In this document: piece by piece, positions 1 through 64,000 of the stretch | How positions within the stretch are numbered: position 1 is the first letter of the stretch | Layout: the number at the start of each line of letters is the position of its first letter | Assembly (NCBI RefSeq): GCF_024385505.1 | Contig: NZ_JANFLT010000001.1 | Location: forward strand, 124,001-188,000 | Reading direction: 5' to 3' | Length of the DNA: 64,000 bases | From: Arthrobacter zhaoxinii | GTDB taxonomy: Bacteria > Actinomycetota > Actinomycetes > Actinomycetales > Micrococcaceae | Position numbers and translations under genes: made by a program | Notes under the pieces: model-generated | The model's input: the letters and a program-made list of their open reading frames with translations, nothing else | Told to the model about the DNA's origin: nothing | The model's database searches: none

Positions 1-3000
1 TGGCCGAGCGGATCGCCTCCGAGCTCGACGTCGAACTCGGCGAGGAAGTGGGCTTCCAGGTCCGCTTTACCGGGGAAACCGGCCGGAAGACGAAGGTCAA
101 GCTGATGACCGACGGCATCCTGCTGGCGGAAATCCGGCACGATCCGATGCTGAAGAAGTACAGCACCATCATCATTGACGAGGCCCACGAGCGCAGCCTG
201 AACATCGACTTCATCCTCGGGTACCTGCGCCGGCTGCTGCCGGCGCGCCCGGACCTGAAGGTCATCATCACTTCGGCGACCATCGATCCGCAGCGGTTCG
301 CCGAGCACTTCGCCCTCAACGGCACTCCGGCCCCCATCATCGAGGTCTCCGGCCGGACCTTCCCGGTGGAGATCCGCTACCGTCCGCTGAACCAGCCGGC
401 CGACGGCGGCAGCGACGAAGAGGGCATCGAGGACGAGCTCGAAGAGGACCGGGACCCGGTGGACGCCGTGTGCGACGCCGTCGACGAGCTTTCCCGCGAG
501 GCGCCCGGCGACGTCCTCGTGTTCTTCTCCGGCGAGCGGGAAATCCGCGACGCCGCCGACGCCCTGCGTTCCTCCGTCTCCCGCAACCCCCGGCTGGCCA
601 ACACCGAGATCCTGCCGCTGTTCGCCCGGCTCTCCCTGGCCGAACAGCACAAGGTCTTCTCCCCCGGCCGGAACCGGCGGATCATCCTCGCCACCAACGT
701 GGCCGAGACCTCGCTGACGGTCCCCGGCATCAAATACGTCATTGATACCGGTACGGCACGCATCTCGCGCTATTCGCACCGCACGAAGGTCCAACGCCTG
801 CCGATTGAGCGGATCTCCCAGGCTTCCGCCAACCAGCGCTCGGGGCGCTGCGGCCGTGTCTCCGACGGCATCGCGATCCGGCTGTACTCGGCGGAGGACT
901 TCGAGTCCCGGCCGGAATTCACCGATCCCGAAATCCTGCGCACCAACCTGGCCGCCGTGATCCTGCAGATGGCGGCCATGGGCGTGGCCAAGGGGCCCAA
1001 GGACGTTGCGGATTTCCCGTTCGTCCAGCCCCCGGATTCCAAGGCCATCAACGACGGCGCCGTGCTGCTGCGCGAACTCGGTGCCCTGCATCCCCAGGGC
1101 GGCATCACCGAGGTGGGCCGGAAGCTCTCCCAGCTGCCGGTGGACCCCCGGCTGGGCCGGATGATCGTCGAGGCGGGCAACCGCGGCTGCACCAAGGAAG
1201 TCATGGTGCTCACGGCCGCGCTGACCATCCAGGATCCGCGCGAACGCCCCTCCAAGGACGATCCGGCCCGGGCCCAGAAGGCCGCGGAAATGCACAAGCG
1301 GTTCGTGGACGAGAACTCGGATTTCACCGGGTACCTGAACCTGTGGCGCTATGTGGAGGAAAAGCAGAAGGAACTATCCTCCTCGGCCTTCCGAAGGATG
1401 TGCAAAAACGAGTTCCTCAACTTCCTGCGGATCCGCGAATGGCAGGACCTGTTTGCCCAGCTGCGCCAGCTGGCCAAGCCGCTGGGGATCACGCTTGCCC
1501 CCGAACCGGTGGACCCCGTGGGCAAGTACCGGGAAATCCATATGTCCCTGCTGGCCGGACTGCTCAGCCATATCGGCCTCTACGACCAGCGCAAGCGTGA
1601 ATACACCGGCGCCCGCGGCACACGCTTCGCGGTCTTCCCCGGCTCGGCCCTGTTCAAGAAGTCCCCGGACTGGGTGATGGCTGCCGAGCTGGTGGAAACC
1701 TCCCGCCTGTGGGCACGGGTGGCGGCGAAGTTTGATCCGCTCTGGGTGGAGGACGTTGCCGGCCACCTGGTGAAGCGCACCTACAGCGAACCGCACTGGT
1801 CCAAGAGCCGCGGGGCCGTGATGGCCTATGAGAAAGTCACCCTCTACGGCGTTCCGGTGGTGCCGCAGCGCAGCATCAACTACGGCCGCATCGACCCCGT
1901 GCTGTCCCGCGAAATGTTCATCCGGCATGCCCTCGTGGAGGGCGACTGGCGTACCCACCATAAGTTCTTCCACCGCAACCAGGCCCTGCTGGCCGAGGTT
2001 GAGGAGCTGGAGAACCGGGTCCGCCGCCGCGGGCTGCGCGTGGATGACGAAACCCTCTTCGAGTTCTACGACGAGCGGGTGGGCGCCGACGTCGTCTCCG
2101 AACGCCACTTCGACAAATGGTGGAAGCATGCCCGGCACGAGGATCCGGCACTGCTGGACTTCGACCCGGACGCGCTGCGCACCGATGACGCCGAGGGACT
2201 CGACGAGAAGGACTTCCCGAAGTCCTTCTTCTACGGTTCCTTCGAGCTGCCGCTGACCTACGAGTTCACTCCCGGCGTGCCCACTGCCAACGACGGCGTC
2301 ACGGTGGAAGTGCCGGTATTGTTCCTGAACCAGCTCACCCCCGGACCGTTCGCCTGGCAGATCCCCGGCCTGCGCGCCGAGCTCATTACGGCCCTGATCA
2401 AGTCCCTGCCCAAGGCGATCCGGAAGAACTTCGTTCCGGCGCCCGACGTCGCACGCTCGGCGGCCGCGGCACTGGCCGCTGATTTCGACCCGGCCTCGGA
2501 CGAGCTGGAGCCGTCCCTGGAACTGGTGCTGCGCCGACTTAAGGGATCGATCATCCCGCCCGGTTCCTGGAACTGGGATGCCGTCCCGGACCACCTCCGG
2601 ATGACGTTCACCGTGGTGGATTCCTCCGGCCGGGTGCTGGACGAGGGCAAGGACCTCGCCGCACTGCAGGAGTCCCTCGCCCCCGCCACGCGCCGGGCCA
2701 TCGCGGAATCCCTCGGCGCCACACCGTCCACCGTGCAGCCGCGCGGACCCAAGGGCCCCAAGGGCAAGGCCTCAGCTGCCGCAGACGGCAACGGTTCCGG
2801 CGGCGCCGGCAACGGTTCCTCCGTGGCGGAACGGACCGGACTGACCGAGTGGAGCATCGGCACCCTGGAGAAGCAGGTGCAGCGGCTGGTGGCCGGGCAT
2901 ACGGTGACCGGATACCCGGCACTGGTGGACGAGGGCAGCACCGCGGGCGTGCGGATCTTCCAAAGCGCCGGCGAGCAGCAGGCCGCCATGCGTGCCGGCG

Positions 3001-3695
3001 TCATCCGGCTGCTGGTGCTGCGCGTGCCCAGCCCGGCGAAGTACGTGCTGGAGCACCTGAGCAACACCGAGAAGCTGACCTTCAGCCAGAACCCGCACGG
3101 AAGTGTGGCTGCGCTGATCGAGGACTGCACCTTGGCCGCGGTGGACAAGCTCACCCCGGAGCAGCTCCCGTGGACGCGGGCCGAGTTCGACGCCCTGTAT
3201 GAAACCGTGCGGGCCGAACTGATCGACACCGTCTTCACCGTCACCGCGATCGTGGAGAAGATCCTGGCCAGCACCCGGCGGATCACCAAGGCCCTGAAGG
3301 GCACCACGTCGCTGGCCCTGATCAGTGCCCTGAATGACATCCGGGCGCAGCTCGACGCCCTGGTGTACCCCGGGTTCGTGGCCCGCACGGGCTACGCGCA
3401 GCTGATGCACCTGCCGCGCTACCTGGCCGGCATTGAACGCCGGCTGGAGAAGCTGCCGGGCAACGTGCAGCGGGACGGGCTGTCCATGGCTGTGGTCCAC
3501 CGTCTCGAGGACGAGTACGACGACGCCGTGGCGGCGCTGGCGCCCGGTCGCGGCACTCCCCCCGAACTGGCGGAGGTCCGCTGGATGATCGAGGAACTGC
3601 GGATCAGCTTCTTCGCGCAGGAACTGGGAACGGCCCGGACCGTTTCGGAGAAACGGATCCGGACCGCCCTGAACTCGGCGCTGGCTCCGGCCTAA
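1..3695 (+). CDS. hrpA: ATP-dependent RNA helicase HrpA (5' end missing)
   Basis: DEAH-box RNA helicase of the HrpA type, an ATP-driven cytoplasmic enzyme that remodels RNA or RNA-protein complexes. The reading frame is open from base 3 with no start codon, so the N-terminus and Walker A motif lie outside the window. Visible motifs are DEAH (near 177-188), the SAT motif (TSATID, near 272) and motif VI (QRSGRCGRV, near 837). After them come the helicase-associated and OB-like regions and a long C-terminal part of the kind (DUF3418) that separates HrpA from HrpB. A Gly/Ser/Lys-rich linker lies near 2740-2825. The visible part is about 1230 residues, consistent with the family's roughly 1300. 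Its TAA overlaps the stop of the convergent HIT gene, leaving no room for a terminator. Confidence 0.93.
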   Translation, partial: AERIASELDVELGEEVGFQVRFTGETGRKTKVKLMTDGILLAEIRHDPMLKKYSTIIIDEAHERSLNIDFILGYLRRLLPARPDLKVIITSATIDPQRFAEHFALNGTPAPIIEVSGRTFPVEIRYRPLNQPADGGSDEEGIEDELEEDRDPVDAVCDAVDELSREAPGDVLVFFSGEREIRDAADALRSSVSRNPRLANTEILPLFARLSLAEQHKVFSPGRNRRIILATNVAETSLTVPGIKYVIDTGTARISRYSHRTKVQRLPIERISQASANQRSGRCGRVSDGIAIRLYSAEDFESRPEFTDPEILRTNLAAVILQMAAMGVAKGPKDVADFPFVQPPDSKAINDGAVLLRELGALHPQGGITEVGRKLSQLPVDPRLGRMIVEAGNRGCTKEVMVLTAALTIQDPRERPSKDDPARAQKAAEMHKRFVDENSDFTGYLNLWRYVEEKQKELSSSAFRRMCKNEFLNFLRIREWQDLFAQLRQLAKPLGITLAPEPVDPVGKYREIHMSLLAGLLSHIGLYDQRKREYTGARGTRFAVFPGSALFKKSPDWVMAAELVETSRLWARVAAKFDPLWVEDVAGHLVKRTYSEPHWSKSRGAVMAYEKVTLYGVPVVPQRSINYGRIDPVLSREMFIRHALVEGDWRTHHKFFHRNQALLAEVEELENRVRRRGLRVDDETLFEFYDERVGADVVSERHFDKWWKHARHEDPALLDFDPDALRTDDAEGLDEKDFPKSFFYGSFELPLTYEFTPGVPTANDGVTVEVPVLFLNQLTPGPFAWQIPGLRAELITALIKSLPKAIRKNFVPAPDVARSAAAALAADFDPASDELEPSLELVLRRLKGSIIPPGSWNWDAVPDHLRMTFTVVDSSGRVLDEGKDLAALQESLAPATRRAIAESLGATPSTVQPRGPKGPKGKASAAADGNGSGGAGNGSSVAERTGLTEWSIGTLEKQVQRLVAGHTVTGYPALVDEGSTAGVRIFQSAGEQQAAMRAGVIRLLVLRVPSPAKYVLEHLSNTEKLTFSQNPHGSVAALIEDCTLAAVDKLTPEQLPWTRAEFDALYETVRAELIDTVFTVTAIVEKILASTRRITKALKGTTSLALISALNDIRAQLDALVYPGFVARTGYAQLMHLPRYLAGIERRLEKLPGNVQRDGLSMAVVHRLEDEYDDAVAALAPGRGTPPELAEVRWMIEELRISFFAQELGTARTVSEKRIRTALNSALAPA

Positions 3696-4120
3696 GCCTC
3701 GGGGACGAAGGCCCCGTGCCCGGCGTCGCGCAGGCCCTGGCGCAGCTTTTCCGCGTTGGCCGCCATCCGCCCGGGATCCGGATTGGACTCGGCCCGGCTG
3801 AAGTCGAAGTCCTGCAGCGAGTTGGCCGGCCAGACGTGCAGGTGAAGATGGTCCACCTCGAAGCCGGCAATGCTGAGGCCGGCCCGCTCCGAGCCGAAGA
3901 CGGACACCTGCGCCTGGCCGATGGCCTGGGCCACCGTGGTGAGCTTCTGCATCAGGTCCACCGGTGCGTCCGTCCACTTGTTGATCTCCGCGCGCGGAAC
4001 CACCAGGGTGTGGCCGTCGCTGAGCGGACCGATGCTGAGGAACGCAACGGCGTCGTCGTCTTTCCAGACGAAATGTCCGGGAATTTCGCCGTTGATGATC
4101 CGGGTAAAGAGTGTAGGCAT
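3692..4120 (-). CDS. HIT family protein (nucleotide hydrolase/transferase)
   Basis: Small cytoplasmic protein of 142 residues of the histidine triad family, which hydrolyses or transfers nucleotidyl groups (AMP-lysine or Ap4A-type substrates). The catalytic triad HLHLH is at residues 91-95, followed by VWP, and the N-terminal FTRIINGEIPG block is typical. The ATG at 4120 was chosen because AAGGAG lies seven bases upstream; a longer in-frame extension to 4204 has no such site and a Pro/Ala-rich sequence. The gene converges on hrpA and their stop codons overlap. The substrate cannot be deduced from sequence. Confidence 0.9.
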   Translation of the reverse strand: MPTLFTRIINGEIPGHFVWKDDDAVAFLSIGPLSDGHTLVVPRAEINKWTDAPVDLMQKLTTVAQAIGQAQVSVFGSERAGLSIAGFEVDHLHLHVWPANSLQDFDFSRAESNPDPGRMAANAEKLRQGLRDAGHGAFVPEA

Positions 4121-4213
4121 GGGTGCTCCTTCAGGTTGTCCCTTTGATGCGGCGGCGGGCAGGGGCGCCCGCAGCGGCGGAGGAACGGGTCGGCCGGTAA
4201 ACATGATTCGACG

Positions 4214-5080
4214 CTACCCCTTTTGCGGCGGGTTTTCGGCCCGGCCCGGATCCGCGCCAACGGCCGCCGGCGTGCCCGGCGTGCTGGACCACTGCGACCA
4301 GGAGCCCGGATACAGTGCCGCGGACGTGCCGGCCTGCGCCAGGGCTGCGACCTCGTGGGCGGCGAAAATGCCCGATCCGCAGTACGCCGCCACCGGCCGG
4401 TCCGGCCGGACGCCCAGGGCCTCGAAGGAGGCGCGCAGCTCAGCAGGGCTGCGGAAGGTACCGTCCGCGGCGAGGTTGTCGGTGGAAGGCCGGTTGACGG
4501 CGCCCGGGATATGGCCTGCACGGGGATCCACCGGTTCGGTCTCTCCCCGGTAGCGTTCCGGCGCCCGCGCATCGAGGAGGGTTCCCTCGGCCGCCACCCG
4601 GCCCGCCTCGGGCAGGCCGACCACCGGCATGTGTCCCCAGGACAGGTATGCCGTCCCGGGCTCCGGCTGCACCGGACCGCTTGCCAGCGGCAGTCCGGCC
4701 TCACGCCACGCGGCGAGGCCGCCGTCGAGCAGGTAAACGTCCGTCTCTCCCGCGTGCCGCAGCAGCCACCAGGCGCGGGCCGCGGAGGTGCCGGCGGCGT
4801 CGTCGTAAACCACCACCGTGTCGCCGTCATTCAGGCCCCAGCCGCGGGCGGCCGCGGCGAAGGCGGCAGGATCCGGCAGCGGATGCCGCCCTTCCGCCGG
4901 AACGGCGGGCGCCGAGAGTTCGGTATCCATATCCACGTAGACCGCTCCGGGCAGGTGTCCGCGCAGGTACTTCTCCCTCCCGTCGGCGGCGCCCAGGGTC
5001 CAGCGCACGTCCAGCAGGACGGGCGGGCGCGGGGACCGGAGGCGTTCGTGCAGCTGCGCTGCGGAGATCAGGATCTCCAT
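4214..5080 (-). CDS. Sulfurtransferase, tandem rhodanese (thiosulfate/3-mercaptopyruvate type)
   Basis: Protein of 288 residues with two rhodanese domains, moving sulfur from thiosulfate or 3-mercaptopyruvate to an acceptor such as cyanide or a thiol. The C-terminal domain carries the catalytic cysteine C234 in the loop CGSGIFA. The N-terminal domain has Asp at the equivalent place (VYDDAAG), so it is the usual inactive structural domain. A CGSGI-type loop resembles mercaptopyruvate sulfurtransferases, but substrate assignment from six loop residues is weak. The ATG overlaps the stop of the upstream MBL gene (TAATG), so the two are translationally coupled. Confidence 0.88.
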   Translation of the reverse strand: MEILISAAQLHERLRSPRPPVLLDVRWTLGAADGREKYLRGHLPGAVYVDMDTELSAPAVPAEGRHPLPDPAAFAAAARGWGLNDGDTVVVYDDAAGTSAARAWWLLRHAGETDVYLLDGGLAAWREAGLPLASGPVQPEPGTAYLSWGHMPVVGLPEAGRVAAEGTLLDARAPERYRGETEPVDPRAGHIPGAVNRPSTDNLAADGTFRSPAELRASFEALGVRPDRPVAAYCGSGIFAAHEVAALAQAGTSAALYPGSWSQWSSTPGTPAAVGADPGRAENPPQKG

Positions 5081-5739
5081 TACAGGTCCACGGTTTCCCC
5101 GGCGTCCAGGTGCCGGAACTCGGTGCCGTAGATCTTGCCGAACCGGGTCACGTGCCCCTCGACCATGCCCAGGCCGCGGTCATTCAGGAGCGCCTCGTGG
5201 ATGGGGTAGGCCCGCTCTGCTCCGGTGGCAATGACAAAGTCGATGACCTCCCCCGCCTTGGACCAGGGTGCGTGGATCGGCACCAGCACGGTCCGCGGCT
5301 TCAGGCCGTTGGGGACCACGAAGGAATCCCCCGGGTGGTAGACCCGGCCTTCCACCAGGTAGCCGATGTTGGCCACGACGGGAATCAGCGGATGAATCAG
5401 GGCGTGCTGGCCGCCGAAGGACTGGATGCCGAACCCGGCGACGGTGAAGCTGGTGTTGGGTTCGACGTCGTGGATGCGGCCGTCCACCTCCGGCGGAGCT
5501 TCGCTGCGAAGGAGTGCCGCGAGGCCCGCCGGGGCGTGAAGCTCCAGCGACGGCTGCTCCTGCATTGCGGCAAGCACCCGCGGACGGTCCAGGTGGTCTG
5601 CGTGCTCGTGCGTGATCAGGACGGCGTCCGCTTCCCTCAGCGCCGTTTCAACTTCGGAAAAGGTGCCGGGATCCAGCACCAGGACGTGCCCGCCCTGCTC
5701 GAAACGGACACAGGAGTGCGTGAACTTCGTCATTTTCAT
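5080..5739 (-). CDS. MBL-fold metallo-hydrolase
   Basis: Protein of 219 residues with the metallo-beta-lactamase fold. The metal-binding signature THEHADHLD (H44, H46, D48, H49) is intact, and downstream histidines and aspartates (HPGDSF, IHAPWSK) complete a two-metal site. This short UlaG/YtnP-like form acts on small-molecule or lactone substrates, but the substrate is unknown here. It is the first gene of a two-gene operon with the sulfurtransferase; pairing of an MBL hydrolase with a rhodanese suggests a persulfide or thioester role, which is inference. A second in-frame ATG at 5733 is an alternative start. Confidence 0.8.
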   Translation of the reverse strand: MKMTKFTHSCVRFEQGGHVLVLDPGTFSEVETALREADAVLITHEHADHLDRPRVLAAMQEQPSLELHAPAGLAALLRSEAPPEVDGRIHDVEPNTSFTVAGFGIQSFGGQHALIHPLIPVVANIGYLVEGRVYHPGDSFVVPNGLKPRTVLVPIHAPWSKAGEVIDFVIATGAERAYPIHEALLNDRGLGMVEGHVTRFGKIYGTEFRHLDAGETVDL

Positions 5740-5869
5740 AGCGCCACCCTACTCCGGAGGCGTTCGGCCGTGCAGGACGGGCCACCGGTGCTGCTGATAA
5801 TCTTAGGGGTCTATCCACCCGCAGGCGCAGTGCCGCCCGCCTGCCGTCCCACCCGCTGGAGGAACATCC

Positions 5870-6301
5870 GTGTCATCCGAGACATCCCGGACGTCCAAAC
5901 GCGCACCGGAGCAGCGTGTCACCCGCCAGCGGCTGGCAGTAGGCCGCACCCTGGATGAACTCGATGACTTCGTCAGCACCCAGGAACTCTTCCGGCTGCT
6001 GCAGGAACGCGGCGAGCGGGTTTCCCTGGCCACCACCTACCGGGTCCTGCAGTCCATGGCGGATGAAAACCTCGTGGACGTGCTGCGGGGCGGCGACGGC
6101 GAGGCGCTCTACCGGCGGTGCGCCGTCGAGCACCACCACCATCACCTCGTCTGCCGGGAGTGCGGCAAGGCCGTGGAGGTGGAGGCCCCTGCGGTGGAGA
6201 GCTGGGCCGCAGCCCTCGGCGCCAAATACGGCTTCACCGAGGTGGCGCACACCGTTGAGGTCTTCGGGCTGTGCCCGGAGTGCAGCGCCCGTAAAGGCTA
6301 A
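5870..6301 (+). CDS. zur: Zinc uptake regulator, Fur family
   Basis: Fur-family repressor of 143 residues. An N-terminal winged helix (about residues 15-80) is followed by a dimerisation/metal domain with the histidine run H88-H92 and two structural-zinc pairs, C95-x2-C98 and C135-x2-C138. The sub-family is assigned from context: the gene converges on znuB-znuC-znuA, with the stop codons overlapping at 6298-6301. The GTG start at 5870 is preceded by GGAGG. Zn-loaded Zur would repress the transporter operon through the palindrome at 9069-9083. A Fur or PerR role is less likely next to an uptake system with a His-rich binding protein. Confidence 0.88.
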   Translation: MSSETSRTSKRAPEQRVTRQRLAVGRTLDELDDFVSTQELFRLLQERGERVSLATTYRVLQSMADENLVDVLRGGDGEALYRRCAVEHHHHHLVCRECGKAVEVEAPAVESWAAALGAKYGFTEVAHTVEVFGLCPECSARKG

Positions 6302-7185
6302 GCGGCGGCTGTAGGCGTGTTCGCGCTGAGCTCCCGGCGCCGGTGCCCGCCGCGCATGCGGCGGATGACCCGGCAGACCAGGTAGATCGCGAAGGACACG
6401 GTGGTGACGTACGGACTGATCGGAATCCGGCCGCCCAGTGCCAGCAGGATGCCGCCCACCGAGGAGGCCAGTGCGAAGAGCACGCTGAGGAACACCACCA
6501 GGCGCGGCGAGGACGTCACGAGCAGGGCTGCCGCCGCCGGCGTGATCAGCAGCGAGAGCACCAGCAGGGCCCCCACCACCTGGATGGACAGGGCAACGGC
6601 CAGGCCCAGCAGGAACATAAAGACAATGGACAGCACCCGCACCGGCACGCCGCGCGCCTCGGCCAGGTCCGGGTCCGCACTGGCGAAGGTCAGCGGCCGC
6701 CAGATGAACAGCAGGGCGGCGACGACGACGGCGGCGACACCGGCAAGCAGGTTCAGCTGCACGGTGTCCACGGCGACGATCTGGCCGGTCAGCAGCCCGA
6801 ACTTGTTGGCGGAACGGCCCTCGTAGAGTCCAAGGAACAGGATGCCCAGGCCGAGCCCGAACGGCATGATGACGCCGATGATCGAGTTCCGGTCCCGCGC
6901 CCGCAGCCCCATGACTGCCAGCAGGACGGCCGCGGCCACCGATCCGGCCAGCGAACCGACCACCACGTTCACGCCAATTAGCAGGGCGAAGGACGCCCCG
7001 GCGAAAGAGAGCTCGGCAATGCCGTGCACGGCAAAGGCCAGGTCCCGCATCAGCACGAAGGTTCCGATCAGCCCGCCGACCAGGCCGAGGATTGCCGCGG
7101 CCCAGATGGAATTGCTGACAAGCGGAAGCAGCTCGCCGTAGTCGCTGAAATCAAAAACCGCATCGAAGAAGCTACGCAGGTCCAA
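6298..7185 (-). CDS. znuB: Zinc ABC transporter permease
   Basis: Integral membrane permease of the ZnuB/MntB (ABC-3) family, about 295 residues with eight or so hydrophobic segments; it forms the channel of the high-affinity zinc importer. The stretch GIAELSFAGASFALLIG and the late LLSLLITPAAAALL segment are typical. The start is uncertain: the frame is open to 7302, but that part overlaps znuC and reads as non-membrane sequence. The TTG at 7185 lies just inside the znuC end (14-base overlap), with a weak AGGG upstream. Third gene of znuA-znuC-znuB. Confidence 0.88.
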   Translation of the reverse strand: MDLRSFFDAVFDFSDYGELLPLVSNSIWAAAILGLVGGLIGTFVLMRDLAFAVHGIAELSFAGASFALLIGVNVVVGSLAGSVAAAVLLAVMGLRARDRNSIIGVIMPFGLGLGILFLGLYEGRSANKFGLLTGQIVAVDTVQLNLLAGVAAVVVAALLFIWRPLTFASADPDLAEARGVPVRVLSIVFMFLLGLAVALSIQVVGALLVLSLLITPAAAALLVTSSPRLVVFLSVLFALASSVGGILLALGGRIPISPYVTTVSFAIYLVCRVIRRMRGGHRRRELSANTPTAAA

Positions 7186-8002
7186 GATCGCCCTCGCTTT
7201 CTCCGTGGTGGTGGGTGGTGGCGTCCGGGATGCCCAGGACCACGATCCGGCCGTGGCTGCGCAGGACTTCGACGCGGCTGCCGTACATTTCCGAGAGCAC
7301 ATCGCTGCGCAGGACTTCGGCGGGGGTGCCGGTGCGGAACTGCCCGCCGGCCAGGTACAGCACGCGGTCCACGTATTCGATGATCGGATTGATTTCGTGC
7401 GTTACGAAGACGACGGCGGCGCCGTCGTCATGGCAGCGCCGCTCGATCAGGGAGCTGATGGCCTGCTGGTGGTGCAGGTCCAGGGAGAGCAGCGGCTCGT
7501 CGCAGAGCAGCAGATCCGGGTTGGTGGCCAGTGCCTGGGCCGCGCGCAGGCGCTGCAGCTCGCCGCCGGAGAGCCGCCCCACGGGTTCATCCGCGTAGGA
7601 GGTGGCTCCCACCTGCTCGAGCAGCCGGTCCACGCGCTGCCGGACCGGCTTTCCGCGCAGCCGCAGACCCCAGCGGTCGCCGTCGACGCCGAGTCCCACC
7701 AGGTCCCGGCCGCGCAGCGGTGTGCCGGGGCTGAAGGATTTCTGCTGCGGGATGTACCCGATGTCCTTGCTGCCCCGCTGCACGTTGCGGCCGTTGATGC
7801 TGACGGTGCCTCCGGTGAGCGGCTGCAGTCCCAGCAGGACCTTCAGGAAACTCGTTTTGCCTGAGCCGTTGGGGCCGAGGACGGCGAGGAATTCACCGGC
7901 ATTGATGTCCAGATCCAGGTTCTTCCACAGGGTGCGGTCCCCGTAGGACAGGCCTGCATCGCGCAGGCGCACTACGGGCGTGGGCGGCCCCGAACGGTTC
8001 AC
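7172..8002 (-). CDS. znuC: Zinc ABC transporter ATP-binding protein
   Basis: ATPase subunit of the zinc importer, 276 residues. It has Walker A (GPNGSGKT), a signature motif (LSGGELQR), Walker B (LLLCDEPLLSLD) and the switch histidine (VFVTHE). The His-rich C-terminal tail (near HHHGES) fits a metal transporter. The GTG at 8002 overlaps the znuA stop as GTGA, a classic coupling, and is preferred over an in-frame ATG at 8044 inside znuA. It works with ZnuB in the membrane and lipoprotein ZnuA outside. Confidence 0.9.
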   Translation of the reverse strand: MNRSGPPTPVVRLRDAGLSYGDRTLWKNLDLDINAGEFLAVLGPNGSGKTSFLKVLLGLQPLTGGTVSINGRNVQRGSKDIGYIPQQKSFSPGTPLRGRDLVGLGVDGDRWGLRLRGKPVRQRVDRLLEQVGATSYADEPVGRLSGGELQRLRAAQALATNPDLLLCDEPLLSLDLHHQQAISSLIERRCHDDGAAVVFVTHEINPIIEYVDRVLYLAGGQFRTGTPAEVLRSDVLSEMYGSRVEVLRSHGRIVVLGIPDATTHHHGESEGDLGPA

Positions 8003-8988
8003 TGGAGCACGCTTTCCATGGCAGCGGTGTTCGCGGCCATCCACTCCAGGTAGTCCAGCCCCTCGGGCAGGGTTTCGGAGAAGTCCACCACGGGAACATC
8101 TGTGTCCAGTGCTGTTTGGCGTACCGCCTCGGTCTGGGAGGTGGAGGTCTGTTCGTTGTAGCCGAGGAAGGCGATCGAGCCGCCGCTCACCAGGTTCTGC
8201 ATTTCCTTCAGCACCTGCGGCGGAACGTCCGCGCCTTCCTCCACGGCTTCGGTGAAGTCCGAAGGCGTGGAGTTGTGCAGCCCCGCGGCTTCCACCAGGT
8301 AGTCGGGCACCGGTTCGGTCAGGGCGACGTCGCGTCCTCCCGAAGATTCCCGAAGCGCGGCGAGGGCGGCGTTGATGTCCGCGATGCCCTCGTTGAAGTC
8401 GGCGGTGTTGCTGCGGAACTCCTCGACGGCGCCGGCGTCCAGTTCGCCGAGGCGTTCGGCTGCGGCGTCCGCGAGCCGCTGCATGGCGTCGGGGCTGTAC
8501 CAGACGTGCTCGTTGAAGGAGCCGTGGCTATGGCCGTGGTGATCTTCACCTTCGGCGTGGTGCTCTTCGCCTTCGGCGTGGTGCTCTTCGCCCTCGGCGG
8601 ATCCGGAGTCCTCGAGGCCGGAAAGCTCGACGGCGTTGAGGATGTTCTCCGCGGGGATGCCTTCGTCGGCTGCGAGCTTCTCCAGGAAGGAGTCATAGCC
8701 GCCGCCGTTGAGCACCACCAGGTCCGCCTTCGACACCGCCAGCCGGTCCCGGGCCGTGGCCTCGTAGGAGTGCGGATCCTGGCTGGGCCGGTCAATCAGG
8801 GCCGTCACGTCGACATTGTCCCCGCCGATCCCGGCAAGGATGTTGCCGTAGACATCGGTGGATGCCACCACGCGAACGACGCCGTCGCTGCCCTCGGTTT
8901 CGCCGCCGTCACCGCCGGCACAGCCCGTCAGGGCCAGCGCTGCTGCGGCTAGGAAGGTTCCGGCCAAGCGGACGGGCAAGCGGTGCAT
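7999..8988 (-). CDS. znuA: Zinc ABC transporter substrate-binding lipoprotein
   Basis: Extracytoplasmic metal-binding protein of cluster A-I, 329 residues. It starts with a lipoprotein signal peptide ending in LTGC (lipidated C23). A repeated His/Glu/Asp-rich insert, three close copies of an EGExHHA-like unit then GHSHG (coding near 8515-8595), is the zinc-gathering loop typical of ZnuA and points to Zn rather than Mn. Binding-site context includes DPHSYE and FNEHVWYSP. The ATG at 8988 was picked because the signal peptide begins there. First gene of the operon; the palindrome at 9069-9083 lies about 80 bases upstream and is the likely Zur operator. Confidence 0.92.
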   Translation of the reverse strand: MHRLPVRLAGTFLAAAALALTGCAGGDGGETEGSDGVVRVVASTDVYGNILAGIGGDNVDVTALIDRPSQDPHSYEATARDRLAVSKADLVVLNGGGYDSFLEKLAADEGIPAENILNAVELSGLEDSGSAEGEEHHAEGEEHHAEGEDHHGHSHGSFNEHVWYSPDAMQRLADAAAERLGELDAGAVEEFRSNTADFNEGIADINAALAALRESSGGRDVALTEPVPDYLVEAAGLHNSTPSDFTEAVEEGADVPPQVLKEMQNLVSGGSIAFLGYNEQTSTSQTEAVRQTALDTDVPVVDFSETLPEGLDYLEWMAANTAAMESVLQ

Positions 8989-9068
8989 AAGGTTCGATCC
9001 CAGGTTAGGCGGTTGGTTGCAGAATTCCGGGCCCCGGCACCGCCGAAGCTTTTTCAGCATAGCCTAAA

Positions 9069-9083
9069 CGCGAATCATTCGCA
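9069..9083 (-). promoter_or_regulatory. Candidate Zur operator upstream of znuA
   Basis: A 13-base perfect inverted repeat, GCGAAT-C-ATTCGC (9070-9082), sits between the stop of the upstream CBS gene and znuA. Its core AATCATT matches the centre of the actinobacterial Zur box (TGAAAATCATTTTCA); 10 of 15 positions agree over 9069-9083. On the minus strand a TATGCT hexamer follows about 15 bases downstream, so a bound repressor would block the promoter. Operator identity is inferred from symmetry and context. Confidence 0.6.
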
Positions 9084-9084
9084 T

Positions 9085-10149
9085 CTAGAGGCTCTCGCCG
9101 GTGCGGCGGAAGCCTTGGGCCTGGGTGGCGTCCCGGATCTCGCCGACAAGCTGTTCGATGATGTCCTCCAGGAACAGCACGCCGCGGGTGGTTCCGTCCG
9201 GCGCCAGTACCCGGGCGAGGTGGGATCCGGTCCGCTGCATAACGGCCAGGGCATCTTCGATTTCGTCATCCAGGCGCAGGTTGGCCAGGGTGCGGACCTT
9301 GTTCTCCGTGATGGGCCGCTCATAGGCCTCCAGCGGGATGGACATAACGTCCTTCAGGTGCATGTAGCCCGTGAGGTTTCCGGCGTCGTCAACAAGGACG
9401 AACCGGGAGAAACCGGTCCGGGCCACCGCCCGCTCGAATTCCGCGGGTGTGGAGTCCGTTCCCAGGCTCACGAGTTCGTCCAGGGGCACCATGACGGTTC
9501 CCGCGGTCTGCCCCGAGAATTCGAGTGCACCGGAGATCAGGCCGGAATCGTCGTCCACGGTCCCGTGCTTCGTGGATTCCTCCACGATGGACTGCATCTC
9601 CTCGAGCGTGAACGCGGAGGCAACCTCGTCCTTGGGGGTAATGCCCATCAGCCGCAGGGCGTGGTTCGCGAGCCAGTTGAGGCTGCCGATCACCGGACGG
9701 ACGAGCTTCGAAATGAAGACCAGTGGCGGGGCCAGCAGCAGTACGGCACGGTCCGCGACGGATACCGAGATATTCTTCGGGACCATTTCGCCGATGGTGA
9801 CGTGCAGGAAGGTGACCAGCAGCAGCGCGATCAGGAACCCGGCGCCGTCCGCTGCTTCGACCGGGAGGCCCACGGCCTTCAGCGGCGTCGACAGCAGGTG
9901 GTGGATGGCAGGTTCGGCCACCGAGAGGATGAGGAGGGAACAGACCGTGATGCCCAGCTGGGCGCAGGCCAGCATCAGGGAGACGTGCTCCATGGCCCAC
10001 AGCGTGGTCTTGGCGCGCTTGGACCCCGCCTCGGCGTAGGGCTCGATCTGGCTGCGGCGCGCAGACATCACGGCGAACTCGCTGCCGACGAAGAAGGCGT
10101 TGCCGAGCAGCAGGACCACCAGCCAGAAGATTCCAGCCACGTCGCTCAT
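9085..10149 (-). CDS. CNNM/CBS-domain transporter-like membrane protein (HlyC/CorC family), short form
   Basis: Membrane protein of 354 residues with an N-terminal CNNM (DUF21) domain of about four transmembrane segments (residues 1-180), followed by a CBS pair (about 200-335). It ends soon after the CBS pair, so the C-terminal CorC_HlyC domain found in its upstream neighbour is absent. Family members are linked to Mg2+/Co2+ extrusion or tolerance; the old 'hemolysin' name is historical. The start overlaps the stop of the upstream paralogue as ATGA, so the two form one operon and may form a heteromer. Confidence 0.87.
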   Translation of the reverse strand: MSDVAGIFWLVVLLLGNAFFVGSEFAVMSARRSQIEPYAEAGSKRAKTTLWAMEHVSLMLACAQLGITVCSLLILSVAEPAIHHLLSTPLKAVGLPVEAADGAGFLIALLLVTFLHVTIGEMVPKNISVSVADRAVLLLAPPLVFISKLVRPVIGSLNWLANHALRLMGITPKDEVASAFTLEEMQSIVEESTKHGTVDDDSGLISGALEFSGQTAGTVMVPLDELVSLGTDSTPAEFERAVARTGFSRFVLVDDAGNLTGYMHLKDVMSIPLEAYERPITENKVRTLANLRLDDEIEDALAVMQRTGSHLARVLAPDGTTRGVLFLEDIIEQLVGEIRDATQAQGFRRTGESL

Positions 10150-11537
10150 CGGATGCCTTCCCTGCGTGCCGGCCGCTCCGCGGACCGTTCGGCGCTGTCC
10201 TCGTCTTCAATGTGTTCCGGCTGCTGCCCGGAGGCGGCACCCGCTTCGGCGGGAATGAAGCTCACGCGGTCAATCCGCCGCCCGTCCATGCGCTCGACCT
10301 CCAGCACGCCGCCGGGAACGGGCACACGGTCACCCGCTTCGGCGATGCGGCCCAGTTCGGCCATGATGTATCCACCCACGGTTTCGTAGCCGGCTTCGTC
10401 GGGCATCCGCAGCAGCGGGACCAGGGCGGACACTTCGTCCGGCCGCATGATGCCCGGGAAGAACCAGGCACCGGAGGCGCTTTGCAGTACTCCGGGCTTG
10501 GCCTTGTCATGCTCGTCGGACACTTCGCCCACGATCTCCTCCACCAGGTCCTCCAGGGTGGCGACTCCGGCGGTGCCGCCGTATTCGTCCAGGACGACGG
10601 CGAGCTGCAGGTTGGCATTGCGCAGCTCGGAGAGCAGCGAGTCCAGGTGGACCGTTTCCGGCACCCGGAGAATTTCGCTCATGATCGCAGCCGCGGGCAG
10701 CGTAGCCCGCCGGCTGCGGGGTACGGCCACGGCCTTCTTGACGTGGACCACGCCGCGGATGTCATCGGGGGAATCCCCGAGCACCGGGAAGCGGGAGTAG
10801 CCGGTGCGCCGGGCGGCCTCAATGACGTCTGCCACGGGCTGCTCTGCATCGATCGTTTCGAGCCGGATGCGCGGAGTCATCACGTCGGCGGCGGTCCGGC
10901 CCGCAAAGGAGAAGGTCCGGGACAGGAAGTCGGCGGTGCCCTTGTCCAGGGTGCCCATCTCCGCGGACCGGCGTGCCATGGAGGACAGCTCCGACGGGGT
11001 GCGCGCTCCGCTGACCTCTTCTTTAGCTTCCAGGCCGAAGAGGTGCAGGATCTTGTTGGCGAAACCGTTCAGCAGGAGCACGGCGGGCTTGAAGACCACG
11101 GTGAACGCCAGCTGCGGCCGGGCCAGTGCCTTGCCGATGCGGAACGGCATGGCGATGGACATGTTCTTGGGGATCAGTTCACCCAGCAGCATGGACAGGA
11201 AAGTCGCCAGGATCATCGCCACGGTCACGGAGACGGACGTGACGGCCACGGGCGGCAGCCCGAGGGCCGCGAGCGGGCCCTCCAGCAGCCGGCCGACGGA
11301 GGGCTCCATCACAAAGCCCGTCAGCAGGGTGGTCATGGTGATGCCCAGCTGGCAGCTCGAGAGCTGGGTGGAGAGGGTAGTCAGGCAGCGCAGCAGCGGT
11401 TCAGCCGCTTTGTCGCCGTTCTCCACGGCCCGCCGGACGGACGGCTGGTCCAGTGCCACCAAGGCGAATTCCACGGCTACGAAGAATCCGGTACCGAGGA
11501 TCAGCAGCAGGCCAAAGAGCAGGTAGAGCCACTCCAT
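10146..11537 (-). CDS. CNNM/CBS-domain transporter-like membrane protein (HlyC/CorC family), long form
   Basis: Membrane protein of 463 residues with a CNNM (DUF21) domain (about 1-190), two CBS domains (about 210-330, including VVLDEYGGTAGVATLEDLVEEIVGE-type sequence near 315-340) and a C-terminal CorC_HlyC domain (about 350-430). Proposed role: divalent cation (Mg2+/Co2+) efflux or sensing at the membrane. It is the first gene of a two-gene operon with its shorter paralogue (ATGA overlap at 10146-10149). Tandem long and short CNNM paralogues are common in actinobacteria. Confidence 0.88.
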   Translation of the reverse strand: MEWLYLLFGLLLILGTGFFVAVEFALVALDQPSVRRAVENGDKAAEPLLRCLTTLSTQLSSCQLGITMTTLLTGFVMEPSVGRLLEGPLAALGLPPVAVTSVSVTVAMILATFLSMLLGELIPKNMSIAMPFRIGKALARPQLAFTVVFKPAVLLLNGFANKILHLFGLEAKEEVSGARTPSELSSMARRSAEMGTLDKGTADFLSRTFSFAGRTAADVMTPRIRLETIDAEQPVADVIEAARRTGYSRFPVLGDSPDDIRGVVHVKKAVAVPRSRRATLPAAAIMSEILRVPETVHLDSLLSELRNANLQLAVVLDEYGGTAGVATLEDLVEEIVGEVSDEHDKAKPGVLQSASGAWFFPGIMRPDEVSALVPLLRMPDEAGYETVGGYIMAELGRIAEAGDRVPVPGGVLEVERMDGRRIDRVSFIPAEAGAASGQQPEHIEDEDSAERSAERPARREGIR

Positions 11538-12025
11538 CTCAGCACTCCCCCGTCATCGGGGCGGGCTGCCGCTGCTTTGGACCAAGGGAAGGAAACCCTG
11601 CACGAAACCGTTCAGACGGAGGGTGGTCGGCCGGAGCCGGACTGGAAGGCTCCAATGAAGCGGCAGGCTGACGCGGGGCCGTGGGGATGCGGGCGTTGCC
11701 GGCTCGGGGCGCAGGGGCTGCGGCAACCGCAGTCCGTGACGCAGGCCGGCGCCTAGAGAAACTGTCCATAGAAAACTCAGTTTACAGGTTTGCTCCCGCC
11801 CCGCCACAGCAGCATTTTCCGCCGGTCAGCCGCGCGCACCGCCGGGCAAAGCCTGCCCGGCGCTTCACACAGGGGTGCGGGATTGGCCACATCTTCGCCT
11901 ATGTCACTAGACTGGCATGAAGTCTCGGTCACTGCGCACCGGGCCGCACCAGTACTTGAGGCGGAAGCGCTCAGAACATGGTGCCATCACGGCGAACGGC
12001 AACTCATGGAAGAGGCGTATATCTA
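11538..12025. other. Intergenic region between the CNNM operon and kgd (488 bases)
   Basis: Divergent promoter region with no convincing gene: the open frames here are short and Arg/Pro/Ala-rich. It contains a 7-base-pair hairpin GCCGGGC/GCCCGGC at 11841-11861 and an AT-richer patch near 11764-11790, upstream of the minus-strand operon. A possible kgd promoter is TTGGCC (11883-11888) and TAGACT (11908-11913), with a long 19-base spacer. No riboswitch was recognised. Confidence 0.5.
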
Positions 12026-15000
12026 GTGCCAGACCAATCCAACCACCGCCTGCCGGAGGAATTCGGCGGCAACGAGTGGCTTGTCGATGAACTGTACGAA
12101 CAGTATTTGTCGAATAAGGACTCCGTTGACAAGAAGTGGTGGAGCATCTTCGAATCCTTCAAGGCAGAAGACTCCCAGTCCGGCAACGGATCCAACGGCA
12201 AAGCCGCCGCTCCCGAGGACACCCGGCCGGCCACGCGCAAGCTGCCGGTGGTGAAGGCCGAGACAACCGCTCCCAACGCGCCCAAGGCATCAGGCGAGTC
12301 CCCCGCTGCAACGCAGCAGTCGGGCAAGCCGCCGGTAGCCAAGGAACCGGCCAAGGCCGAGTCCGCTCCGGCTGCGAAGACCGAGCCCAAGGCAGCGCCC
12401 ATTCCTGCGCAGCTGCCCAAGACCCAGCCCAGCGCGGCGGCTGCGGAAGAGGACAAGGTCACCGTACTCCGCGGTCCGGCCAAGGCGATTGCCACCAACA
12501 TGGACCTCAGCCTGAGCGTTCCCACGGCAACCACCGTGCGTGCGGTTCCCGCCAAGCTGTTGATCGACAACCGCATTGTCATCAACAGCCACCTGGAGCG
12601 TGCTCGGGGCGGAAAGATTTCCTTCACCCACCTGCTGGGTTACGCCATCATCCGCGCTGCCGCACAGTTCCCCTCCATGAACGTGTTCTACGACGAGGTG
12701 GACGGCAAGCCCGTGGCTGTCCAGCCCGCACACGTGAACTTCGGCCTCGCCATTGACATGCCGAAGCCGGACGGCACCCGTCTGCTCGTGGTGCCGAACA
12801 TCAAGAAGGCCGAAACGCTGAACTTCTCGGAGTTCTGGCACGCCTACGAAGACCTGGTCAAGCGTGCCCGCAGCGGCAAGCTCGGGGCCGACGACTACCG
12901 CGGCACCACCATCTCCCTGACCAACCCCGGCGGCATCGGCACCGTGCACTCGGTGCCCCGCCTCTCCAAGGGCCAGGCCGCGATCATCGGTGCAGGTGCC
13001 CTTGAGTACCCGGCCGAGTTCCAGGGCGCCAACGAGAAGATCCTGGCCCGCAACGCCATCAGCAAGATCATCACGCTGACCTCCACCTATGACCACCGTG
13101 TCATCCAGGGTGCCGGCAGCGGCGAGTTCCTGCGCATCATCCACCAGCTGCTGCTGGGTGAGCAGAACTTCTACGACGAGATCTTCGAATCCCTGCGGAT
13201 CCCGTACGAGCCGGTCCGCTGGAGCCCCGACATCCAGGTCAACCCGGATGAGCAGATCAACAAGGTTGCCCGCATCCAGCAGCTGATCCACGCCTACCGT
13301 GTCCGCGGCCACCTGATGGCGGACACGAACCCGCTGGAGTACGTGCAGCGCCGGCATGCAGACCTGGACATCCTGAACCACGGCCTGACGCTGTGGGACC
13401 TGGACCGCGAGTGGCCCACGGGCGGCTTCGGCGGCAAGCCGATGCTCAAACTCCGCAAGATCCTCGGGGTGCTGCGGGACGCGTACTGCCGCACCTCGGG
13501 CATCGAGTACATGCACATCCAGGATCCGGAAGAACGCCTCTGGTTCCAGGACCGCCTGGAGACCAAGTACACGAAGCCCACCCGCGAAGAGCAGCTGCGC
13601 ATCCTCAGCAAGCTCAACGCTGCCGAGGCTTTCGAGACGTTCCTGCAGACGAAGTTCGTCGGGCAGAAGCGCTTCTCCCTCGAAGGCGGCGAATCCCTGA
13701 TTCCGCTGCTGGACGCCGTCATTTCCGGTGCAGCCGACGACGGCCTCGAGGAAGTCGGCATCGGCATGGCCCACCGCGGCCGCCTCAACGTCCTGACTAA
13801 CATCGCCGGCAAGACCTACGCACAGGTCTTCCGTGAATTCGAAGGCACCCAGGATCCGCGCAGCGTGCAGGGCTCCGGTGACGTGAAGTACCACCTCGGC
13901 ACCGAGGGAACCTTCACTTCGGACAACGGGAAGCAGACCAAGGTCTACCTTGCGGCCAACCCGTCCCACCTCGAAGCCGGAGACTCCGTGCTGGAAGGCA
14001 TTGTCCGGGCCAAGCAGGACCGCCTGGACAAGGGCGACGAGTTCCCGGTACTCCCGATCCTCGTGCACGGCGACGCCGCATTCGCAGGCCAGGGTGTGGT
14101 GGCGGAAACGCTCAACCTCTCCCAGCTGCGCGGCTACCGCACCGGCGGCACCATCCACGTGGTCGTCAACAACCAGGTCGGCTTCACCACCTCCCCGACC
14201 TCCTCGCGGTCCTCGGTCTACTCCACCGACGTCGCGAAGATGGTCCAGGCGCCGATCTTCCATGTCAACGGAGACGATCCCGAAGCGGTTGTACGGGTAG
14301 GCCAGATGGCCTACGAATACCGCCAGCGCTTCCACAAGGACGTTGTCATCGACATGGTCTGCTACCGCCGCCGCGGCCACAACGAGGGCGACGACCCGTC
14401 GATGACCCAGCCGATGATGTACAGCCTGATCGAAGCCAAGCGCTCCGTCCGCAAGCTGTACACCGAGTCCCTGATCGGACGCGGCGACATCAGCCAGGAC
14501 GAGGCAGAGCAGGCACTGCGCGACTACCAGGGCCGCCTCGAGCGCGTCTTCGCCGAGACCCACGCTGCCCAGACCTCGCCCATCCCGGTGATCACCAAGG
14601 ATTCCGAAGCGGTTTCCGATCTTGAGCGCCCTGCTGCACAGCAGGAAGGCACCACGATCATCAAGCCGGCAAGCACCGCGGTGTCCCCCGAGGTCCTGGC
14701 ACACATCGGCAAGGCCCACGTGGCCGTGCCGGAAGGCTTCACGGTCCACCCGAAGCTGAAGTCCCTGCTGGAAAAGCGCGAGCAGATGTCCCGCGAGGGC
14801 AACATCGACTGGGGCTTTGCCGAAATTGCCGCGTTCGGCTCCCTGCTGATGGAAGGCGTTCCCGTACGGCTCGCAGGGCAGGACTCCCGCCGCGGAACGT
14901 TCACCCAGCGCCATGCCGTCTTCCACGACCGTGCCACCGGGGACGAGTGGGTGCCGCTGGCGGAACTGGACCCGAACCAGGCGAAGCTGTGGATCTATGA

Positions 15001-15826
15001 TTCCCTGCTCTCCGAATTCGCGGCCATGGGCTTCGAGTACGGCTACTCAGTGGAACGCCCGGACGCCCTGGTGCTCTGGGAGGCCCAGTTCGGTGACTTC
15101 GTCAACGGTGCACAGACCATCATTGACGAGTTCATCTCTTCAGCCGAGCAGAAGTGGGGCCAGCGTTCCTCGCTGGTGCTGATGCTCCCCCACGGCTACG
15201 AGGGCCAGGGGCCGGACCACTCGTCCGCCCGGATCGAGCGCTTCCTGCAGATGTGTGCCGAGGACAACATGATTGTTGCCAACCCGACCACGGGCGCCTC
15301 GCACTTCCACCTGCTGCGCCGGCAGGCCTACAGTCGTCCGCGCAAGCCGCTGGTGGTCTTCACCCCCAAGCAGCTGCTGCGCCTGAAGGCAGCGGCAACC
15401 TCGGTGGAGGAGTTCACGCACGGCGAGTTCCAGCCAGTCATCGGTGAGCACGCTGAACTGGACGCGAACGCCGTCGACCGCGTGCTGCTCGTCTCCGGCC
15501 GGCTCTACTACGATCTGCTGGCCAACCGCCAGAAGACCGGCGACGAGAAGACGGCCATCGTCCGCGTGGAGCAGCTTTACCCGCTCCCCGTGGAGGAAAT
15601 CCAGGCCGCCGTGGCGAAGTACCCCAATGCGGATGTCGTCTGGGCACAGGACGAACCGGCCAACCAGGGGCCGTGGCCCTTCATTGGCCTCAACCTGCCC
15701 CAGCACCTCGACGGCCGCCTGCGCCTGGTCTCACGGCCGGCGTCGGCATCCACCGCTACGGGCTCGGCCAAGCGCCACGCAGTGGAGCAGGACATCCTCG
15801 TGAAGAAAGCCTTCGAACGTCAGTAG
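12026..15826 (+). CDS. kgd: Multifunctional 2-oxoglutarate dehydrogenase E1/E2 (Kgd)
   Basis: Actinobacterial fusion of the E1o and E2o activities of 2-oxoglutarate dehydrogenase, 1266 residues, a TCA-cycle enzyme making succinyl-CoA from 2-oxoglutarate with ThDP. In order: a short SucA-like N-terminal helix (LVDELYEQYLSNK), a Pro/Ala/Lys-rich linker (about 45-145), an E2 catalytic domain with the acyltransferase motif DHR (near 356), and the ThDP-dependent E1 domain with MAHRGRLN (H near 583), GDAAFAGQG and CYRRRGHNEGDDP. As in this family, no lipoyl domain is present. The GTG at 12026 is chosen because GGAAGAGG lies upstream and the protein then begins like known homologues (MPDQSNHRLPEEFGG). 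A strong terminator follows. Confidence 0.95.
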   Translation: MPDQSNHRLPEEFGGNEWLVDELYEQYLSNKDSVDKKWWSIFESFKAEDSQSGNGSNGKAAAPEDTRPATRKLPVVKAETTAPNAPKASGESPAATQQSGKPPVAKEPAKAESAPAAKTEPKAAPIPAQLPKTQPSAAAAEEDKVTVLRGPAKAIATNMDLSLSVPTATTVRAVPAKLLIDNRIVINSHLERARGGKISFTHLLGYAIIRAAAQFPSMNVFYDEVDGKPVAVQPAHVNFGLAIDMPKPDGTRLLVVPNIKKAETLNFSEFWHAYEDLVKRARSGKLGADDYRGTTISLTNPGGIGTVHSVPRLSKGQAAIIGAGALEYPAEFQGANEKILARNAISKIITLTSTYDHRVIQGAGSGEFLRIIHQLLLGEQNFYDEIFESLRIPYEPVRWSPDIQVNPDEQINKVARIQQLIHAYRVRGHLMADTNPLEYVQRRHADLDILNHGLTLWDLDREWPTGGFGGKPMLKLRKILGVLRDAYCRTSGIEYMHIQDPEERLWFQDRLETKYTKPTREEQLRILSKLNAAEAFETFLQTKFVGQKRFSLEGGESLIPLLDAVISGAADDGLEEVGIGMAHRGRLNVLTNIAGKTYAQVFREFEGTQDPRSVQGSGDVKYHLGTEGTFTSDNGKQTKVYLAANPSHLEAGDSVLEGIVRAKQDRLDKGDEFPVLPILVHGDAAFAGQGVVAETLNLSQLRGYRTGGTIHVVVNNQVGFTTSPTSSRSSVYSTDVAKMVQAPIFHVNGDDPEAVVRVGQMAYEYRQRFHKDVVIDMVCYRRRGHNEGDDPSMTQPMMYSLIEAKRSVRKLYTESLIGRGDISQDEAEQALRDYQGRLERVFAETHAAQTSPIPVITKDSEAVSDLERPAAQQEGTTIIKPASTAVSPEVLAHIGKAHVAVPEGFTVHPKLKSLLEKREQMSREGNIDWGFAEIAAFGSLLMEGVPVRLAGQDSRRGTFTQRHAVFHDRATGDEWVPLAELDPNQAKLWIYDSLLSEFAAMGFEYGYSVERPDALVLWEAQFGDFVNGAQTIIDEFISSAEQKWGQRSSLVLMLPHGYEGQGPDHSSARIERFLQMCAEDNMIVANPTTGASHFHLLRRQAYSRPRKPLVVFTPKQLLRLKAAATSVEEFTHGEFQPVIGEHAELDANAVDRVLLVSGRLYYDLLANRQKTGDEKTAIVRVEQLYPLPVEEIQAAVAKYPNADVVWAQDEPANQGPWPFIGLNLPQHLDGRLRLVSRPASASTATGSAKRHAVEQDILVKKAFERQ

Positions 15827-15836
15827 GCTAGGTTTG

Positions 15837-15871
15837 GGGTGGGGCGCTTCGGCGTCCCACCCTGTTTTTTT
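15837..15871 (+). terminator. Rho-independent terminator of kgd
   Basis: An 11-base-pair stem (15837-15847 with 15852-15862, one G-T pair) closes a TTCG tetraloop and is followed by TGTTTTTTT. This is a canonical strong intrinsic terminator between kgd and the next gene, which therefore needs its own promoter or read-through. Confidence 0.93.
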
Positions 15872-15889
15872 GATTTGAGAAGGTGACTA

Positions 15890-16489
15890 GTGGAACAACG
15901 CAGAATTCGGCTTGCTGCTGTAGGTGATGAGCTGCTGGCCGGACACGGGGATCCGCGCGCACTCGGCTGGCTCGGACGTGTCCTGGCGCGGACATCGCCC
16001 GAGAACGTCAACCTCCAGGCCTACAGCTTGGCAGCACCCAACGAGGGCACCGAGGCGCTGGCCAACCGCTGGCTCTCCGAGGCAGGACGACGGTTCGAAC
16101 ACGGCTGCGAGAACCGTCTGGTCATCGGCCTGTCGGACCGGGACCTTGACCTTGACCTGAGCACGGCGCGAAGCCGCCTGAACCTGGCAAACATCCTGGA
16201 CGGTGCCGCGCAGATGAGCATCAAGGTCTTCGTGGTGGGCCCGCCCCCGGGGCTTGACCCCGAACGGAACCGTAAGCTTGCGGATCTCTCCGCAGCGTTC
16301 GGCGACGTGACCACGCGGCGGAAGCATGTGTACGTTGACACCCTCAACCCGCTGCTGAACCACGAACAGTGGCGCACCGACCTGGCCTCCAACGGCGGAA
16401 CCCCCGGCCAGGCCGGCTACGGCCTGATGGCCTGGCTCGTGCTCCACCGCGGCTGGTACCAGTGGCTGGACCTGCCCGACATGAACTAA
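15890..16489 (+). CDS. SGNH/GDSL-fold protein lacking the catalytic residues
   Basis: Protein of 199 residues that follows the SGNH hydrolase plan: a first strand leading to AVGDELLAG (residues 10-18), a GLSDRDLD block in the place of block III, and a C-terminal NGGTPGQAGY (168-177) in the place of DxxHPxxxGY. The nucleophile serine of GDSL is Glu14, and the C-terminal Asp and His are Asn168 and Thr171, so no hydrolase triad remains. It may bind rather than cleave a ligand, or use another chemistry; function unknown. GTG start with GAGAAGG upstream; monocistronic between two terminators. Confidence 0.8.
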   Translation: MEQRRIRLAAVGDELLAGHGDPRALGWLGRVLARTSPENVNLQAYSLAAPNEGTEALANRWLSEAGRRFEHGCENRLVIGLSDRDLDLDLSTARSRLNLANILDGAAQMSIKVFVVGPPPGLDPERNRKLADLSAAFGDVTTRRKHVYVDTLNPLLNHEQWRTDLASNGGTPGQAGYGLMAWLVLHRGWYQWLDLPDMN

Positions 16490-16515
16490 AACCCGGCGTC
16501 ATAAAAGGACCCTGC

Positions 16516-16552
16516 AAAAAACCCTCCCGGCAACAGCCGGGAGGGTTTTTTT
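16516..16552 (+). terminator. Rho-independent terminator after the SGNH-like gene
   Basis: Perfect 11-base-pair stem ACCCTCCCGGC/GCCGGGAGGGT (16521-16531 with 16536-16546) around AACA. It is extended by an A-run on the left and followed by seven T, so it could work on both strands. Confidence 0.93.
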
Positions 16553-16660
16553 GCTTATACCGGCGCGGATTAGCCGCGCCGGACGCCCGAGGCGGCATAA
16601 CGATCAGTTAACAACGTGTAACTTGTCTCACAGTGGAAACAATATGTGGTTAGTGTTGCT

Positions 16661-16670
16661 CCACATGTGG
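16661..16670. promoter_or_regulatory. Palindrome in the leader of the peptide transporter operon
   Basis: CCACATGTGG is a perfect 10-base palindrome, 72 bases upstream of the substrate-binding protein start, in an AT-richer promoter region (16600-16660). It could be a regulator half-site pair or chance; no regulator gene lies next to it. Confidence 0.3.
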
Positions 16671-16741
16671 CGGTCATCACGGCCGCTTTGGGGGGCCATC
16701 ATTGGTGGTTCCTGACTCCTCATCACCAGTTAGGACTACAG

Positions 16742-18502
16742 ATGCGTACTAAGCGCACGGCAGCTCTTGCCGCACTCTCCGTGGGGGCCCTGTTCCTGGG
16801 TGCCTGCGGCTCCGCCGGGGGCACCCCCGAGACCGAAGAAAGCTCGGAGGCAACAACCGAGAACATCGCGTCCACCATCAACATCGCCATCAGCCAGGCA
16901 CCCGACGCCTACAACTCCAGCACTGCCAACACCAACAGCTCGTACAACAGCTACGTTGACAACCTGGTGCACAGCAACTTTGTCGAGTACAGCCCCAACG
17001 GTGTGATCCATGACGAAGAGTTCGGCACCTTCGAAAAGACCAGCGACGATCCGCTGACCGTGCACTACGAGATCAATGAAGACGCCAAGTGGTCCGACGG
17101 CACCCCCATTGACTTCGACGACGTCCTGCTGAACTGGGCGGCATTCTCCGGCCAGGTCACGGGCGCCGACGGCGAGAACATCTTCCAGCCGTCCTCCACC
17201 AACGGTTTCTCGCAGACCAAGATGATCGAGGGCGAAGCCGGCGACAAAGAGTTCGACATTGTCTTCGATACCCCGTACGCGGACTGGGAAGCCATGATGA
17301 TCGGTCCGATCATGCCGGCGCACGTCGCGGCAGAGCAGGGCAAGATGAGCACCGACAACGACGGTGAAGCCCTCATCAAGGCCATCCAGGAGAACGACAC
17401 CGCCGCGCTGACTCCGATGGCAGAGTTCTGGAACACCGGCTGGAACTACGAAGCCGATCTCACCGCGCTCCCTGATGCCGCACTGATCCCGTCCTCCGGT
17501 CCGTATGTGCTGGACAACGCCACGGACGGCACCCTGACCCTCAAGCGCAACGAGAACTACTGGGGCGAAGCGCGCAAGGGCCAGACGGAAACCATTGTCT
17601 TCAAGGCCATCGCAGACACCGAAGCCGTTCAGGCGCTGGAAAACGGCGAGGTCGATGTCATCGAGCCGTCCGGCCCAACCGTTGACACGAAGACCAGCAT
17701 CCAGAACATCGGCGAGACCGTCGAAATGCTCACCGGCCCCGAACTGACCTTCAGCCACATTGACCTGGACCAGTCGGAAAACGGCGTCTTCAAGGACCTG
17801 GCCGTTCGCCAGGCCTTCGCCAAGTGTGTTCCCCGCGAGGACATTGTCGAGAAATTCGCCAAGCCCATCGATGAGAACGCCACGGTGGACAACCTGCGCG
17901 AATACCAGCCGGGCCAGGAGGACTACGAAGAGGTCCTCGAAGGTGCTCCGTCCGCCAGCGAGTATGACGAAGTGGACATCGAGGGCGCCAAGAAGCTGCT
18001 CGCCGATGCAGGCAAGACCGAACCTGTGAAGGTCCGCCTCATGTTCTCCGCCACGAGCCAGCTCCGCGCCGACATCGTCACCCTGATCCAGACCTCCTGC
18101 AAGGAGGCCGGCTTCGAGATCGTTCCGACCCCGGACGCCGACTGGAGCGCCAAGCTCGCTGAGCCCGGAGCCTGGGACGCCGTCCTGTTCGCCTGGGCCG
18201 GTTCCGGCCTGGCCGCCAGCGCACAGTCCATCTACGTCTCCGACGGAGAGCAGAACTACGGCAAGTTCGCCAACGCCGAACTGGACGAGCTCTGGACCCA
18301 GATCGCCAGCTCCACTGACGAAGAAGAGGTCAAGGAACTGAAGACCAAGGCGGAGGAAATCCTCGCCGCCGAGGTCTACAACGTGGTCCTTTACGCCAAC
18401 TCCGCCGTGGTTGCCCACTCCTCCAAGCTGGAGAATGTGGAACTGAACCCGAGCCAGAACGGCATCACCTGGAATGCCTACAAGTGGACAAAGCAGGTCT
18501 AG
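16742..18502 (+). CDS. Peptide/nickel-type ABC transporter substrate-binding lipoprotein
   Basis: Family 5 extracellular solute-binding protein (DppA/OppA type), 586 residues. A lipoprotein signal peptide ends in LGAC (C22). The family signature region near WSDGTPIDFDDVLLNW and the large two-lobed fold length match peptide-binding members. ATG at 16742 with TTAGGA upstream; an upstream in-frame start lacks a signal peptide. It heads an operon with two permeases and a double ATPase. Substrate (di-/oligopeptide or other) is not determined. The hairpin after its stop would favour excess binding protein. Confidence 0.9.
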   Translation: MRTKRTAALAALSVGALFLGACGSAGGTPETEESSEATTENIASTINIAISQAPDAYNSSTANTNSSYNSYVDNLVHSNFVEYSPNGVIHDEEFGTFEKTSDDPLTVHYEINEDAKWSDGTPIDFDDVLLNWAAFSGQVTGADGENIFQPSSTNGFSQTKMIEGEAGDKEFDIVFDTPYADWEAMMIGPIMPAHVAAEQGKMSTDNDGEALIKAIQENDTAALTPMAEFWNTGWNYEADLTALPDAALIPSSGPYVLDNATDGTLTLKRNENYWGEARKGQTETIVFKAIADTEAVQALENGEVDVIEPSGPTVDTKTSIQNIGETVEMLTGPELTFSHIDLDQSENGVFKDLAVRQAFAKCVPREDIVEKFAKPIDENATVDNLREYQPGQEDYEEVLEGAPSASEYDEVDIEGAKKLLADAGKTEPVKVRLMFSATSQLRADIVTLIQTSCKEAGFEIVPTPDADWSAKLAEPGAWDAVLFAWAGSGLAASAQSIYVSDGEQNYGKFANAELDELWTQIASSTDEEEVKELKTKAEEILAAEVYNVVLYANSAVVAHSSKLENVELNPSQNGITWNAYKWTKQV

Positions 18503-18532
18503 CCGCAGCACCACGCTAGCCGCAGCATAAGC

Positions 18533-18565
18533 GGGGATGGGCAGACACCAAGTCTGCCCATCCCC
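18533..18565 (+). terminator. Intercistronic hairpin between binding protein and permease
   Basis: Perfect 14-base-pair stem (GGGGATGGGCAGAC, 18533-18546, with 18552-18565) and a 5-base loop, without a T-run. In binding-protein operons such hairpins partly terminate transcription or protect the upstream mRNA, giving more binding protein than permease; that role is inferred. Confidence 0.75.
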
Positions 18566-18613
18566 CTGCTTGTGTCCGCGGCGTTCTTCAGTCCCACCCC
18601 AAGGAGCCCCACG

Positions 18614-20146
18614 GTGTTCTATTTCATTCTTAAAAGAGCGGTGACCTCGTTCTTTATCCTTCTGGCCGCCACCGCGCTGATGTTTGTCCTGGCTGTGAAT
18701 TCCGGCGATCCGCTCTGGGATCTGGCCGAGCTGCGCAACGCGGACCGGGAATCCCGGATAGCTGCCCGGACCGAAGCCATGCATCTGGACCAGCCCGTCT
18801 ACATGCGCTACCTGCTCTGGCTGCAGGAAATCGGCCGCTGCATCATTCCCGGCGGCGCCCAGTGCACCCTGGGCCTGGACCGCGTGGGCAACCCCGTAAT
18901 CGCCCAGCTGGAATCCGCCGTCGGTTCCACCTTCCGCCTGGTGGTCGTGGCAACGGTGCTCGCGATCATCCTCGGCGTACTCATCGGCGTCGTCACCGCA
19001 CTGCGGCAGTACAGCGTGTTCGACTACTCCATCACGTTCGTCGCCTTCCTCCTCTTCTCCATGCCGCTCTTCTGGCTCTCCACGCTCCTCAAGCAGTACC
19101 TGGCCATCAGCCTCAACACCTGGCTCGGCAATCCGACCATGTCCTATCTGGGCATAGTGCTGCTGGGGCTGGTCGCCGGGTTGATCTGGATGATCATTAT
19201 CGGCGGAGACCGCCGCCGCCGGCTGCAGGTCTTCGCTGTCGCTTCCGTGGCCACCTCCGTCACTATGCTGCTGCTGCTGATGAGCGGCTGGTTCAAGACC
19301 CCCGGCTTCGGTCCTGTCGGCATCCTGGTAAGTGCCTTCGCCATCGCCCTCGGAATCACGGCATTGTTCGCCGGCTTCCGGCGCCGGCGGATTATCTACG
19401 CTGCCCTCGCCACTGCTGCCGCGGGCTTCGTCGGTTACCTGCTCACCATGGGCATCATGAAAGACCCCGACTGGCTGACCATTGCCGGCCTGGCACTGGT
19501 GACCGTCGTCGTTTCCGCTGCCATCGGGCACTTCGTGGGGGGACCGTACGCGAAGCAGACCCGGCAGCTTACCGCCGTCGTCGGCCTGCTGATCGGTTCC
19601 ATCGTGTTCCTGGATGCGCTCCTTCACGCCTACCCGACGCTGTCCCGCAAGACCGGAGGCCGGCCCATTCCCACCACCGGTTCCTCCACGCCCAACCTCG
19701 AGGGAACCTTCTGGGAAGTGAATCTCGATTACGCGCTGTACCTGGTGCTCCCGACCATCGCGATCATGCTGATTTCGTTTGCCATGTACACCCGCTACAC
19801 CCGCGCCAGCCAGCTGGACGTGATGACCCAGGACTACATCCGCACCGCACGGGCCAAGGGGCTCAGCGAACGGACCGTCGTGGTCAAGCACGCGTTCCGC
19901 AACGCAATGATCCCGATCACCACCCTGATGGCCTTCGACTTCGCCGGTGTCCTCGGCGGCGCCGTGGTCACCGAATCGGTGTTCGGCTGGAACGGCATGG
20001 GCAAGATGTTCACCGACGGCCTGGAGCACGTGGACCCCAATGTCATCATGGCGTTCTTCCTCGTCACGGGCGTGGCCGCGGTGACCTTCAACATGCTGGC
20101 TGACATCGCGTACGCGTTCCTCGATCCGCGCATCAGCCTGAACTGA
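18614..20146 (+). CDS. ABC transporter permease, DppB type, with extra membrane region
   Basis: Inner-membrane permease of the peptide importer, 510 residues against roughly 310-340 for ordinary DppB. The N-terminal segment (1-30), the central segments (about 105-165) and the C-terminal EAA loop (TARAKGLSERTVVVKHAFRN, about 418-437) are canonical. Between them, at about residues 175-350, lies an insertion with about six further hydrophobic segments and short Arg-rich turns. The GTG at 18614 follows AAGGAG and starts directly before the first transmembrane helix. It pairs with the DppC-type permease 12 bases downstream. Confidence 0.88.
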   Translation: MFYFILKRAVTSFFILLAATALMFVLAVNSGDPLWDLAELRNADRESRIAARTEAMHLDQPVYMRYLLWLQEIGRCIIPGGAQCTLGLDRVGNPVIAQLESAVGSTFRLVVVATVLAIILGVLIGVVTALRQYSVFDYSITFVAFLLFSMPLFWLSTLLKQYLAISLNTWLGNPTMSYLGIVLLGLVAGLIWMIIIGGDRRRRLQVFAVASVATSVTMLLLLMSGWFKTPGFGPVGILVSAFAIALGITALFAGFRRRRIIYAALATAAAGFVGYLLTMGIMKDPDWLTIAGLALVTVVVSAAIGHFVGGPYAKQTRQLTAVVGLLIGSIVFLDALLHAYPTLSRKTGGRPIPTTGSSTPNLEGTFWEVNLDYALYLVLPTIAIMLISFAMYTRYTRASQLDVMTQDYIRTARAKGLSERTVVVKHAFRNAMIPITTLMAFDFAGVLGGAVVTESVFGWNGMGKMFTDGLEHVDPNVIMAFFLVTGVAAVTFNMLADIAYAFLDPRISLN

Positions 20147-20157
20147 TTGGTAGAACT

Positions 20158-21201
20158 ATGACTGACAACAAGATTTCTGCGGACGGGCCGAAGGAAAGCA
20201 GTCCGGAGCTGACGGCCATGACGCTGGAGAGCCAGCGGACCGTCACGGCGGACTCCCCTGCAACCCGGGGGATCGTCGCTGAACCGAAGATCACCGAGGC
20301 CAAGAGCCAGTCCAAGCTGGTGCGTGAACGTTTCCTGCGGCACAAGGGCGCCATGGGCGGAATGATCAGCCTGGTCTTCATTGTGGTGCTGGCGTTCTCC
20401 TCCATCGGCTTCAACATCGGCCCGCTGCACATTCCGGGCTGGTGGCAGCACACTTTCTCCGAAGTACAGGAAACCGCCGACGGCGGCAGGCCCACCCTGT
20501 CCTGGACCGGGCTGGGCGACCACCCGTTCGGCCAGGACGCCCTGGGCCGGGACTACTTCGCCATGACCATGCGCGGGGCGCAGATCTCGCTGATCATCGC
20601 CTTCATTGTCGGCATTGTCGGCACCGCCATCGGCACCGTCGTCGGCGCTCTGGCCGGCTACTACCGCGGCAGGGTCGAAGCCGTCCTGATGCGCTTCACC
20701 GACGTCATCATCACCATCCCCCTGCTGGTGGTCGCGGCAGTGCTGTCCACGATCGTGGCCAAGGCCGGCATCGTGGTGTTCGCCGTCTTCCTGGGCATGC
20801 TCACCTGGACCGGGCTCGCCCGGATTGTCCGCGGCGAGTTCCTTTCCCTTCGGGAGAAGGAATTCGTCGAGGCAGCCAAGTCAGTGGGTGCAAGCTCGGC
20901 CCGGATCATCTTCAAGCACATCCTGCCCAACACAGTAGGCGTCATCATCGTCTCGGCCACGCTGGCCATCTCCGGCGCCATCCTGCTCGAAACTGCCCTG
21001 GGCTTCCTGGGCCTGGGCGTGCGGGAACCTGACACCTCGCTGGGCAAGCTGATCAATGACAACCGCTCCGCCATGACCGTGCGCCCCTGGGTCTTCCTCT
21101 GGCCGGGCGTGTTCATTGTGGCCATTGCCCTCGCCGTCAACTTCATCGGCGACGGGCTCCGGGATGCGTTCGATCCCCGACAGACAAGGAACAAGCAATG
21201 A
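20158..21201 (+). CDS. ABC transporter permease, DppC type
   Basis: Second membrane subunit of the peptide importer, 347 residues. A cytoplasmic N-terminal tail (about 1-60) is followed by six predicted transmembrane segments and the EAA loop near EFLSLREKEFVEAAKSVGAS (about 228-247). The region GLGDHPFGQDALGRDYF matches the conserved periplasmic stretch of DppC/OppC proteins. Its stop overlaps the start of the ATPase gene as ATGA (21198-21201), so synthesis is coupled. Confidence 0.92.
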   Translation: MTDNKISADGPKESSPELTAMTLESQRTVTADSPATRGIVAEPKITEAKSQSKLVRERFLRHKGAMGGMISLVFIVVLAFSSIGFNIGPLHIPGWWQHTFSEVQETADGGRPTLSWTGLGDHPFGQDALGRDYFAMTMRGAQISLIIAFIVGIVGTAIGTVVGALAGYYRGRVEAVLMRFTDVIITIPLLVVAAVLSTIVAKAGIVVFAVFLGMLTWTGLARIVRGEFLSLREKEFVEAAKSVGASSARIIFKHILPNTVGVIIVSATLAISGAILLETALGFLGLGVREPDTSLGKLINDNRSAMTVRPWVFLWPGVFIVAIALAVNFIGDGLRDAFDPRQTRNKQ

Positions 21202-22982
21202 CCTCCACCCCGGTATACAGCGACGCCCCGGCAACGGGGACCGGCTCCCCCATCCTTGAGGTCACCGGACTCGGCGTCGATTTCAGTGTCGACAACGAAT
21301 GGGTCATGGCCGCCGAAGACGTTCATTACCGGGTGTACCCCGGGGAAATCCTTGCCATTGTCGGCGAGTCCGGCTCCGGCAAGAGCATGTCCTCCATGGC
21401 GCTGCTCGGCCTGCTGCCCGGCAACGGGCGCTCCAAAGGCAGCGCGAAGCTGCTCGGCAAGGAGCTCATCGGTGCCCCGCAGTCGGCACTGCGCAGGATC
21501 CGCGGCAACGACATTGCCATGATCTTCCAGGAACCCATGACCGCCCTGAACCCGGTCCTGACAGTGGGTGAACAGGTCAAGGAGATCATCGAGCAGCACA
21601 CGGACGCCTCCCCGGCCGAGGCGAAGGAACGCGCCATCGAGCTGTTGCGCATGGTGGAGATCCCGGACCCGGAAACCCGGTACGGGAATTACCCCCACCA
21701 GTTCTCCGGCGGGCAGCGCCAGCGGGCCATGATCGCCATCGCGATTGCCAATGACCCGATCCTGCTGATCGCCGATGAACCCACCACCGCCCTGGACGTT
21801 ACCGTGCAGGCGGAAGTCCTTGAGCTGCTGCGCAAGCTCAACAAACGCCTGAACAGCGCCATCCTGCTCATTACGCATGACATGGGTGTGGTGGCCGACC
21901 TCGCCGACAACGTCATCGTGATGCAGAACGGCCGGATCGTTGAAGCGGCCTCCGCAGCGGACCTCTTCGGCGCCCCGCAGCAGGACTACACGAAGGCACT
22001 CCTCGACGCCGTCCCGCACCTGGGCTCGAAGGTGGGTGGCGTGCTGGCAGCGGTCGAGGTGGAGGATGACGGCTCCCTGCAGATTACCGAGGCGCCCCGG
22101 GCGGTCCTGAAGGCCTCCGAGGAGGTTGCCGAACCGACGTCCTCGCAGACGCCTGCCCTGCAGCTCGAGAATGTCGCCATCGAATATCCGGGACGGTTCC
22201 GCCAGCCGGCCTTCCGTGCCGTGTCGGATGTCGCCTTCACCATCATGCCGGGTGAAGTCATGGGCCTGGTGGGCGAATCCGGCTCCGGCAAGTCCACCAT
22301 CGGCCGCGCCGTCACCGGCCTGCTGCCGGTGGCCGAGGGCAGTGTCCGGATCAACGGGACGGACATCGCCGGCCTCTCCCCGAAAAAGATGCGCCCGCTG
22401 CGGCGGAAGTTCGCCATCGTGTTCCAGGACCCGGCGGCATCATTGAACCCGCGCATGTCCATCGGTGAGAGCATCGGCGAACCGCTGTTCCTGCACGAGA
22501 AGCTCTCGAAGGCCGAGCTGGATAAGCGGGTGGAGAACCTGCTGGACGACGTCCAGCTGCCCAAGAGCTTCCGCAACCGGTATCCGCATGAGCTCTCCGG
22601 CGGCCAGCGCCAGCGCGTGGGCATTGCCCGGGCCCTGTCACTGCGTCCGTCCCTGCTCGTTGCCGATGAGCCGACGTCGGCGCTGGATGTGTCCGTGCAG
22701 GCACGCGTCCTGGCACTGCTGCAGGAACTGCAGCGGGAGTACGGCTTCGCCTGCCTGTTCGTCAGCCACGACCTGGCGGTGGTGGAGATCCTGGCCAGCC
22801 ACATTGCGGTACTGAACAAGGGCAGGATGGTGGAGCAGGGTTCCACCGAGCAGGTCCTGAAGTACCCGCAGGATCCGTACACCCGCCGCCTGCTGGCAGC
22901 GGCCCCGGTGCCGGACCCCGCGGAGCAGGCCTACCGTCGCGAGCAGCGCAATGCGCTGCTGGCGGCCGGAAGCGGCGAATAA
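21198..22982 (+). CDS. ABC transporter ATP-binding protein with two ATPase domains (DppD-DppF fusion)
   Basis: Single 594-residue polypeptide holding both ATPases of the peptide importer. The first domain (about 10-270) has [17 protein letters not shown] and [12 protein letters not shown]. The second (about 315-590) has [17 protein letters not shown] and [12 protein letters not shown]. Both carry the C-terminal peptide-transporter extension ([17 protein letters not shown]). Both nucleotide sites look intact. Such DppD-DppF fusions are frequent in actinobacteria. Last gene of the operon, followed by a long GC-rich hairpin. Confidence 0.93.
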
Positions 22983-22987
22983 AGTAA

Positions 22988-23069
22988 CCCCGGAGGAACA
23001 ACTGCGGCGGCGGCGTCAGTGGCGGAAGGCCTTTCTTCCCCACGGCGCCGCCGTCGTCGTTCCCGGGGT
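22988..23069 (+). terminator. Long imperfect hairpin after the peptide transporter operon
   Basis: ACCCCGGAGGAACAACTGCG at 22988-23007, continuing GGCGGCG, can pair imperfectly with CGCCGCCGTCGTCGTTCCCG at 23045-23064, continuing GGGT, forming a roughly 25-base-pair interrupted stem around a 30-base loop. There is no T-run, so it may be a Rho-assisted end or an mRNA-protecting structure. Confidence 0.45.
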
Positions 23070-23124
23070 GTCATGGTAAAGATGCGGCCGGGCCCGCGGT
23101 ATCCGCCGTACCGGCAGTCTGGAA

Positions 23125-23142
23125 TTTAGTTGGATGTCCGAC
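23125..23142 (+). promoter_or_regulatory. Promoter -10 with overlapping operator upstream of mmsA
   Basis: TTTAGT (23125-23130) runs directly into the imperfect palindrome TTGGATGTCCGA (23130-23141). The same arrangement, TATACT followed by TTGGACGTCCAA, occurs upstream of the acyl-CoA dehydrogenase at 28287-28303; core and spacing are identical. A repressor bound here would occlude RNA polymerase at mmsA. Confidence 0.65.
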
Positions 23143-23228
23143 TATGTTGGGGTGGGAAGACAGTGTCCCGGCTCACACCCAGCCGTGGTGCGGCTTCGAA
23201 ATTCCACGGTGCAAAGGAGCATTCCATT

Positions 23229-24728
23229 ATGGTTCGCGAGCTATCCCATTACGTTGACGGACAGCATGTTGGGGGTACCTCCGGGCGCTTCAGCGACGTC
23301 TACGATCCCTGCACGGGCGAGGTGCAGGCCAGGGTGCCCCTGGCCAGCACCGAGGAAGTCCGCAACGTTGTGTCCAACGCGGAAAAGGGCCAGCGGGAAT
23401 GGGCGGCCATGAACCCGCAGCGGCGCGGCCGGATCCTGCTGAAGTTCGTTGACCTGGTGAACCAAAATCTGGAGGAACTGGCCACCCTGCTGTCCTCCGA
23501 ACACGGCAAGACCCTCCCCGACGCGAAGGGCGACATTCAGCGCGGTATCGAGGTAGTGGAATTCGCTGCCGGCGCCCCGCACCTGCTCAAGGGCGAGTTT
23601 TCGGACAACGCCGGGGCCGGCATCGATGTCCACTCGCTGCGCCAGCCGCTCGGCGTCGTAGCCGGCATCACGCCGTTCAACTTTCCCGCCATGATTCCGC
23701 TCTGGAAGTCCGGCCCCGCCCTGGCCGCCGGCAATTCCTTCATCCTCAAGCCCTCCGAACGGGACCCTTCCGTGCCGCTGCGGCTTGCCGAGCTCTTTAC
23801 GGAGGCAGGCGTTCCGGCCGGCGTCTTCAATGTGGTCAACGGCGACAAGGAAGCAGTGGATGCACTGCTGGAGGATCCGCGGGTATCTGCCATCGGCTTT
23901 GTCGGTTCCACGCCGATTGCGCAGTACATCTATGCCACTGCCGCTGCCCACGGAAAACGCGCCCAGTGTTTCGGCGGCGCGAAGAACCACATGGTCATCA
24001 TGCCGGACGCCGATCTGGACATGGCCGCTGATGCCCTCATCGGTGCCGGCTTCGGCTCCGCCGGTGAACGCTGCATGGCGATCTCCGTGGCCGTCCCGGT
24101 CGGCAGGGCGACCGGCGACGCACTCGTTGCGAAGCTCCAGGAGCGGATCGCGGACCTGACGGTCGGCCACAGCCTCGCCGGGGATTCGGATTTCGGCCCG
24201 GTCGTGGCGGCTTCCGCGAAGGAACGGATCGAAGGGTACATCCAGGCCGGCGTGGATGAGGGCGCCACCCTGCTGGCCGACGGACGCGGCCTGACGGTAG
24301 AGGGTTATGAGGGCGGCTTCTGGGTGGGACCCACCCTCTTCGACAACGTCACCAAGGACATGACGATTTACAAGGAAGAGATCTTCGGGCCCGTGCTCAG
24401 CGTGCTCCGCGCAGAGGACTACGACGAGGCCCTGCGGCTGTGCAACGAGCACGAGTTCGGCAACGGCGTGGCCATCTTCACCCGCGACGGCGACTCCGCC
24501 CGTGACTTCGCCAGCCGGGTCCAGGTCGGCATGGTGGGCATCAACGTCCCCATTCCCGTCCCCATCGCGTACTACACTTTCGGCGGCTGGAAGGCTTCCG
24601 GATTCGGCGACCTCAACCAGCACGGCGCAGACGCTTTCCGCTTCTATACCAAGACCAAGACGGTCACCACCCGCTGGCCGTCGGGGATCCGCACCGGCGC
24701 CAGCTTCGTGATGCCGGAAGGCAGCTGA
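23229..24728 (+). CDS. mmsA: CoA-acylating methylmalonate-semialdehyde dehydrogenase
   Basis: Aldehyde dehydrogenase-superfamily enzyme of 499 residues that converts methylmalonate semialdehyde with CoA and NAD+ to propionyl-CoA, the last step of valine catabolism; it also acts on malonate semialdehyde. The catalytic cysteine is in GERCMAISVAV (near 285), the active-site Asn in TPFNFPAMIPLW (near 153), and the N-terminus HYVDGQHV is typical. ATG at 23229 with AGGAG about nine bases upstream. Its stop overlaps the next start (TGATG). First gene of mmsA-HIBYL-CoA hydrolase-mmsB-hydratase. Confidence 0.94.
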   Translation: MVRELSHYVDGQHVGGTSGRFSDVYDPCTGEVQARVPLASTEEVRNVVSNAEKGQREWAAMNPQRRGRILLKFVDLVNQNLEELATLLSSEHGKTLPDAKGDIQRGIEVVEFAAGAPHLLKGEFSDNAGAGIDVHSLRQPLGVVAGITPFNFPAMIPLWKSGPALAAGNSFILKPSERDPSVPLRLAELFTEAGVPAGVFNVVNGDKEAVDALLEDPRVSAIGFVGSTPIAQYIYATAAAHGKRAQCFGGAKNHMVIMPDADLDMAADALIGAGFGSAGERCMAISVAVPVGRATGDALVAKLQERIADLTVGHSLAGDSDFGPVVAASAKERIEGYIQAGVDEGATLLADGRGLTVEGYEGGFWVGPTLFDNVTKDMTIYKEEIFGPVLSVLRAEDYDEALRLCNEHEFGNGVAIFTRDGDSARDFASRVQVGMVGINVPIPVPIAYYTFGGWKASGFGDLNQHGADAFRFYTKTKTVTTRWPSGIRTGASFVMPEGS

Positions 24729-25810
24729 TGGCGGCCATGGTCCCGGGCAGGCCTGCCTCTGCGGAGGTGCTGTTCGAACGCCGCGGCCGGCTCGGGGTGG
24801 TAACGCTCAACCGGCCCCGGGCGGTTAATGCACTGACGGCAGGCATGGCCTCGGCCATGCTGGAGCAGCTCAGGCTCTGGGCCGACGACGACGCGGTGGC
24901 GGCCGTCCTGGTGCGCGGCGCGGGCGACCGGGGGCTGTGCGCCGGGGGCGACATCGTGGCCATCTACCGCGATATGCTCGACGGCGGCAACGCCACAGCC
25001 GCCTTCTGGGCGGAGGAATACACGCTCAACCTGCTCATTTCGAACTACCCCAAGCCGTATGTGGCCTTGATGGACGGTCTCGTCCTCGGCGGAGGAGTCG
25101 GAATTTCCGCCCACGGATCCGTCCGGATCGTCACGGAGCGCACCCGGCTGGGCATGCCGGAGACCACCATCGGCTTCGTGCCCGACGTCGGCGGAACCCT
25201 GCTGCTCTCCCGCGCACCCGGGAAAACCGGCACCCATGCAGCACTCACGGGGGCCCACCTCAGCGGCGCCGATGCAGTGTTCCTGGGCTTCGCGGACTTC
25301 TTCATTCCGTCGTCGAAGCTGGCGAACTTTGCCGCTGCCCTGGAGCACGAGGCGGTGGAGGCCGCCGTCGCGCGCTTCGCAGAGGCGGCACCGCCGTCCG
25401 GACTCGCAGGGCAGGACTGGATTGACACCTGCTACACGGGGAACGACGCCGGGGAGATTGTGCGCCGGCTGCGGGCCTTCGACGGGCAGGGCCGGGAGGA
25501 GGCGGCCAAGGCCGCCGAGGCGATAGCAGCCAAGTCACCAACGGCAGTAAAAGTGGCGCTGGAATCCCTGCGCCGGGTGAAGGGACTGACGCTGGAGAAA
25601 GCCTTGGAACAGGAGTACCGGGTGGGACTGCGGTTCCTCGCCGGATCCGATTTCAGGGAGGGCATCCGCGCCCAGGTGGTGGACAAGGACTACTCCCCGC
25701 GCTGGCAGCCCGCCACGCTGGCAGAGGTCAGCGACGAGGACGTCGAATCGTATTTTGCGCCGCTGGGTAACCGTGAACTGAGACTTTCCAAGGAGCACAA
25801 CAATGTCTGA
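24728..25810 (+). CDS. 3-hydroxyisobutyryl-CoA hydrolase (crotonase superfamily)
   Basis: Crotonase-fold enzyme of 360 residues that releases 3-hydroxyisobutyrate from its CoA thioester in valine degradation. The length (enoyl-CoA hydratases are about 260), the CAGGDIVAIYRD oxyanion block (near 77-88), GGGVGISAHGS and the MPETTIGFVPDVGGT block with Glu and Asp in place of the hydratase pair are hallmarks of this hydrolase subfamily. Its position between mmsA and mmsB supports the call strongly. ATG overlaps the mmsA stop by one base. Confidence 0.9.
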   Translation: MAAMVPGRPASAEVLFERRGRLGVVTLNRPRAVNALTAGMASAMLEQLRLWADDDAVAAVLVRGAGDRGLCAGGDIVAIYRDMLDGGNATAAFWAEEYTLNLLISNYPKPYVALMDGLVLGGGVGISAHGSVRIVTERTRLGMPETTIGFVPDVGGTLLLSRAPGKTGTHAALTGAHLSGADAVFLGFADFFIPSSKLANFAAALEHEAVEAAVARFAEAAPPSGLAGQDWIDTCYTGNDAGEIVRRLRAFDGQGREEAAKAAEAIAAKSPTAVKVALESLRRVKGLTLEKALEQEYRVGLRFLAGSDFREGIRAQVVDKDYSPRWQPATLAEVSDEDVESYFAPLGNRELRLSKEHNNV

Positions 25811-26750
25811 ACCAGCAACTCCGGCGCCGGGCTCCGGGGAGCGGACCGCTCCGGTCGCCTTCCTCGGACTGGGCCACATGGGCGGGCCGATGGCCGTTCG
25901 CCTCGTCAACGCCGGATACTCCGTGACCGGCTTCGACCTGATGCCCGCCGCCCTCGAAACCGCTCAGGCGAACGGCATTGCCACAGCCGCCGGCGCTGCG
26001 GAGGCGGTGGCCGGCGCCGGTGTCGTCCTCACCATGCTGCCCAGCGGCAAGCATCTGCTGGACGCCTACCGGGGCACCGGCGGCGAGCCGGGCCTGCTCG
26101 CCGCTGCCGCCCCGAACACGCTTTTCCTGGACTGCTCCACCATTAACGTGGACGAGGCGCGGGAGGCGGCCGAACTCGCCGTGGCTGCCGGCCACCGGGC
26201 GGTGGACGCACCGGTTTCGGGCGGCGTCGTGGGCGCCGAGGCAGGCACTTTGACCTTTATGGTGGGCGCGTTGCCGGAGGATTTCGAAGCAGTCCATCCG
26301 ATGCTCGAGGTGATGGGCCGGCGCGTGGTCCACTGCGGAGACCACGGTGCAGGCCAGGCCGCCAAAATCTGCAACAACATGATCCTCGGCATCTCGATGA
26401 TCGCGGTCAGCGAAGCCTTTGTGCTCGGCGAAAAGCTGGGCCTGACCCATGAGGCCCTGTTCGATGTTGCCTCCGCGGCCTCCGGCCAGTGCTGGGCGCT
26501 GACCACCAACTGCCCCGTGCCGGGTCCGGTGCCAGCCAGCCCGGCGAACCGCGACTACCAGCCGGGATTCGCCGGAGCCCTGATGGCGAAGGACCTGAAG
26601 CTGGCCCTCAATGCGCTGGAAAGCACGGGGGTCGCCGCGCAGTTGGGACCGCTCGCTTCTGCCATCTACGATGACTTTGCTGCCGAAGGCGGCGCGGGCC
26701 GGGACTTCTCCGGCATCATCACCGATATCCGGGACAAGTCCGCGCACTAG
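25803..26750 (+). CDS. mmsB: 3-hydroxyisobutyrate dehydrogenase
   Basis: NAD+-dependent beta-hydroxyacid dehydrogenase of 315 residues, oxidising 3-hydroxyisobutyrate to methylmalonate semialdehyde for MmsA. The N-terminal Rossmann motif is FLGLGHMGGPMA (near 18-29), the substrate motif DAPVSGGVVGAEAGT is near 138-152, and the catalytic lysine is in GAGQAAKICNN (near 190). AAGGAG lies upstream of the ATG inside the end of the preceding gene, which it overlaps by eight bases. Confidence 0.94.
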   Translation: MSEPATPAPGSGERTAPVAFLGLGHMGGPMAVRLVNAGYSVTGFDLMPAALETAQANGIATAAGAAEAVAGAGVVLTMLPSGKHLLDAYRGTGGEPGLLAAAAPNTLFLDCSTINVDEAREAAELAVAAGHRAVDAPVSGGVVGAEAGTLTFMVGALPEDFEAVHPMLEVMGRRVVHCGDHGAGQAAKICNNMILGISMIAVSEAFVLGEKLGLTHEALFDVASAASGQCWALTTNCPVPGPVPASPANRDYQPGFAGALMAKDLKLALNALESTGVAAQLGPLASAIYDDFAAEGGAGRDFSGIITDIRDKSAH

Positions 26751-26776
26751 TTTTCCGCATTCACGACTTTGCACAC

Positions 26777-26805
26777 CACGATTTGACCAGCACGATTTGA
26801 ACCAG
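26777..26805 (+). repeat. Short tandem repeat between mmsB and the hydratase gene
   Basis: Two adjacent near-identical units, CACGATTTGACCAG (26777-26790) and CACGATTTGAACCAG (26791-26805), preceded by a weaker third copy (CACGACTTTG at 26762). They fill the 72-base spacer of the operon. Possibly slippage; no function known. Confidence 0.6.
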
Positions 26806-26822
26806 CAGCCGAGGGGCCGGAC

Positions 26823-27602
26823 ATGACGGAGCAGTACACCAACATTCTCGTAGAGCAGCGTGGCCGGGTGGGGCTCGTAACGCTCAACCGGCCCGAGGCG
26901 CTGAACGCACTCAACAAGGCCACCATGGACGAACTCGTGGGCGCCCTGACCGCCATGGACGCCGATCCCGCGGTCGGGGCGGTCGTGATCACCGGATCCG
27001 GCAAGGCCTTCGCCGCCGGGGCGGACATCAAGGAAATGCAGTCCAAGGGCTACATGGACATGTATGCGGCGGACTGGTTCCGCGGCTGGGAAGACCTGAC
27101 CCGACTGCGCATTCCGGTGATAGCTGCCGTGTCCGGATTCGCCCTGGGCGGCGGCTGTGAGCTCGCGATGATGTGCGATTTCATCATCGCCGGAGATAAC
27201 GCCAAATTCGGCCAGCCGGAAATCAATCTCGGAGTGCTCCCCGGCATGGGCGGCTCCCAGCGGCTCACCCGCGCCGTCGGAAAATCCAAGGCAATGGACA
27301 TGATCCTGACCGGGCGCTTCATCGACGCCGCGGAAGCCGAACGTGCCGGCCTGGTATCCCGCGTGGTGCCGGCTGCGGACGTGGTGGAGGAAGCCCTGAA
27401 CGCTGCGGCGGTGATTGCCTCCAAATCCAAGCCGGTGGCCATGGTTGCCAAGGAAGCCGTCAACGCGGCGTTCGAGACAGGGCTCGCCCAGGGGGTGCTC
27501 TTCGAACGGCGCGTCTTCCACTCGCTGTTCGCCACAGATGACCAGAAGGAAGGCATGTCGGCGTTCGTCGAGAAGCGCAAACCGGACTTCACCCACCGCT
27601 GA
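26823..27602 (+). CDS. Enoyl-CoA hydratase (methacrylyl-CoA hydratase candidate)
   Basis: Crotonase-superfamily hydratase of 259 residues. It has the oxyanion-hole sequence [10 protein letters not shown] (near 63-72), the [16 protein letters not shown] block (near 105-120), and both catalytic glutamates in CELAMMCD and FGQPEINLG. In this cluster the natural substrate would be methacrylyl-CoA, hydrated to 3-hydroxyisobutyryl-CoA, although such enzymes usually accept several short enoyl-CoAs. Last gene of the mmsA operon; the convergent MarR gene ends 22 bases further on. Confidence 0.9.
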
Positions 27603-27623
27603 CGGGCACATCCCACCGCGGGG

Positions 27624-28130
27624 TCAGCCGCTGAAGTCGCCGGCATTCCTGCGGAAGCTGCCCAGTATCCGGATCAGCTCGTCTATATCCTGCTCTCCGA
27701 ATCCGGACTGTGCGAACACCGCCGAGTTCAGTGCCAGAGTCGCCTGCCGGGCCAGCGTCCGTCCCTCCCGGGTGAGCCCGATCAGGGTGGTTCGCCCGTC
27801 TGTGGGATGCGGAGACCGGATCACCAGTCCCGCGTCCTGCAGGCGGTCGACGGCGTTCGTCACCGAGGTGGGGTGCACCTGGAGAAGCGCGCTGGCCTTG
27901 TTCATGGGCAGTGCCCCGCTGCGGGCAAAGCTCAGCAGAGTGAGGAGTTCGTACCGGGCAAACGTCAGCCCGAACGGCTTCAGGACCCCCTCGATCCGGG
28001 CCAGCAGGATCTGCTGTGTCCGCATGATGGCTGTAACGGCAGCCATCGGTGCGGCGACCTCGGACCAGCCGTGCCGTTCCCAGTTTCCTCTGGCGTCCGC
28101 AATGGGATCACGCGGCAGCGGCGTTGCCAC
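27624..28130 (-). CDS. MarR family transcriptional regulator
   Basis: Winged-helix regulator of 168 residues, with the central helix-turn-helix near LPMNKASALLQVHPTSVTNAVDRLQDAG (about 78-105) and the wing region RSPHPTDGRTTLIGLT. It lies between the mmsA operon and the acyl-CoA dehydrogenase, transcribed away from the latter, so it is the best local candidate to bind the palindromes at 23129-23142 and 28291-28304. MarR regulators usually respond to small acidic or acyl-CoA ligands; a CoA thioester of valine breakdown is a reasonable but untested inducer. Confidence 0.9.
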   Translation of the reverse strand: MATPLPRDPIADARGNWERHGWSEVAAPMAAVTAIMRTQQILLARIEGVLKPFGLTFARYELLTLLSFARSGALPMNKASALLQVHPTSVTNAVDRLQDAGLVIRSPHPTDGRTTLIGLTREGRTLARQATLALNSAVFAQSGFGEQDIDELIRILGSFRRNAGDFSG

Positions 28131-28286
28131 GGCACCTCCGGCTTCCCGATCTGGCAGTCATGGGCCCCAGCCTAGCTGTATCAGTGACGGCAGGCCCGCT
28201 TCGCCCGCCTGCCGGCGAAGCCGCCGTCGTCAGGGCTCCGGACCCCGTCCGAAACCGGCCGGATAGTGATCCCCGTCACCCTGCAA

Positions 28287-28304
28287 TATACTTGGACGTC
28301 CAAG
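28287..28304 (+). promoter_or_regulatory. Promoter -10 with overlapping perfect operator upstream of acyl-CoA dehydrogenase
   Basis: TATACT (28287-28292) overlaps the perfect 14-base palindrome CTTGGACGTCCAAG (28291-28304), 91 bases upstream of the chosen start. No good -35 is visible, which fits a regulated promoter. The mmsA promoter has the same layout. Confidence 0.7.
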
Positions 28305-28394
28305 GGTTTGGAAGAGCCGGTTCGTTTCTGCCGGGTCATGACGAAGGGATGTTCGCCCGTGCAGCCACAAAGACGTGCCACCGGTCAGGACCTC

Positions 28395-29576
28395 ATGGAG
28401 GAGAACACCGCGGCGGTCCCGCCGTTCCCGGACGTTGACCTCATGTACATCGCCGACCTGCTTCCTCCTGAGGAACAGGTCCGGTACCGGGAGGTCCGGA
28501 CCTTCCTCCAGTCCCGGATCCGGGCGGCTTCGATCGACTACTGGAACCGGGAGGAATTCCCCTTCGAGCTGGTCGCGGAGCTGGGGAAATACGGCCTCGG
28601 CGGGCTGCAGACGGACGGAACCTCGAAGCTGTTCAAGGGACTGATGTACGCGGAGGTCGCGCGGGCCGACGTTTCCCTCTCCGCACTGGTGGGGATCCAC
28701 AACGAACTGATCGTCGGCATGGTGAACCAGCTCGGCTCCGAGGAGCAGAAGGCGCGCTGGCTGCCGGGACTCACCGCCCTCACGCAGATCGGAGCCTTCG
28801 CCCTGACCGAGCCGGAGCACGGATCGGACATAGCCGGGGGGCTGGCCACCACGGCGCGCCGCGAGGGGGACGAGTGGGTGATCAACGGCGCCAAGCGCTG
28901 GATCGGCGCCGGCACCATCGCCGACTTTGCCCTCGTCTGGGCGAGGGACGCCGCCGACCAGCAGATTAAGTGCTTTCTCGTCGAGACGGACCGGCCCGGC
29001 TACACCGCGACAAAGATCGCGAACAAGATCGGGCTGCGGATCATGCAGAACGCGGACATCGTGCTCGACGAAGTCCGCATTCCGGCAGCCAACCTGCTGC
29101 CGGGTGCCACCGATTTTTCCAAAGCCAATGAACTGCTGCGCGATTCGCGTGCCTGGGTGGGCTGGCAGGCCGCCGGCATTCAGCTGGCCGCCTTCGACGT
29201 CGCCCGTTCCTATGCCCTGAGCCGGAAGCAGTTCGGCAAGGAGCTCGCCCGGTTCCAGCTGATCCAGCAGCAGCTGGCGGAAATCCTGGGCAATGCCTCC
29301 GTCTCGCTCGCACTGATGGCCCAGCTGGCCACCATCCAGCAGGACGGCAAGCTCGAGATGGTCCAGGCGGCGATGGCCAAATCCACCACTACCCGGCTGG
29401 CCCGGGCATCGGTGGCCATGGGGCGGTCCCTGCTGGGCGGCAACGGGATCAGCACGGACTATGAGATGGGCAAGCTGTTCGGCGATGCTGAAATCCTCTA
29501 CACCTACGAGGGCAGTTACGAGATCAATTCCCTGATTGTGGCGCGGGCCGTGACCGGGAAATCGGCATTCGTCTAG
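28395..29576 (+). CDS. Acyl-CoA dehydrogenase (isobutyryl-CoA/short branched-chain type candidate)
   Basis: FAD-dependent acyl-CoA dehydrogenase of about 393 residues. The FAD/substrate motif is GAFALTEPEHGSD (near 134-146), the central region runs RRWIG..TIADFALVWA, and the C-terminal catalytic glutamate lies in TYEGSYEINSL (near 372). Position and shared operator with the mmsA operon suggest the isobutyryl-CoA to methacrylyl-CoA step; a glutaryl-CoA-like length and sequence cannot be excluded. The start is uncertain: ATG at 28395 has AGGA six bases upstream and gives family length, but ATG 28338 and GTG 28359 are in frame. Confidence 0.85.
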   Translation: MEENTAAVPPFPDVDLMYIADLLPPEEQVRYREVRTFLQSRIRAASIDYWNREEFPFELVAELGKYGLGGLQTDGTSKLFKGLMYAEVARADVSLSALVGIHNELIVGMVNQLGSEEQKARWLPGLTALTQIGAFALTEPEHGSDIAGGLATTARREGDEWVINGAKRWIGAGTIADFALVWARDAADQQIKCFLVETDRPGYTATKIANKIGLRIMQNADIVLDEVRIPAANLLPGATDFSKANELLRDSRAWVGWQAAGIQLAAFDVARSYALSRKQFGKELARFQLIQQQLAEILGNASVSLALMAQLATIQQDGKLEMVQAAMAKSTTTRLARASVAMGRSLLGGNGISTDYEMGKLFGDAEILYTYEGSYEINSLIVARAVTGKSAFV

Positions 29577-29706
29577 GCGGCCGGGAAATTGCGCCGCCGC
29601 ACCGGCTGTCCCGGCCCGATGCCGCACGGCCGGCGCGCGTTAGGCGTGCACGTGAGGCATGTGGGACACTGGAGGGCAGAACTTTCAAGAATCGAAGGAG
29701 GCAGCT

Positions 29707-29781
29707 ATGAGCAAGCGTGCACGCAAGCGTCGTGACCGTAAGCGCGGCGGCGCTAACCACGGTAAGCGTCCCAACGCCTAA
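29707..29781 (+). CDS. Ribosomal protein bL37-like, 24 residues
   Basis: Tiny, strongly basic protein of 24 residues that starts MSKRARKRRDRKRGG and ends ANHGKRPNA. This matches the actinobacterial large-subunit protein bL37 described from mycobacterial ribosomes, including the C-terminal NHGKRPN signature (established knowledge, recalled). An AAGGAGG Shine-Dalgarno lies five bases before the ATG and a strong terminator follows, so this is a dedicated transcript despite its size. It converges with rsrA. Confidence 0.85.
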   Translation: MSKRARKRRDRKRGGANHGKRPNA

Positions 29782-29819
29782 GCAGAGCTTAGGTAGCCGC
29801 GTGACCAGTTGGTCAGGCA

Positions 29820-29860
29820 AAAAGAACCCCCGGAACCAATTGGTGCCGGGGGTTCTTTTA
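29820..29860. terminator. Bidirectional terminator between bL37 gene and rsrA
   Basis: A 14-base-pair stem AAAAGAACCCCCGG/CCGGGGGTTCTTTT (29820-29833 with 29846-29859) surrounds a loop that itself contains the palindrome ACCAATTGGT. A-run on one side and T-run on the other serve both convergent genes. Confidence 0.92.
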
Positions 29861-29891
29861 CGTCTGCGACTGTTACGCCGCATCGGAAATC

Positions 29892-30152
29892 CTAGTGGTC
29901 TGCCGTCTGGATCTGGCTGATGCGCGTGAGGATGCTGGCCTTCAGCGTCTCAGGCGCCGCCTCGGTGCAGGACCGTTTCACGACTGAACGGATCACGCAC
30001 TCCAGGTCATGTTCCTGGGCGCACTCCGGGCACCCGTCGAGGTGCTCCTTGATTTCCACGAGGTCGTCGTGGGACAGGGCGCCGTCCAGGTATTCGTACA
30101 GCCGTTCGATGCGGGCGTCGTCGCAATCGCCCAGGCTCTGGCAATCGCTCAT
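29892..30152 (-). CDS. rsrA: Zinc-containing anti-sigma factor (RsrA type)
   Basis: ZAS-family anti-sigma factor of 86 residues that holds SigR inactive under reducing conditions. The zinc motif H37-x3-C41-x2-C44 (HLDGCPEC) is intact, and C10 near the N-terminus corresponds to the cysteine that forms the regulatory disulfide in RsrA. Disulfide stress would expel zinc and free the sigma factor. The ATG overlaps the sigR stop (ATGA at 30149-30152), ensuring matched synthesis. Confidence 0.93.
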
Positions 30153-30832
30153 AGCTCATTCCCCTGTTTCTTGGTTGATGCGCCGGCGGCTTCGGCTGCG
30201 GGCAATTTGCCCTTGATGCCGCGTTCATGTGCGTACTCCGCCAGGAGCTCGCGCAGCATCTTGCGCCCGCGGTGCAACCGCGACATCACGGTGCCGATCG
30301 GCGTGTTCATGATTTCTGAAATTTCCTTGTACGCGAACCCCTCCACATCGGAGAAGTAGACGGCAAGCCGGAACTCCTCCGGAATGGACTGCAGGGCGTC
30401 CTTGACATCGGAATCCGGCAGGTGGTCCAGCGCGACCGCTTCAGCGGACCGGAGTCCGGTGGAGCTGTGCTCCGCCGCGCGGGCCAGCTGCCAGTCCTCA
30501 ACACCGTCGGAGTTGGCCTGCAGGGGCTCCCGCTGCCGCTTCCGGTAGAGGTTGATGTACGTGTTGGTCAGGATCCGGTACAGCCAGGCCTTGAGGTTCG
30601 TCCCCGGCCGGTACTGGTGAAAAGCGGAGAACGCTTTGGTGTAGGCCTCCTGCACCAGGTCCTCCGCGTCGGAGGGATTGCGCGCCATGCGCATGGCCGC
30701 CGAATAGAGCTGGTCCACATACTGCATGGCGTCCTGCTCAAAGCGAAGCTTGCGTGCCTCATCCGTTTCGGTGGCAACATCGAGCTCGAAGTCTTCCACG
30801 TGGGGGCTGCCTTCCGGCGCATCAGTTCTCAT
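30149..30832 (-). CDS. sigR: RNA polymerase sigma factor SigR/SigH (thiol-oxidative stress ECF)
   Basis: Group IV (ECF) sigma factor of 227 residues directing the disulfide-stress regulon (thioredoxin, mycothiol, protein quality control). Region 2 (about 30-100) includes [22 protein letters not shown] and the [19 protein letters not shown] segment; region 4 (about 145-200) carries the helix-turn-helix [23 protein letters not shown]. The ATG at 30832 has GGGAGGT directly upstream, rather close. The frame continues open to 31066, with an in-frame ATG at 30955 that would add 41 residues, reminiscent of the long unstable isoform known in Streptomyces. Operon with rsrA. Confidence 0.92.
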
Positions 30833-30929
30833 CACCTCCCAGTCTACGGTGCGGGCCGGAACCCGTACGTGTAGCTTCGGCCCGCGGACATTCCGCGCTG
30901 TAGTCAGCGTGGCGGCTGGCACGATGCAT
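30822..30929 (-). CDS. Possible leader ORF overlapping the sigR start, 35 codons
   Basis: An ATG at 30929 preceded by AGGAG opens a 35-codon frame ([19 protein letters not shown]...) that ends with TGA at 30822-30824, running ten bases past the sigR start in another frame. Its ribosome site is better spaced than that of sigR, so it could couple or limit sigR translation. It has several His residues and one Cys; no known family. Coding status is speculative. Confidence 0.35.
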
Positions 30930-30943
30930 TTCTCCTGACTGTC

Positions 30944-30970
30944 GACAAAGCACATCCTGATACCCGTTCC
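30944..30970 (-). promoter_or_regulatory. Candidate SigR-dependent autoregulatory promoter
   Basis: On the minus strand GGAAC (30966-30970) is followed after 19 bases by GTC (30944-30946), close to the SigR/SigH consensus GGAAY-N17-19-GTT. It would give a leader of about 105 nt before sigR and excludes the ATG at 30955. Positive autoregulation is known for this sigma factor family. Confidence 0.45.
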
Positions 30971-31143
30971 AACGACGGCGCCCGGCCCCCTATTCCCGCC
31001 CCTCCCCCGGGCAACGGCCAGGCGGACCCGGGCGGCACGCGAACGCGCACGTGTGCGTTGCCGCAAAATGCCAGACTAAGGTGGAAGCAGCACCACATGC
31101 CGTTTTTGTACGCGTCACTGATGAATTTCCCAGGAGTGCACTT

Positions 31144-31692
31144 ATGTCGATAGTCCGTTTGATTGCCCGCCCGTTGCTCGCCACCGGTTTCGTAGCCGTA
31201 GGCGTTGAGCGCCTTCGGAATGCTGACCAGACCGCTGAACAGCTCACCCCCACGCTGAAGAAGATCGGCAGCACCGTTCCTTCGGCCGCAGCCTTCACGT
31301 CCAACCCCGCTCTCGTAGCCAAGGTTGTCGGCTACACGCAGGTAGGCGCTGCCTCGATGCTCGGCATGGGCAAGTTCGCCCGTCTGGCATCCCTCCTGCT
31401 GGCCGGAACCGCCGCCCTGAACTCCGTGGTGGAGTACCGCAACGCCGAGGCTTCCACCGCCGCAGAGCGCAAGGAACGGCGCAACCAGCTGCTCAAGAAC
31501 CTCTCCCTCATCGGCGGCGTCCTGCTCGCCGCCGTCGACACCAACGGCCGTCCGGGCCTGGCCTGGCGTGCCGGCCACCTGGCCTCGGATACCAGCCGCA
31601 GGACCCGGGCAGTATCGAAGTCGGTTTCGAAGGGCACACGCAAGCAGCTCAAGGCCGTGTCCCACGCCGCTTCGGACATCGTCGGTTCCTAG
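31144..31692 (+). CDS. DoxX family membrane protein
   Basis: Membrane protein of 182 residues, with an N-terminal segment ([17 protein letters not shown]) and further hydrophobic segments near 65-85, 90-105 and 130-145, in line with the four-helix DoxX family. It has a basic, Ser/Lys-rich cytoplasmic tail (about 150-182). DoxX proteins of actinobacteria are linked to thiol or oxidative stress at the membrane; proximity to sigR-rsrA is suggestive only. ATG at 31144 with CAGGAG eight bases upstream. Five bases separate its stop from aroA. Confidence 0.8.
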
Positions 31693-31697
31693 CAGCA

Positions 31698-33020
31698 ATG
31701 AGTGCTCCGAATGCCGGGGTGCCGGCCAGCTGGCCGGCACCCTTCGTGACCTCGCCCGTGGACGCAACCGTCTCGGTGCCGGGTTCGAAGTCGCTGACCA
31801 ACCGATATCTGGTCCTGGCCGCCCTTGCGGACGGCAGGTCCAGGTTGCGGGCACCCCTGCATTCGCGGGATTCGGAGCTGATGGTCTCCGCCCTGCGGAG
31901 CCTCGGAGCAACAGTTACGGAGATCAGCGGCGACGGCGCCTTCGGCCCTGACCTGCTGGTTGATCCCCTCCCCGCAGCAGCCCCGGGTACGCGCCGGGTG
32001 GACTGCGGCCTGGCCGGAACGGTGATGCGTTTCGTGCCGCCCCTGGCTGCCCTCGCCGGCGGCACCACCGCGTTCGACGGTGACCCGCATGCCCGTACCC
32101 GGCCCATGGGCGCCGTCATCGACGCCCTGCGCGCCCTCGGCGTCCGGGTTGACGACGGCGGCACCGGGGCCCTTCCCTTCACCGTCACCGGCTCCGGGCG
32201 CATCGCCGGAGGCCGCCTGGAGATCGACGCCGGAGCCTCCTCCCAGTTCGTCTCGGCCCTGCTGCTCGCAGCACCGCGCTTCGATGACGGACTGCACCTC
32301 GTCCACCGGGGCAGCACACTGCCCAGCCCGGACCACATTGCCATGACCGTCTCGGTGCTGCGCGGCGTCGGAGTGGACGTTGATGACTCCGTCCCGAACG
32401 AATGGCGTGTGGCTCCCGGCCCCGTAGCCGCCTTCGACACCGTGGTTGAACCGGACCTGTCCAACGCCGGCCCCTTCCTCGCCGCGGCACTTGTTACGGG
32501 CGGGACGGTCCGGATGACCGGCTGGCCCGCCTCCACCACCCAGGTGGGCGACAAATGGCGGACCATCCTCCCGGCGCTCGGAGCCTCCGTGCATCTGGCG
32601 GACGGGACCCTCACCGTCACCGGCACCGGCCGCATCACCGGCGCAGACCTGGCCGACACCAGCGAACTGGCCCCCACGGTTGCCGCCGTCTGCGCCCTGG
32701 CCGACTCGCCGTCGACCCTTACCGGCATTGCCCACCTGCGCGGCCACGAAACCGACCGGCTGGCCGCCCTCGTCACCGAAATCCGCCGGCTCGGCGGAGA
32801 CGCGGAGGAAACAGCGGACGGTCTGGTGATCCGGCCCGCGGAACTGCACGCCGGCACCTGGGAGACCTATGCCGACCACCGGATGGCCACCGCCGGCGCA
32901 CTGATCGGCCTCGCCGTTCCCGGCGTCGTCGTCCGAGACATTGACACCACAGCCAAGACACTGCCCCAGTTCCCCGAACTCTGGCAGCAGCTGACCCGAT
33001 CGGCGGGAGCCAGACCATGA
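31698..33020 (+). CDS. aroA: 3-phosphoshikimate 1-carboxyvinyltransferase (EPSP synthase)
   Basis: Sixth enzyme of the shikimate pathway, 440 residues, joining phosphoenolpyruvate and shikimate-3-phosphate. The N-terminal [19 protein letters not shown] block (near 28-46) and the second signature region near [15 protein letters not shown] and [10 protein letters not shown] are present. It overlaps rsgA as ATGA (33017-33020). The aroA-rsgA linkage downstream of sigR-rsrA is a conserved actinobacterial arrangement. The ribosome site before the ATG is weak, hinting at coupling to the DoxX gene. Confidence 0.95.
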
Positions 33021-34132
33021 CACGCAGCACCAGCGGCTGGGACGAGTCCGACGTCCGCGTCCGCCCCAACAAAAAGGGCTCCCGGCCCCGCACCAAGGAC
33101 CGCCCCGCCCATGACGACGCCGTCATCGGCCGGATCATCACCGTGGACCGCGGCCGCTATACCGCCGTGGTGGATGAAGACACCGACGCCGAACGCACCG
33201 TTATTGCCGCCCGTGCCCGCGAACTGCGGCGCACCCCGGTGGTGGCCGGAGACCTGGTGGCACTGGTCGGCGACGTCACCGGCGCCCCGGATACCCTCGC
33301 CCGGCTGGTCCGCGTCGAGGAACGCCGAACCCTGCTGCGCCGCAGCGCCGACGACACGGATCCGGTGGAACGCGTGGTGGTGGCCAACGCCGACCAGCTG
33401 GTGATCGTGGTGGCCGCGGCCAACCCCGAACCCCGCACCGGCTTCATCGACCGCGCCCTCGTGGCGGCGTACGACGCCGGGATCTCCCCCGTCCTGTGCA
33501 TCACCAAGGCGGACATCAAGGACCCGGCCGACCTGCTGGCCAACTACGAACACCTGGACATGGACGTCATCATCAGCCGCACCGCCGCAGCTGACGCGTC
33601 CGGCATCGACGCGCGCTCCGACGACGGCCTGTCCGCCCGCCTGCAGGGCACCGCGATCGAGGCCCTCCACGAGGTACTCAAGGGCAACGTCAGTGTCCTG
33701 GTGGGCCCCTCAGGCGTCGGCAAATCCACCCTCGTCAACGCCCTGACGGGTTCCGCCCGTGCCACCGGCGGCGTCAATGCCGTCACCGGACGCGGCCGGC
33801 ACACCTCCTCCTCCGCCCTGGCGCTGCGGCTGAGCGATTCACCGGCAGGCAGCTGGATCATCGACACCCCGGGTATCCGCTCCTTCGGCCTGGCCCATGT
33901 GGACCCGGACCGGATCCTGCAGGCCTTCCCCGACCTGGAGCCGGGCACCGCGGACTGCGAACGCGGCTGCCGGCACGATTCGGTCGCCGTCGGCTGCGGG
34001 CTGGACCCGTGGGTGGAAGGCGGACACGCCGGCCCCGCCGGACCCGCACGGCTTGCCTCCCTGCGCCGGCTGCTGGGTACCGGCACCCGCACGGAGAACA
34101 AGTCCTCCGCCAAGGAGCTTGGCGAGCAATAG
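33017..34132 (+). CDS. rsgA: Ribosome small subunit-dependent GTPase A
   Basis: Circularly permuted GTPase of 371 residues that checks late 30S subunit maturation. An N-terminal OB fold (about 30-105) is followed by the permuted G domain with G4 (CITKADI, near 160), G1 (GPSGVGKST, near 231-239) and G3 (DTPGIRSFG, near 282-290). The C-terminal zinc motif includes [12 protein letters not shown] (near 314-327). A basic N-terminal extension ([15 protein letters not shown]) is usual in actinobacteria. Start overlaps the aroA stop. Confidence 0.94.
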
Positions 34133-34233
34133 CCTTCCCCGCCCGGTCGAAGGCCGCGGGATTTACCAGGACATCGCCCGCTAACGGGTGTAATGCGGGG
34201 ATGTGCCCGCCGACTAAGGATAAGTTGGACAGT

Positions 34234-35043
34234 ATGCCGTTCGTTCAGAACTACAACGATGACCTGCGCTTGGCCCACGTAATGGCCGACTCCGTGGATG
34301 ACCAGACCATGTCCCGCTTCCGGGCCCTGGACCTGAAGATCGAGACCAAGCCGGACTTCACCCCGGTCACCGATGCCGACAAGGCCGCCGAAGATGCCAT
34401 CCGCGGGCAGCTCTCCCGCGCCCGTCCCCGTGACGCCGTCCTGGGCGAGGAATTCGGTTCCAGCGGCTCCGGCCCGCGGCGCTGGATCATCGATCCGATC
34501 GACGGCACCAAGAACTTCATCCGCGGCGTCCCCGTCTGGGCCACCCTGATCTCCCTGGTCGACGACGGCGTCCCGGTGGTCGGTCTTGTCAGCGCCCCGG
34601 CGCTGGGCAAGCGCTGGTGGGCAGCCACCGGTACCGGGGCCTACATGGGCCGGTCCCTGGCCGCGGCGACCCGGCTGCATGTCTCCAACGTGTCCCGGCT
34701 GTCCGACGCGTCAATGTCCTACTCCAGCCTTGGCGGCTGGAAGGACCGCGGCAATCTCGAAGAGTTCCTGGACCTGACCGAGTCCGTATGGCGCACCCGT
34801 GCCTATGGCGATTTCTGGTCCTACTGCATGGTGGCCGAAGGCGCCGTGGACATTGCCTGTGAGCCCGAGCTCAACCTTTATGACATGGCTGCCCTTGTAC
34901 CGATCATCACCGAGGCCGGCGGCCGTTTCTCCTCCCTCGAGGGGGAAGACGGGCCGTTCGGCGGTAACGCCCTGGCCACCAACGGGACGCTCCACAGCGA
35001 AGTGCTGCAGCGGCTGAATCCCGATCTGGACGACCTCCTGTAA
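34234..35043 (+). CDS. hisN: Histidinol-phosphatase, inositol monophosphatase family
   Basis: Mg2+-dependent phosphatase of 269 residues. It has the family motifs GEEFGSSG (E near 71), WIIDPIDGTKNFIRG (D near 90 and 93) and the C-terminal LYDMAALVPIITEAGG (D near 212). The actinobacterial subgroup with VPVWATLISL removes phosphate from L-histidinol phosphate in histidine synthesis; an inositol-phosphatase role is the alternative. The ATG at 34234 was chosen for family length; its ribosome site is poor, and the in-frame ATG at 34201 would add 11 residues. Confidence 0.87.
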   Translation: MPFVQNYNDDLRLAHVMADSVDDQTMSRFRALDLKIETKPDFTPVTDADKAAEDAIRGQLSRARPRDAVLGEEFGSSGSGPRRWIIDPIDGTKNFIRGVPVWATLISLVDDGVPVVGLVSAPALGKRWWAATGTGAYMGRSLAAATRLHVSNVSRLSDASMSYSSLGGWKDRGNLEEFLDLTESVWRTRAYGDFWSYCMVAEGAVDIACEPELNLYDMAALVPIITEAGGRFSSLEGEDGPFGGNALATNGTLHSEVLQRLNPDLDDLL

Positions 35044-35045
35044 CT

Positions 35046-35828
35046 GTGGGCATTTCCGGACCCCGGCTCGAGGCACTGCGCCGCCGGCAGCTGGCGGACA
35101 GCTACCAGGCGGGCGGGGAACACTATGACCGCATCCGCCCCGGCTATCCCGCCGAGGCCGTGCGCTGGCTGTTCGACCGTCCCGCCGGCCCGGACTCCCC
35201 TGCGGTACGGGACGTGGCCGACGTCGGCGCCGGCACCGGAAAGTACACCCGTGAACTGCGTGCCGCCGGGTTGAATGCCGTCGCCGTGGACCCGTCCCGG
35301 GACATGCTCGAGCAGCTGTCCCGGCTGCTGCCGGAGGTTCCGGTGAAGGTCGGCACGGCCGAAGATACGGGCCTTCCCCCGTCCTCCCTGGACGCCGTGA
35401 CCGTGGCCCAGGCCTGGCACTGGTGCGACCCGGCGGCAGCCGGCCGGGAGTTCGACCGCATCCTGCGGCCGCACGGCGTCGTCGGCCTGGTGTGGAACCA
35501 GCTGGACGTGAGCGTGCCGTGGGTCCACCGCTATTCACGCATCATCCATGCCGGCGATGTCCTCCGGCCGGGCTTCCGGCCGGAGCCCGGCCCCGGCTTT
35601 CGACTGGACGAGTCCTCTACAGTGGCCTGGACGCAGCCAATGACGCCCGAAGACCTGTTCGAGCTGGCCCGGTCGCGGGCGTTCTATCTTTCGGCCAGCC
35701 CCGCCGCCCGGCAGAAACTCACCACGAACCTGTCCTGGTACCTGTACGAACACCTGGGCCACGCCCCCGGGGACGTGCTGGACCTGCCGTACCTCACGCT
35801 GACCTGGCGGGCGGTACGGACGGCCTGA
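35046..35828 (+). CDS. Class I SAM-dependent methyltransferase
   Basis: Methyltransferase of 260 residues with the AdoMet-binding motif VADVGAGTGKYTREL (near 58-72) and the acidic strand end VAVDPSRDML (near 79-88). An early GGEHYDRIRPGYP segment is typical of the trans-aconitate/ubiquinone-like methyltransferase group. Substrate unknown. GTG start two bases after the hisN stop, so it belongs to the same transcript. No own ribosome site is visible, implying translational coupling. Confidence 0.85.
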   Translation: MGISGPRLEALRRRQLADSYQAGGEHYDRIRPGYPAEAVRWLFDRPAGPDSPAVRDVADVGAGTGKYTRELRAAGLNAVAVDPSRDMLEQLSRLLPEVPVKVGTAEDTGLPPSSLDAVTVAQAWHWCDPAAAGREFDRILRPHGVVGLVWNQLDVSVPWVHRYSRIIHAGDVLRPGFRPEPGPGFRLDESSTVAWTQPMTPEDLFELARSRAFYLSASPAARQKLTTNLSWYLYEHLGHAPGDVLDLPYLTLTWRAVRTA

Positions 35829-35895
35829 TGCGCCGGCTCTCCCGCCTACATACAATTGTCGAAATCCGGCGTGATGGGTGCAGGGAGAAATGCAC

Positions 35896-36987
35896 ATGGT
35901 TTTCACCTTCGGCATCGAAGAAGAGTTCCTCCTGATGGACGCCCGGACCGGGCTTCCCACCGGAGCCCAGGAACTGACGCGCGCGCTGATCACCCCGGAG
36001 CATGGCTCGTTCACTACTTCCGCCGAACTGCTGGACGCACAGGTAGAGAGCTCCACCCGGATCTGCACCACCAGGCACGAAGCCCTGGACGCGCTGCTGG
36101 GGTTCCGGTCCCGGCTGGCAGCGGCGGCAGCGGCAGCGGGGGTACGCGTAGCCGCCACGGGTGCGGCGCCGCGGATCGCCGATGTGCCTCCCGTGCTCAA
36201 TTCCTCGGACCGGTACCGGCGGATGGGCGTCCTGACCGGCGCCGTGGCACACGAACAGTACGTCAACGGCACCCATATCCACGTGGGCATTGACTCCCGC
36301 GACACCGGTGTACGGGTCTTGAACGGACTCCGCCCCTGGCTCGCCCTGCTGGGTGCCGTTGCCGCCAACTCCCCCTATTGGCGCGGACAGGACAGCAGCT
36401 TCGCCAGCTGGCGGATGGTCCACTACCGGCGCTGGTCGGTCCAGGGCTGTCCGCCGGTTTTCTCCGATGCGCAGGACTATGCCCGGAGGCTTCAGGGGCT
36501 GCTGGACACCGACGTGGTGCTCGACGCCGGGCACGTCGGCTGGGCGGCCCGGCTGTCCGAAAACTTCCCGACGGTGGAGATCCGGATTGCCGACGCCCAG
36601 TTGGAGGCCCGGGACACCCTGCTGCTGGCGGCCCTGGTGCGGGCACTGGTGGATACGCTGGCGTCGGCCGTGCCGTCATCCGTACCGGTGGCTGTCCCCG
36701 ATCCGGAGCTGCTCGATGTCGGACTGTGGCAGGCCGCCCGTTTCGGCATGCACGGGAACCTCGTGTCGCATCCCGGCGGCAGCATTCCCGCGGCCGAGCA
36801 CCTGTCCGCCCTGCTGGAGTTCGTTGCGCCGGCGCTGGAGGACGCCGGTGACTCCGATTTTGTGGCTTCGGGTGTGGCTCGGCTGCAGGGCATGGGCACC
36901 GGTGCCGACCGGCAGCGCGCCGCAGTCCGGTCCGGCGGCTATGCGGAGCTGGCGGATCTGTACAGCCGCAGCCTGACCGCCCAGTAA
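35896..36987 (+). CDS. Carboxylate-amine ligase YbdK-type (glutamate-cysteine ligase family 2)
   Basis: ATP-dependent ligase of about 363 residues of the GCS2 family, starting MVFTFGIEEEFLLMD with the metal/substrate glutamates, and containing NGTHIHVGID (near 124-133). These proteins have weak gamma-glutamylcysteine synthetase activity in vitro; the true substrate is unclear, and actinobacteria use mycothiol rather than glutathione. The ATG at 35896 follows GGGAG at good distance; ATG 35890 and GTG 35878 are alternatives. Converges with the glucosidase gene, stops six bases apart. Confidence 0.87.
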   Translation: MVFTFGIEEEFLLMDARTGLPTGAQELTRALITPEHGSFTTSAELLDAQVESSTRICTTRHEALDALLGFRSRLAAAAAAAGVRVAATGAAPRIADVPPVLNSSDRYRRMGVLTGAVAHEQYVNGTHIHVGIDSRDTGVRVLNGLRPWLALLGAVAANSPYWRGQDSSFASWRMVHYRRWSVQGCPPVFSDAQDYARRLQGLLDTDVVLDAGHVGWAARLSENFPTVEIRIADAQLEARDTLLLAALVRALVDTLASAVPSSVPVAVPDPELLDVGLWQAARFGMHGNLVSHPGGSIPAAEHLSALLEFVAPALEDAGDSDFVASGVARLQGMGTGADRQRAAVRSGGYAELADLYSRSLTAQ

Positions 36988-36993
36988 CTGCCT

Positions 36994-38706
36994 TCAGCCG
37001 CCCGTGTACGTGGAAACATCCAGGATCCGTGCTTCCCAGGGGCGCAGCAGGTGGCGGTCGCCGGCGTCTGCGTAATTCCCCAGGAGAAGGCTGCCGGATT
37101 CCAGATTGGACGGCACCCCCAGCTCCTCGCCGGATACATTGCCCAGGACCAGCAGCGCCCGGTCGCCCCGGGTACGCCGGAACGCAAACAGGGTGGGATG
37201 GGCCGGATCCAGCATCTGGAAATCCCCGAGCGAAACGAGGTCCGACTCATGTCGGAGCCGGATCAGCTCCTGGTAATACCGGAAGACGGACCGGGCAGCG
37301 GCGCGGTCCGCTTCCACATTGACCTCGGGATAGCCGGCAGCGGGCTCGATCCACGGCGGAACATCGGAAAAACCCGCATACTCTCCCGCCGTCCACTGCA
37401 TGGGCGTGCGGGCGTTGTCCCGGCTCATCCGCCGCAGCGCTTCCAAGACCCGTTCCCGGTCCTCACCCCGTTCAAGGGCCTCGGCGTAGTAGTTCAGCGA
37501 TTCCACGTCCCGGTACTGGTCGATCGAGGTGAACCCGGCATTGGTCATGCCGATCTCCTCGCCCTGGTAGATGTAGGGGGTTCCCCGCTGCAGATGCAGC
37601 AGGGTGGCCCACATGGTGGCGGATTCATACCGGTACCGGGTGTCGTCGCCGAAACGGGAGACGACGCGCGGCTGGTCATGGTTATTCAGGTAGAGGCTGT
37701 TCCAGCCGGTGTCTGCGAGCCCGCGCTGCCAGCGGTTCCAGCTTGTCTTCAAGTCCGTCAGGTCCAGCTGCCGGTAGTCGAACTTGTCCATTCCCTGGTC
37801 CAGGCTGACGTGTTCAAACTGGAAGACCATATCCAGCTCCCGCCGCCGCGGGTTGGTAAAGAGCAGCGCCTCGTCAACGGTCACTCCCGGAGTCTCCCCC
37901 ACGGTCAGGTATTCTCCGCTGCGTCCGTCAAAGACCTCGCGGTGCATTTCCTGCATAAACTCATGGATGCGCGGCCCGGAAATGAAATAGGGCGACCCGT
38001 CGCCCCAGATGCCGGAAGGATCCACTACGCCGTCCGGCAATGCAGGGTGCTTGGAGATGAAGTTGATGACGTCCATGCGGAATCCGTCCACGCCCCGGTC
38101 CAGCCACCAGTTCATCATGGCGTACACCTTGGCCCGCACCCGGGTGCTTTCCCAGTTCAGGTCCGGCTGCTGCGGCGTGAACAGGTGCAGATAGTACTGC
38201 CGGGTGAGCGGATCGAAGGTCCACGCCGAACCGCCGAAGAAGGACCGCCAGTTGTTCGGCTCGGCACCCGGCTCGCCCGGCTCGAATCCGGGCCGTGCGT
38301 CCCGCCACCAGTACCGGTCCCGCTTCGGTGACATCCTGGATGACCTGGAGCTCTGGAAACCCGGATATTCGCTGGACGTGTGGTTGACCACCAGGTCCAT
38401 GATCAGGCGGATACCGCGTTCATGGAGTCCTGCCAGCAGCCGGTCAAACTGTTCTTCCGTGCCGAACATCTTATCGATCCGGCGGTAGTCGCTGATGTCG
38501 TAGCCGTTGTCGAACTGCGGTGACTGCTGGATCGGTGACAGCCACACCACGTCGATGCCCAGGTCCGCCAGATAGTCCAGGTGCTCAATGATGCCGCCGA
38601 GGTCGCCGATACCGTCGCTGGTGGAGTCGGCAAAGCTGCGGGGATAGATCTGGTAGACGACGGCGTTGGTCCACCAGGCGGGTCCGTTGGTAGCCGGCAT
38701 GGACAT
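36994..38706 (-). CDS. GH13 alpha-glucosidase / oligo-1,6-glucosidase
   Basis: Cytoplasmic glycoside hydrolase of 570 residues hydrolysing alpha-glucosidic bonds in malto- or isomalto-oligosaccharides or trehalose-type substrates. Catalytic residues are visible: nucleophile Asp in GVDGFRMDVINF (near 205), acid/base Glu in LTVGETPG (near 264), and the transition-state Asp in NNHDQPR (near 337). The N-terminal VVYQIYPRSFADSTSDGIGDL block is typical of the oligo-glucosidase subfamily. AAAGGA upstream supports ATG 38706. No transporter genes adjoin. Confidence 0.92.
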   Translation of the reverse strand: MSMPATNGPAWWTNAVVYQIYPRSFADSTSDGIGDLGGIIEHLDYLADLGIDVVWLSPIQQSPQFDNGYDISDYRRIDKMFGTEEQFDRLLAGLHERGIRLIMDLVVNHTSSEYPGFQSSRSSRMSPKRDRYWWRDARPGFEPGEPGAEPNNWRSFFGGSAWTFDPLTRQYYLHLFTPQQPDLNWESTRVRAKVYAMMNWWLDRGVDGFRMDVINFISKHPALPDGVVDPSGIWGDGSPYFISGPRIHEFMQEMHREVFDGRSGEYLTVGETPGVTVDEALLFTNPRRRELDMVFQFEHVSLDQGMDKFDYRQLDLTDLKTSWNRWQRGLADTGWNSLYLNNHDQPRVVSRFGDDTRYRYESATMWATLLHLQRGTPYIYQGEEIGMTNAGFTSIDQYRDVESLNYYAEALERGEDRERVLEALRRMSRDNARTPMQWTAGEYAGFSDVPPWIEPAAGYPEVNVEADRAAARSVFRYYQELIRLRHESDLVSLGDFQMLDPAHPTLFAFRRTRGDRALLVLGNVSGEELGVPSNLESGSLLLGNYADAGDRHLLRPWEARILDVSTYTGG

Positions 38707-38900
38707 CCGTCCTTTCACCATGTGCTCTGCATAATACGTCCGGGCCGGCAGCCCGCACAGGGTCGCCGGGGGTTACTGCGCAGCCTCTGCCCGGGTCGTC
38801 CGTTTTCCTTGTCCGCGCCGGTACGCAGCACTAACGTTGGCGCTGCCGACAGGTCCCGTGTGCGGACCTGTCCCGAACTCAACCGTTTGGAGTAACTGCC

Positions 38901-39401
38901 ATGGCAACACTGACCGTTTGGAAGTTTTCGGATGCGGATGCTGCGGAACGCGCCACGCAGACACTCGCCAGCCTGCAGTCCCAGGGCCTCATCAATGTCG
39001 AGGACGAGGCCATCGTGACGTGGCCCGAAGGGCGGAAGAAGCCCAAGACCATCCAGGAACACAACCTCGTCGGGGCAGGCGCCCTGGGTGGCGGCTTCTG
39101 GGGGCTCCTCTTTGGGCTCATTTTCTTTGTTCCGCTCATCGGCGCCGCGGTGGGCGCCGCCATCGGAGCAATGTCGGGATCGATGGTGGACGTCGGCATT
39201 AACGACGATTTCATCGCCCGGGTGCGGAACGAAGTAACGCCCGGAACTTCGGCGTTGTTCGTCCTGTCCAGCAACGCGGTCGAGGACCGGGTTGCGGAGG
39301 CATTCAAGGACTACTCAGGGGCGAAACTGATCTACACGAACCTTTCGAAGGACCAGGAAGCCAACCTCCGGGAAGCGTTCTTCGAGTCATCTCCCGCCTA
39401 G
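38901..39401 (+). CDS. DUF1269 family membrane protein
   Basis: Protein of 166 residues with a ferredoxin-like N-terminal half, a Gly/Ala-rich hydrophobic hairpin at about residues 56-95 (GAGALGGGFWGLLFGLIFFV, then GAAVGAAIGAMSG) and a C-terminal alpha/beta part. This architecture fits DUF1269 proteins, whose role is unknown; the glycine-zipper-like hairpin suggests membrane association. GGAG lies upstream of the ATG. Probably monocistronic. Confidence 0.82.
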   Translation: MATLTVWKFSDADAAERATQTLASLQSQGLINVEDEAIVTWPEGRKKPKTIQEHNLVGAGALGGGFWGLLFGLIFFVPLIGAAVGAAIGAMSGSMVDVGINDDFIARVRNEVTPGTSALFVLSSNAVEDRVAEAFKDYSGAKLIYTNLSKDQEANLREAFFESSPA

Positions 39402-39478
39402 GACGCGTACGGGGCGGGTATCACCTGAGGACGGCAGCGTTAGTCCGGGTGGCGCCCGCCCCGGTATCGTTTAAGGCG

Positions 39479-39841
39479 ATGATTACACGACGCGAAGCCG
39501 CACAGATCCTAGATATTCCGCTCGAAATGGCCACGCGCCACGGCATTCCCCCACGGATGGACGACGCCGACTTGGCACGGCTGCAGGCCGACCCGCCCGG
39601 GTGGCTGGTCCAGTCCCGGGCCAACCGCACCGGAAAGCGGCCGGTATGGGTTCAGCTTTCCTGTTCCGTCTGCGGCTACACGGAGGCGGCCCGGCCGAAG
39701 AAGTGGTGGCCGGAGTTCACCTTCATCGCGTGCGAGGACCACCGCGTGCGGGAACTTCCCGAGCTGCCCGCCGGTGCGGTGCGCACCGAATACCCCGGTG
39801 TCGGCTCCCGTTTCATCGGTGTTGTGGACGCGGCAGGGTAA
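39479..39841 (+). CDS. Conserved hypothetical protein with cysteine pair
   Basis: Protein of 120 residues beginning MITRREAAQILDIPLEMATRHGI, which looks like a short helix-turn-helix of the DNA-binding-excisionase kind (about 1-25). A C-terminal half follows, with SCSVCGYTEAARPKK (C61 and C64) and ACEDH (near 84-88), possibly a zinc site. No function can be assigned; a nucleic-acid-binding protein is one guess. The start is set at ATG 39479 with a weak AAGG upstream. Confidence 0.65.
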   Translation: MITRREAAQILDIPLEMATRHGIPPRMDDADLARLQADPPGWLVQSRANRTGKRPVWVQLSCSVCGYTEAARPKKWWPEFTFIACEDHRVRELPELPAGAVRTEYPGVGSRFIGVVDAAG

Positions 39842-39938
39842 CTCCTCCGACGCCTAGCCGCGGCGCCGGCGCCAGGACTCATCCCCAACGCTCTGCGGCG
39901 GGGACGGTCCCGGGGCAGCCGGCGCAGCTCCGGCCGCG

Positions 39939-40571
39939 CTAGCGTGAGGCGGTCAGCCCGGTGCGGGCCATCGCATCGGTGTAGGCGGCGCGCATGTCGT
40001 CCAGGGCTTCCTGCTGCCGTTCTGCGGTGGCACCGAAGGAACGGCCGGAGAGTGCGCGCGCCTTGTAGACCTTGATGCTGCGGCGGTAGATCATCCGGTT
40101 CTCGGTCTTGAGGAACAGTGCTGCCAGACGCTGGGCCTCGGTGCCGTGCGCCACGATGACGGAGGCGCGGGGCACGAGCGCCAGGAAGCGCAGCAGCGGC
40201 CGCAGTCCTTCCTGGACCTGTTCCTTGGTCAGCTTGCCGTTGGGTTCGCCCGGTACGTGCCAGGGATACGCGTTCCACGGCATCACGAACTCTGGCCGCA
40301 GCCCCGCCTGCCAGTGCACCCCGAGAAGCCGTGCGACGGCGTCGTTGTCACCCGCGGTGATGAACCCTGATTCGTGGGCGGTACCGATATTGGAAAACAG
40401 GCTGACGATCCGGCACTCCCCGATGTCGTGCATGGGATCGATGTAGGGCACCTGGCTTCCCGGCTTCATTTCAGCCAGGGCGTCGCAAAGCTGGTTCACC
40501 TCGGCGACATTGGGGTCATAGCGTCGGTTCCAAAGGTCATCATGCTGGGATTCGAGTGCCGGGCTTTGCAT
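39939..40571 (-). CDS. Uracil-DNA glycosylase-like conserved protein
   Basis: Protein of 210 residues. The order of a strand-loop (IVSLFSNIGTAHESGF), a WNAYPWHVPG segment (near 97-106) and a late VIVAHGTEAQRLAALF strand-helix (near 137-152) resembles the uracil-DNA glycosylase fold as annotated in related actinobacteria. Diagnostic family 1 or 4/5 catalytic motifs are not clear, and no Fe-S cysteine set exists. Excision activity is therefore only a suggestion. Single gene with its promoter toward 40600. Confidence 0.5.
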   Translation of the reverse strand: MQSPALESQHDDLWNRRYDPNVAEVNQLCDALAEMKPGSQVPYIDPMHDIGECRIVSLFSNIGTAHESGFITAGDNDAVARLLGVHWQAGLRPEFVMPWNAYPWHVPGEPNGKLTKEQVQEGLRPLLRFLALVPRASVIVAHGTEAQRLAALFLKTENRMIYRRSIKVYKARALSGRSFGATAERQQEALDDMRAAYTDAMARTGLTASR

Positions 40572-40760
40572 AAAGTGGTGCGTCTCCTACGAGGTCTTGC
40601 GACCGGTTATACCGCCCGCTCCGGATCATGCCGGCGCGGGTACTGCCTAAATCAAAGTTTACCAACGCCCCGTGCCCGGGCGTACGGGAATCTGCTCCGT
40701 GACGGGTGAAACCCGGCAGGTGTGAGAAACAACTCTCCTGAAGGTTTCCGGATTAAACGA

Positions 40761-40798
40761 CCGAAGCGGGGAGCGTCCGTAGACACTCCCCGCTTCGG
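40761..40798 (-). terminator. Terminator hairpin of tmRNA
   Basis: Near-perfect 16-base-pair stem CCGAAGCGGGGAGCGT/ACACTCCCCGCTTCGG (40761-40776 with 40783-40798), 15 bases beyond the mature 3' end of tmRNA. On the minus strand it is followed by GTCGTTTAATCC, a weak T-run. Confidence 0.8.
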
Positions 40799-40812
40799 CT
40801 GGAGATTCTCAG

Positions 40813-41181
40813 TGGAGATGGGGGGAATCGAACCCCCGTCCGATGTCGCTTTGTCAGGGCTTCTCCGGGCGCAGTCTGCATCGGATTTTCTCGGTCCCAG
40901 CCATCACGCAGACAAGTGGCTGATCCGGACCCAGCCGTCTAAAAGTCCCGAACACCCCAACGGCGAAGGTGTTCAGCAGTGGCCCTCTAAATGACGCCAG
41001 GCACCGGGGCGAGAGCATCCCCGGGCTGACGGACTATGCCTTACTGCTTAGGCAGCAAGAGCGAAGTCAGTGCGCTTTGATTCGGCACTTATTGGTTTAC
41101 AGAGATCGTTAACGAGATAACCCTGTATCCTCGGCCCGCTTCCCCTGTCTCAACAAAACATCGTCGAAACCGGTCATCCCC
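40813..41181 (-). ncRNA. ssrA: Transfer-messenger RNA (tmRNA)
   Basis: Stable RNA of about 369 nt that rescues stalled ribosomes with SmpB. The 5' end GGGGATGACCGGTTTCGAC and the 3' end, with the T-arm GGTTCGATTCCCCCC and acceptor strand CATCTCC, pair over seven positions (one G-U) to form the tRNA-like acceptor stem. The CCA is not encoded. The internal reading frame gives the tag AESKRTDFALAA. smpB lies just upstream with one small gene between. A perfect TATAAT -10 precedes it and a hairpin terminator follows. Confidence 0.96.
41048..41086 (-). other. tmRNA tag-peptide reading frame
   Basis: The resume codon GCC (41084-41086) opens GCC GAA TCA AAG CGC ACT and so on, ending in TAA at 41048-41050. 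It encodes AESKRTDFALAA, close to the usual actinobacterial ADSKRTDFALAA tag; the terminal ALAA is the ClpXP-type degradation signal. Confidence 0.93.
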
Positions 41182-41196
41182 TTATTGAGTTACCAA

Positions 41197-41224
41197 TCCG
41201 GCCGAAGCCGGAACACTTATTATA
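41197..41224 (-). promoter_or_regulatory. ssrA promoter -10 and precursor hairpin
   Basis: On the minus strand a perfect TATAAT (41219-41224) stands 38 bases before the mature tmRNA 5' end, so the precursor has a leader of about 30 nt. Inside it, TCCGGC-TTCG-GCCGGA (41197-41212) forms a 6-base-pair UUCG hairpin that RNase P processing would remove. No good -35 is seen. Confidence 0.7.
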
Positions 41225-41245
41225 GCGCATGCTGCCGGGACGGAC

Positions 41246-41605
41246 TCAGAGCCGGATTCCAAAGACCACCACGGGGGATCCCCAGACCACCAGCAGGATC
41301 CACGAGATCAGGACAAAGAGGACCGACAGAATACTCAGCGCGGTCATGCCCGGGGCCTTGCTGCGGAAAGCCCACGCGAACAGGGCAATGTTCGCCAGAA
41401 CCAGGACAGGCGCAATCCATACCAGCATCGAGGCGAGGTAGAGGTAGTACGCCGCGAAGAACGGAACCACCACCAGGATCACCACCGGTACTACGGCCAG
41501 GACAATCAACAGGTCGACGGCCGTGACGATCCACGTCCATACCGGCTTCCGCGCGGACGCTACCTGGGCTTCTTCTCCCTGCGGTTCCCAGAAGGTTCCA
41601 CTCAT
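41246..41605 (-). CDS. Small hypothetical membrane protein
   Basis: Protein of 119 residues with a short cytoplasmic N-terminus and three to four hydrophobic segments (about 24-48, 50-78, 88-112). No family recognised. Its ATG overlaps the smpB stop (ATGA), so it is co-translated with smpB and sits between smpB and ssrA, which is otherwise a tight functional pair. Confidence 0.75.
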
Positions 41606-42075
41606 GCGCCGCGGTTCTTCTCCCGCATCGCCCGCAGTGCCTCACGGTTGTCCTGCTTCTCGCGCAGCGTGTGGCGCTTGTCGTACTCCCGCTTACCGCG
41701 GGCGACGGCGATCTCCACCTTCGCCCGTCCGTCCAGGAAATACAGCTGCAGCGGCACGATGGTAAAGCCGGATTCGCTGGTCTTACGCAGGATCTTTTCC
41801 AGCTGCTCCCGGTGCAGCAGCAGCTTGCGGCGGCGGCGGGCGGAGTGATTGGTCCAGCTTCCGTTCAGGTACTCCGGGATGTACGCGGCCTCAAGCCAGA
41901 GTTCGTTGTTGTAGAACGTAGCGAACCCATCCACCAGCGAGGCCCTGCCCTCACGCAGCGACTTCACCTCGGTGCCCATCAAAACCATGCCGGCCTCGTA
42001 GGTATCAAGGATTTCGTAGTCGTGCCGGGCCTTACGATTGGTGGCCACTACCTTACGGCCACTTTCCTTAGGCAC
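41602..42075 (-). CDS. smpB: SsrA-binding protein
   Basis: RNA-binding partner of tmRNA, 157 residues, essential for trans-translation. An OB-fold core is recognisable by [20 protein letters not shown] (near 13-32), [14 protein letters not shown] (near 35-48) and the basic tail with the [17 protein letters not shown] segment that reads the empty A site. Belongs to the ftsE-ftsX-M23-smpB-ssrA block. Confidence 0.96.
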
Positions 42076-42119
42076 GGGGCAACTCCTTAGTAGGTTGAAA
42101 CGAAAATTCTATTCTAGGC

Positions 42120-43523
42120 CTACAGCAGCCGCATCGGGTCCACAAGGTCGCCGTTCAGCACGGTCTCGAAGTGCAGGTGGCAGCCGGTGGAGTTGCCGGT
42201 ATTGCCGACGTAGCCGATCAGCTGTCCCTGGTTGACCCACTGACCGCTGGAGACCGCGAAACTGTTGAGGTGGTAGTAGTTTGTCGCCAGGGCGTTGCCT
42301 TCCACCACACCGTGGTTGAGGACAATCCGGTTGCCGGTGCCGATCATTTCCCCGCCGCCCTGATCTGCCCGCCACACGTGGCCTGCTGCCGGGGCATAGA
42401 CCGGGGTGCCGCAGGACGGAGCGAAGTCGATGCCCGAATGCAGGTAACCGCCGTTGCCGAGGAAGTCGATGGACCCGGCCGGCGTGGCCCGCCAGCCGAA
42501 TCCGGAGGAGACCGGGGCACCGTTTACCGGATACCGCAGGCCGAAGGAGGACGGACTGCTGGGCTGCGGAACGACGGCAGCCGGCGGGGCGGGACGGTTA
42601 TTGCGGGCGGCTTCTTCGGCTGCCGCGCGGTTCTCGGCATCGATCCGCGCCTGTTCGCGCTTCCGGTATTCCTCGAGCAGGACCCGCTGCCTCTCCGCAA
42701 TGTCGGCAGTGACCTGCGCGCTTTCCTTTTCCAGGGTGGCCATCTGGGCCTGGAGCCGCGGTTTCTGTGCTTCCAGCTCCTGGTTCATGGCCGAGGCCTG
42801 GGCAACGAGGTCATCCACTTTCTGCTTCTCCGCGGCTGCGGAATCACGGGCGGACTGCTCGGCCATGAGCGCTTCTTCGGCCTGGGCCTTGAGCTTGTTG
42901 ATCTCGTCCGCCACGGCTACCAGCCGGGCCTCGGAGTTCACATTGTTGGCATTCTGTTCGGACAGCTTTTCCACGGCGGCGTTCTGGCCCTTCAGTGCCT
43001 GCTCCGCCATGCCGAGGGAATCGCTGAGGCTGTCGGCACCCTTGGCGCCGAACATCAGCGAGAGGGTGGACGGGACGCCGCCGTTTTTGTATGCCTGGGA
43101 CGCGATCTGCCCGATCGCTTTTTCGGTGGCCGCGATGTCTTCACGGTCCTTCTCGATCTGCGCGGTGATGGTCTCGTGGGTGTCCTGGGCGAGGGCCACG
43201 CGTTCGTTCAGGGCGCTGACCTTGCCGGCGGCACTGTCAACCCGTGCTTCGGCGTCGGCGAGCTGCTGCTGGGCGGCCGGGAGCTGGCCCTTATAGACGT
43301 TGAGCTTTGCCACCGTTTCGGCAATGTCTTCGCCGAGGTACTCGTAGTCCTGGTGGACCTTTTCCTTTTCGGCTTCGATGGCGGCCTTGCGGTCCTCCAG
43401 CTCGTCGGCACTGGCTGTGCTGCTGAACGCAACGGAAAGCGTCAGGGTCAGGACGGCGGCAACCGCCGCCAGGGCCCGGGACGCCGGCGCTCGTCCACTA
43501 CGTTTAGGCACAGCATTATCCAT
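42120..43523 (-). CDS. M23 family peptidoglycan endopeptidase with coiled coil (FtsEX-linked)
   Basis: Secreted cell-wall hydrolase of 467 residues: signal peptide (about 1-40), two long coiled-coil stretches (about 42-290, rich in Glu/Ala/Gln), a Pro-rich linker (QPSSPSS) and a C-terminal LytM/M23 domain with HSGIDFAP (His and Asp near 363 and 367) and the HLHFE motif (near 449), so the Zn site is intact. The EnvC/RipC-like architecture and the position directly after ftsX point to activation by FtsEX during septal cleavage. Confidence 0.9.
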   Translation of the reverse strand: MDNAVPKRSGRAPASRALAAVAAVLTLTLSVAFSSTASADELEDRKAAIEAEKEKVHQDYEYLGEDIAETVAKLNVYKGQLPAAQQQLADAEARVDSAAGKVSALNERVALAQDTHETITAQIEKDREDIAATEKAIGQIASQAYKNGGVPSTLSLMFGAKGADSLSDSLGMAEQALKGQNAAVEKLSEQNANNVNSEARLVAVADEINKLKAQAEEALMAEQSARDSAAAEKQKVDDLVAQASAMNQELEAQKPRLQAQMATLEKESAQVTADIAERQRVLLEEYRKREQARIDAENRAAAEEAARNNRPAPPAAVVPQPSSPSSFGLRYPVNGAPVSSGFGWRATPAGSIDFLGNGGYLHSGIDFAPSCGTPVYAPAAGHVWRADQGGGEMIGTGNRIVLNHGVVEGNALATNYYHLNSFAVSSGQWVNQGQLIGYVGNTGNSTGCHLHFETVLNGDLVDPMRLL

Positions 43524-43573
43524 TGACGAGACTCTCCATGATCTTCAGCATTCTCTTCCCAGTGCTCATGACT

Positions 43574-44476
43574 CTAGACCTTCAGGTATCGGCGGAGTGT
43601 CAACAGCGAGGATACTCCAGCCAGCAGCGCCCCGAGAACAAGTAGCAGGGGGGTCAGATACAGGACTTGTTCCGATGAAATAAAGGCCGTGGTGGGGTAC
43701 TGGCGGGCCAGCGCGCCGATAAAGAAGTGTGCGGTGCTCCAAAGGGCAACGGAGGCCAGGACCGCGCCGATGACGGCGGCTATCACGCCTTCCAGCACGA
43801 ACGGCAGCTGGATTACGGCCTTGGAAGCGCCGACCAGGCGCATGATGCCGGTTTCCCGCCGCCGGCTGAATGCCGAGAGCCGGATGGTGGTGGCAATCAG
43901 CAGGATGGCGCAGACCAGCATGACGCCGGCAATGGACAATGCCGCAACGGAGGCGAGGTTCAGATACGTGAACATCTTTTCGAACAGTTCACGCTGGTCG
44001 CTGACCGACTCCACGCCCGGCTTGGAGGAGAAAGCCTCATTGATGACCTCGTATTTTTCCGGATCCACCAGGCTCACGCGGAAGGATTCGGGGAGCATTT
44101 CAGCGGTGATGCTGTCCACGATCGGCGAGTTGGCGAACTGTTCACGGAAGTGGGTCAGCGCTGTGTCCTGATCTTCATACTCGACACTCTCCACGTACCG
44201 GTCCGCCTGCAGGTCCGCTTCGATGGCGGCGCGCTGCTCGTCGGTGACGGCACCCGAAGCGCAGGATGCGGACGTGTCATTGTCCGTGCACAGGTAGACG
44301 GCAACCTGCACGCGGTCATACCAGTAGCCCTTCATCTGGCCGATCTGCAGCTGCAGCAGCCCTGCCGCCCCCACAAAGGTCAGCGACACGAAGGTCACCA
44401 GGATCACGGAGACCACCATGGACAGGTTCCGGCGCAGGCCGGAGCCGATTTCGCCCAGGACAAATGCAAGCCTCAT
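43574..44476 (-). CDS. ftsX: Cell division protein FtsX
   Basis: Permease-like divisome protein of 300 residues with a first membrane segment at about 20-42, an extracellular domain (about 45-175, with a possible disulfide in [13 protein letters not shown]) and three C-terminal segments (about 185-210, 230-255, 270-292). With FtsE it transmits ATP hydrolysis to a periplasmic/extracellular hydrolase. The ATG overlaps the ftsE stop (ATGA, 44473-44476). The extracellular loop probably binds the coiled coil of the M23 peptidase encoded next. Confidence 0.94.
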
Positions 44477-45222
44477 TCGGACACCCCGCTCTCCCGGCTG
44501 TCGGGCTGCAGGTTATCCGCTTCCCCGGCCGGCTCGGGTTCACCGAGGTAGATGCCCTCCTGTTCGTCACGGATGATCTTGCCGTTGCGCAGTTCCACCA
44601 CGCGCTTGCGCATCGCATTGACGATGTCGTCGTCGTGCGTAGCCATGACCACCGTGGTGCCGTTCTGGTTGATCCGGTCCAGGACCTTCATGATGCCCAG
44701 GGAGGTGGTGGGGTCCAGGTTTCCGGTGGGCTCGTCCGCAAGCAGGATGCCCGGCTTGTTGACAATGGCACGGGCGATGGCCACACGCTGCTGCTCGCCG
44801 CCGGAAAGTTCGTGCGGCAGGCGGTTGTCCTTGCCCTCCAGACCCACGGTTTTGAGGACCTCGGGAACGGAGTCACGGATCACGGCACGGCTGCGTCCGA
44901 TCACCTGCATGGCGAAGGCAACATTCGCGAAAACCGTCTTGTTGGGCAGCAGACGGAAATCCTGGAAGACGACGCCGATTCCGCGGCGCAGCCGCGGCAC
45001 CCGCCAGCTGGGGATCCGCGCAACGTTGGCGCCGGCCACGTAGACCGTTCCCCTGGTGGCGTGCTCCTCTTTCATGATCAACCGGATAAACGTGGATTTA
45101 CCGGAACCGGAAGCGCCCACGAGAAAAACGAACTCGCCGCGGTCCACATCCAGGCTGACCGAATTGAGCGCAGGCCGGGATTTCCGGTCATAGAGCTTGG
45201 TGACATTGTCGAAAGTGATCAT
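44473..45222 (-). CDS. ftsE: Cell division ATP-binding protein FtsE
   Basis: ABC ATPase of 249 residues that drives FtsX. Walker [10 protein letters not shown] (near 37-45), Q-loop VFQDFRLL, signature LSGGEQQR (near 139-146), Walker [13 protein letters not shown] and the H-loop MATHD are all present. A roughly 30-residue acidic C-terminal tail after the core is common in actinobacteria. The ATG at 45222 matches other FtsE N-termini ([11 protein letters not shown]); there is no strong ribosome site. Confidence 0.95.
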
Positions 45223-45387
45223 CACTACTTTGTGCCCATGGAGCGGCCGGAGACACGGGCCTTGGTTCGGGGTATGGGCACCGGCTTCTCGACTATAGCC
45301 AGCTTCTGAAGAGTGAGCCACAACCTAACATCGCGTGTCGTACTGCACACGCCGGTTACGGGCCAGCGGATGCGGTAGAGTCCTGCG

Positions 45388-47574
45388 GTGCCCACAGATT
45401 CCTCCGTAGCAGCCCCCGGTGCCGCCGCCGCGGAGGTTCCGGGTTTCCCGGGCACCTCCGGCGATCCCCTGGCATCCAGCAGAGGACGCCGTGCCCTGCG
45501 CAGCACCCAGGGCGGTTCCGCCGGCATCCGCCGCGACATCCAGGGCCTGCGGGCCCTCGCCGTCGTGCTGGTGCTGGTGTACCACGTCTGGCCGGCAGCC
45601 CTGCCGGGCGGCTTTGTCGGCGTCGACGTCTTCTTTGTTATCTCCGGCTATCTGATTGTCGGTTCCCTGGTCCGGGAACTCAATGCCTCCTCTTCCATTG
45701 CCCTGGCATCGTTCTACGCCCGGCGCATCCGCCGGCTGCTTCCGGCCGCGGCGACTGTCCTGCTCGCAACCCTGGGCGCAGCTGTGCTCCTCTTCCCCGA
45801 GGGGCGGTGGCAGTCAGTTGCCAGGGACGTTGCGGCCTCAAGCCTCAATGTCCAGAACTGGAACCAGGCCTTCAGCACCACCAGCTATGCCGGGGCCACG
45901 GCGGCCGTGTCCCCGCTTCAGCATTACTGGTCCCTCGCGGTGGAGGAACAGTTCTACCTGGTGATGCCCGTGCTCCTGCTCGGCGCCGCCGCCGCCGTCC
46001 GTGCCCTCGGAATCCGCGCAGGCCTGCCCGCTACCGCACTGGCGGTGGTCTGCGGCTTCTCCGTGGTGTCCTTCGCCCATTCAGTACAGTTCTCGACGTC
46101 GGACCCCGGCCTGGCCTACTTCTTCACCACCACCAGGGTCTGGGAACTCGGCCTCGGCGGAATCCTTGCACTCGCGGCCGCCGGAGGAACCCTGCCGCGG
46201 CAGCTTTCCACGGCCTTCGGATGGACCGGAATCCTGGTGATTTTCGCTGCCGCGGCCGGTTTCTCCACCGCGATGTCCTTTCCCGGTTGGGTGGCGCTGG
46301 TGCCCACCGCAGGAGCTGCGCTGTGCCTGATCGCCGGCCAGGGCGGTGATGCCGCCGCCGCACCGTGGATCTCGGCCGGCTGGTGGCAGTCACTGCGTCC
46401 GGTGGCGTACGTCGGGGACATTTCCTATTCCCTGTACCTGTGGCATTGGCCGGTCACCGTGTTCACCGTGTATTTCCTCGGACACACGCCTGGACTCTTG
46501 GAAGGCGCAGCAATCATCGTCTCGAGCGTCCTTTTGGCCGTGCTGTCCACGCGGTTCATCGAGAAACCGTTCCGCCGGTTACGGGATAAGACCGGGTCTG
46601 CGGGCCGTCACGGAGCGAAGAAGGGGACGCACCGCGGCACTTATGCACTGGCGGCGGTCCTGATCACGGTTCCGATCGCCGTTGCCGCCGTGCCGTACGG
46701 AGTGGTCCAGCAGAAAATCACTGACCTGACCGCGGACTACGATTCCGGCTCCTATCCCGGCGCCATGGCTTTCGATCCCCGGGACCCGGCAGCTGTGCCC
46801 GGGGATCAGCCGCTGCGGCCGGCACCCGCGGCCGCGCTGGCGGACGTCCCGGATATCGACAGAGCCTGCACGTCCTACGATCCGGCGAAAACATCCTACG
46901 AGGAATGTGTGTTCGGCGATCCCGAAGCGACGCGGGCAATGGTCCTGGTGGGTGATTCCCATGCGGCGCAGTACATGGCCCCGCTGGATGCTGTTGCAAG
47001 GGACGGCGGCTACCGCCTCTATGTCCTGACCCGCAACGGATGCCCGTTCAATGCCGAACCGCTGCACAGCGACACCTATGTCTACGCGCCATGCGCCGCC
47101 CAGAACCTCGAAACGGTCCGGGACATCCTGGATATCAAACCCGAACTCGTAGTGACGTCGGCCATGCGGCCGGACAGCTACGAGCACGCCCTCGGCTGGA
47201 GCTGGGACTCCGGGCGCCGCGCCGTGGACGGCTATCTGGAGGTGCTCGAGCCGCTGGAGGACGCAGGCATCCGGATCGGCGTCATCGCCGACATTCCCTA
47301 TCCGAAGTCCAGCATCCCCGACTGCGTGGTGGAAAAGGACAGCGCGGACGACTGCTTCGTGCTCCGCTCCGACCTTGCCGGGCAGGACGATCCCCTGGTT
47401 GAAGCGGCCGAACAGCTGGACGGGAGCCGAACCGTCGATCTGACGGACTATTTCTGCGGCGACGAGCGGTGCCCGGCCGTCATCGGTAACGTCCTGGCCT
47501 ACCGGGACAACCACATGACGAATACCTTCGCCCGGACCCTGGTCCTGCCGCTGCGGGAGAAGCTGGGCTTCTAG
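45388..47574 (+). CDS. Acyltransferase family 3 with C-terminal SGNH domain (OafA type)
   Basis: Membrane O-acyltransferase of 728 residues: a short polar N-terminus, an acyltransferase-3 domain with about ten membrane segments (about 45-420, including GFVGVDVFFVISGYLIVG and HYWSLAVEEQFYL), and an extracytoplasmic SGNH domain with GDSH (522-525) and a late DNH (707-709), so its triad is intact. Such proteins acetylate cell-wall sugars or peptidoglycan/polysaccharide. It is transcribed against ftsE and prfB, interrupting the usual prfB-ftsE linkage. GTG start; ribosome site weak. Confidence 0.9.
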   Translation: MPTDSSVAAPGAAAAEVPGFPGTSGDPLASSRGRRALRSTQGGSAGIRRDIQGLRALAVVLVLVYHVWPAALPGGFVGVDVFFVISGYLIVGSLVRELNASSSIALASFYARRIRRLLPAAATVLLATLGAAVLLFPEGRWQSVARDVAASSLNVQNWNQAFSTTSYAGATAAVSPLQHYWSLAVEEQFYLVMPVLLLGAAAAVRALGIRAGLPATALAVVCGFSVVSFAHSVQFSTSDPGLAYFFTTTRVWELGLGGILALAAAGGTLPRQLSTAFGWTGILVIFAAAAGFSTAMSFPGWVALVPTAGAALCLIAGQGGDAAAAPWISAGWWQSLRPVAYVGDISYSLYLWHWPVTVFTVYFLGHTPGLLEGAAIIVSSVLLAVLSTRFIEKPFRRLRDKTGSAGRHGAKKGTHRGTYALAAVLITVPIAVAAVPYGVVQQKITDLTADYDSGSYPGAMAFDPRDPAAVPGDQPLRPAPAAALADVPDIDRACTSYDPAKTSYEECVFGDPEATRAMVLVGDSHAAQYMAPLDAVARDGGYRLYVLTRNGCPFNAEPLHSDTYVYAPCAAQNLETVRDILDIKPELVVTSAMRPDSYEHALGWSWDSGRRAVDGYLEVLEPLEDAGIRIGVIADIPYPKSSIPDCVVEKDSADDCFVLRSDLAGQDDPLVEAAEQLDGSRTVDLTDYFCGDERCPAVIGNVLAYRDNHMTNTFARTLVLPLREKLGF

Positions 47575-47626
47575 CCGGGCAGTGCGGTCCGGCGGGCCGG
47601 GCAGTGCGGTCCGGCGGGCCGGGCAG
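47575..47626. repeat. Tandem 22-base repeat
   Basis: Units at 47575-47596 and 47597-47618 are identical (each begins CCGGGCAGTGCGGTCC), and a third partial copy covers 47619-47626. They fill the space between the acyltransferase stop and the prfB stop. Likely slippage or an insertion scar; no T-run, so not a clear terminator. Confidence 0.9.
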
Positions 47627-47627
47627 C

Positions 47628-48746
47628 CTACTTGCGGGCCGAGACGCTGCCGTGCGCGCGCCAGCGGATGCCGGCGTCGATGAAGTCATCAATCTCGCCG
47701 TCGAACACGGCCGAGGTGTTGCCCACCTCGTGCTCGGTGCGCAGGTCCTTGACCATCTGGTACGGGTTGAGCACGTAGGAGCGCATCTGGTCGCCCCAGG
47801 ACGCCTTGACGTCGCCGGCGAAGGCCTTCTTCTCGGCGTCCTCCTGCTCCTTCTTCAGCAGCAGCAGGCGGGACTGGAGCACGCGCATGGCTGCGGCGCG
47901 GTTCTGCAGCTGCGACTTTTCGTTCTGCATGGACACCACCGTTCCGGTGGGAAGGTGTGTGAGCCGCACGGCGGAGTCGGTGGTGTTCACGGACTGGCCG
48001 CCGGGGCCGGAGGACCGGAAAACGTCTACGCGGATCTCGTTGTCCGGGATGTCGATGTGGTCCGTGGGCGCAATCAGCGGGATAACCTCGACGGCGGCAA
48101 AGGAGGTCTGCCGGCGGCCCTGGTTATCGAACGGGCTGATGCGGACCAGGCGGTGCGTGCCGGCCTCCACCACCAGGGTGCCGAAGGCGTAGGGGGCCTT
48201 GACCTCGAAGGTGGCGGACTTCAGGCCGGCCTCTTCGGCATAGGACGTATCCAGGACCGTGGTGGGGTACCCGTGGCGTTCGGCCCAGCGCAGGTACATC
48301 CGCAGCAGCATTTCCGCGAAGTCGGCAGCGTCCACTCCCCCGGCGCCGGAGCGGATGGTGACCACGGCTTCGCGTTCGTCGTACTCGCCGGACAGCAGGG
48401 TCACCACTTCCAGCTGCGACAGGGACTTGCGGAGGGACTCCAGCTCCGTCACGGCCTCTGCCCTGGTCTCGGCGTCGGCCTCGTCCTGGGCCAGCTCCAC
48501 CATGACCTCAAGGTCGTCGATGCGGGACTCGATGGTCTGCAGGCGTTCCAGCTCCGACTGGCGGTGCGAGAGTTTGGAGGTGACCTTCTGCGCCTCGGAG
48601 GGGTCGTCCCAGAGATCGGGGACGCCGGCCATCTCGCTGAGCTCTTCGATGTCCTCTTTGATCTTTGCCACGTCCGAGACCTCTTCGATGGAGGCGAAGG
48701 TGGAGCGGAGGGCGCGGATTTCTGCGGGAAAATCTATTTCTGCCAT
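47628..48746 (-). CDS. prfB: Peptide chain release factor 2
   Basis: Class I release factor for UGA and UAA codons, 372 residues. The stop-codon recognition tripeptide SPF ([15 protein letters not shown]) and the peptidyl-transferase GGQ ([14 protein letters not shown], near 247) are present. The frame is continuous from the ATG with no in-frame TGA, so the programmed +1 frameshift known from other bacteria is absent here. Normally adjacent to ftsE in actinobacteria; here an acyltransferase gene lies between. Confidence 0.95.
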
Positions 48747-48915
48747 GGTGCTTACAGCCTACGCCATGTCCCTGTGCCGCCGCCCGCCGCCGTCGTCGTG
48801 CCGGGCACGGGAAGTGCGGGACGCGCCGGGGAGGTGCGGGCCGGGGCGTCGGCGGGCGGCGTTAGATTAAAGGGACGGATACGGAACTGTCTGCCCTTTC
48901 GAAGGAGCTAAAGCC

Positions 48916-49200
48916 TTGACCCATCCCGAGCGCGGACGCATGTACAGCCTGGACGAACTCAACGACCTCGCCGAGCAGGGCGATCCCTGGGCCATGGGGA
49001 AGGTCGATGAGTGGGAGCAGCACTTCTCCAACGAATATGTGGGCAGCATGAAGGACAAGTGCCCCGACCGGAACTGCGAACAGTTCGGCGAGCCGGTGAC
49101 CATTTGCTACGGCGAAAACGGCAGGATCCTGGACGTGGACCACGGCGGCTGGGGGCACGGTCCGGTGCGCGAGGCGGAAGAGCAGCGGAGGGCGTCGTAG
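48916..49200 (+). CDS. Conserved hypothetical protein, 94 residues
   Basis: Acidic small protein with no recognised domain; notable features are KCPDRNCEQ (two cysteines six positions apart, near 48-54) and a His/Gly segment DVDHGGWGHG (near 73-82). TTG start with a strong GAAGGAG eight bases upstream, which makes the gene credible. Its last 19 codons and stop (49144-49201) recur, slightly diverged, at 50783-50838 on the far side of the glycosyltransferase cassette. Confidence 0.7.
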   Translation: MTHPERGRMYSLDELNDLAEQGDPWAMGKVDEWEQHFSNEYVGSMKDKCPDRNCEQFGEPVTICYGENGRILDVDHGGWGHGPVREAEEQRRAS

Positions 49201-49201
49201 C
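49144..49201 (+). repeat. Direct repeat, left copy (3' end of the 94-residue gene)
   Basis: The segment from GGCGGCTGG through the TAG stop is repeated at 50783-50838 in the same orientation, with two one-base or two-base gaps and a few substitutions over about 57 bases. The two copies bracket 1.58 kb of lower-G+C DNA. Confidence 0.85.
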
Positions 49202-49272
49202 GGCCTGCACGCTTCAGGCGTACTGCACCGGTGCCGGCCGGTGGTTGGGGACATCAAGGTGCCCGCTTTTGC

Positions 49273-49428
49273 CTAGGGCCGGTTGGACGAATTCCTCTTC
49301 AGCAACGTGAACAGACCTACCGCAACGAATATCCCGCCTAGGATAAACAGGACCGTCGTGCCTATCTCCAACCCGGTTGCCGCGAGCCCGGCGACAAGAC
49401 CGGCAGCCAGACTTACTCCCAGCATCAT
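49273..49428 (-). CDS. Small two-helix membrane protein, 51 residues
   Basis: Starts MMLGVSLAAGLVAGL and has two hydrophobic segments (about 3-18 and 22-43) and a basic end (LLKRNSSNRP). Its ATG overlaps the glycosyltransferase stop (ATGA), and GGGGTGGG precedes it, so it is co-translated with that enzyme. It may be an accessory subunit of a polysaccharide synthase; no family recognised. Part of the low-G+C cassette. Confidence 0.6.
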   Translation of the reverse strand: MMLGVSLAAGLVAGLAATGLEIGTTVLFILGGIFVAVGLFTLLKRNSSNRP

Positions 49429-50549
49429 CCCACCCCCTCTGCTTTGTATTGCGCAGCCCACAAGTCGCGATCTTTGTGGGTGATCTTTTTGCGGAGGATT
49501 TCCCCCCAGGAAGCGAGAATCCATCCGCCGCGTATGCACGCCAAGAGCTCAATCGGGAATATACAGACGACGATAAGGAAGTCCCACTTGTCCTTATACG
49601 GGACGCGAAGGGCAGTCTTGAGGTTGATAGCTACGAACAATAAGGGCACGAGCAGTCCCCACCAAGCTATTGTGAAAGCATCCAGGTATAGCGCCAGGGA
49701 AATTACCATCACCCAGAGCGCCCGGATTGCAGGACCGAGCAGATTGAGCATCTGGCTCGCCCAATCCCTGACGGTTAGACGGTTGACTCCGAAGCGAAGC
49801 AGATCCTGCAGGGTACCTGCCTGCCACTTCATGCGCTGCCCCCACAGGGACTTCAGGTTCTTCATCCCGTCCGTATATGCCCTGATGGTGGTGGATACAT
49901 AGGTCTTGTATCCCGCTTCCCGAAGTCGGTAAGTCAGCTCGTAGTCCTCCACCGCGCTTTCGTACGACCACGGCCCTTCCCTGTCATCCCTCGCGGCAAT
50001 CTCCCTTAGGGCCGCACCGGAGAACGCAGACCCGGCGCCTGCCAGGACATTGGTCCACCCATGATCCAGCCCCTGTTGGATGTTGTAGGCGTATTCGGAT
50101 TTCTGCAGTCTGCACCACAATCCGGGCTGCCGGATGGTGAATTTGGAAGTCGATCCTCCGAAGAGACGCTTCCATGATTCCTTCTCCCAGTCTTCGATGG
50201 CGTTAGGGACAAGCACAGTGTCTGCGTCCATGGACACCACGAGATCGGAGTAGCGGCCATACAAATTCCACCCCCTGTTCATGGCCTCGGACTTCCGGTG
50301 TTTCAAGCGGGGCAGGTCCATGACGGTTACGGGGTACTTCTTTGCCACGTCCACCGTCTGATCAGTGCATCCATTGGCGATAACGACGATCCGGTCCGGC
50401 AGCCGGGTCTGCACGAGAAGGGACTCAATGGTTTGCCCGATGGTTTCTTCCTCGTTGTGTGCCGGTACCAGTACTGTGATATCGATTTTCTCCCCGCGCA
50501 CGCGGATCAATTCCCGGGTCTCGCCCTCGATTACCCCTACTGCATCCAC
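49425..50549 (-). CDS. Family 2 glycosyltransferase, membrane, processive-synthase type
   Basis: Enzyme of 374 residues with a GT-A domain from about residue 22: ITVLVPAHNEEETIG, the DxD motif MDADT (near 106), the acceptor motif VEDYE (near 196) and a QRMKW motif (near 238) matching the QxxRW-like signature of processive polysaccharide synthases. Three to four hydrophobic segments follow (about 260-350). The product is unknown. The first 19 residues (MDAVGVIEGETRELIRVRG) are not GT sequence but match the start of TadA. Base composition is clearly lower in G+C than the neighbours (126 of 240 bases in 49441-49680), a sign of transfer. GTG start with AGGA upstream. Confidence 0.85.
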   Translation of the reverse strand: MDAVGVIEGETRELIRVRGEKIDITVLVPAHNEEETIGQTIESLLVQTRLPDRIVVIANGCTDQTVDVAKKYPVTVMDLPRLKHRKSEAMNRGWNLYGRYSDLVVSMDADTVLVPNAIEDWEKESWKRLFGGSTSKFTIRQPGLWCRLQKSEYAYNIQQGLDHGWTNVLAGAGSAFSGAALREIAARDDREGPWSYESAVEDYELTYRLREAGYKTYVSTTIRAYTDGMKNLKSLWGQRMKWQAGTLQDLLRFGVNRLTVRDWASQMLNLLGPAIRALWVMVISLALYLDAFTIAWWGLLVPLLFVAINLKTALRVPYKDKWDFLIVVCIFPIELLACIRGGWILASWGEILRKKITHKDRDLWAAQYKAEGVG

Positions 50550-50689
50550 TGGCGGTCCTCCGTGTAGGCGCGGGATGGACCGGACATGTCGTCTCTCCCG
50601 CGAGAATGGTGCAGTCCGTTTATGGCTACGGCGTCAGGCTAGGGACGAGTGAGGGCTTTAGCGAGGGTAGGACGCGGGCGAGCGAAAAG

Positions 50690-50729
50690 TCGGGTAGGCT
50701 ACCCGCGGCTCGGGTCGGCTACCCGCGGC
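50690..50729. repeat. Tandem 20-base repeat
   Basis: TCGGGTAGGCTACCCGCGGC (50690-50709) and TCGGGTCGGCTACCCGCGGC (50710-50729) differ at one base. The first unit contains the inverted repeat GGGTA-GGC-TACCC, so each unit can fold into a short hairpin. Confidence 0.85.
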
Positions 50730-50782
50730 GCCGGAGGCCCTGGGAGCAAGTAGTCCGCGGCGGCGCCGGTGTAAGGGAACGG

Positions 50783-50838
50783 GGCGGCTGGGGCACGGTC
50801 CGGTGCGCGAGGCGGAAAACAGCGGAAGGCGTCGTAGC
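50783..50838 (+). pseudogene. Direct repeat, right copy: fragment of the 94-residue gene's 3' end
   Basis: About 56 bases homologous to 49144-49201, including the TAG stop, with a one-base and a two-base deletion that break the frame. No start or upstream coding part is present, so it is a non-functional remnant marking the other edge of the glycosyltransferase cassette. Confidence 0.8.
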
Positions 50839-50860
50839 CTTTCCCGGGATCGGCAGAGCC

Positions 50861-51346
50861 TCACTGCAGCAGCCGGGCACGCGCCTCGCTCACCGCGGTG
50901 ATGGAGATTCCCTCCGGCACCAGGAAATTCACTATCGGCGGATAGACCCGGGCCGTCAGCACCACGCGGGCCGTCCGGCCATCCGCAGTGCCGGTCTCCT
51001 CGGCCACCGCCAAATCCGTGAACCGTCCCTCCGCACCGGTGTCGACAAGATAGCTGCGTGCGGCATTGCGCACGGCGTCGGCCTGAAGCACCGCAGCGGG
51101 ACCGGCTCCCGGGCCGGCCTCCCCCAGCGAGAAGGTATCGGCCGCAGCCACCGCCGCACCGTCGGCGGCCGAGAGCAGCTTCTTCTGCCCGAGATAGACG
51201 CTTGACGCCGCCATCACCACGGTGACGGTCAGCATCGCCAGGACGGCGTACCCGATGATCAGCACCCCCACCTGTCCCCGCTCCCCATCCTCCCGCTGCC
51301 TGCCCGGCGGTCTGGTCCGGAGCCCCGGGCTCGCTGCCGGGTTCAT
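50861..51346 (-). CDS. Tad pilus-locus protein, TadE/TadG-like (Rv3654c type)
   Basis: Protein of 161 residues with one N-terminal membrane helix (about 30-50) preceded by ERGQVGVLIIGYAVLA, the hydrophobic TadE/G-like segment, and a small extracellular domain beginning QKKLLSAADGAAVAAAD. Last gene of the tad operon; its ATG overlaps the preceding stop (ATGA at 51343-51346). Likely a minor pilin-like or assembly protein. Family members of this group are short compared with full TadG. Confidence 0.78.
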   Translation of the reverse strand: MNPAASPGLRTRPPGRQREDGERGQVGVLIIGYAVLAMLTVTVVMAASSVYLGQKKLLSAADGAAVAAADTFSLGEAGPGAGPAAVLQADAVRNAARSYLVDTGAEGRFTDLAVAEETGTADGRTARVVLTARVYPPIVNFLVPEGISITAVSEARARLLQ

Positions 51347-51780
51347 CCGAACCGCTCCACAATCTGCGTGGACTCGGAATCCACTACTACCGGTGATCCG
51401 GCGGTCCACGGCAGCCCGGGAAGAGGCACCTCGAACCGGATGCTGACTGTGACTGTCGAGCCGGGCACCAGGCAGGTGTCGGAACAGCTGACGTCCACCA
51501 GCATGCTGTCGGCCTCCAGCCCGAAGTCGCTCAGCGCGAGCTCGGCTGCGTCCGCCGCCCGCTGCTCGGCAACGACGGCGTCGGGCGCCGCCGCATAGAC
51601 CCGGGCCGCCGCATCCGCTGCGCCGACCACCGCGAATGATGCCGCCTGCACCTGGCCGACGGTAATCACCAGGTACACCACCGGCACCAGCAGGAGCAGG
51701 CCCAGGAAAATGAATTCGACAACGGCACTGCCGTCTTCCTCCGGCGGCTGCCTCTCCGTCCCCTCACCGCAGGACGGCAT
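51343..51780 (-). CDS. TadE-like pilus assembly protein (second copy)
   Basis: Protein of 145 residues with the TadE signature EDGSAVVEFIFLGLLLLVPVVYLVI (helix about 20-42) and a periplasmic/extracellular domain containing CSDTC (near 102-106), a possible disulfide. The ATG at 51780 overlaps the end of the upstream tadE by 17 bases. It is paralogous to the gene before it, and together they resemble the paired TadE-like genes of the mycobacterial Flp locus. Confidence 0.82.
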   Translation of the reverse strand: MPSCGEGTERQPPEEDGSAVVEFIFLGLLLLVPVVYLVITVGQVQAASFAVVGAADAAARVYAAAPDAVVAEQRAADAAELALSDFGLEADSMLVDVSCSDTCLVPGSTVTVSIRFEVPLPGLPWTAGSPVVVDSESTQIVERFG

Positions 51781-52198
51781 GTCCCCGGACCTCCATTCCG
51801 CCGCCCGGACCAATGAACCCGATAACCGGCAGGGGTGCCCGCACCGTGATTTCCAGCAGGCGTGCCCCTTCCACCGTCTGCTCTGAGTAGCTGACGTCCC
51901 CGGCGTAGTCCTCGCCAAGCGCACCGCCGATCAGGGACACCGCACGCTCGACCCCGTCCGCCGGGGTGCGGTCCGCCAGCGTCCCGTAGCGCGCGCCGGT
52001 TGCAGCGGCGTCGATCAGCGTATTGCGCACATGCAGCACCAACGCCAACTGGACCACGGCCATAAACACGAGGCTCACCAGCGCCCCCACCATCACGAAG
52101 TCGACGACGGCGGACCCCCGCTCCCGGCCAGGGCCCCGGCCCGCGCTGCGGTGCCGGCCAGTCCGGACGGCAGCAGCACGGCGCCGTCCACTGCCTAT
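51764..52198 (-). CDS. TadE-like pilus assembly protein (start codon unclear)
   Basis: About 144 residues with the TadE signature ERGSAVVDFVMVGALVSLVFMAVVQ (near 28-52), then HVRNTLIDAAATGARYGTLADRTPADG. No ATG, GTG, TTG or CTG exists in frame between the end of the pilin-like gene (stop at 52195-52197) and this signature. The only start-like codon at the junction is ATA (52196-52198), overlapping the stop as ATAG. The internal GTG-ATG-GTG inside the helix would remove the signature; the nearest upstream starts (ATG 52381) lie deep in the preceding gene. The extent is therefore provisional. Confidence 0.7.
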   Translation of the reverse strand: MGSGRRRAAAVRTGRHRSAGRGPGRERGSAVVDFVMVGALVSLVFMAVVQLALVLHVRNTLIDAAATGARYGTLADRTPADGVERAVSLIGGALGEDYAGDVSYSEQTVEGARLLEITVRAPLPVIGFIGPGGGMEVRGHAVLR

Positions 52199-52461
52199 GG
52201 CTGCACCTGTTCGATTGCGGATTCGAACAGCCGCTCGAGGGCAGGCTGAACCAGGACCAGCAGCCCGGCTACGAGGATGGCGGACATGAGGGTGATCATC
52301 ACCCAGCCCGGCACATCGCCGCGCTCCGGATCCCCCGGCATCAGCGCCGTCCGGAACCGCTGCACCAGCGTGTGCCACCATCCCGCGGCCACGGCGATGG
52401 CGGCTGCCCACCCGGCTGCCCATGTGCTGAGCCGGTTCCTGCTTGGATTACTGCGGTTCAT
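52195..52461 (-). CDS. Small membrane protein, candidate Flp-type pilin
   Basis: Protein of 88 residues with a cytoplasmic basic N-terminus, a first hydrophobic patch (about 11-25) and a long C-terminal helix in the segment GDVPGWVMITLMSAILVAGLLVLV (about 49-73) after a glycine. It occupies the position of the Flp prepilin in actinobacterial tad loci, between tadC and tadE. It lacks the usual G/XXXXEY processing pattern, so pilin identity is tentative. ATG 52461 with GGAG upstream. Confidence 0.55.
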   Translation of the reverse strand: MNRSNPSRNRLSTWAAGWAAAIAVAAGWWHTLVQRFRTALMPGDPERGDVPGWVMITLMSAILVAGLLVLVQPALERLFESAIEQVQP

Positions 52462-52546
52462 CGTGACTCCATCCCCTCGTAGGGCTTCCATGGCTTCTTC
52501 CCCGTGGCTTTCTCCTTGTTTCCCGGGTTTCCCGGGCCCACGCAAC

Positions 52547-53485
52547 TCACAGGCCCAGCCGCAGCAACGCCAGGCCGGGGAAGACCGCAAACAGCACGGT
52601 CAGCGGGAGGATTCCGAAAATGACCGGCACCATCATGGCTATTTCCTTCTTTCCCGCTGTTTCCATCAGGTCACGCTTGGCGGTATCGCGGACATCCTGG
52701 GCCTGTGCGCGCATCACGTCCGCCAACGGTGTTCCGCGGTCCACTGCAACGGTGACCCCGTCCACGAACCGGGTCAGCGGCGCCAGTCGGATGCGGTCCG
52801 AGAAGTCCTGGAGGGCTGCGGTCAGCGGCTGCCCGGAACGGGTCTGGGCCAGGACCCGTTCAAATTCATCCGCCAGCTCTCCCTGGGCCGCGGCACAAAC
52901 ACGTTCCAAGGCTCCGCCGGCGCTCTCCCCCGCACCGACGGCGAGCGCCATCATTTCGGCCAGGCTGGGAAACTGGGCGAGGATCCGGCTGTTGCGGCGC
53001 CCGATCTGCTGTGTCAGCAGGTAGTCACGCAGCAGGAACCCTGCAGCCGCACACGCACAGGTCAGCAGCGCAACCGGCACAACACCCATGCGGCCGCTCC
53101 CGGCAAGGAGCACTCCGGCTGTCCCCCCGGCCAGGAACCCGCCCCCGGCAAACAACACCTGTTCGGCACGGAAATCCGACACCGTTTTGTTGCCGCCGGC
53201 CTGCTGCAGCCGTACAACGAGGGCACGGTTTGCCGGCGACCACCGTGCGAGCCGGCGGACGGCGTCGCGGAGCACCGGACGCAGGATCCGCTCCAGCGGA
53301 CCGAACGGCGTGAGGTCCGGGGCAGGCAGGAGAAGCCGCGACGCAGGACGGACCGAGCGCAGCTGCGGTTCCACCCGCTCGGCGAAGGTCGTGTGCCGCA
53401 GCAGGGGCAGCCGGTGGACAACCAGCACCAGACCGGTGCCCAGCAGGACTCCCGCCAGCACCGCCGCTGCTGTCCCGGGCGTCAC
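52547..53485 (-). CDS. tadC: Type II secretion F-family protein TadC
   Basis: Inner-membrane platform protein of 312 residues with one T2SSF domain (about 130-270, including MALAVGAGESAGGALERV) and about four membrane segments: one at the N-terminus, two near 90-125 and a last one near 285-310. It pairs with TadB as the pilus assembly base. The GTG at 53485 overlaps the tadB stop as GTGA; an upstream ATG at 53542 lies inside tadB. Confidence 0.87.
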   Translation of the reverse strand: MTPGTAAAVLAGVLLGTGLVLVVHRLPLLRHTTFAERVEPQLRSVRPASRLLLPAPDLTPFGPLERILRPVLRDAVRRLARWSPANRALVVRLQQAGGNKTVSDFRAEQVLFAGGGFLAGGTAGVLLAGSGRMGVVPVALLTCACAAAGFLLRDYLLTQQIGRRNSRILAQFPSLAEMMALAVGAGESAGGALERVCAAAQGELADEFERVLAQTRSGQPLTAALQDFSDRIRLAPLTRFVDGVTVAVDRGTPLADVMRAQAQDVRDTAKRDLMETAGKKEIAMMVPVIFGILPLTVLFAVFPGLALLRLGL

Positions 53486-54339
53486 CGCAGCACCCTTACG
53501 TCTTCGGGCAAGGCCCCTATCCGCATCATCAGGCGGTAGCAAAGGACGGAGATGCCGATCCCGGCAACGAGGACAGTGGCACCGGCCGCCGAGTTGTACG
53601 CTGCGGCCGTTTCCGGCCGGGCTGCCAGCAGCAGCAGCACCGCCCAGGGCGCTCCCACGGCCAGCCTCGCCGCATTCACGGTCCAGGACTGCCGGGCCAG
53701 CAGTTCGCTGCGGGTTCGTGCGTTCTCGCGAAGGAACCCGGCCAGTGTGCCAAGGAGCCGGCCCAGATCGGTACCGCCCACCTGGCGAGTGATCCGCAGC
53801 GCCTCGATGATCCGGTCCGCGACCGGATCAGCGAGGTTGTCCTTGAGCCGGGTCAGCGAGTCCTCGAAGTTGCCCCCGGCCCGGTAGTCCGCGGCAAACG
53901 AACGGAAGTACCCCCGCAGCTCCTCCGGCCCGTTCCCCGCCAATTGGATGAGCGCTTCCGGAAGCGACAGGCCTGCCCGGATTGCCGAGCGCAGGTGGTC
54001 GACGACGTCGGGCCATAGTTCCGCCAGGGACGCCCTTCGGCGGCGGGCCTGGAAACGCACGAGCGCATAGGGCACTGCCGAACCAAACAGGCCGAAGCAG
54101 GCTGCGATGGGCAGGGAAAGTGTCAGGATGAACAGCAGGAGCATCACACAGCTGCCTGTGACCGCGCAGCTGACGAGGAGCCCCGGCGCCTTGACCCGTT
54201 CGATTCCTGCCTGCCGCAGAAGGTCGTCGAGGTACCCGGTGCGGCGCCGCCTGGACCGGGGGCGGGCGGGGGTACTCCAGCAGGACTGCCACAGCAGCAA
54301 CAGCCCCATGCCCAGGACCAACCCGACGGCGGCGCTCAT
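53482..54339 (-). CDS. tadB: Type II secretion F-family protein TadB
   Basis: Inner-membrane platform protein of 285 residues with a first segment (1-17), a hydrophobic pair (about 45-80), a T2SSF domain (about 105-225, including IRAGLSLPEALIQLAGNGPEE) and C-terminal segments (about 228-275). Together with TadC and the TadA ATPase it forms the machine that extrudes Flp-type pili. Start overlaps the tadA stop (ATGA at 54336-54339). Confidence 0.87.
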   Translation of the reverse strand: MSAAVGLVLGMGLLLLWQSCWSTPARPRSRRRRTGYLDDLLRQAGIERVKAPGLLVSCAVTGSCVMLLLFILTLSLPIAACFGLFGSAVPYALVRFQARRRRASLAELWPDVVDHLRSAIRAGLSLPEALIQLAGNGPEELRGYFRSFAADYRAGGNFEDSLTRLKDNLADPVADRIIEALRITRQVGGTDLGRLLGTLAGFLRENARTRSELLARQSWTVNAARLAVGAPWAVLLLLAARPETAAAYNSAAGATVLVAGIGISVLCYRLMMRIGALPEDVRVLR

Positions 54340-55562
54340 GCCGCGGCACCGAGCAGGGCGGCGATGTTGACACCGGCGGAGGCAAATTTATCGGCCGCCG
54401 GCATGGAGGAGGCCGTCACGGTCAGTTTCCCGTCCACCTGCCCGAACACGGGAGATGACTCAATGATCCCGCCCTCGACGCGCCGGCCCAGGGCCAGGAT
54501 CTCGCTGACCTGCCGGCGCCCGGTGCCGGTCCGGGCGCAGTGAACCACCAGATCGATGCAGGACGCCACGGTCGGAACCACGAAGGCACTGGAAATGTTT
54601 GCGCCCGCCAACAGCGGCAGCGTGCACAGTTTGGTTACCGCGTCCCGTGCACTGTTCGCGTGGATGGTGCACATCCCAGGCAGGCCTGCGTTCAGGGCGA
54701 TCAGCATGTCCAGGCTCTCGGCTTCCCGGACCTCCCCGACGATCAACCGGTCCGGCCGCATCCGCAGTGCTTCTTTCACCAGCCGGCGGAGGGGAATCTC
54801 GCCTTGACCCTCCAGGTTTGCCTGGCGGCATTGAAGCCCCACCACATCGCGCAGCGGCAGCTGCAGCTCAAAGATCTCCTCCACGGTCACCACGCGTTCC
54901 CGCGGACCGATGGATGCACCAAGGCAGTTGAGCATGGTGGTCTTTCCCGCCTGCGTTGCTCCCGAAACCAGGATGTTCAGCCCCGCAGCAACGGCGGCTC
55001 CGAGGAAGCGGGCAGCATCCGGGGTCAGGGTGCCCAGCTCAACCAGGTGGTCAAGACGGCGGGCACGGGCCACGAATTTGCGGATATTCACCGCCCAATG
55101 CCGTCTGGTCACATCCGGGATGGCCACGTGCAGGCGGGAACCATCCGGCAGGGCTGCGTCCACGAACGGCGAGGAAAGATCAAGGCGCCTGCCCGAAGAC
55201 TTCAGCATCCGTTCCACCAGCAGCCGAACCTGCTCCGGTGTCAGGGTCAGGGAAGTCAGTTCGGACCGGCCGTCCCGCGCAAGGTAGATCTCCGAGGGCG
55301 AGTTGATCCAGACTTCCTCCACCGTGGGGTCGTCCAGCAGCGGCTGGAGCACACCGAAGCCGGCAACGGCGTCGAACACCTGCCGGCGGACCATGTCCGG
55401 CCTGCCCAGCGGCGGGAGGCTGCCGAGCAGCGACCGTTCGTCGTAATCCGAAACCGCTGCGTCCACCAGCCGACGGACTTCGGCGAACTGCTCCTGCGGA
55501 TCGAGTCCGCGCACGCGGATGAGCTCCCGCACCTCGTCTTCGACGATCTGCACAGCATCCAT
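54336..55562 (-). CDS. tadA: Tad pilus assembly ATPase TadA/CpaF
   Basis: Type II/IV secretion ATPase of 408 residues powering pilus assembly. An N-terminal helical domain is followed by a RecA-like domain with Walker A GATQAGKTT (near 199-207, Ala-Thr-Gln where GxGSGKT is common), an Asp-box region VVTVEEIFELQL, Walker B-type RLIVGEVREAE and a His-box segment CTIHANSARDA. The ATG at 55562 has GGGGGA upstream; TTG 55577 and ATG 55568 are alternatives. First gene of tadA-tadB-tadC-pilin-tadE-tadE-tadG-like, all overlapping or closely spaced. No tadZ/ssd gene precedes it. Confidence 0.92.
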   Translation of the reverse strand: MDAVQIVEDEVRELIRVRGLDPQEQFAEVRRLVDAAVSDYDERSLLGSLPPLGRPDMVRRQVFDAVAGFGVLQPLLDDPTVEEVWINSPSEIYLARDGRSELTSLTLTPEQVRLLVERMLKSSGRRLDLSSPFVDAALPDGSRLHVAIPDVTRRHWAVNIRKFVARARRLDHLVELGTLTPDAARFLGAAVAAGLNILVSGATQAGKTTMLNCLGASIGPRERVVTVEEIFELQLPLRDVVGLQCRQANLEGQGEIPLRRLVKEALRMRPDRLIVGEVREAESLDMLIALNAGLPGMCTIHANSARDAVTKLCTLPLLAGANISSAFVVPTVASCIDLVVHCARTGTGRRQVSEILALGRRVEGGIIESSPVFGQVDGKLTVTASSMPAADKFASAGVNIAALLGAAA

Positions 55563-55708
55563 GGACATCCCCCGCAATCACCGGACGCAGTGCCCGGGAC
55601 GAGACTGGCTGGCCTAAGCGGCCACGGGCCACAGAGTAGGGGCAGGATGCTTCAGAAGCGAGAGTAGTTCCGGGCAGCTGTGGATAAGTCCGGCGGGCTG
55701 GACGGCGT

Positions 55709-55725
55709 TGGAACATTTCGTTCCA
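55709..55725. promoter_or_regulatory. Inverted repeat upstream of the tad operon
   Basis: TGGAAC-N5-GTTCCA is a perfect 6-base inverted repeat about 147 bases before tadA and 63 bases past the acyltransferase stop. It could be an operator for the tad operon; no regulator gene adjoins. Confidence 0.4.
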
Positions 55726-55787
55726 GCGAACGGTGTCCTGCAGTCCCAGGATGGAAGCGGAAGGCTCCTCCGCAGGCCGGCAGCAGC

Positions 55788-56903
55788 CTAACCACCAGCG
55801 CGGGCAGGTACCGGCGCGGCCACGCCGGACTGTTCCGCAGTTGCCTTCCCCCGCCCCTTGAGCCGCATGGCAGGCGCCTCTATCCAGGTGAAGCTTGCCC
55901 ACGCCAGCGGAACGATGCAGGCAAAGGCAAGCAGCAGATAGGCCGGCAGCTGGAGCTCCGGAAACCTGACTTCCACAAGGTTCTGCACCGGTACCCCGTA
56001 AATGTAGATGCCGTAGGACAGGTCCCGTTTCGTGCCTATCCCCCGCAGCGGGAGTACCGCACCCAGAACGAAGACGATCACCGTAAACGGCAGCGGCGCC
56101 AGCACAGCTGCGGTCCCGGTGAGGATGCAGACCAGCAGCAGGACGGCGGACGCGGCCAGCACCGGCAGGACCCGGATCCGCTGCGCGTGGACATACAACA
56201 GCGCCCCGCCGGTGAAGGCCGCCACGAGCGGAGGGGCCAGAGTCAGTTCGCTCGGCGGCACGAGGCCGATGTGTGCAGCCAAGGACGCCCCGGTGGCGCC
56301 AAGGAAGGCAATGACCAATAAAATCTTGCGTCGGGCGCGTATTGCCGCAATACCAAGTATGCCAATACCCAGATAACAGCAGGCCTCCCAGAAGAGGCTC
56401 CATAACGCGCCGTTCCAAATCTCCCCCTCGGCCAATGTGGTCCCGATTGTGGGCTGCGAAACGATGGGCGGGTAAAGGAGGAGATTGCGGGCCACGTAAC
56501 TCAGGGATTCGCCGAAGGTGAAGGACCCGGATGATCCCAGGACAACCGAAAGCGGAGCGAAAACAAAGGCCACCAAAAGGAGCGCAACCAGGAATCCAGG
56601 GTAGATGCGCAGGAAACGGGCCCGGAAGAAACGGGCAGCCGGTTGTCCGTTCAGTCTGCTTCGGGTAATCAGGTAGCCGGAAATACCAAAGAATCCGAGC
56701 ACTGACCAGGCGCCGAGGGTCCTCCCGCCCAGCTCGGGCTCCTCCCCGATCCCCCCGATGACCCAGGCATGGGACACCACCACGAGGCAGGCAAACATCA
56801 GGCGGATAGCGTTGAGGGAGTTGTTTTTCGGGTCGAACAGGTCGCCCAGGACAATACCCGATGGGCGTTGCCCCTTAAGCGGCGGTTGTAGATAACCGGA
56901 CAT
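55788..56903 (-). CDS. Acyltransferase family 3 membrane protein (OafA/YrhL)
   Basis: Membrane O-acyltransferase of 371 residues with about ten hydrophobic segments. The N-terminal LNAIRLMFACLVVVSHAWVIGG carries the catalytic-region histidine (near 44), followed by GFFGISGYLITRSRL (near 72-86). No SGNH domain, unlike the homologue at 45388-47574. Its target is probably a surface sugar, acetylated or acylated. G+C content in the middle (near 56341) is lower than in the neighbours, so acquisition is possible. Monocistronic, ending 225 bases before tadA. Confidence 0.87.
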   Translation of the reverse strand: MSGYLQPPLKGQRPSGIVLGDLFDPKNNSLNAIRLMFACLVVVSHAWVIGGIGEEPELGGRTLGAWSVLGFFGISGYLITRSRLNGQPAARFFRARFLRIYPGFLVALLLVAFVFAPLSVVLGSSGSFTFGESLSYVARNLLLYPPIVSQPTIGTTLAEGEIWNGALWSLFWEACCYLGIGILGIAAIRARRKILLVIAFLGATGASLAAHIGLVPPSELTLAPPLVAAFTGGALLYVHAQRIRVLPVLAASAVLLLVCILTGTAAVLAPLPFTVIVFVLGAVLPLRGIGTKRDLSYGIYIYGVPVQNLVEVRFPELQLPAYLLLAFACIVPLAWASFTWIEAPAMRLKGRGKATAEQSGVAAPVPARAGG

Positions 56904-57196
56904 TTAGGCATCTTTCGCTATGGCACCGAAATCCGGTGGAGCGCGGAGATAATTCCCGGCCGCTAATGAGCTGAATTACCTGCAGAACGTCCGCCAGCAT
57001 AATGCAGCCGGGGTAGCATTCGCTGCATATGACGGGCGCCGGAGGATCCGGGCGGGCCGGCATCCGGGCGCCGAGGCGGATAAATCCTGCACCTGCGTCT
57101 ATAAGGCGCGGCTACTTCCTACCGGAATTTGTGCAGCGGCCGATAGTGTCCAGAGACGCACCCATGCCCTACCTCGGGCAAACACCTGGAGAAACC

Positions 57197-59560
57197 GTGA
57201 ATAAAACAACGCTCACCCGCTGGCTTGGGAGTGCGGCCCTAACCGGTGCCCTGGTTTGCAGCATGTCACCTGCGCTAGCCGGGCCCCTGGACCCAACCGC
57301 ACCGTCCCCGTCCGCTTCCCCGGTACCCGCCACAGCGCCGACGACCACCCCGGAGACAACACCGGTACCGGCAAACACGGCGCCGGCTCCGGAACCTGCA
57401 CCGGCAACCGCGCCGGCAACAGACGGGGGCGGTGATACCGCACTCAAGGCTCCGCCCGCACCTGCAACCCCCGAACCTGCCCCGGCGGATGCAGACTCCG
57501 CCAAGGCAACAGCGAAAGAGGAAGCCGGCCTGCTGGGCGCCCACATGGGGCAGGGCCTGGAACGCCTGCTGACCACCGGCGATCCCCAGGTCCCCACCGC
57601 TGAGGACGAACAGAAGGAAGCAGAAGCCGAGATCGGCCTGGAAGCGCCGTTGCGCGTTCCCGACACCACTGCAGGCGAACCGCCCGCGGCCACGGCCACG
57701 GCCACTTCCTTTGAGGCTAAGCCGGCCTATGCAGCCTCCATGGCAGCTACCTGGATGCCTGCCGGCATCCAGGGCCTGGACGTAAGCAGCCATCAGGAAA
57801 ACGTTGACTGGGCTGCGGCATGGCGCCAGGGATCGCGCTTTGCCTATACCAAGGCAACCGAGGGCACCTATTACAAAAACCCGTACTACAAGCAGCAGTA
57901 CAACGGCGCCGCCAACGTCGGCATGGTCCGCGGCGCCTATCACTTCGCCATCCCCGCGGTTGGCTCCGGAGCAGAGGAAGCAAACTTCTTCGTGAACAAC
58001 GGCGGAGGCTGGTCCGCTGACGGGCGCACGCTCCCGCCACTTCTGGACATCGAGTACAACCCTTACCCCCAGCTGGGTAATACCTGCTACAACCTCAGTC
58101 CGACGCAGATGATCACGTGGATCAGGGACTTCTCCAATACCGTCAAGGCCCGCACCGGCCGCGTTCCGATGATCTACTCGACCACCGACTGGTGGCAGAC
58201 GTGTACCGGCAACACGAACGCGTTCGCCAACCATCCGTTGCACATCGCCTCGTACGCCAAGGCCCCCGGGGCTCTTCCGAACGGCTGGTCGGCGTACACG
58301 GTCTGGCAGTACTCGAGCACGGGTCCCTTCGTCGGTGATTCCAACGTGTTCAACGGCACCACAGCTGATCTGGCCCGTTTCGTCCGCAACGATTCGCCTG
58401 CCGGCAGCGGTTCGCCCGCTGCTTCAGCCATCAGCCGGGTAGCAGCAGCCAACCCGGTTTTGGGAAAGTCCACCAGTTCAGTGAACTGCGGGCTTAAGGA
58501 CGGCGGGTGTTACCAGAACTTCGACGGCGGAGCCGTGCTCTGGTCTCCCGCGACGGGGGCGCATCCCAGTCGCAACGGTTCGATCCGCAAGGCCTACCAG
58601 GCCAGCGGGTTCGAAAACGGAGTACTGGGCTATCCGCGCAGCCCCGAGGTCTGCGGCATCAAGAACAACGGCTGCTACCAGGATTTCCAGGGCGGATCCA
58701 TCCTCTGGTCCTCCGCCACCGGAGCCCAGGTCAGCCCGAACGGCCCCCTCCGGACCGCTTACCAGAAACAGGGCTTCGAAAACGGAGCCCTCGGCTATCC
58801 CACGGGCGGACAGGTCTGCGGCATCAAGGACAACGGCTGCTACCAGAACTTCTCCGGCGGAGCCATCCTCTGGTCCGCAGCGACCGGTGCCCAGGTCAGC
58901 GCCAACCGTGCGATCCGCACTGCCTACCAGGCCGCCGGTTTCGAAAACGGGGTACTGGGCTACCCGAGAGGCCCCGAGGTCTGCGGCATCAAGAACAACG
59001 GCTGCTATCAGGATTTCCAGGGCGGAGCCATCCTCTGGTCCTCCGCCACCGGAGCCCAGGTCAGCCCGAACGGCCCTATCCGGACCTCCTACCAGAAACA
59101 GGGCTTCGAAAACGGGGCCCTCGGCTATCCCACGGGCGGACAGGTCTGCGGCATCAGGGACAACGGCTGCTACCAGAACTTCTCCGGCGGAGCCATCCTC
59201 TGGTCCTCCGCCACCGGAGCCCAGCCCAGCCCGAACGGCCCTATCCGGACCTCTTACCAGAAACACGGCTTCGAGAACGGCGGCCTCGGCTACCCGACCG
59301 GCGGACAGGTCTGCGGCATCAAGGACAACGGCTGCTACCAGAACTACCAGGGCGGAGCCATCACCTGGTCGAAGTCCGTTGGAGCACATCCGACGGCAGG
59401 GGAAATCCGCAGGAAGTGGCAGTCCACCGGCTTTGAGAAGGGTGTCCTGGGCTACCCCACCGCAGATGAAAGCTGCAAGGCCGGCAAATGCACCCAGCCC
59501 TTCCAGGGCGGACGGATCGACTGGACCAAGGCCGGGGGCGCCGTCGTCACCCGGAAGTAA
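57197..59560 (+). CDS. Secreted GH25 lysozyme with C-terminal LGFP-type repeats
   Basis: Exported muramidase of 787 residues: signal peptide (1-31, cut near ALAGP), a long Ala/Pro/Thr-rich linker (about 32-185), a GH25 lysozyme domain (about 190-395) with GLDVSSHQ, the catalytic DIE in PLLDIEYN (near 283-287) and WQYSSTGPF, and seven LGFP-like repeats of about 55 residues (about 418-787). Each repeat has a LGYP/LGKS core and most have the cysteine pair CGIKxNGC. LGFP repeats bind the cell envelope in related bacteria. GTG start with GGAG upstream. Probably cleaves peptidoglycan during growth or autolysis. Confidence 0.92.
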   Translation: MNKTTLTRWLGSAALTGALVCSMSPALAGPLDPTAPSPSASPVPATAPTTTPETTPVPANTAPAPEPAPATAPATDGGGDTALKAPPAPATPEPAPADADSAKATAKEEAGLLGAHMGQGLERLLTTGDPQVPTAEDEQKEAEAEIGLEAPLRVPDTTAGEPPAATATATSFEAKPAYAASMAATWMPAGIQGLDVSSHQENVDWAAAWRQGSRFAYTKATEGTYYKNPYYKQQYNGAANVGMVRGAYHFAIPAVGSGAEEANFFVNNGGGWSADGRTLPPLLDIEYNPYPQLGNTCYNLSPTQMITWIRDFSNTVKARTGRVPMIYSTTDWWQTCTGNTNAFANHPLHIASYAKAPGALPNGWSAYTVWQYSSTGPFVGDSNVFNGTTADLARFVRNDSPAGSGSPAASAISRVAAANPVLGKSTSSVNCGLKDGGCYQNFDGGAVLWSPATGAHPSRNGSIRKAYQASGFENGVLGYPRSPEVCGIKNNGCYQDFQGGSILWSSATGAQVSPNGPLRTAYQKQGFENGALGYPTGGQVCGIKDNGCYQNFSGGAILWSAATGAQVSANRAIRTAYQAAGFENGVLGYPRGPEVCGIKNNGCYQDFQGGAILWSSATGAQVSPNGPIRTSYQKQGFENGALGYPTGGQVCGIRDNGCYQNFSGGAILWSSATGAQPSPNGPIRTSYQKHGFENGGLGYPTGGQVCGIKDNGCYQNYQGGAITWSKSVGAHPTAGEIRRKWQSTGFEKGVLGYPTADESCKAGKCTQPFQGGRIDWTKAGGAVVTRK
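58610..59269 (+). repeat. 330-base tandem duplication within the LGFP repeat region
   Basis: Units 2-3 (about 58610-58939) and units 4-5 (about 58940-59269) are near-identical in DNA, for example AGTACTGGGC at 58621 and GGTACTGGGC at 58951. Within each pair the two 55-residue units differ in a fixed way (PRxPEVCGIKNN..QDFQGG then PTGGQVCGIK/RDN..QNFSGG), so duplication happened as a two-unit block. Confidence 0.88.
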
Positions 59561-59605
59561 TTGTCCTGCCTGCTGCGGCTATGCGGCCGCAGCAGGCGGA
59601 ACGCC

Positions 59606-59640
59606 AAAGAGCCGGCCGGGAGATCCCGGCCGGCTCTTTT
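59606..59640. terminator. Bidirectional terminator between lysozyme gene and rmlA
   Basis: Perfect 14-base-pair stem AGAGCCGGCCGGGA/TCCCGGCCGGCTCT (59608-59621 with 59624-59637), flanked by A-run and T-run, serves the two convergent genes. Confidence 0.92.
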
Positions 59641-59670
59641 GTGCGCCGAATCCAGTTCCGGAGTGGAGCT

Positions 59671-61592
<1,922 letters not shown>

Positions 61593-61596
61593 CGCA

Positions 61597-63048
61597 GTGG
61601 CACCGGAATTCTCCAAACCGCTTTCGTCCCATCCCACCCCCATCCCCGGCGTTGTCCTGTATGACCTGCCCGTCCACGGCGACAACCGGGGCTGGTTCAA
61701 GGAAAACTGGCAGCGTGAAAAAATGCTCGCCCTGGGCCTGCCGGACTTCGGTCCCGTGCAGAACAACATCTCCTTCAATGAAAAAGCCGGAACAACGCGC
61801 GGTATCCATGCCGAGCCCTGGGACAAGTACATCTCCGTAGCCACGGGCCGCATCTTCGGCGCCTGGGTGGACCTGCGCGAAGGGCCGTCCTTCGGCGCGG
61901 TCTTCACCGCGGAACTGGATCCCAGCCAGGCCATCTTCATCCCCCGCGGCGTCGGCAACGCCTTCCAGACGCTGGAGGACAACACCGCCTATTCCTATCT
62001 GGTGAACGACCACTGGAGTGCCGGTGCGCAGGGCCAGTACACGTTCCTGAACCTGGCCGACGAGGCCTCGGGAATCGACTGGCCCATTCCGCTGGAGCAG
62101 GCCGAACTCTCCGACAAGGACCGGGCGCACCCGCGCCTGGCCGACGTCGTTCCCATGGCTCCGAAGAAGACCCTTGTCCTGGGTGCCGACGGACAGCTGG
62201 GCAAGGCGCTTCGAACCGCCTTCGCCGGCCGGGAACACGTCGAATTCGCCGCCCGCTCCGACTTTGACCTCACCGACCCGGCTGCCTACGCCGGGCGGAG
62301 CTGGAAGAACTATGCGGCGATCATCAACGCGGCCGCGTACACGGCCGTGGACGACGCCGAGTCCCCCGAAGGCCGGAAGGCCGCCTGGGCCATCAACGTG
62401 TCCGCAGTGACGCACCTGGCCCGCGTGGCCGCGGAAAACCGGATCACGCTGGTCCATGTCTCCTCCGACTACGTGTTCGACGGAACAGCCGCGGAGCATC
62501 CCGAGGACGAACCCTTCTCCCCGCTGGGCGTGTACGGGCAGACCAAGGCCGCCGGCGACGCCGTCGTGTCCGCGGTCCCCGCGCACTACATCGTCCGAAC
62601 CAGCTGGGTCATCGGCGAAGGAAAGAACTTCGTGCGCACCATGGCCTCCCTCGCTGAACGCGGCATCAGCCCCGCCGTCGTCAATGACCAGATAGGCCGG
62701 CTCACCTTCACCGAGGACCTGGCGGCCGGGATCATCCATCTGCTGTCATCCGGCGCCCCGTACGGCGTCTACAACCTGACGAACGACGGCGACCCCGCCT
62801 CGTGGGCCGACGTTGCCGGCCGCGTCTACGAACTGACCGGCCATGCAGCCGCGGCGGTCACCGGTGTCAGCACCGAAGAGTACTTCAAGGACAAGCAGGC
62901 TGCGCCCCGTCCGAAAAACAGCGTGCTTCCCTTGGACAAGATCAAGGCCTCCGGCTTCGCGCCCGCGGATGCCGCGGAACGGCTCAGCGCGTATCTGGGC
63001 GGCCCAGGGGCCGGCAACGCGGCCGCTGCACAGGATATGGGATACTGA
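61597..63048 (+). CDS. Bifunctional dTDP-4-dehydrorhamnose 3,5-epimerase / dTDP-4-dehydrorhamnose reductase (RmlC-RmlD fusion)
   Basis: A 483-residue fusion performing the last two steps of dTDP-L-rhamnose synthesis. The RmlC cupin occupies about 1-180, with the catalytic His in RGIHAEPWDKY (H71). RmlD follows from about 187 with a Rossmann motif LGADGQLGKAL, NAAAYTAVDDAE and YGQTK (Y313, K317). GTG start, four bases after rmlB. Such fusions recur in Micrococcales. It supplies rhamnose for cell-wall polysaccharide. Confidence 0.93.
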   Translation: MAPEFSKPLSSHPTPIPGVVLYDLPVHGDNRGWFKENWQREKMLALGLPDFGPVQNNISFNEKAGTTRGIHAEPWDKYISVATGRIFGAWVDLREGPSFGAVFTAELDPSQAIFIPRGVGNAFQTLEDNTAYSYLVNDHWSAGAQGQYTFLNLADEASGIDWPIPLEQAELSDKDRAHPRLADVVPMAPKKTLVLGADGQLGKALRTAFAGREHVEFAARSDFDLTDPAAYAGRSWKNYAAIINAAAYTAVDDAESPEGRKAAWAINVSAVTHLARVAAENRITLVHVSSDYVFDGTAAEHPEDEPFSPLGVYGQTKAAGDAVVSAVPAHYIVRTSWVIGEGKNFVRTMASLAERGISPAVVNDQIGRLTFTEDLAAGIIHLLSSGAPYGVYNLTNDGDPASWADVAGRVYELTGHAAAAVTGVSTEEYFKDKQAAPRPKNSVLPLDKIKASGFAPADAAERLSAYLGGPGAGNAAAAQDMGY

Positions 63049-63052
63049 GACC

Positions 63053-63718
63053 GTGAGCCGCACATGGATTGTTATTCCGATGTACAACGAAGCAACCGTT
63101 GTGGGCTCCGTGATCGAAGACCTCCGGAAGACGTTTCCGCACGTAGTCTGCGTGGACGACGGCAGCCGTGACGGGTCCCAGGCCGCGGCACGCGCAGCGG
63201 GGGCGATGGTAGTCCAGCATCCGATCAACCTCGGCCAGGGCGCCGCCCTGCAGACCGGGATCGAATACGCGCTGCAGGACCCCGCCATGACCAGCATCGT
63301 CACCTTCGACGCCGACGGCCAGCACCGGGTGGAAGACGCCCGGGCCATGGTTGCCCGGATCCAGTCCGGCGAAGCCGAAGTGGTCCTTGGTTCACGGTTC
63401 CTGGACGACCGGACCCAGATCTCGCTGCAGAAACGGATTGTCCTGAAGACGGCCGCGGTGCAGTCGCGGATGGCCACCGGAATGAACCTCACCGACGCGC
63501 ACAACGGCCTGCGGGCCATCAACCGCGATGTCGCCTCCAGGATCCATCTGACCCAGAACCGGATGGCCCACGCGTCCGAGCTGGTTAACCAGCTCGCGAC
63601 CATCCGGCCCCGCTGGGTGGAGCATCCGGTGGAGATCATCTATACGGACTACTCCAAGTCCAAGGGGCAGTCGCTGCTCAACTCCGTGAACATCCTGGCC
63701 GAACTCTTTTTTAGGTGA
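63053..63718 (+). CDS. Family 2 glycosyltransferase (DPM1-like)
   Basis: Soluble GT-A glycosyltransferase of 221 residues with WIVIPMYNEATVVG at the N-terminus, VCVDDGSRDGS (near 35-45) and the metal motif FDADGQH (near 83-89). No C-terminal membrane helices, as in dolichol/polyprenol-phosphate sugar transferases. It probably loads a sugar onto a lipid carrier or acts in polysaccharide assembly. GTG start four bases after rmlCD; a DUF2304 gene follows directly, a common partner of this GT2 type. Confidence 0.9.
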   Translation: MSRTWIVIPMYNEATVVGSVIEDLRKTFPHVVCVDDGSRDGSQAAARAAGAMVVQHPINLGQGAALQTGIEYALQDPAMTSIVTFDADGQHRVEDARAMVARIQSGEAEVVLGSRFLDDRTQISLQKRIVLKTAAVQSRMATGMNLTDAHNGLRAINRDVASRIHLTQNRMAHASELVNQLATIRPRWVEHPVEIIYTDYSKSKGQSLLNSVNILAELFFR

Positions 63719-63723
63719 CCTAA

Positions 63724-64000
63724 TTGCTACTCATCGTCCAGATCGTGCTCGTTGTCGCTGTCATCCTGGTCTCCCTGGTCCTGATGCGCGGCGGGGTCAA
63801 CGCCAAGCACCTGGCTGTGCGCCGGATCATGCTGATGATCTTCGCCGTGGCCGCTGCGCTGTCCATCTTCTTCCCGGACACGCTGACCCGGTTCGCGGGA
63901 TTCCTCGGCATCGGACGCGGCACCGACCTGGTGCTTTACGCGACCATCGTGTCCTTCTTCGTGTTCATGGCCACGACCTACCAGCGGTTCCGCAATATGG
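63724..64000 (+). CDS. DUF2304 family membrane protein (3' end missing)
   Basis: The frame opens at TTG 63724, five bases after the glycosyltransferase stop, with AGGTG upstream, and is still open at the window's right edge (92 codons visible). It has three hydrophobic segments (about 1-20, 33-50, 65-82) and the segment FLGIGRGTDLVLYATIV, typical of DUF2304 proteins. These small membrane proteins usually accompany a GT2 enzyme and may anchor or help it. Confidence 0.82.
   Translation, partial: MLLIVQIVLVVAVILVSLVLMRGGVNAKHLAVRRIMLMIFAVAAALSIFFPDTLTRFAGFLGIGRGTDLVLYATIVSFFVFMATTYQRFRNM

Follow-up and report, generated by a model that had tools for sequence, protein, structure and literature searches.

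A glycosyltransferase gene pair under the apparent control of a copied tadA start at the tad locus of Arthrobacter zhaoxinii

Two copies of the 3' end of a small gene bracket a low-G+C glycosyltransferase gene pair in Arthrobacter zhaoxinii, raising the question of whether a site-specific mobile element left this duplication as a scar or whether it came from recombination of another kind. To address this question, we analyzed a stretch of 64,000 nucleotides (hereafter the window) and compared it to a genus sample of 29 genomes, one per species plus G059, a second genome of the species; the window genome is G000. The duplicated gene end looks like the debris of duplicating recombination and not like a site-specific mobile-element scar.

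The duplicated end of U94 and the genes between its copies

The intact gene, U94 (94 codons; 48916 to 49200, plus strand), is a conserved open reading frame present in all 29 genus genomes searched (28 plus G059), and neither Pfam nor NCBIfam gave it a match at E 0.001. As the initial annotation held, its end occurs twice, stop codon included. The left copy is the 3' end of U94 itself (49144 to 49201, plus strand), and the right copy (50783 to 50838, plus strand) is a remnant that abuts the original junction with tadE3; the two align over 58 columns at 93.1% identity (E 4e-17 in a search within the locus). A whole-genome search with a 68-base query (49136 to 49203) returned these two copies and no third. 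Elsewhere in the window, a perfect 22-base tandem repeat lies at 47574 to 47617, at the end of an acyltransferase gene before prfB.

The open reading frame list holds two plausible genes between the copies, the pair initially annotated there, both on the minus strand: a GT2 family glycosyltransferase gene of 374 codons (49425 to 50549) and TM51, encoding a 51-residue membrane protein (49273 to 49428), in translational overlap with the GT2 stop. Recounting gave exactly the low G+C content first reported (126 G/C per 240 bases at 49441 to 49680), and the GT2 body has a G+C fraction of 0.567 against 0.656 for the whole window. The composition edge anticipated near the right repeat, however, is displaced. 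The low-G+C part ends near 50550, and the 233 bases just inside the repeat (50550 to 50782) reach 0.682 because this stretch is a tad-derived leader.

GT2 family membership is established by scores above the Pfam gathering values for PF13641 (E 2.6e-19; 70.6 bits against 27), PF00535 (E 4.9e-17; 62.8 against 23.3), and PF13632 (E 1.3e-13; 51.7 against 27). The D-x-D, ED, and Q-R-x-K-W positions are invariant in 20 aligned homologues and, judged by these motifs, the protein is a processive-type glycosyltransferase; its matches to solved-structure profiles run mainly over the N-terminal catalytic part. The best NCBIfam match is TIGR03937 (8e-19), the PgaC/IcaA poly-GlcNAc synthase, which likewise combines GT2 motifs with a small membrane partner, but the window protein scores 67.9 bits, far under the equivalog cut-off of 422.3. 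Values of dN/dS between 0.11 and 0.19 indicate purifying selection on GT2.

TM51 homologues follow GT2 in the other five genus carriers, and counterparts were seen by eye behind GT2 homologues in 7 of 7 loci outside the genus. The protein has a LAATG stretch (LAYTG in Pseudarthrobacter counterparts), a hydrophobic segment, and a basic tail, a combination that we take to resemble a sortase-type sorting signal. When 44 loci in named genomes were surveyed, up to 10 kb per side as far as the contig reached, tad genes lay near the pair at a single one, L088, itself a member of the genus. This points to an ancient pair whose tad linkage is, as far as seen, local to the genus.

A tadA leader and start ahead of the glycosyltransferase gene

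The first 19 codons of GT2 (50493 to 50549, minus strand) are derived from tadA, the gene of the pilus ATPase, and fused in frame to the rest of the gene. They encode VDAVGVIEGETRELIRVRG, homologous to the host TadA start, MDAVQIVEDEVRELIRVRG (E 1.3e-4), and the DNA homology between the GT2 and tadA starts runs on through the leader, a captured tadA promoter region of the G019 type (50550 to 50740, minus strand). The host's own tadA (54336 to 55562, minus strand) has a promoter of a type unlike the GT2 leader. We compared cassette leaders to 26 genus tadA leaders; the fetched stretch lacked tadA in three genomes, and tad genes beyond it were not placed for G005, G021, and G022. The G019 tadA leader is the best match in all five cassettes having a leader, whose hosts' own tadA leaders rank 22, 15, 14, 11, and 4 of 26. 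These five and the G019 leader form one clade (support 96/86) in a tree of 183 columns, 6 of whose 26 inner branches are well supported. Farther out, at 50741 to 50762 (minus strand), a weak and short by-eye match may mark the last codons of a VanY-type carboxypeptidase gene, one that in relatives precedes tadA.

A Shine-Dalgarno-like stretch and ATG ahead of GT2 are retained in G004, G012, and G019, and the ancestral ATG reads ATC in the window, G011, and G026. With this ATG lost, GT2 probably initiates at the start codon of tadA, the GTG at 50547 to 50549, though an internal GTG inside the fused codons could be an alternative. Homology and ATG loss together present a foreign gene joined to the promoter and start of another gene, as in promoter capture, and expression of the pair apparently relies on the copied start of tadA. 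The relatives form a graded series of tadA remnants, from a cassette inside the operon, through about 360 bp of tadA and then about 24 codons, to the fusion.

The captured leader contains an operator-like inverted repeat, CGGGTAGGCTACCCG (50691 to 50705). A scan of six genomes gave no sign of a regulon built on it, with 1 to 3 sites per genome compared to 1 to 5 for a reversed control pattern; the single site in G019 and two of the three in G004 lie in tad-type leaders. Another word, the DnaA-box-like TTATCCACA, was considered as a mark of all native tadA promoters and rejected on its count, as 18 of the 26 genomes carry it in the 250 bases before tadA (L133 and L073, for example).

Empty site, slots, and remnants across the genus

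The initial annotation proposed looking for an empty site with a single repeat copy as support for insertion, and such a site exists. In G059, which has no GT2, U94 runs directly into tadE3, the TadE/G-like last gene of the host tad operon (50861 to 51409 in the window, minus strand; PF13400, 3.2e-5). Window positions 48747 to 49201 (96.9%) and 50783 to 51409 (96.0%) align to one contiguous G059 stretch sharing the 58 bases, and the right repeat copy continues into the same downstream sequence as the empty site. This favors insertion as the origin of the arrangement; the G059 site itself reflects either insertion in the window lineage or precise loss in G059, histories that leave indistinguishable traces. 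Nor do all relatives carry the genes and both repeats, the pattern named as evidence of an old, stable locus: GT2 (E 1e-60) was found in 6 of 29 genus genomes (the window, G004, G011, G012, G019, and G026), with cassette homologues 82 to 94% identical in amino acid sequence.

The six carriers have the pair in four slots. The window, G011, and G026 carry it in the gap from U94 to tadE3, and G012 carries it in the gap from prfB to U94. In G019 it lies between tadE2 and tadE1 in the reading direction of the operon, and in G004 it lies upstream of tadA. Carriers are scattered on the rpoB tree, with five changes, four of them forced by well-supported branches, and cluster no better than after shuffling of the labels (as few changes in 191 of 500 shuffles). 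Synonymous divergence, possibly affected by composition and saturation, is lower for GT2 than for prfB in 7 of 10 pairs among five carriers, or 8 of 10 counting G012 and G019, where the values are close (0.661 and 0.712). The difference is 0.312 versus 0.779 for G011 and G004, and GT2 slightly exceeds prfB for the window and G019 (0.630 versus 0.615) and for G004 and G019 (0.609 versus 0.563).

Remnants of the tad locus, local or from a donor, lie beside the cassette in 6 of 6 carriers, and their sequence differs from site to site. Besides the 58 bp of U94 in the window, these are 118 bp (90.7%) of U94 reaching into the tadE3 end in G011; a shortened, 82-bp version of the same in G026; 145 bp (77.9%) of the tadE2/tadE1 junction in G019; and, in G004, 298 and 65 bp of tadA and 75 bp of tadC, with the tadA remnant closer to G019 (83.3%) than to its own tadA (75.8%). 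G012 has no self-repeat at the cassette. Its left remnant is 87.7% identical to U94 of G011 and G026 and its right remnant 80% to tadE3 of G014 and G027; its own U94 and tadE3 are absent among the best matches listed, and the remnants resemble U94 and tadE3 of the window clade. No tadE3 remnant was detectable left of the window cassette (score 19, a value reached in 42 of 200 shuffles). A blanket count of repeats did not separate carriers (5 of 6) from noncarriers (12 of 23; Fisher p 0.35); the figures became 5 of 6 versus 1 of 23 only when the repetitive region before tadA was removed post hoc. The coding region upstream of tadA holds repeats with a period of about 165 bases in the window (58486 to 59000) and several relatives.

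Other genes also change slot. The U94-tadE3 gap holds a DUF2142 protein gene and a GtrA-like gene in G002, both found between prfB and U94 in G001 and G007 and the former also in G021; a VanY-type carboxypeptidase gene in G009, which seven other genomes have upstream of tadA; and a gene for a 444-residue protein without a Pfam match in G017, found upstream of tadA in G018 and G024. Contents of this gap (L068, L070, and L085) include a polysaccharide pyruvyl transferase, beside the VanY-type gene of G009. G003, which has no GT2, carries a second tadA promoter with about 17 tadA codons (L074, 10602 to 10850) ahead of an inserted G025-like gene of 666 codons (about 2 kb). The G025-like segment (84 to 92%) parts the two tadA starts, and the flanks are otherwise G001-like. 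Here an event of the same kind involved no GT2; by eye it has homology at one end and an illegitimate joint at the other, a ranking that the two ends of the window cassette do not permit.

Routes of insertion and their meaning

We consider it probable that the cassette is a horizontally acquired, tad-linked gene pair, inserted by duplicative recombination, after which redundant tad sequence eroded. A low-G+C GT2 gene and its membrane partner would have become tied to one lineage's Tad pilus operon, inside which they lie in G019 today, and a copy of a G019-like region would have been handed on to other species. In the window lineage, this copy would have come to lie between U94 and tadE3, with local sequence duplicated rather than replaced, whether by tandem duplication of the tad region or by insertion of donor DNA anchored by homology and with one sloppy end. 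Later deletion of most of the redundant sequence would leave the donor-type tadA promoter and start codon, 19 tadA codons fused to GT2, the partner gene, and the 58-base U94 remnant at the opposite edge. No integrase would be required. None of the 29 genus loci has two full tad copies or complete duplicate genes, and the duplication step is thus one that we infer. Also counting against this reading are the lack of a detectable tadE3 remnant left of the window cassette, the blanket repeat count, and the two carrier pairs in which GT2 dS exceeds that of prfB.

Other explanations account for parts of this pattern. In one of them, an element with its own integrase would have used the end of U94 for attachment and the cassette would be what is left of it, as the position of the repeat at a gene 3' end with its stop and the single-copy empty site would suggest. 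Insertion is indeed supported by that site and the patchy distribution, but the site-specific mode proposed for it is highly improbable: a constant attachment sequence is missing, with four slots and unlike duplicated flanks, the repeats range from 58 to 145 bp at 78 to 93% identity, and one cassette flank is tad promoter DNA. The absence of an integrase was borne out, as there is no recombinase gene among the open reading frames between the repeats and no PF00589 match in the window, three Phage_integrase matches lying elsewhere in the genome. The one Rfam match at gathering score in the window is a tmRNA (40810 to 41181) about 8 kb from the locus, and window positions 48700 to 51400 found no match in a plasmid collection. 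An integrase-free unit, in which the repeats recombine to a circle and a single crossover then puts this circle into a relative at its U94/tadE3 junction, regenerating the repeats each time, would explain the order in G011 (U94, tadE3 remnant, cassette, U94 remnant, tadE3) and the host-like bases of both copies in the window and G011. We regard it as unlikely, as 58 to 118 bp is short homology, gene conversion explains the same pattern, and the slots of G019, G004, and G012 are beyond its reach alone.

More serious, if still the lesser possibility, is that the pair inserted long ago, in an ancestor shared by the window, G011, and G026, and was inherited vertically there and lost precisely through the repeats in G059, G015, G014, and G027. 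The three share their cassette edges, precise loss is easy given a direct repeat, and GT2 divergence between the window and G011 (dS 0.189) is not far under that of prfB (0.341). Against this stand the scatter of carriers on the rpoB tree and the repeat copies themselves, as in the window, and likewise in G011, both carry bases of the host lineage. Since the breakpoints look shared, gene conversion or repeated reinsertion is needed to account for such bases, a difficulty for duplicative insertion as well. Even then, G012, G004, and G019 would still require transfer.

Duplicative insertion with later erosion has counterparts in known systems. Promoter capture by silent or transferred genes through deletion or tandem duplication is known experimentally, according to PMC11111574, which cites Anderson and Roth 1978 and Li and Bock 2019. 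There too, a transferred gene is fused to a neighboring promoter by duplication or deletion without dedicated mobile functions, but under laboratory selection, whereas the present series is natural and across species, in frame with donor start codons, and spread horizontally. In tandem duplication-random loss, a model for changes in gene order (PMC5745709, for example), a moved gene leaves partial copies of its neighbors; the five self-repeats and the window-clade-like remnants of G012 are such copies. The examples among the papers listed concern mitochondrial genomes; here the locus is part of a bacterial chromosome, donor alleles are mingled with those of the host, and no full duplicates were observed at the genus loci. 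Natural transformation can yield tandem duplications or merodiploids (PMC3784515), and this, like homology-facilitated illegitimate recombination (PMC3240628), leads from uptake or transfer to homology-anchored tandem duplication or additive insertion. Those duplications span about 100 to 900 kb or are experimental, unlike the sub-kilobase remnants at one locus here. No report of the GT2/tad arrangement was found in the literature searched, with subscription journals mostly outside its coverage.

In Micrococcus luteus, transformation needs the Flp pilus (PMC8467076). As the Tad (Flp) pilus serves DNA uptake there, one may speculate that the tad locus is shuffled by the uptake that it powers. 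More broadly, though we hold this tentatively and with considerable doubt, the tad locus of the genus could be a recombination-driven exchange zone where surface-glycan and cell-wall genes enter, capture its promoter, and hop between slots without mobile-element enzymes.

The locus records, in natural genomes and step by step, how transferred genes may gain a host promoter and start codon and move without a mobile element, and it cautions that a duplicated gene end next to low-G+C inserted DNA is not necessarily an attachment-site scar. All five relocated copies retain the tad-type leader and the sixth copy lies within the operon, which suggests that the glycosyltransferase is called for during pilus production. 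GT2 and TM51 would likely contribute to a surface polysaccharide made while the pilus operon is active, and such a link between pilus and surface glycan is testable.
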